A stretch of DNA of 20,074 nucleotides from a virus. Of this stretch, positions 1 through 20,074 are shown piece by piece. The notes under the pieces were generated by a model that was not told where the DNA came from, made no database searches, and saw only the letters and a program-made list of their open reading frames with translations. Numbering within the stretch: position 1 is the first letter of the stretch; each line of letters begins with the position of its first letter. The position numbers and the translations under genes were made by a program. The stretch spans positions 1-20,074 of the IMG/VR virus record IMGVR_UViG_3300030389_000008; one strand, written 5' to 3'.

Positions 1-1092
1 CAGATGAACGCATCTATTTATGGGAATTGTTGGGTCATTGTAGACAAACCACAAACTAATGCAAAGACTAGAGCAGAAGAACTGGCTCAAGATATAAGAC
101 CTTATGTGTCAATATATACACCTGAAAACATTGTTAACTGGAATTACAGCAGAGCAAGTAGTGGTAGATTTTATTTAGATTATTTAGTTGTAGTAGAAGA
201 TATAAATTCAGAAAGAGCCATAATAAAAGTATTTACAGAAGAAACTATTAGCACTTATGAGGTGGAAGAATATGACAAGGAATACGAAGAAGGAGATGCA
301 AAGCTATTAGAAGAAATACCCAATCCTATAGGAGTTATTCCAGCAGTAAATGTTTATAACCTAAGAGGAAACAAAAGACCAATAGGTATAAGTGATTTAT
401 CAGATGTAGCATATTTACAGCAATCTATCTATAATGATTACTCAGAAAAAGAACAACTGATTAGACTAGCCAACCACCCTAGCTTAGTAAAAACACCGAA
501 TGTTGAAGCTAGTGCTGGTGCTGGTTCTATTATTGAAATACCTGAAGATATGGATAGTTCATTAAAACCTTACATTATTCAACCTAGTGGTCAAAACCTA
601 GATGGTATAATGAAATGCATACAAAACAAAGTAGATGCTATAGATAGAATAACACACATGGGATCAGTAAGAGCAACAAGTGGACAAATAGCTAGTGGTA
701 TAGCATTACAAACAGAGTTTCAGTTACTAAATGCAAGACTATCAGAAAAGGCAGATTATTTAGAAAACGCAGAGGAACATATCTGGGGTTTATTTGCTAG
801 ATGGTTAGAAAAAGAGTTTGATGGAAATATTAATTATCCAGATACTTTTGATGTCAGAGATTGGGCGAATGATATGCAATATTTACAAATGGCTAAAGCT
901 AGTGGAGTAAAATCAGAAACATTTAACAAAGAAATAGACAAGCAGATAGCAGATACAGTTATAGATGATAACGATAAGATAAAAACAATTAATGAAGAAA
1001 TTGACAACTCAAGATCAGTTCGAGGTCAATTTCAAACAACAAATGTAGAGGGAGTAACAGTTGGCGAAACGGAAGAAGAAGCGAGTTCCTAA
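1..1092 (+). CDS. Phage portal protein (5' truncated)
   Basis: The portal forms the ring at one capsid vertex through which DNA enters and leaves and to which the neck attaches. The frame is open from base 1 (CAG), so the gene begins upstream and the first ATG at 4 is probably internal. The visible 363 residues are the middle and C-terminal part; portals are usually about 400-550 residues. Visible: a beta-rich segment (residues about 50-85), a proline-rich stretch with NPIGVIPAVNVYN, and a long helical C-terminal half containing RATSGQIASGIALQTEF and ENAEEHIWGLFARW, typical of the portal stem and crown. The acidic C-terminus (ETEEEASS) overlaps the next gene by 32 bases. The position upstream of a Mu F-like protein, scaffold and capsid gene fits a portal. 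The assignment rests on recalled family pattern plus gene order. Confidence 0.85.
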   Translation, partial: QMNASIYGNCWVIVDKPQTNAKTRAEELAQDIRPYVSIYTPENIVNWNYSRASSGRFYLDYLVVVEDINSERAIIKVFTEETISTYEVEEYDKEYEEGDAKLLEEIPNPIGVIPAVNVYNLRGNKRPIGISDLSDVAYLQQSIYNDYSEKEQLIRLANHPSLVKTPNVEASAGAGSIIEIPEDMDSSLKPYIIQPSGQNLDGIMKCIQNKVDAIDRITHMGSVRATSGQIASGIALQTEFQLLNARLSEKADYLENAEEHIWGLFARWLEKEFDGNINYPDTFDVRDWANDMQYLQMAKASGVKSETFNKEIDKQIADTVIDDNDKIKTINEEIDNSRSVRGQFQTTNVEGVTVGETEEEASS

Positions 1093-1246
1093 AGATAAAA
1101 AAACCAAGATACCCAAAAAGTATTTATCAGGTTTAAAGGGGTCAAAACGCACCATGAGGGCTAGTTTAATAAAACAAGTTAGTGCATTATATAAAAGTGG
1201 TGCAAGAATACCTAGATCATTATTGAGAAGAAGAACGAGGGTGTAA
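1061..1246 (+). CDS. Small highly basic protein, first of three
   Basis: This 61-residue protein starts at TTG (1061), inside the portal gene in another frame. The choice is supported by AGAGGGAG about seven bases upstream and by the TAATG junction with the next gene. It has 24 Lys/Arg and a single acidic residue (Asp12), so it is extremely basic. The core PKKYLSGLKGSKR followed by a helix and YKSGARIPRSLLRRR resembles small basic proteins I recall from marine phages, with the pattern P-K-K-Y-x-x-G-L then Y-K-x-G. No catalytic motif is visible. It could bind DNA or a capsid surface, but its function is unknown. It is co-transcribed with the portal and two further basic proteins. Confidence 0.8.
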   Translation: MAKRKKKRVPKDKKTKIPKKYLSGLKGSKRTMRASLIKQVSALYKSGARIPRSLLRRRTRV

Positions 1247-1512
1247 TGGCAGTAAAAAGAAAACCTTTATCAGCATCTACTATAAAAACACTAAAACAAA
1301 AAGCAAAGAAATCTAAATTATTTAATCTAGCTGATTTGAAAGCTAGTTTTCGTAGAGGACAAGGTGCATTTTTAAGTTCTGGCAGTAGACCACGCATACC
1401 TATGAACGCTTGGGCTATGGCTAGAGTAAATAAACTAATTAGTAGAGGTAGATCAGGAACATTTGATAGAGATTTAATTAGAAGAGCAAGTAAAAGGAAG
1501 AGAAAAAAATAA
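1246..1512 (+). CDS. Small highly basic protein, second of three
   Basis: This 88-residue protein has 27 Lys/Arg against three Asp. Its ATG overlaps the stop of the preceding gene (TAATG), which implies translational coupling. The middle part RGQGAFLSSGSRP (residues 37-49), then AWAMARVNKLI (55-65) and DRDL (74-77), matches a pattern I recall from small marine and cyanophage proteins: RRG-x-x-A-x-x-S-G-x-R-P, then W-A-x-A-R-V-N. The C-terminus is a lysine/arginine tail (SKRKRKK). The biochemical role is unknown. Placement between portal and head morphogenesis genes suggests a virion or packaging-associated role, which is inference. Confidence 0.8.
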   Translation: MAVKRKPLSASTIKTLKQKAKKSKLFNLADLKASFRRGQGAFLSSGSRPRIPMNAWAMARVNKLISRGRSGTFDRDLIRRASKRKRKK

Positions 1513-1799
1513 TGGCAGAATATAGAGGTAAACAAGTAAAACTAAACAAACCTTTTAGATTATCTGCTAGTGAATCAAAGAGAAAAAAATTTGGTGTATA
1601 TGTAAAAGAAAAATCTACTGGGAAAGTAAAAAAAGTTACTTTTGGTGCAAGGGGTATGAGTATTAAAAAAAACATACCAGCTAGGCAGAAATCATTTTTA
1701 GCTAGAATGGGTGGGGTGCTAAAAGAGGTAAAAGGTCAAAAAACATTATCACCAGCATATTGGTCAATAAGAGCATGGAAGAAAAACTTTCCTTTATAA
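1512..1799 (+). CDS. Small basic phage protein, third of three
   Basis: This 95-residue basic protein (about 26 Lys/Arg, four Glu) begins at a TAATG overlap. The order YRGKQVKLNKPFRL, KKFGVYVK, VKKVTFGARGMSIKK, PARQKSFLAR (56-65) and YWSIRAW (83-89) matches a small-protein family found widely next to phage portal and capsid genes. As I recall it, typical members carry a Cys after 'F-x-A-R-H' and another in 'YWSC'. Here both positions lack Cys (Met-Gly-Gly and Ile) and the protein has no Cys at all, so a metal- or disulfide-linked pair would be lost. Function unknown; a minor virion component or head-assembly accessory is plausible. Confidence 0.8.
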   Translation: MAEYRGKQVKLNKPFRLSASESKRKKFGVYVKEKSTGKVKKVTFGARGMSIKKNIPARQKSFLARMGGVLKEVKGQKTLSPAYWSIRAWKKNFPL

Positions 1800-1802
1800 A
1801 TT

Positions 1803-2708
1803 ATGTCTAGGATATTAGAAAAATTAGCAGATCAGCATGAAGAACGCATAATAAATGTATTATATAAGCTAGAAGAAGATGTTGTAAAAGAAGTCACAAG
1901 ATCCACTAATGGTCAACTTGTATCACAAAGAATAGCAATACAACTTAGACCAAAAATAAAACAATTAGTAGAAAACAGCTTTTTGAATGAAGCTGATTTA
2001 ATTATAAATGAGGAATATAATAAGATAGCAAAACAAGTATTAGACGAGTTTGGGGAAATGCCTATTCCTAATAAATTTAAAAGTCTTACAGAGGTAAATC
2101 TGTCTACTATCAATGCACTAAAGTTTCAAAGTTATTCTGGATTTGAAGATATAGGCGAAAGATTTATTAAAGTTATTAATGATGAGTTGTACCAAAGCAC
2201 CATAGCTGGTAGACCTTTTGAGGACATGGTTACTAATATTAGATCACACATTAATGGGGTGTATAAAAAATCAAACCAAAGAGAAATAAACGAATTGGTA
2301 GATTTTGTTAATGAAAACAAATTTAATAGTAGTATGAAACTACAAGTAGAAGATGCTGTTAGAAAATTACATACTCAATATGCTAGTGATAGGGCTGGTA
2401 ATAATCTTAGAAGGTATGCTGGGCAAATAGCACATGATAGCGTTATGCAGTTTCATGGTCAGTTTACTATAGCAAAAGCAAAAGAAAGTGGATTAAATCA
2501 TTTTACTTATACTGGTACATTAGTAAGAGATAGTAGAGATTTCTGCGTAAATATGTTGGGTAAAACACTAACTGAATCAGAAATAAGAAATATTTGGAAC
2601 ACAAGGTCTTGGGGTGGAAAGTCTACTGGCGATCCTTTTATAGTTAGAGGTGGATATAGATGCAGACATACTTGGATTCCAACAGACCCAAGCTGGAATT
2701 TAGATTAA
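1803..2708 (+). CDS. Mu F-like head morphogenesis protein
   Basis: This 301-residue minor capsid protein probably acts inside the procapsid near the portal during head assembly. The N-terminal two thirds is helical and charged (LADQHEERIINVLYKLEEDV, then a long helix near 160-195). The C-terminal part (about 205-295) carries the hallmark of the Mu F C-terminal domain: HDSVMQFHGQF, then YTGTLVRDSRDFC with Cys248, GK at 253-254, and GGYRCRHTW with Cys287 and His289, followed by IPTDPSW. Cys and His residues spaced this way are typical of the family and may bind a metal. The start at 1803 lies three bases after the preceding stop. Location between portal and scaffold is the usual one for this family. 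Confidence 0.85.
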   Translation: MSRILEKLADQHEERIINVLYKLEEDVVKEVTRSTNGQLVSQRIAIQLRPKIKQLVENSFLNEADLIINEEYNKIAKQVLDEFGEMPIPNKFKSLTEVNLSTINALKFQSYSGFEDIGERFIKVINDELYQSTIAGRPFEDMVTNIRSHINGVYKKSNQREINELVDFVNENKFNSSMKLQVEDAVRKLHTQYASDRAGNNLRRYAGQIAHDSVMQFHGQFTIAKAKESGLNHFTYTGTLVRDSRDFCVNMLGKTLTESEIRNIWNTRSWGGKSTGDPFIVRGGYRCRHTWIPTDPSWNLD

Positions 2709-2711
2709 TAG

Positions 2712-2717
2712 TATAAT
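2712..2717 (+). promoter_or_regulatory. Possible -10 element before the scaffold gene
   Basis: A perfect TATAAT lies in the 63-base A+T-rich gap between the Mu F-like gene and the scaffold gene, 55 bases before the scaffold ATG. No convincing -35 hexamer is seen 15-18 bases upstream, and TATAAT occurs easily by chance in such DNA. It could boost scaffold and capsid transcription, or depend on a phage activator. Confidence 0.3.
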
Positions 2718-2771
2718 TTGAATTTTTATAAAAATTTTGATATAAATAAATTACAACTGGAGAAAATATAA

Positions 2772-3488
2772 ATGTCTAATGAAACTGAAACAAAAGAAGT
2801 GGAACAAACTACACAAACTACTGAGCAAGTAGAAACACCGATAGTAGAGGAGAAAACAAAAGAAAAAACTTTTACTAAAGAGGAACTTAATGAAATAGTA
2901 GAAAGAAGATTGCTCAAAGACCGATTAGCAATAAATAAAAGACTGGGAGTTGAGGATATAGATACAGCAATTAATATAGTGAAGGCACAAAAAGAAACAG
3001 AGGAAAAACAAAAAATCCAAAAAGGTGAGTTTGAGGAAATACTTAAAAACAAAAGTCAAGAATGGAATAAAGAAAAAGCTAATCTTGAAAGCCAACTTAG
3101 AGATATAAAAATAAATAAATCTTTACTATCTTCAGCATCAAAAAACAAAGCAATTAATCCAGACCAAGTTGTAGAGTTGTTAAATAAAAATATTAAATTA
3201 AATGAATCTGGTAATGTAGAAATACTAGACAAAAACGGAATTGCAAGATATAACAGCAATGGGGAACTCTTAACTACTGACGAGCTAGTGAAAGAGTTTT
3301 TAACACAGAACCCACACTTTGTTAGTGCTACTCCTAGTGGCTCTGGCTCTGTGTCAAATGTGGAACAAGGAGGACTCAACTCCGTATTTAAAATTGAGGA
3401 TTTAGATATGAGTAATCCAAAGGATAGAGAAAAGTATTCTAAGTGGAAGCAAAAAAGAGATTCTAAACCAAGGGTAATAAACTCATAA
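2772..3488 (+). CDS. Capsid scaffolding protein
   Basis: This 238-residue protein has the composition of a phage internal scaffold. The N-terminus is disordered and Thr/Glu-rich (1-35). Then come FTKEELNEIVERRLLKDR (about 35-52), a long charged coiled-coil (75-120), a region with NPDQVVELLNK, and a short C-terminal part (DMSNPKDREKYSKWKQKRD) like the capsid-binding tail of scaffolds. It resembles the GP20/DUF4355 type of minor structural protein. Scaffolds template the procapsid and leave before DNA packaging. The gene sits directly upstream of the major capsid gene and has a GGAG ribosome site ten bases before ATG. No protease domain is fused to it and none is seen nearby. Confidence 0.8.
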   Translation: MSNETETKEVEQTTQTTEQVETPIVEEKTKEKTFTKEELNEIVERRLLKDRLAINKRLGVEDIDTAINIVKAQKETEEKQKIQKGEFEEILKNKSQEWNKEKANLESQLRDIKINKSLLSSASKNKAINPDQVVELLNKNIKLNESGNVEILDKNGIARYNSNGELLTTDELVKEFLTQNPHFVSATPSGSGSVSNVEQGGLNSVFKIEDLDMSNPKDREKYSKWKQKRDSKPRVINS

Positions 3489-3518
3489 TTTTTAATTTTT
3501 TTATTTTTAGGAGTTAAC

Positions 3519-4358
3519 ATGGCAAACGAAACCACAAGTAGCACTATATCAGAACTTTATACTGAGATAGTAGCCGAAGCATTATTTGTAGCTAATGAGC
3601 AATCAATAATGAGAAATTTAGTTAGAAACTACACAATCGCTGGAGGAGGTAAGGCAGTTGAAGTACCTATTTATTCAACTGTATCAGCATCAGCAGTTAG
3701 TGAAGCATCTGACTTATCAAATACAGCAGTAAACCCAAGTTCTGTAACTATTACAGCTTCAGAAGTTGGAATTATGACAACACTTACAGATTTAGCAAGA
3801 AACTCAGCATCAAGAAATGTTGCTGGAGATATTGGTAGATTATTTGGAGAAGCAATAGCAAAAAAGATAGATGGAGATTTATCAGCTTTATTTACTGGGT
3901 TCTCAACTGAAAAAGGTGGTGGAGCTGGAAACGAAATAACAGTAACAGATTTATTTGAAGCAAGTGCTGAATTAGTAACAGCAAACGCACCTGCACCTTA
4001 TTATGGTGTATTTCATCCAAAGATGATTTTTAATGTTAAGAAGTCATTAACTAATACATTTGTAGGCAGAGATACAGAACTATCAAATGAAGCTATGAGA
4101 AGTGGATTTGTAGGAACTATTGCTGGAATACAAATTTTTGAATCTTCAAATGTATCTGTAGATGGATCAGATGATTCTATTGGTGGTGTATTCTCACAAG
4201 ATGCTTTAGCTTTAGCTATGATGCAAGACCTTAAAATTGAATCACAAAGAGATGCTTCTTTGAGAGCAGATGAAATTGTAGCTACAGCAGTTTATGGAGT
4301 TGGCGAACTACATGATAGTTATGGTGTTAAATTAACTGGCGACACTTTAGCTAACTAA
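3519..4358 (+). CDS. Major capsid protein (HK97 fold)
   Basis: This 279-residue protein is the expected main shell subunit. Signatures are an N-terminal helix (ISELYTEIVAEALFVANEQS), a beta strand with GGGKAVEVPIYSTV followed by EASDLSNTAVNPSSVTITASEV split over an E-loop-like segment, a spine-helix region with FGEAIAKKIDGDL, the P-domain stretch APYYGVFHPKMIFNVKK, and a C-terminal AVYGVGELHDSYGVKL strand. This order is that of the T=7 siphovirus capsid family. AGGAG at 3509-3513 precedes the ATG by five bases. A strong intrinsic terminator follows the gene, as often seen for highly expressed capsid genes. No propeptide cleavage site can be assigned. Confidence 0.9.
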   Translation: MANETTSSTISELYTEIVAEALFVANEQSIMRNLVRNYTIAGGGKAVEVPIYSTVSASAVSEASDLSNTAVNPSSVTITASEVGIMTTLTDLARNSASRNVAGDIGRLFGEAIAKKIDGDLSALFTGFSTEKGGGAGNEITVTDLFEASAELVTANAPAPYYGVFHPKMIFNVKKSLTNTFVGRDTELSNEAMRSGFVGTIAGIQIFESSNVSVDGSDDSIGGVFSQDALALAMMQDLKIESQRDASLRADEIVATAVYGVGELHDSYGVKLTGDTLAN

Positions 4359-4366
4359 TAACTTAT

Positions 4367-4388
4367 GGGGTGGGAAACCACCCCTTTT
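4367..4388 (+). terminator. Intrinsic terminator after the capsid gene
   Basis: GGGGTGG (4367-4373) pairs perfectly over seven bases with CCACCCC (4378-4384) around a GAAA (GNRA) tetraloop, followed by TTTT (4385-4388). It starts eight bases after the capsid stop. In DNA this A+T rich, a G+C-only stem apart from one T-A pair stands out. The T tract is short and the next gene's ribosome site follows at once, so partial read-through is likely. It may set capsid transcripts above those of downstream tail genes, or protect the 3' end of capsid mRNA. Confidence 0.85.
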
Positions 4389-4403
4389 AAAAAGGAGTTT
4401 ATT

Positions 4404-4595
4404 ATGGAGATGGTCAAACTTGTAAAAGGCGATAGAGTTATAGAAAGAAGTAAAGTTGATTATGAGAACAATAAAGGAATGTGGAAAATAAGGGGGTGGA
4501 GTTTAGAGGAAAATAAACCTAAACCACAACCAACACCAAAAGAAGAACCAAAAAAAGAAACAGTAAAAAAAACTACAACCAAAAAGGCTAAATAA
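4404..4595 (+). CDS. Small head-tail region protein with Lys/Pro tail
   Basis: The ATG at 4404 is chosen over an in-frame ATG at 4365 because AAGGAG (4392-4397) sits six bases before it, while the upstream ATG lies in the terminator stem. The 63-residue product has a compact N-terminal part (VKLVKGDRVIERSKVDYENNK) ending GWSLEE, and a low-complexity tail of Lys, Pro, Thr and Glu (about 35-63). The N-terminal pattern K-G-D-x-V-I-x-x-S, then D-Y, then G-W-S-L-E is repeated in the small protein at 5975-6133. Such short proteins after the capsid gene are common in siphoviruses, but their role is unclear. Confidence 0.7.
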   Translation: MEMVKLVKGDRVIERSKVDYENNKGMWKIRGWSLEENKPKPQPTPKEEPKKETVKKTTTKKAK

Positions 4596-5071
4596 TGGCT
4601 ACTACAGAATTTAGTGTAGCAAATTCTAACTTACAAGCTATACAGCCAGATATACTAGGCTTTGGTATTACAGACTTTGGCGACCAGTTACAATTTGCAG
4701 AAAATGATGTAATAAGAAGAGTTAGAGAGGAATGGTGGGAAAGATACAGACACCAAGTACGATATAAAGATATTACTAAAGTTACATCTGTTGAAATGAC
4801 CAACAGTAAATTAACTAATGCACAATGGACACAATCAGTAGTGTATCTGGCTTTATGGAAATATGTTTATCCTATTCTTACTAAATGGCGTGATCCTGAT
4901 ACTGGAGAAGGAAAAGATGCGTTTCAAGTGCAGATAGATTTTTACAGAGATAGGTATGAAGAGGAATTTCAAGCTATATTAAGAGATGGTGTTGAATATG
5001 ACGAAGATAGTTCTGGTGCAGTAAGTGATTCAGAAAAAGAACCAATACATCATTTAAGATTAGTCAGATAA
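4595..5071 (+). CDS. Head-tail connector (adaptor) protein
   Basis: This 158-residue protein follows the capsid block and precedes the neck proteins, the usual place of the adaptor ring that binds the portal. It is largely helical: an opening IQPDILGFGITDFGDQLQFAE, a helix with VIRRVREEWWERYRH, a central WTQSVVYLALWKYVYPILTKW, and FYRDRYEEEFQAILRDGVEYDEDSSG near the C-terminus. The final VSDSEKEPIHHLRLVR resembles the C-terminal extension of phage adaptor/DUF1320-like proteins. Its ATG overlaps the previous stop (TAATG). The assignment is mainly by position and helical pattern. Confidence 0.65.
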   Translation: MATTEFSVANSNLQAIQPDILGFGITDFGDQLQFAENDVIRRVREEWWERYRHQVRYKDITKVTSVEMTNSKLTNAQWTQSVVYLALWKYVYPILTKWRDPDTGEGKDAFQVQIDFYRDRYEEEFQAILRDGVEYDEDSSGAVSDSEKEPIHHLRLVR

Positions 5072-5535
5072 TGGAAGTACAAGTTAAGGTGAATACTATT
5101 AATGTTGTAAACGAACTCAAAAGAATGACCAGAAAACAAAAATCATCTGTTACAAAAGCATTAAGCAAAGTTTCTAATATGGCAATATTTATGATTGATA
5201 AAAGAACTAAAAAAGGACTGTTGCCAGATGGGGGAAGAATGAAACCTTATGCAAAATCTACAATAAAAAGGAGAAAAAAAAAGGGAAGGCAAACTGGTTT
5301 TGTAGATTTAGAAGATACTGGACAAATGTTTAGAAGTTTAACCTTTAAAACTAAAGGATTAAAAAGTTCTTTGTTTTTTAGAGGTCAAGATCAAAATGAA
5401 AAAGCATCATTTCACGATATTTTTGGTGCAGGTAAAAAGAAAGTAGTAAGACCTTTTTTCTCTATTGGAGATAAAGAGGAAGATAAGATAAGACAAGAGT
5501 TTACAAAAACTTATTTTAAAGCAATGAAAATATGA
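5071..5535 (+). CDS. Neck / tail completion protein (virion morphogenesis, HK97 gp10-like)
   Basis: This 154-residue basic protein resembles the phage virion morphogenesis/gp10-like neck family. It has an N-terminal helix (VVNELKRMTRKQKSSVTKAL), the signature PDGGRMKPYAKSTIKRRKKKG, then LEDTGQMFRSLTF, and a C-terminal RPFFSIGDKEEDKIRQEF. Family members help join the completed head to the tail. Placement between adaptor and tail terminator agrees. The ATG overlaps the preceding stop by one base and the 3' end overlaps the next gene by four bases. Confidence 0.7.
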   Translation: MEVQVKVNTINVVNELKRMTRKQKSSVTKALSKVSNMAIFMIDKRTKKGLLPDGGRMKPYAKSTIKRRKKKGRQTGFVDLEDTGQMFRSLTFKTKGLKSSLFFRGQDQNEKASFHDIFGAGKKKVVRPFFSIGDKEEDKIRQEFTKTYFKAMKI

Positions 5536-5975
5536 GCAAAAGAGAAAACATAGCTGGTGATATAATTACAAAACTTGATGCAGTTACTAGCCCTATAGAA
5601 TTTAAAAAGATAACAAGAGAACCTTTTGAAGTAGAAGAATTAGCAGATGCACAGTTCCCAGCTTTATTTGTTCAGTCTGGAGATGAAACAAGAGAAGTAT
5701 CTAGCATAGGTGATACTGGTGCTGGAAGTTATAGAGGAAGTATAGATTTTTTAATTGTAGCTTTCGGAAAAGGTACAGATAGCAATATAGACACAGTAAG
5801 AAATCAATTAATAGAAGTAGTTGAAGAAACACTAGATAATGATATAACTAGAAATGGTAATGCTTTAGATACACAGATTGTTGAAGCATCAACAGATGAG
5901 GGAACTATATACCCTTATGGTGGTGTAAGAATAACTGCTAGAGTAATTTATGAATTTACAAGAGGGAGTGCATAA
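5532..5975 (+). CDS. Tail terminator protein
   Basis: This 147-residue protein sits just before the tail tube gene, the standard site for the tail terminator, the ring that caps the tail tube and docks to the neck. The fold pattern suits it: an N-terminal helix (ENIAGDIITKLDAV), the strand FKKITREPF, then EELADAQFPALFVQSGDE, the strand YRGSIDFLIVAFGKG, a helix with TVRNQLIEVVEETLDND, and a last strand GGVRITARVIYEF. This alpha-beta order is seen in gpU-like and minor tail families. The start forms ATGA with the preceding stop. Sequence motifs are weak, so the call leans on gene order. Confidence 0.65.
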   Translation: MSKRENIAGDIITKLDAVTSPIEFKKITREPFEVEELADAQFPALFVQSGDETREVSSIGDTGAGSYRGSIDFLIVAFGKGTDSNIDTVRNQLIEVVEETLDNDITRNGNALDTQIVEASTDEGTIYPYGGVRITARVIYEFTRGSA

Positions 5976-6133
5976 TGTCAAAACAAGTGACTATGAAAAA
6001 AGGCGAAGATGTTATTAAATGTTCAGAGGATTATGTAGAGCATTTTGAAAAAGCTGGATATACTTTAGAAGGTAAAAAAAAAGTTGTTCAAAAAACTGAA
6101 AAAGTGATAAAACAAGAAGATAATAAAAAATAG
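5975..6133 (+). CDS. Small protein related to the 4404-4595 product
   Basis: A 52-residue frame starts at an ATG that overlaps the preceding stop (TAATG) and ends at TAG 6131-6133. The translation begins MSKQVTMKKGEDVIKCSEDY and continues to AGYTLEGKKK before a Lys/Gln/Glu-rich tail. The pattern K-G-(D/E)-x-V-I-x-x-S, D-Y, G-(W/Y)-(S/T)-L-E is shared with the small protein after the capsid gene. Tight coupling to both neighbours and a clean, full-length frame support it as real. Function unknown; a small tail-assembly or decoration protein is possible. Confidence 0.7.
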   Translation: MSKQVTMKKGEDVIKCSEDYVEHFEKAGYTLEGKKKVVQKTEKVIKQEDNKK

Positions 6134-6145
6134 CCAATATTCAAT

Positions 6146-6154
6146 AAAGGAGGT
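6146..6154 (+). promoter_or_regulatory. Near-perfect ribosome binding site for the tail tube gene
   Basis: AAAGGAGGT lies four bases before the ATG at 6159 and is almost the full complement of the 16S rRNA 3' end. It is among the best Shine-Dalgarno sequences in the window, with the one at 16670-16677, and fits the need for many copies of the tail tube protein. Confidence 0.85.
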
Positions 6155-6158
6155 TTAA

Positions 6159-6545
6159 ATGGCAACACATCATGGAAAAGAAGGAGTTGTAACAATAGGA
6201 GGAACAACTCTAGGCAATGCAACTGGATTTACAGTAGACACTACACACGATACAGTAGAAGATACTGCGTTAGGCAATTCAATGAAATCATTCTTAGTTG
6301 GTAGAGGTACATATACTGCTAGTATAGATATGAACTTTGATGAAACTGATAGTGGTCAGACTACTTTAGTGCAAGGTGCAGAATTAACATTTGCATTTTT
6401 ACCAGAGGGAAATGAATCTGGCGATAGAAAATTTTCTGGAACTGGTATTGTAACTGGAATGTCAGTAGGTGTTACTCTAGATGGTGTTACTACTAGAACT
6501 GTATCAATTCAGGGTACTGGTGGTCTTACTATCGGAACTGTTTAA
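6159..6545 (+). CDS. Major tail (tube) protein
   Basis: This 128-residue beta-rich protein is the expected tail tube subunit, stacking in hexameric rings. Visible traits are GKEGVVTIGGTTLGNATGF, TVEDTALGNSMKSFLVGRG, the strand YTASIDMNFDETDSGQTTL and FAFLPEGNESGDRKFSGTG, then two Thr-rich strands to the end. The motif order (an opening strand with 'G.V..GG', a 'D.T.LG....F..G' loop and a C-terminal strand pair) matches the small siphovirus tube family. It is followed by the tail chaperone and tape measure, and it has the strong ribosome site described above. Confidence 0.85.
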   Translation: MATHHGKEGVVTIGGTTLGNATGFTVDTTHDTVEDTALGNSMKSFLVGRGTYTASIDMNFDETDSGQTTLVQGAELTFAFLPEGNESGDRKFSGTGIVTGMSVGVTLDGVTTRTVSIQGTGGLTIGTV

Positions 6546-6552
6546 TTAATTT

Positions 6553-6906
6553 ATGACTGACAATAAAATTGATTATTTTGATGGTATTAGAGATCATTTT
6601 AGCACATTAGATACTAAAATTATTGAAGTTCCAGAGTGGGGTTTAGTTGGCGATAAAGCTATTCATTGTAAACCATTTAATATGATGGAGAAGCAAAAGA
6701 TTTTCAAAGGTGCAAGTAACACAGATTTATTAGTTTTGATTGATGTTATTATTGAAAAATCTCTAACAGCAGATGGTAAAAAAATGTTTACTGGTCAAGA
6801 TGTTTTGGGTTTTAAGACAAAAGCTGATACAAATATCATAGCAGATGTTGCCACTAAAATAATGGGTACGGAAAACAAAGATATACAAGACAATAAAAAA
6901 AACTAA
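6553..6906 (+). CDS. Tail assembly chaperone, unshifted product (gpG-like)
   Basis: The zero-frame product is 117 residues and ends at TAA 6904-6906 directly after the slippery run. It starts seven bases after the tube gene with a weak ribosome site. The protein is mixed alpha-beta with a PEWGLVGDKAIHCKPFNM strand region and a helix with DLLVLIDVIIEKSLTADGKK. By analogy with lambda gpG it should coat the tape measure during tail assembly. It has no distinctive motif of its own. Its identity rests on position between tube and tape measure, and on the frameshift into a second short domain. Confidence 0.8.
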   Translation: MTDNKIDYFDGIRDHFSTLDTKIIEVPEWGLVGDKAIHCKPFNMMEKQKIFKGASNTDLLVLIDVIIEKSLTADGKKMFTGQDVLGFKTKADTNIIADVATKIMGTENKDIQDNKKN

Positions 6907-7076
6907 AAAATAATGTTGAGTTGCATAATATCTTTGGGTTAGCAGAAAAACTACACAAAACAGTTGCCGAAATTTTAGAAATGTCAGTTGATGAATTTTA
7001 TTTATGGGTAGCATATTTTGAGATTCAAAACGAAGAAAGAGAAAGACAAGAACGATTAGAAAGGGCAAGGCGATAA
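6553..7076 (+). CDS. Tail assembly chaperone, -1 frameshift fusion (gpG-T-like)
   Basis: A -1 shift at A AAA AAC (6897-6903) joins the 117-residue G-like part to a 57-codon extension (6903-7076), giving about 174 residues. The extension has no stop until TAA 7074-7076, which abuts the tape measure GTG. It contains GLAEKLHKTVAEILEMSVDEF, split here as a helix, then YLWVAYFEIQNEERERQER. The 'EF..W.AYF.I' pattern is typical of T-like domains that bind the tape measure. The first ATG in the extension frame is at 6981, well inside it, so shifting is the simplest way to express the whole domain. Coding character and codon phasing are clear. Confidence 0.85.
6897..6903 (+). promoter_or_regulatory. 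Programmed -1 ribosomal frameshift site
   Basis: The heptamer A AAA AAC is in the correct phase: 6897 is the third base of a zero-frame AAA codon, followed by AAA and AAC, then an immediate TAA stop. It is a canonical X XXY YYZ slippery sequence. Tail chaperone genes of siphoviruses use such sites to make a small amount of fusion protein. No strong downstream stem-loop is obvious; the adjacent stop codon or a weak structure may stimulate shifting. Confidence 0.9.
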
Positions 7077-9050
7077 GTGGCGACTAAAAAAGTTAACATA
7101 GATATTGTAGCTAAAGACAAGACACGTCAAGCTATGCAGTCAGCCACCAAAGGCGTTGATAATCTAAAAAATTCTGTTTTTAATCTTAGAAATGCTTTAG
7201 TTGGTTTAGGGGTAGGCGTTGCAGTAAAATCTTTTATTGATGTAGGTAAGTCAGTAGAAAGTCTACAAGTTAGATTAAAATTTCTTTTTGGTAGTGCTAA
7301 AGAAGGAGCAAAGGCTTTTGAAGTAATGAGCAAATTTGCTGGTAAAGTGCCTTTTAGTTTAGATCAAATACAACAAGCATCTGGAAATTTAGCAGTAGTC
7401 AGCAAAGATGCTGATGAGTTAAATAAAATGTTAGAAATAACTGGTAACGTTGCATCTGTTACTGGTTTGGATTTTAGAACAACTGCTGAACAAATCCAAA
7501 GGTCATTTAGTGCTGGTGTTGCTAGTGCAGATATATTTAGAGAAAGAGGGGTAAGGGATTTACTTGGCTTTAAAGCTGGTGCAACAGTAACAGCTAAAGA
7601 AACTGCTGAAGCATTTGAAAGAGTATTTGGCAAAGGTGGTAGGTTTGGAAATGCCACAGATGAATTTGCACAAACTTTTGTAGGTACTATGTCTATGATA
7701 GGCGATAGTATATTTAACTTTAAAAAAGTAGTAGCAGAAAGTTTAATGGGTGCTTTAAAAAAAGAATTTGGAGCATTAGATGTAGCTTTAAAAAATAACC
7801 AAGATGTAATAGAAAATATAGCAACAGCATTGGGAAAAGGTTTAGCATCAGCAGTTACAATGGTAAGTAAAGGTGTAAAACTATTACATGATAATTTTGA
7901 CAGTATAAAAAGGTTAGGTATGAGCCTTATAATATTTGGAGTTGCACAAGCATTTTTAAAATTAGCTTTTGCTATTGGTAAAGCAAGATTAGGACTTTTA
8001 GCTTTCACTAGGTTAAGTAAAACTACAGTAATAGGAATATTATTTGCATTAGGAATTACAGCAATGGAAGCTACTGGAAAACTAGAAAAACTTTTTGCAT
8101 TATTTGAAAAACCAAAAAGTATTGAAGATTTTTCAGCAGAAGTAGAAATTTTGACTGCACAACTTTCAACGTTTGCTAATACTGGAGTGCAAGGTTTTAA
8201 GGGTACTAAAAGGGAAGCTGATAAAACCTTAGAAGGTATGACAAAACTGTTGACTAAAATGAAAGAAGAAACTGGAGGAACTAATGCTGAAATAGAAAAA
8301 TTAGCTGGTCTTATAAGTATTTTATCAGACGCAATACATAGTGTACCAGAGGATTTAGGAACTACAGCAGTTACAGCTTCAGTAGAAAAAATGAACTTGC
8401 TTACGAAAGCATTTCACTCTTTCAAAGATGGCTTTATGGAAGCTGTCAATGCTCAAAAAACAGCATTTGAACAAATAGAAGATATAGGTTCACAAACTTT
8501 TGCAAAATTAAAAAGTACATTTGCTGATTTTATTATGACTGGTAAAGCTAATTTTGGTGATTTAGCAAGGTTTGTAGTAAGAAGTTTTTTAGAAATGTTA
8601 ATAGGTCAAGCAGTTAAAATGGCTTTTGCTAAGTCTTTAGCATTATTTAAAATGGACGCAATAAAAAAAGGTATGATAAGTGCATTTCAAAGTGTGGTGA
8701 CAACTTTAGCCAGTATTCCTTTCCCATTTAATATTGCTCTGGGTGCTGGTGCATTAGCCTTCGCTATGGGTTTTGTAAATAAAATAAAAGGATTTGAAAA
8801 AGGTGGTAGACCTCCAGTTGGTAGACCAAGCATAGTAGGTGAGAAGGGTGCTGAATTATTTGTACCTGATCAAGCTGGAACTATTGTACCAAATGACAAG
8901 CTAGGAATGGGTAAATCAATAACAGTAAATTTTAATATCAATACAGTAGATGCTAGAGGATTTGATGAGTTATTAGTTAATAGCAGAGGTACATTAGTTA
9001 ATTTAATTAATAGTGCTGTAAATGAAAAAGGAAGAATGGCGATTATATGA
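7077..9050 (+). CDS. Tape measure protein
   Basis: The 657-residue protein begins at GTG 7077, directly after the chaperone fusion stop, with AAGG upstream. It sets tail length; at about 0.15 nm per residue this predicts a tail near 100 nm (rule of thumb). The N-terminal region (1-60) has KVNIDIVAKDKTRQAM then a Gly/Val-rich hydrophobic helix (41-51). Residues 60-220 resemble the tape measure N-terminal domain, with VPFSLDQIQQASGNLAV and SAGVASADIFRERG. Hydrophobic segments at about 281-301 and 317-330 are the membrane-active type used in DNA injection. The C-terminal part has a Gly/Ala-rich helix followed by GRPSIVGEKGAELFVPD, a common tape measure ending. The 3' end overlaps the next gene (ATGA). 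Confidence 0.9.
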   Translation: MATKKVNIDIVAKDKTRQAMQSATKGVDNLKNSVFNLRNALVGLGVGVAVKSFIDVGKSVESLQVRLKFLFGSAKEGAKAFEVMSKFAGKVPFSLDQIQQASGNLAVVSKDADELNKMLEITGNVASVTGLDFRTTAEQIQRSFSAGVASADIFRERGVRDLLGFKAGATVTAKETAEAFERVFGKGGRFGNATDEFAQTFVGTMSMIGDSIFNFKKVVAESLMGALKKEFGALDVALKNNQDVIENIATALGKGLASAVTMVSKGVKLLHDNFDSIKRLGMSLIIFGVAQAFLKLAFAIGKARLGLLAFTRLSKTTVIGILFALGITAMEATGKLEKLFALFEKPKSIEDFSAEVEILTAQLSTFANTGVQGFKGTKREADKTLEGMTKLLTKMKEETGGTNAEIEKLAGLISILSDAIHSVPEDLGTTAVTASVEKMNLLTKAFHSFKDGFMEAVNAQKTAFEQIEDIGSQTFAKLKSTFADFIMTGKANFGDLARFVVRSFLEMLIGQAVKMAFAKSLALFKMDAIKKGMISAFQSVVTTLASIPFPFNIALGAGALAFAMGFVNKIKGFEKGGRPPVGRPSIVGEKGAELFVPDQAGTIVPNDKLGMGKSITVNFNINTVDARGFDELLVNSRGTLVNLINSAVNEKGRMAII

Positions 9051-9655
9051 GTGGTACATTACCAAATACAAGTTTTACAGCGATTAATTTACAAAGCAAT
9101 CAAAAGACTTTATTTTCTGAAACAGATAGTGGCAAATCATTTAGACGACAAGTACAAGGTCAAAGGTTTAGTTTTACAGTAAGTTATCCACCCATGAAAA
9201 GATCAGACTTTGCACCCATCATGGCATTTATAATGAAACAGAGATCAAGAAAAGAAGATTTTACAATAACTATGCCTAGTTACCTAAATGCTCAAGGAAA
9301 CGAAACTGGAACTCTTTTAGTGAATGGCTCTCACAGTGCTACAGATACAACAATAGCAATAGATGGTTTTGCTGGAGATGGTGCTGGTAGACTAAAAGCT
9401 GGTGATCTATTAAAGTTTGCACACGACAAAGTATATATGGTTATAGATGATGTAACCAGTTCTAGTAATTCAGCCACAGTTACAATAGAGCCACCATTAA
9501 GAACTGCATTATCTGACAATAGTGCAGTTACTTATGATTCAGTTCCTTTTAAAGTACATTTAACAAGTGATGTTCAAGAGTTTGCAACAACAGAAAATGA
9601 TAAAGATGGTAATTTATTATTTACATACGAGTTTGATGTTATAGAGAGTTTATAA
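9047..9655 (+). CDS. Minor tail protein, distal-tail-like
   Basis: This 202-residue protein directly follows the tape measure, the usual site of the distal tail protein that links tube and tip. The sequence shows QVQGQRFSFTVSYPPMKRSD, then FAPIMAFIMKQRSRKEDFTI, a lid with GTLLVNGSH, an insertion with IDGFAGDGAGRLKAGDLLKF and VYMVIDDV, and a closing beta segment ending YEFDVIESL. The pattern 'PPM....F.PI.AFI..QR......F' then 'G..l.V.G......t.I.idGf......lkaGDl.kf' recurs in tail tip proteins of many marine and enteric siphoviruses. It forms ATGA overlap upstream and TAATG overlap downstream. Confidence 0.65.
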   Translation: MSGTLPNTSFTAINLQSNQKTLFSETDSGKSFRRQVQGQRFSFTVSYPPMKRSDFAPIMAFIMKQRSRKEDFTITMPSYLNAQGNETGTLLVNGSHSATDTTIAIDGFAGDGAGRLKAGDLLKFAHDKVYMVIDDVTSSSNSATVTIEPPLRTALSDNSAVTYDSVPFKVHLTSDVQEFATTENDKDGNLLFTYEFDVIESL

Positions 9656-10221
9656 TGGCTAGAGGTTTAACAAGTGCAGTAAAAACCGAACTAGCAACTG
9701 GTAACATAGAACCAGTTTTATTAATAGAAATAGGTTTTGGAACGCCAGTATATCTAACAGATGCAAGTTTTGATATAACATCAAGTGTATCTGGAAGTTC
9801 AAGAACATATTTATCAAATGGTCATTTAAAAAGCATTACAGATATAAGTGAAACAAATGTGCCTACTAAAAACACTTTGAGTATAAGTTTATCTGGTGTA
9901 GACCAAACTTATATAAGTGTAGCATTAAATGAAAATATTATTAATGATGAGGTATATATTTACAGAGGTTTTTTAAACAGTAGTTTGTCTTTAATATCTG
10001 ATCCTTTTTTGTCTTTTTTTGGAACAATAGATGAATATAACATTAAAGATGATACAAACACAGCTTCTATCACTTTAAATGTTACTTCACATTGGGGAAA
10101 CTTTAGTAAAGTAAACGGAAGAACAACAACAGATAATTCACAACAAAAAATATTTAGTGGCGATAAAGGAATGGAGTTCTCTGCTTTAACTGTTAAAGAT
10201 ATAAAATGGGGTAGAGTGTAA
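9655..10221 (+). CDS. Minor tail protein of the tip complex
   Basis: This 188-residue protein lies between the distal-tail-like protein and the J-like protein. It contains GNIEPVLLIEIGF near the start, a Ser-rich strand region, LSISLSGVDQTYISVAL, EVYIYRGFL, a Phe-rich segment with FLSFFGTIDEYNIKDD, and a C-terminal NVTSHWGNFSKVNGRTT with GDKGMEFSALTVKDIKWGR. The 'L..SGV..T' then 'G.ID......D' then 'W......R.T....Q' order matches tail tip proteins commonly found in this position. It probably takes part in the baseplate-like hub. Assignment to a named family is not certain. Confidence 0.6.
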   Translation: MARGLTSAVKTELATGNIEPVLLIEIGFGTPVYLTDASFDITSSVSGSSRTYLSNGHLKSITDISETNVPTKNTLSISLSGVDQTYISVALNENIINDEVYIYRGFLNSSLSLISDPFLSFFGTIDEYNIKDDTNTASITLNVTSHWGNFSKVNGRTTTDNSQQKIFSGDKGMEFSALTVKDIKWGRV

Positions 10222-10222
10222 A

Positions 10223-13105
10223 ATGGGTTTATTTAAGTCTATAGGTAGAATTTTTAAACCAATAACTGACTTCGTAGGTGATTTAGTTGGAGATGTTATA
10301 GGTTGGTTATCACCTGAACCTGAAATACCTGATTTTGGACAAGATTTTTCAGATGAAAATAACAGAGGAGTATTAGTAAATAAGTTTAATGCTAATGCAC
10401 ATATACCAGTAGTTTATGGTACAAGAAAAGTTGGTGGTAATGTTGTATTCCTAGAAACTTCAGGAACAGATAATCAATATTTATATATGGCTATAGTATT
10501 AAGTGAGGGAGAAGTAAATGACATAACAGCTATATTCATAAATGATAATCAAGTTACTTGGTCAGGAGATATTGCAGATAATACACAAATAACTGTAGGA
10601 AGTGGAGATGCTAATTTTTTTAGTGGATCAAGTTTAATAACTTGCGAACCTCATTTTGGAAGTGATAGTCAAAGTGCATCTTCATTATTATCTACTTTGA
10701 GTTCATGGACTTCAAACCACAGATTAAGAGGTTTATGCTACTTAGCTATCAGGTTTGAATGGAATCAAGACAAGTTTGGTTCATTACCTACAGTTCAAGC
10801 AGTAGTAGAAGGAAAAAAAGTTTATAATCCAAACTTAGATAGTACCGTTACTGGTGGAAGTGGTAGCCATAGAGCAGATACAAGTTCAACATGGGAATAT
10901 TCAGACAATCCTATTTTGCAACTATTAGATTATTTAAGAAATGATAGGTTTGGGATGGGCATCGCTAACAGTTATTTTGACAGCAATTTTGCAGATTGGC
11001 AAACTGCCACAGATGTTTGTGATGCAAATATCACCCCTTATAGTGGAGCAAGTCAGATAGATTTAATGGATAGCCATGCAGTTGTAGATACATCAAAAAA
11101 GGCTATAGATAATGTAAAAAACTTCATTAGGGGTGCTAGAGCCTATTTAAATTTCTCTGGTGGTATTTATAATGTATTAGTTGAAACAAGTGGGTCAGCA
11201 TCAATAACATTAACAGAGGACAATATTATTGGGGGTATATCAGTAAAAAGTAAAAATAAAAACTCAAGATATAATAGAGTAATAGTTAATTTTACAAATC
11301 CTGATAAAAATTTTCAATCAGATACAGCACAATTTCCACCAGTAGACGAAACTGGTCTAGCTAGTGCAGATCAACACGCAACTATGAAAACAGAAGATGG
11401 GGGTTTATTGTTAGAAGGTAGATTTGACTTTACTATGCTTACAAGTCCATATCAGGCTCAAGAAATGGCAGAAATTATTTTAAGGAGGTCAAGGTCAAGT
11501 TTAGACATTAGTTTGATAGCTGACGCAACTGCGTTGGATTTAGCAGTAGGAGATATAGTAAACATAACTCATGCTACACCAAGTTTTTCAGCTAAACCAT
11601 TTAGAGTGCAAGGAATGAATGTTAATAATGATTATTCTATAACACTTCAATGCTCAGAACATCAAGATAGCTTTTACACTTTTGGCACACAGCAAGAGGT
11701 AGCAAGTATTCCTAATACTACTTTGCCTAATCCTTTTGTTATACAACCTCCAGCAAGTGTAACTTTATCAGATCAACTAATAGAATATAATGATGGAACT
11801 GTTATTGTAGCTTTAGATATAACTATAGGAGCGTCTCCTGATAATTTTATAGATTTTTACCAAGTTGAATATAAATTAAATAGCGATTCTGATTTTATTA
11901 TCTATGCTCAAGGCTCTGGATTAAATCATAGGGTTTTAAATGTTATAGACCAACAAACTTATGATGTAAGAGTAAAAGCTGTAAATAGTGCTGGAGTATC
12001 TTCAACCTTTGTATCTGCTCAAAGAAAGATTATAGGAGCGATTGCACCACCTTCAGATGTGACAGACTTTTCTTGTAATGTAGCTGGTCAAGAAGCACAC
12101 TTATCATGGGAAGCTGTAACAGATTTAGATTTAGCTTTTTATAATTTAAGATTTTCTGAAGAAACTGACGGAACTGCTGACTGGCAAAACTCCGTAGCAT
12201 TAGTTGAAAAAATATCAAGACCAGCAACTTCAATATCTGTACCAGTAAGGCAAGGAACATATTTAATTAAAGCAGTTGATAAGCTTGGAAACTTTAGTTC
12301 TAATGCAACTGCTATAATATCAAATGTTACAAGTGCCATAAATTTTAATAACATAACTACACAATCAGAACACCCTACCTTTGGTGGAACATTTACTGAT
12401 ACAATACTAATAGATGATGCTATAGAATTAGATAGTACAGAACTATTTGATTCTGCTAGTGGAAACTTTGATGATGATACAGATAGATTCTTTGATCAAG
12501 GAGCTAGTAATTTTGATTTTGTATCAACTGGTAATTATGAATTTGAAAATGTGATTGATATAGGAGCAAAGCATACTGTTAGAATAACTGCATCAATGAC
12601 ACAAACTTCTGATAACCCAGACGATTTATTTGATAACAGAACTGGAGATTTTGATGATGCTAGTTCTAATTTTGATGGTGACACCCCAGCTAATTGTAAT
12701 GCTCATCTTGAAATAGCAACAAGTGACGATAATACAACATTTACAGATTTTAGAGGTTTTGTTATTGGCGAATATGAAGCAAGATTTTTTAAATTTAGAG
12801 TTGTATTAATATCAAGAGATAATGCTTCAACCCCAGTAGTATCACAAGTAACTGTAACTCTTGATATGCAAGACAGAATCTTTAGTGGAAACGACATAGT
12901 TTCTGGTACAAGCACAAAGTCAATAGTATTTACAAAACCATTTAAAACTGTTAATTATGCTGTAGGAGTTACAGCACAAGGAATGGCAACTGGCGATTTT
13001 TTTACTGTAAGCAACAAATCAATAACTGGTTTTGATGTAGCATTTTTTAATAGTTCAAATGCTGGTGTATCAAAAACATTTGATTTTATTGCAAAAGGAT
13101 TTTAA
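10223..13105 (+). CDS. Tail tip / host specificity protein (J-like)
   Basis: This 960-residue protein is the largest product here and probably the central tail tip. The N-terminus has an amphipathic helix region, then the J-type signature IPVVYGTRKVGG (61-72) and YLYMAIVLSEGEVNDI (87-102). A segment with PILQLLDYLRNDRFGMGI and a hub-like part with VGDIVNITH follow. Two fibronectin III-like domains are seen at about 507-605 (YQVEYKLNSDSDF, YDVRVKAVNSAG) and 606-702 (LSWEAVTDLDLAFYNLRFS). Residues 741-820 carry repeats of the form F-D-x-x-x-G-x-F-D-D. The C-terminal 130 residues are beta-rich. J-like proteins contact the cell surface, usually an outer membrane receptor, in line with a Gram-negative host. 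Confidence 0.85.
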   Translation: MGLFKSIGRIFKPITDFVGDLVGDVIGWLSPEPEIPDFGQDFSDENNRGVLVNKFNANAHIPVVYGTRKVGGNVVFLETSGTDNQYLYMAIVLSEGEVNDITAIFINDNQVTWSGDIADNTQITVGSGDANFFSGSSLITCEPHFGSDSQSASSLLSTLSSWTSNHRLRGLCYLAIRFEWNQDKFGSLPTVQAVVEGKKVYNPNLDSTVTGGSGSHRADTSSTWEYSDNPILQLLDYLRNDRFGMGIANSYFDSNFADWQTATDVCDANITPYSGASQIDLMDSHAVVDTSKKAIDNVKNFIRGARAYLNFSGGIYNVLVETSGSASITLTEDNIIGGISVKSKNKNSRYNRVIVNFTNPDKNFQSDTAQFPPVDETGLASADQHATMKTEDGGLLLEGRFDFTMLTSPYQAQEMAEIILRRSRSSLDISLIADATALDLAVGDIVNITHATPSFSAKPFRVQGMNVNNDYSITLQCSEHQDSFYTFGTQQEVASIPNTTLPNPFVIQPPASVTLSDQLIEYNDGTVIVALDITIGASPDNFIDFYQVEYKLNSDSDFIIYAQGSGLNHRVLNVIDQQTYDVRVKAVNSAGVSSTFVSAQRKIIGAIAPPSDVTDFSCNVAGQEAHLSWEAVTDLDLAFYNLRFSEETDGTADWQNSVALVEKISRPATSISVPVRQGTYLIKAVDKLGNFSSNATAIISNVTSAINFNNITTQSEHPTFGGTFTDTILIDDAIELDSTELFDSASGNFDDDTDRFFDQGASNFDFVSTGNYEFENVIDIGAKHTVRITASMTQTSDNPDDLFDNRTGDFDDASSNFDGDTPANCNAHLEIATSDDNTTFTDFRGFVIGEYEARFFKFRVVLISRDNASTPVVSQVTVTLDMQDRIFSGNDIVSGTSTKSIVFTKPFKTVNYAVGVTAQGMATGDFFTVSNKSITGFDVAFFNSSNAGVSKTFDFIAKGF

Positions 13106-13122
13106 AAGGAGTATAAATAATT

Positions 13123-14154
13123 ATGGCACAACACGACATGAATATAGCAAACCAATCATTTCCTAGCTTTAGGAGTGATTTAAACAATTCATTATCTGCA
13201 CTAAACTCTATGCATAGTGGAACATCCAGACCTAGTGGTGCAGTTGTAGGTACAATGTGGCTAGATACAACCAATTCTGGAAGCAACAGTCTGGAAATAA
13301 AATTTTTTGATGGCTCAGATGATATTTCATTTGCTACTGTAGATACATCTGCAAATACTATAAACTTTATAGATAGTGCAACACAATCAGACTTAGTCAA
13401 CGACAGTTCTCCCCAATTGGGAGCTGACTTGGACACGAATAATTTTAATATTCAATTTGATGATGCACATGGAATAAATGATGATGATGGAAACGAACTT
13501 ATTATATTTCAAAAAACTGCATCAGCAGTCAATCAATTTGATATAACAAACTCTGCTACTGGCAACCCTCCAAAGTTACAAGCAACTGGAGGAGATAGTA
13601 ACATAGATTTAGACCTTGAAGCTAAAGGAACTGGTCATGTGACTATAAGAGGGAACACTAATGCTGGTGCAATCCAGTTCAACTGTGAAAGCAACTCACA
13701 TGGTCAAATAGTAAAATCACAACCACATTCTGCATCAGTTACTAATGAATTACTTTTACCTGACGGAGCAAGTTCTACATTAGTTTCTTTAGTATCTACT
13801 GGAACATTAACAAATAAAGTAAATATTCCAAAGACAGAAACAGCAACTATTTCAACTAGCAAAGTTTTAGATTTTGACAGTTCACAAAATTTTATACTTA
13901 CTTTAGGTTCTGGAGCAAACACTTTGGCACAACCTAGCACCGAAGCTGGTAATGTAGGGCAAACTGGTATTATTGTTTTTATACAACCCTCATCTGGAAG
14001 TGCTGGAACAGTTAGTCTACATGGTGATTATGAAACTGTAGGAGGTGCTGGGTTAACTTTATCAAGTGCAAATTCAGCTTATGATGTAGTGCCTTATCTG
14101 ATAAAAGCAGATAATTCTATTCTGTTAGGTTCACCTCAACTGGCGTTTAGTTAA
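13123..14154 (+). CDS. Tail fibre protein
   Basis: This 343-residue protein has AAGGAG at the 5' end. The start MAQHDMNIANQSFPSFRSDL then NNSLSALNSMHSG is the N-terminal anchor found in many marine phage fibres (pattern 'MAQHD..IANQS...FR.DLN'). Next comes TMWLDTTNSG...LEIKFFDGSDD. The middle has LVNDSSPQLGADLDTNNFNI and GDSNIDLDLEAKGTGHVTIRG, a repeated beta-helix style also common in marine virome fibres. The C-terminus is Gly/Ser-rich and beta. It probably forms a trimeric shaft attached to the tip. No enzyme motif is visible. ATG overlaps the next gene's start region (the frames share A14154). Confidence 0.8.
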   Translation: MAQHDMNIANQSFPSFRSDLNNSLSALNSMHSGTSRPSGAVVGTMWLDTTNSGSNSLEIKFFDGSDDISFATVDTSANTINFIDSATQSDLVNDSSPQLGADLDTNNFNIQFDDAHGINDDDGNELIIFQKTASAVNQFDITNSATGNPPKLQATGGDSNIDLDLEAKGTGHVTIRGNTNAGAIQFNCESNSHGQIVKSQPHSASVTNELLLPDGASSTLVSLVSTGTLTNKVNIPKTETATISTSKVLDFDSSQNFILTLGSGANTLAQPSTEAGNVGQTGIIVFIQPSSGSAGTVSLHGDYETVGGAGLTLSSANSAYDVVPYLIKADNSILLGSPQLAFS

Positions 14155-14960
14155 TGGTAGCAAATGAAAAATGGTTTACTGGTGCTAGTGCTGGTACTAC
14201 TGCTGGATTTTATTCACATCAGATAGAGCAATCTATTAGATTTGAAAATGGTGCAGGTGACCATTTGGCAAGAACTCCTAGTAGTGCAGGAAATAGAAGA
14301 ACTTGGACTTGGAGTTGTTGGTTTAAAAGAGGTTTTTTAGGAAATACTGGGGTTTCTGATATGATATTATTTGGTGCTGACGCAGCAGATGGTGGTGCTA
14401 CTTATACTCAACTAAGAATACTTGCTAGTAACACACCTTTTGATGCTTTTGAGTTTAATGGCAATGGTGGTGTTAAAATTACTTTTTCTCCTTTATTACG
14501 AGATGTATCAGGTTTTTATAATTTTGTAGTTGCAGTAGATACTACTCAATCAACTAACACTAATAGGGTTAAATTTTATTTAAATGGAGTTCAAATTACA
14601 AATACAAGTACAGCTACTTGGATGTCTCAAAATGCTGACCTACAAGTAAATAACACAACAGAACACCAAATAGGAGAATTAAAATATGTTGGTCCTTATA
14701 CTACTTTAGATGGATATATGGCAGATATGGTGTTAATAGATGGAACAGCACTTGGACCAGATTCATTTGGAGAAACTAAAAATGGTGTATGGATTCCCAA
14801 AGACCCAAGTGGTTTAACCTTTGGTACTAATGGAGTGTATCTTAAATTTGAAAATGCAAGTGATTTAGGGAATGACAGTTCAGGTAACAATAATGATTAT
14901 TCAGCAACTAATTTAGGTGCAGACCATCAAGTTCTTGATAGTCCAACATTTGGGAGTTAA
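14154..14960 (+). CDS. Lectin-like tail fibre, N-terminal part of split gene
   Basis: This 268-residue protein is a concanavalin A/LamG-like jelly-roll. Marks: SIRFENGAGDHLART (27-41), WTWSCWFKRG (51-60), FYNFVVAVDTT (121-131), RVKFYLNGVQI (138-148), DGYMADMVLIDG (186-197), GVWIPKDPSG (211-220), GVYLKFENASDLG (227-239), DSSGNNNDYS (241-250) and DSPT (262-265). This order is that of the lectin domain of many marine phage fibres. There, DSPT normally runs on into the following segment; here a stop comes three residues later and the rest is in the next gene. It probably binds surface glycans. Confidence 0.8.
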   Translation: MVANEKWFTGASAGTTAGFYSHQIEQSIRFENGAGDHLARTPSSAGNRRTWTWSCWFKRGFLGNTGVSDMILFGADAADGGATYTQLRILASNTPFDAFEFNGNGGVKITFSPLLRDVSGFYNFVVAVDTTQSTNTNRVKFYLNGVQITNTSTATWMSQNADLQVNNTTEHQIGELKYVGPYTTLDGYMADMVLIDGTALGPDSFGETKNGVWIPKDPSGLTFGTNGVYLKFENASDLGNDSSGNNNDYSATNLGADHQVLDSPTFGS

Positions 14961-14965
14961 TTAAT

Positions 14966-16663
14966 ATGGCAAGTAGTGGAAATTTTCCTTTATGGTCACC
15001 TTTAATAAAAGGGGCAGTAAATTTAAGTAAAGGTAATACAAGATTTGATGGAACAACAAGTAGTAGAGGTTCTATGACAAGTTTTGCTGTACCTACTGGT
15101 ACAAAGTTTTATGTAGAATGTTTAGTAACTCACGCAACTGCTTATAATATTGTGTTTGGTGTAGCTAACCCAGAATTTAATGTAGGTGCTTATGATGAAA
15201 CAGATGCTACTATGAATGGTATATTATTTCGTGCTAACACAAGTAGTAGTTGGGATACTTGTTCTCTAACAAATGGAAGTCGAGGAAGTTTTGGCTCTAA
15301 TGTAGGACAAACATCTGCTAGAGTTTTAGCTATGACTGTAAACAGAGTAGACAATGAAATAAAAATGTATTTAGATAATAGTTTAAAACATACAATATCT
15401 ATCTCTGCTACAGAAGTATATCATATTGTTTGTTCTTTTGTAGGTGGCTCTAATTCATCAATACATATGAACATAAATTGTGGACACGACTCAACTGGAG
15501 CTGGTGATTTTAGTGCTGGTAGTGCAACAGATGAAAATGGTTTTGGTGATTTTCAATATTCACCACCATCAGGATTTTTAGCACCATCATCAGCTAACTT
15601 ACCTATATCAGATGACATAGATCCAGCACAAACTGATGACGACATACCAATCAAGCAATTTAATGCAGTTGCTTATACTGGTAATAGTAGTTCAAGAACA
15701 ATAACAACAAATATGCAACCAGATTTAGTATGGATTAAATCAAGAAGTAATGCTAACGTTAACGAACTTTATGATAGTACAAGAGGTGCAACAAAAAGAT
15801 TACAGTCTAATGCCACTAATGCTGAAGATACTAGGTCAAGTGAATTAACTGGTTTTTCTAGTAGTGGTTTTACATTAGGTTCTAGTACATTTGGTGGAAC
15901 TAATTATAATAGTTATACATATGTTGGGTGGTCGTGGAGAGCAAATGGGGGAGTGACCAGCTCGAACACAGATGGAGATGTTACTAGTACGGTTCAAAGC
16001 AATACTAAGGCTGGGTTCTCTATAGTTCAATATGTCGGCAATAGAAGTGGTAATGGAACTTCAACTGTTGGACATGGTTTAGGAGGTGTTCCCGATATGT
16101 TTATAACAAAACCTACTTCACATTCAGGAAGATGGTATGTTTGGCATAAAGGAATGAGTGGTGCTAGTTATATGTTAGAACTCAATTCGGATGGTGCAGA
16201 ACAAGATAAATCTGTTAACGGAGCTATGTCTTTGCCCACTTCAAGTGTTTTTGATATTACTTGGACAGAGGGTTTGGGAGAAAATGGAGAAACACATATT
16301 GGTTACTTCTGGAGGTCAATAGAAGGTTACAGTAAGTTTGGAAAATTTGTTGGTAGTGGTTCAGAAACAAATTCACCTTTCATCAATCTAGGGTTCAGAC
16401 CTAGAATGGTATTTTGTAAAAATATTGGAGCAAGTGAAGCATGGGTGGTAGCAGATACAGCTAGAAGTACATTTAATCCAGTTGATAAAATATTAAAATG
16501 GAATAATGCAAATACTGAAGCTTCTGGTGCTACTTATGCTATCGATATAGTTTCTACTGGTTTTAAAATTAGGACTTCATGGGAAGGTTGGAACCAAAAT
16601 GGTAAAACAATAATCTATGGTGCATGGGGAGACGTTCCTGCAAAGTATGGAAATACATTTTAA
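14966..16663 (+). CDS. Tail fibre protein, C-terminal part of split gene
   Basis: This 565-residue protein starts five bases after the lectin gene with GGGAG about nine bases upstream. Residues 6-16 (NFPLWSPLIKG) look like the stretch that follows DSPT in single-gene relatives. Residues about 35-205 are SPRY/B30.2-like (FYVECLVTHA, MTVNRVDNEIKMYLDNSL, GDFQYSPPSGFLAP). From 229 there are repeats of a fibre module: AYTGNSSSRTITT, QPDLVWIKSRSNANVNELYD, STRGATKRLQSN and a YVGWSWRANGG segment; then FSIVQYVGNRSGNGTSTVGHG with VPDMFITK; then a third round with LGFRPRMVFCKNIGASEAW. Each round suits glycan binding. The C-terminus is compact. Confidence 0.8.
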   Translation: MASSGNFPLWSPLIKGAVNLSKGNTRFDGTTSSRGSMTSFAVPTGTKFYVECLVTHATAYNIVFGVANPEFNVGAYDETDATMNGILFRANTSSSWDTCSLTNGSRGSFGSNVGQTSARVLAMTVNRVDNEIKMYLDNSLKHTISISATEVYHIVCSFVGGSNSSIHMNINCGHDSTGAGDFSAGSATDENGFGDFQYSPPSGFLAPSSANLPISDDIDPAQTDDDIPIKQFNAVAYTGNSSSRTITTNMQPDLVWIKSRSNANVNELYDSTRGATKRLQSNATNAEDTRSSELTGFSSSGFTLGSSTFGGTNYNSYTYVGWSWRANGGVTSSNTDGDVTSTVQSNTKAGFSIVQYVGNRSGNGTSTVGHGLGGVPDMFITKPTSHSGRWYVWHKGMSGASYMLELNSDGAEQDKSVNGAMSLPTSSVFDITWTEGLGENGETHIGYFWRSIEGYSKFGKFVGSGSETNSPFINLGFRPRMVFCKNIGASEAWVVADTARSTFNPVDKILKWNNANTEASGATYAIDIVSTGFKIRTSWEGWNQNGKTIIYGAWGDVPAKYGNTF

Positions 16664-16684
16664 TAATTTAGGAGGTGAAATAAT

Positions 16685-17329
16685 ATGTGGGGATATGTAA
16701 AAAATAACAAAGTTCAGGAGATTATTAAATATCCAAGAACATTTATAGACACAGCAAACAATATCAAACACCCAAGAGCAATATTTAATACTTGGACTTG
16801 GGAACAACTTAACACAATAGGAATTTATGAAGTTGTAGATAGTGGAACAAAGGGAGAAGATAAATTTGAGTACACGTCACAAGCTCAATATAGCTTTAGT
16901 TCTAAAAATAAAAATATTACTACCAGCTACACAATTACAGCAAAAGCATTAGATGATAGTGAAGCAAAAGATGAAGATGGTAAAAATATTTTAGATGCTG
17001 ATGGAAACAAGGTTATTAATTATGGTTTAAAAACACAAGCTATAGAGCAAACTAAAAGAACAGCAAATAGCCTTATAAGTCGTTTTAACTGGCTTGTAGA
17101 AAGATCAATATATGATAGTAGTAAAACTATACCAGATGCAGTTAAAACTTATGTAGCATCTATTAGAACCGATTGTGAAGAGATTGAAACAGCTATCAAA
17201 GGTGCAACAACAATGAAAAAATTTAAAGCATTGTATGATGACGAATACAACGAAGATGGAACAATTAAAACCCAGAACAGAATGGGAAGGTGGACAAATG
17301 ATAAAACAGTTAAAGAATATATTAGGTAA
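16685..17329 (+). CDS. Fibre-associated protein, possible fibre assembly chaperone
   Basis: This 214-residue protein has the ribosome site AGGAGGTG at 16670-16677. The start MWGYVKNNKVQEIIKYPR and then HPRAIFNTWTWEQLNTIGIYEV match a pattern common in marine phages directly after fibre genes (M.G.....I..I...P......G...P..IF..W....L..IGI...). A beta segment (Tyr-Ser-Phe, Thr-rich) follows, and residues about 115-175 form a helix bundle (QAIEQTKRTANSLISRFNWL; VASIRTDCEEIETAIKGA). The N-terminal part resembles fibre accessory/assembly proteins. A chaperone role is inference from location. Confidence 0.55.
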   Translation: MWGYVKNNKVQEIIKYPRTFIDTANNIKHPRAIFNTWTWEQLNTIGIYEVVDSGTKGEDKFEYTSQAQYSFSSKNKNITTSYTITAKALDDSEAKDEDGKNILDADGNKVINYGLKTQAIEQTKRTANSLISRFNWLVERSIYDSSKTIPDAVKTYVASIRTDCEEIETAIKGATTMKKFKALYDDEYNEDGTIKTQNRMGRWTNDKTVKEYIR

Positions 17330-17396
17330 AATTAAAAATTTATTTAAAAGAAAAAAGAAAAAAAGAGGTAGACCAGCAAAGTTTAGGAGTTATTAG
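17298..17396 (+). CDS. 32-residue microprotein with AT-hook-like motif
   Basis: ATG 17298 starts within the 3' end of the previous gene (32-base overlap), with AAGG seven bases upstream, and ends at TAG 17394-17396. The TAG overlaps the GTG start of the next gene. The first 20 residues (MIKQLKNILGKIKNLFKRKK) can form a basic amphipathic helix. They are followed by KKRGRPAKFRSY. RGRP flanked by basic residues is the AT-hook core that inserts in the minor groove of A+T-rich DNA. It has no acidic residues. It could bind DNA or act on the membrane next to the lysis genes. Full use of the gap between two genes, with coupling at both ends, supports it as real. Confidence 0.6.
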   Translation: MIKQLKNILGKIKNLFKRKKKKRGRPAKFRSY

Positions 17397-17632
17397 TGAC
17401 TATAGATCCTTTTCTAGTTTGGAATATAGTATTGTCTTTTATAGTAGTACCCTTTGGGTGGGCGTTTGGAAAAATGTTTGCAGAGGTGAAAAGATTGCAA
17501 ATTCTTTTAAACAGAACTAGAGAAGATTATGCAACAAAATCTGAACTACAAAACGAAACCAGAGAAATAAAAGATTTGATTCTTAGAATAGAAAACAAGT
17601 TAGATAGGTTTATAGAAAAGAATAATGGTTGA
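17396..17632 (+). CDS. Small membrane protein with coiled coil (holin-like candidate)
   Basis: This 78-residue protein starts at GTG 17396, with AGGAG upstream and TAG/GTG overlap with the microprotein. Residues 6-28 (FLVWNIVLSFIVVPFGWAF and following) form one membrane helix. Residues about 32-75 are a charged helix with heptad spacing (VKRLQILLNRTREDYATKSE, then IKDLILRIENKLDRFIEK), consistent with a coiled coil. Short proteins with an N-terminal TM and C-terminal coiled coil occur in phage lysis and tail regions, and are variously named holin-like or DUF2730-like. It overlaps the next gene by eight bases. Pinholin, spanin-like or structural roles remain open. Confidence 0.6.
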   Translation: MTIDPFLVWNIVLSFIVVPFGWAFGKMFAEVKRLQILLNRTREDYATKSELQNETREIKDLILRIENKLDRFIEKNNG

Positions 17633-18266
17633 ACCAGTTACAATCCTTACTGGATTGGCATTAGTTAAGAAAAGTGTCGACTTCGTAAAACAACAGATAG
17701 AAACTTGCAACGATATTGGTGATATTATTGGTCATATAGATAAAGCTATGACTGGTGAACAACAATTAATAAAAGCTAGAAATAAATCTGGTGCAGATCC
17801 ATTTGCGATTGGTACAGTTGCTCAAGAGATAATTGACGTCAAGATAGCCAGAGAAAATTTAAATGAGTTAAAAAATCTTGTGAATTTAAGGTTTGGGCAT
17901 GGAACATGGGAGTTTATTTTACAAGAAAGAAAAAAAAGAATTGATGCACAAAAACAAGCTATAAAGGAAGAAAAAGCAAGAAGATTAAAAAAACGTCAAG
18001 AGATAGAAGAATATATAAAATACGGATTTATAACTATAGCAGTAATATTATTTTTAGGAGTTGCTGTTGCTGTGACTATGAAATTTTTTGTATCAGTTTC
18101 ACAACCTATACACGCACACGAAATGGAATATGATGATGGTAGCTGTCTTGTTTACAATCCTAAATGGTGGCTAATGTGTTTAAATGAAGGACGAGAAATA
18201 ACTGATACTGAATTATATTTACAATATAAAAAAGAACAAAATAATTGGATAATAAAAAAAGATTGA
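17625..18266 (+). CDS. Marine phage membrane protein, unknown function
   Basis: This 213-residue protein is in a family I recall from many marine phage genomes near fibre or lysis genes. Its pattern is an N-terminal helix (PVTILTGLALVKKSVDFVKQ), 'A...E....K.A......L...V...G...W..IL..Q...R', and a highly basic stretch before the TM. Here: IARENLNELKNLV (74-86), GHGTWEFILQERKKRI, and a 110-130 KR-rich helix. One membrane helix spans about 133-156. About 57 residues follow, with Cys174 and Cys185 and a Trp-rich segment NPKWWLMCL. By the positive-inside rule the N-terminal half is cytoplasmic and the C-terminus periplasmic. It may be a virion or lysis component; not assigned. Confidence 0.65.
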   Translation: MVEPVTILTGLALVKKSVDFVKQQIETCNDIGDIIGHIDKAMTGEQQLIKARNKSGADPFAIGTVAQEIIDVKIARENLNELKNLVNLRFGHGTWEFILQERKKRIDAQKQAIKEEKARRLKKRQEIEEYIKYGFITIAVILFLGVAVAVTMKFFVSVSQPIHAHEMEYDDGSCLVYNPKWWLMCLNEGREITDTELYLQYKKEQNNWIIKKD

Positions 18267-18290
18267 ACCTATAAAATATATTCTTATAAT
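18263..18290 (+). promoter_or_regulatory. Candidate sigma-70-type promoter before the lysozyme
   Basis: TTGAAC (18263-18268) and a perfect TATAAT (18285-18290) are separated by 16 bases. They lie at the end of the membrane-protein gene and in the 133-base gap before the lysozyme, the longest gap between genes before the 3' end. It would give transcripts with a leader of about 100 bases for lysozyme and holin. The -35 matches consensus at four of six positions. In A+T-rich DNA, a match like this can arise by chance. Confidence 0.5.
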
Positions 18291-18332
18291 GGTATTGAAG
18301 TAATAATCACATCTTCATTTGATTTGGGGGTT

Positions 18333-18361
18333 GTATTAAAAATAAATCTGGTATTAAAAAT
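18333..18361 (+). repeat. Two 11-base direct repeats in the lysozyme leader
   Basis: GTATTAAAAAT occurs at 18333-18343 and again at 18351-18361, 18 bases apart start to start, and flanked by GGGGG (18326-18330) and CCCC (18371-18374). The repeats could be a binding site pair or part of a leader RNA with a distant G-C clamp. The lysozyme ATG at 18400 has no clear Shine-Dalgarno sequence. Confidence 0.55.
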
Positions 18362-18399
18362 TAATATGATCCCCATAAAAATAAAAATAGTGTAATAAA

Positions 18400-18855
18400 A
18401 TGAATTTAGAAAAATTAAAACAAGAAATTAAATTTGAAGAAGGTGTTATGTATGAAATATATAATGACCATTTAGGATATAAAACTTTTGGTATAGGTCA
18501 TTTGTGCAGACCAACTGATCCAGAGAATGATATGGAAGTAGGGACTGAAATTTCTGAAGAAAGAGTAAATGAGTGTTTTGAAAATGATTTAGATATAGCT
18601 TTAGGAGATGCTCAAGTTTTTTGCAAAGATATGGACATAGACGAAAACGCACAAGAGTGTATTGTTCACATGGTCTTTCAATTAGGATTAACTAGATTAA
18701 ATAAATTTGTAAAATTTAAAAAAGCATTACAAGAAAACGATATTCAAGAAGCTATAAATCAAATGAAAGATAGCAAGTGGTATAATCAGACAACTAATAG
18801 AGCAAACAGACTAATAGAAAAAATGGGTAAAAGTATATCGAAAGAAAACACATAG
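18400..18855 (+). CDS. Endolysin, T4-type lysozyme (glycoside hydrolase family 24)
   Basis: This 151-residue protein is a muramidase that cleaves the peptidoglycan glycan chain. The catalytic triad is visible: Glu14 in FEEG, Asp23 in YNDHLGY and Thr29 in KTFGIGHL, with exactly the spacing of T4 lysozyme (Glu11, Asp20, Thr26). The C-terminal helical lobe includes ECIVHMVFQLGLTRLNKF and WYNQTTNRANRLIEKM, matching the 'N..FQ.G......F......' and 'W....P.R......' positions, although Pro is replaced by Asn/Thr. Length is close to T4 lysozyme (164). No signal peptide is seen, so it should need the holin for release. The start lacks a clear ribosome site; the downstream gap is nine bases. Confidence 0.9.
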   Translation: MNLEKLKQEIKFEEGVMYEIYNDHLGYKTFGIGHLCRPTDPENDMEVGTEISEERVNECFENDLDIALGDAQVFCKDMDIDENAQECIVHMVFQLGLTRLNKFVKFKKALQENDIQEAINQMKDSKWYNQTTNRANRLIEKMGKSISKENT

Positions 18856-18864
18856 GTAAAAGAA

Positions 18865-19260
18865 ATGGCAATAACATCTTTAATAGCACCAGCTACAAAA
18901 TTAATTGGTAAATTTGTAAAAGACAAAACTAAACAAATGGAATTGGCTCACGAGATCAGCACAATGGCTGAGAAACACAGTCAAGAGTTAGCACTAGCAC
19001 AAATAAAACTGAACACCGAGGAAGCTAAAGGTAACTGGTTTCAGTCTTCTTGGCGACCTTTAATTGGCTGGATAGCTGGTTTTTCTTTAGGTATAAATTA
19101 TCTTATTTCACCTATATGTGCTGGTTTTGGTATAAATATTCCTCAAGCTGATATGTCAGTAATAATGCCTTTAATATTAGGTATGCTAGGAATGGGAGGA
19201 TTGCGTTCCCTAGATAAAATTAAAAAAGTAGATACTAAAGGAAGTGTAGGTAAAAAATAG
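18865..19260 (+). CDS. Holin, 3TM / gene-transfer-release type
   Basis: This 131-residue protein resembles the 'holin of 3TMs, for gene-transfer release' family. Residues 20-55 are a charged helix (KQMELAHEISTMAEKHSQEL). SSWRPLIGWI (61-70) opens the first TM (about 65-86), a short loop follows, and a second hydrophobic segment spans about 98-113, ending in GMGGLRSLDKIKK. W-R-P before the TM and 'LGM.G.R..DK.K' at the end are family marks. Holins form lesions in the inner membrane that let the lysozyme out. It directly follows the lysozyme gene. Its last codons are GGT AAA AAA TAG, and an open frame continues in the -1 frame. Confidence 0.85.
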   Translation: MAITSLIAPATKLIGKFVKDKTKQMELAHEISTMAEKHSQELALAQIKLNTEEAKGNWFQSSWRPLIGWIAGFSLGINYLISPICAGFGINIPQADMSVIMPLILGMLGMGGLRSLDKIKKVDTKGSVGKK

Positions 19261-19412
19261 AAAAAGAAAAAAATGAAACACAAGATATATATACAGATGA
19301 GAAACTATTAGGAACAGATAATGCGTGGAGTGATAAAGATAAAGTAGATACAAAAAAAGAAAATAAAAAAACTTTTTATGATGATTTTAATTATGTATAT
19401 TATAGTAAATAA
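19257..19412 (+). other. Start-less open frame after the holin
   Basis: From 19257 to TAA 19410-19412, 51 codons are open in the -1 frame of the holin. No ATG, GTG or TTG is in this frame after its preceding in-frame stop (TAA 19251-19253). The translation is hydrophilic and ends KKTFYDDFNYVYYSK, with an acidic/lysine mix (TDEKLLGTDNAWSDKDK) that looks protein-like. It could be expressed by -1 slippage on the AAAAAA run at the holin end (19252-19257), by initiation at ATA 19257 (AGG six bases upstream), or not at all. A start-less frame of this size can arise by chance in A-rich DNA. Confidence 0.4.
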
Positions 19413-19426
19413 CAAAGGAGATTAAT

Positions 19427-19525
19427 ATGCCTTATCATTATGGTAGAGGAACACAATCAAAAGGAATGAAGAAAAAAGGTAAGAAGAAAAAGAAAAAAAA
19501 TAAAATGAGAATGAAGAGAAGATAA
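19427..19525 (+). CDS. Lysine-rich microprotein (MPYHYG type)
   Basis: This 32-residue product has a strong AAAGGAG seven bases before ATG 19427 and ends at TAA 19523-19525, overlapping the next ATG (TAATG). The sequence opens MPYHYGRGTQSKG and then has a nearly continuous Lys/Met/Arg tract, with 18 Lys/Arg and no acidic residue. Very short MPYHYG-type proteins with a Lys-rich tail are, from recall, frequent in marine phage genomes. Its function is unknown; it may bind nucleic acid. Despite its size, the ribosome site and coupling support it as a real gene. Confidence 0.75.
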   Translation: MPYHYGRGTQSKGMKKKGKKKKKKNKMRMKRR

Positions 19526-19707
19526 TGGTTAAAGTTGCATCAATAAAAAACATCATTAAGGATTTAAAACCTAGACAACAGAAAACTATGCGATCACACG
19601 CTAGACACCATAGTTTAAAACACATGAGGTCTATGGCTAATGCAATGAAAAAAGGTGCTACATTTGGTCAGGCTCACACCAAAGCTATGAGGTCAGTAGG
19701 CAAATGA
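19525..19707 (+). CDS. Small basic His-rich protein
   Basis: This 60-residue protein starts at the TAATG junction with the microprotein. It contains LKPRQQKTMRSHARHHSLKH (14-33), then MRSMANAMKKGATFGQAHTKA and VGK at the C-terminus. The 'R.Q.TM..H..HH...HM..M...M..G..F..AH..A...VG' pattern is one I recall in small proteins of marine phages. It is predicted to be helical. The His/Lys/Arg density and the AH-K-A end suggest nucleic acid or metal binding, which is inference. The stop (TGA) overlaps the next ATG. Confidence 0.75.
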   Translation: MVKVASIKNIIKDLKPRQQKTMRSHARHHSLKHMRSMANAMKKGATFGQAHTKAMRSVGK

Positions 19708-19838
19708 CTGGTTTCACTACAACTGCTACCATATCGGAACTAATTAACAAAAGACCTATTAAAAGAAAAAGAAAACGATCTAAAACACGCAATAAAAAAG
19801 TTTTAAGAGCCACACAGAAACTTTTAAGACTTTCCTAA
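19704..19838 (+). CDS. Small arginine/lysine-rich protein
   Basis: A 44-residue frame begins at ATGA (19704), overlapping the previous stop, and ends at TAA 19836-19838. It has MTGFTTTATISELINKRPIK, then a KRKRKRSKTRNKK stretch and a helix VLRATQKLLRLS. Seventeen of 44 residues are Lys/Arg and one is acidic. No homologous family is recognised. It completes a run of three basic small genes (19427-19838) before an intrinsic terminator, so it is likely the last gene of the late transcript. Confidence 0.65.
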   Translation: MTGFTTTATISELINKRPIKRKRKRSKTRNKKVLRATQKLLRLS

Positions 19839-19859
19839 TACTTTTACCCTAAATAAGAA

Positions 19860-19895
19860 ACCCTAGCTGTGTTAAGGCTAGGGTAATTATTATTA
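19860..19895 (+). terminator. Intrinsic terminator at the end of the late operon
   Basis: ACCCTAGC (19860-19867) pairs with GCTAGGGT (19877-19884) around a nine-base loop, followed by AATTATTATTATT. The eight-base stem is perfect. The tail is T-rich but interrupted by A, so termination may be moderate. It lies 22 bases after the last supported gene, and no gene is seen after it in the window. Confidence 0.75.
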
Positions 19896-20074
19896 TTAAG
19901 TGATTTATATTTATTAAGGAGAAGATAAATCAATATTAATATAATCCCAAGAGATAAAAAAAACAACTGTCTCTTAAATAGCAAACTTAAAATTATTTTA
20001 TATAATTATGAAAATAAGTGTTGAATAACCTAAAAATTCTGCTAGGTTATTAATAATGAAGATATTTAATAATA
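19896..20074 (+). other. Non-coding tract with inverted repeats
   Basis: No convincing gene is seen. Three further inverted repeats occur: TGATTTAT (19901-19908) with ATAAATCA (19925-19932), whose loop holds AAGGAG; AAGAGA (19949-19954) with TCTCTT (19970-19975); and AATAACCTA (20024-20032) with TAGGTTATT (20043-20051), a nine-base perfect stem. A TATAAT at 20001-20006 lacks a clear -35. The tract could be a regulatory boundary between the late region and another module, or a structured leader RNA for a gene beyond the window. Confidence 0.5.

Follow-up and report, generated by a model that had tools for sequence, protein, structure and literature searches.

A start-less reading frame behind a phage holin gene as a probable small gene beginning at AUA

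Directly behind the holin gene of a marine phage, known from a virus record of 20,074 bases (the whole stretch of DNA that was analysed, referred to here as the window) lies a reading frame devoid of any usual start codon. This frame is very probably a separate translated gene, neither a frameshift extension of the holin nor a fossil. Judged by sequence comparison, it is very likely a small phage gene that starts at AUA (19257-19259), assisted by a Shine-Dalgarno (SD) sequence and placed in a stop/start overlap. Three options had been offered in the initial annotation, i.e. a rare ATA start, slippage out of the holin, and a fossil; the first was supported by the present analysis, and the other two were not. 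The features on which the argument draws are as follows.

18400-18855, plus strand: lysozyme (endolysin) gene (PF00959, 43.5 bits; threshold, 22.3)
18865-19260, plus strand: three-TM holin (PF11351, GTA_holin_3TM, 52.4 bits against a gathering threshold of 24.8; phrog_3427, holin)
19248-19251, plus strand: SD-like AGGT inside the holin gene near its 3' end, separated from the ATA by 5 nt (an SD 4-mer is present at all 15 distinct ATA junctions)
19252-19257, plus strand: run of six A, the sole possible slip site (from the sequence; equally common at ATG-type junctions)
19257-19259, plus strand: proposed AUA start codon (ATG at the aligned codon in homologue L140; a second family switches between ATA and ATG at this position)
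19257-19412, plus strand: small gene in the start-less frame, 51 codons plus TAA (coding score, homologues, substitution pattern)
19305-19328, plus strand: conserved core LLGTDNAW, xGxDN[AD]W in the family (alignment)
19427-19525, plus strand: the small gene that follows (32 aa), which has an ATG and an AAGGAG of its own

The start-less frame and its setting

The holin comprises 131 residues and ends with the codons GGT AAA AAA TAG; its 3' end thus holds an SD in the last codons and a stop that overlaps the ATA. In the -1 frame relative to the holin, a TAA at 19251-19253 is followed by an open stretch from 19254 to the TAA at 19410-19412 (52 codons from the AAA at 19254, 51 from the ATA at 19257), in which ATG, GTG, and TTG are all absent. 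The initial annotation had described this 51-codon frame correctly, save that its start was placed at 19252, two bases early. If AUA is the start, the ATAG at 19257-19260 constitutes a four-base overlap with the holin stop TAG at 19258-19260. Because the usual start signal is absent, the small gene was missed by ordinary gene listing.

Coding potential was assessed with a hexamer model. Its training set consisted of ORFs of 300 codons or more, taken from 194 loci (1.49 Mb) after exact duplicates had been removed, with some overlap left. The start-less frame was picked as a gene with a score of 36.6, and the holin scored 39.4. Among 3807 non-selected ORFs of 45-60 codons, a single one reached 36.5. 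With this score and the conserved homologues described below, the open frame goes beyond chance.

Three small ATG ORFs (starts at 19427, 19525, and 19704) lie 3' of the start-less frame, and a terminator-like hairpin is located past them at 19860-19884. The small gene sits between the holin and genes for small basic proteins, and late co-expression is therefore likely; a role of the product as an accessory protein acting late, at the time of lysis, is no more than a guess based on this location. The AlphaFold model was of low confidence (mean pLDDT 56.4), mostly without structure and with one C-terminal helix. No match to the protein was found in Pfam, PHROG, or NCBIfam at E <= 0.1. The G+C content is 32.6%. 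Among phage records, the only DNA matches of the window end (18300-20074) were to the Pelagibacter phages HTVC111P, HTVC026P, Aegir, and Kolga, which makes a SAR11-type host likely.

The gene directly 3' of such holins differs among phages (18865-19260 and the relatives L001-L080 and L144-L223), and basic, zinc-ribbon-like, and small membrane proteins are all encountered there. In 62 of 115 distinct junctions, an ATGA or TAATG overlap joins the next gene exactly at the holin stop. This variation of the downstream gene, often joined exactly at the stop, suggests frequent gene exchange at the holin 3' end.

Homologues and a second gene with the same ATA/ATG switch

IMG/VR contains at least 592 relatives of the holin, of which the 80 best were taken for comparison. 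Homologues with the xGxDN[AD]W core were found directly 3' of the holin and in its -1 frame in the window, L005, L006, L014, L033, L011, L015, L003, L004, L018, and L022. Two further copies are identical to the window (L001 and L002), one is truncated (L016), and one encodes the same protein as L004 (L013). A separate scan added L103, which brought the number of distinct sequences to 12; the initial annotation had held that a lack of homologues would speak against a gene. Eight of the 12 contain no ATG, GTG, or TTG at all, and the other four (L003, L018, L022, and L103) have only an internal ATG, 13-32 codons past the ATA. A scan for the DNAW motif yielded 27 stretches, ten of them in contigs that were already known; one of the other 17 belongs to the family (L249, on the contig of L103), and 16 do not. 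A tblastn search of 50,697 phage records with one query per family gave no match for this family or for the second one described below. No relative was found in scans of genome contigs, one of which used patterns that could match ATA-type copies only.

It had been proposed that relatives be inspected for a separate ORF with a start or for a fusion to the holin. No in-frame holin fusion occurred among the homologues found, and a stand-alone copy with an ATG start was recovered behind a different holin (L140, on the same contig as L144). Its ATG aligns with the ATA of the window (ATG CAC AAA GAA AAA AAT GAA in L140 vs. ATA GAA AAA GAA AAA AAT GAA in the window). This is the only ATG-start copy of the window family, from one contig, and a one-codon gap could put its ATG one codon past an ATA; because such a gapped placement is possible, the ATA/ATG equivalence in the window family rests on that contig and on the ungapped alignment. 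The window ATA, then, is found where homologues begin with a canonical start, and an AGGT stands at the proper distance of 5 nt.

A second, unrelated gene family, (I)EQTIENFEGTKN..., with a C-terminal hydrophobic stretch, follows the same holin group in L017, L040, L043, L046, and L065. A scan for this family gave 38 loci, of which 37 were read; the truncated L133 was left out. The codon that immediately precedes GAA CAA (or the equivalent pair), i.e. the first of (M)EQTIENFEGTKN, is ATG in 23 loci, GTG in two, and ATA in ten. The remaining two, L131 (ATA) and L132 (TAC), are extended at the N-terminus and begin at an ATG further upstream. Among the 23 ATG loci, an additional ATG is present further upstream in L116, L125, L126, and L134, and two consecutive ATGs are present in L104, L105, L106, and L111. 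The ten ATA loci represent seven distinct DNA sequences, which are of the ATAG-overlap type or belong to L107-L110. In the latter, the ATA lies 17 nt past the holin stop with a GAGG 5 nt upstream, and the stop does not force an ATA at that place. The -1 frame is also open as far as the holin in L107-L110, so that slippage is formally conceivable there.

Among the ATA-start copies of the second family, pairwise dN/dS was 0.00-0.32 (pooled, 0.20), and the polymorphic sites numbered 15, 5, and 29 by codon position. On both counts, a gene whose start position is occupied by ATA is under clear purifying selection. In L003, L018, and L022, the start-less gene runs with its 3' end (DGTNNRK[FL]) into the beginning of the EQTIENFEG gene, and the latter has an ATG in these loci; in the L017-type contigs, the start-less gene is absent and the EQTIENFEG gene sits directly on the holin-end ATA.

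In a wider survey, 32 of 1531 distinct predicted genes (score >= 15) lacked a canonical start near the front: 13 window-family rows, five second-family rows, L222, and 13 others. The first canonical start of these 13 others was 19-45 codons in, and one had none. At L222:10972-11469, the sequence ATC ATA GAC CCA ATT is preceded by a GGAG 7 nt before the ATA, and homologues have ATG or GTG before GAC CC. This is likely another non-canonical start and a hint that AUA starts exist away from the holin junction; the case is weaker because it comes from a single contig.

Junction signals, substitution pattern, and the alternative readings

The 115 distinct holin 3' junctions comprised 15 of the ATA-start type (12 from the window family and three from the second), 26 TAATG, 36 ATGA, and 38 others that were unscored. 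An SD 4-mer at a spacing of 4-10 nt was present at 15 of the 15 ATA junctions, at none of the 26 TAATG junctions, and at one of the 36 ATGA junctions, as well as at 1355 of 11129 sampled ATA triplets. The SDs at the ATA junctions fall into two classes, AGGT at 5 nt (seven junctions) and GGAG at 7 nt (eight). It is this signal, together with homologues that have ATG or GTG at the codon in question, that supports the rare ATA start. The ATG of the holin itself has the same AGGT 7 nt upstream, and among the other genes of the window an SD-like 4-mer was found at 4-12 nt in 13 of 26.

A second count, by holin plus junction, covered the window and the first 80 loci, with the length limit lowered. 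An SD was present at 17 of 18 ATA, none of eight TAATG, and five of 16 ATGA junctions (five of 24 ATG overlaps in all); 24 junctions were of other types. The sole ATA junction that lacked an SD (L058) precedes a 30-codon frame with no sign of coding. The five SD-bearing ATGA junctions (L023-L026 and L049) have AAGG or AGGT at 9-10 nt. The contrast between ATA and ATG junctions gave p = 1.6e-6, a value that is nominal because the junctions share ancestry; the ATA label corresponds to three changes on the holin tree, and a single origin is possible. Overlapping gene pairs of bacteria often carry an SD inside the upstream gene (PMC6728339), and for this reason the SD by itself is not special.

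Slippage is the first alternative. The -1 relation of the frames and the A-rich junction would accommodate a ribosomal -1 shift, or polymerase slippage on the A-run, at the last codons of the holin, giving a minor holin of about 182 residues that carries the extra 51. We regard this as unlikely; slippage might occur as a side product. There is no X_XXY_YYZ heptamer: the window has T AAA AAA, which the initial annotation had correctly called no classic slippery heptamer, and the second family has AGA AAA TAG. The stop is, however, preceded by A AAA AAA in six relatives (L003, L004, L013, L018, L022, and L103). Six A's precede the stop at 13 of 18 ATA and 21 of 24 ATG junctions (p = 0.26). Because the A-run is as common at the ATG junctions, it fails to single out the start-less genes, in contrast to the SD. 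In PMC4066793, A_AAA comes last among the tetramers listed above 0.26%, and stimulatory SDs were sought 6-17 nt before the motif, whereas the SD here abuts the A-run. The RNA fold downstream is no better than that of shuffled sequences (z of 0.29; 124 of 200 shuffles fold as well). The lack of fusions among the homologues found and the existence of the stand-alone ATG homologue also stand against slippage.

Elsewhere in the window, the ORF at 6553-6906, which precedes the tape-measure gene (7077-9050), ends in AAA AAA AAC TAA. It includes the classic slippery heptamer A AAA AAC at 6897-6903, and an overlapping -1 frame (6897-7076) has no ATG and a first TTG at 6921. This pair resembles the usual tail-chaperone G/GT programmed frameshift, and its slippery site contrasts with the holin junction.

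That the frame is a fossil, i.e. that an ATG was lost on joining this holin and translation ceased, appears unlikely. The ATG-start homologue would suit such a history, as would some of the dN/dS values in the window family. Pooled dN/dS was 0.47 for the window, L005, L006, L014, L033, and L140, and 0.77 for L003, L004, L018, L022, and L103; certain pairs were near or above 1 (L006-L014, 0.98; L011-L015, 0.97; L003-L022, 1.70). Against this, the frame is open in 12 distinct, divergent copies. For codon differences among the five ATA copies of the window group, the ratio of synonymous to nonsynonymous changes was 42:87 in the ATA frame, compared to 19:119 and 16:121 in the other two. In seven of the ten pairs, the ATA frame had the lowest ratio (0.28-1.0 vs. 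0.36-2.48 in the other frames where defined). The window and L033 differ at eight of 25 synonymous sites and at 14 of 115 nonsynonymous ones (p = 0.03). The polymorphic columns of the five copies numbered 11, 6, and 17 by codon position (p = 0.07), and 12, 6, and 19 (p = 0.03) when L140 was included. Of the random codon pattern that had been named earlier as a mark of a non-gene, some high dN/dS values were found, set against fewer amino-acid changes in the ATA frame. These comparisons suggest moderate selection on the window family, weaker than that on the second family. The fossil reading was set aside with moderate confidence on this substitution pattern; the low pooled dN/dS of the second-family ATA copies and the retention of the SD at every one of the distinct ATA junctions also argue for a living gene.

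A start further inside the frame, at another non-AUG codon or at an internal ATG where there is one (in L103, 13 codons after the ATA), is hardly credible: sequence alone cannot tell non-AUG sites apart, but the second-family ATG and the conserved stretch both begin exactly at this codon, the SD spacing of 5 or 7 nt fits the ATA, and ATG, GTG, and TTG are absent from the interior of the frame in the window and in seven further distinct copies.

The C-terminal tail FYDDFNYVYY was considered as support for the gene and was dropped after the ten loci in which it recurs outside the family had been checked. In six of them, the tail ends an ATG-start, zinc-ribbon-like frame; in L228, L229, L231, and L233, the latter frame breaks off before the tail is reached. 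Each of the ten loci also carries, on the same DNA but in another register and behind a GGAG, a conserved ATG frame of 22 codons (MTILIMYTIVSTIIGL...), and the tail was not used as evidence because its sharing may reflect that frame. The tail counts are biased as well, as the search pattern left third positions free. The other register is not conserved in the window family, where the last 15 codons of the five ATA copies differ by 3 synonymous to 43 nonsynonymous changes vs. 13:33 in the ATA frame. The 22-codon frame, MTILIMYTIVSTIIGL[QH]NAG[IV][LI] with GGAG and ATG, was seen in L225, L227-L233, L235, and L237, overlapping the FYDDFNYVYYC tail of the zinc-ribbon-like frame; its product is possibly a small membrane peptide. 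The A-run differs by one base between L229 and L227.

Proposed mechanism and known systems

For the preferred reading, a separate gene starting at AUA, we propose that (re)initiation with initiator tRNA would take place at the AUA, either by ribosomes that have just finished the holin or by 30S subunits that the AGGU of its final codons attracts. The product would be a protein of about 51 residues, lysine- and acid-rich and probably disordered, made at a level below that from AUG. The four-base AUAG overlap (A-UAG) would be the AUA counterpart of the common AUGA overlap, and the same arrangement of holin-end SD and AUA would serve the second, unrelated gene. An ATG at this site would turn the holin TAG into TGG, and ATA retains both stop and start; this may be why ATA is present. 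At the overlap, ATA is in any case forced, because an A followed by TAA or TAG always spells ATA.

It is conceivable, and advanced here only tentatively, that the holin 3' end acts as a portable SD-AUA landing platform, behind which unrelated small genes are swapped in and take over the AUA start. If so, the holin would keep a UAA or UAG stop, the passenger would be held at a fixed low ratio to the holin, and AUA would be a class of start in regular use among marine phages yet invisible to gene callers. To our knowledge, the common gene callers consider only ATG, GTG, and TTG starts, and an ORF listing based on these codons cannot report such a gene. The position of the start in homologues and the SD at the junction together provide a cheap comparative test of an AUA start vs. 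frameshifting. Should translation be demonstrated, a phage example would join the few natural AUA starts on record. The idea that AUA can function where genes overlap, with the aid of reinitiation and of an SD in the upstream gene, would then be open to direct test.

Initiation has reportedly been observed from all 64 codons in one study. A literature search over titles and abstract openings brought up, among the entries listed, no study of AUA initiation in pelagiphages or in the lysis genes of phages, and PMC11497404 and PMC11445065 yielded nothing usable on AUA. In Staphylococcus aureus, AUA starts give about 10% of AUG expression, with ccpN reaching as much as 30%, and the non-canonical starts described there are accompanied by extended SDs (PMC13009471). 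Strong SDs are more frequent for GUG and UUG genes than for AUG genes, if not in every phylum (PMC5622118).

The present case resembles S. aureus infC, ccpN, and citZ (PMC13009471) in having AUA in the start position and an SD that would aid a weak start; it differs in being a phage gene with an AUAG stop overlap and a 4-mer SD, whereas those are bacterial genes with extended SDs. With the AUGA and UAAUG termination-reinitiation pairs (PMC6728339), it shares the stop/start overlap and the SD in the upstream gene, and related holins themselves use ATGA and TAATG junctions. Unlike in those pairs, AUA takes the place of AUG, the SD in this holin group is found at the ATA junctions and is mostly absent at the ATG ones, and coupling to holin termination is presumed. 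The -1 relation and the A-rich junction recall programmed -1 frameshifting (PMC4066793), from which the window departs in having no heptamer or stimulatory structure, no fusion among the homologues found, and a stand-alone ATG homologue. AUA starts are thus known but rare; what appears to be new here is an SD-assisted AUA in a stop/start overlap, in two unrelated phage genes.
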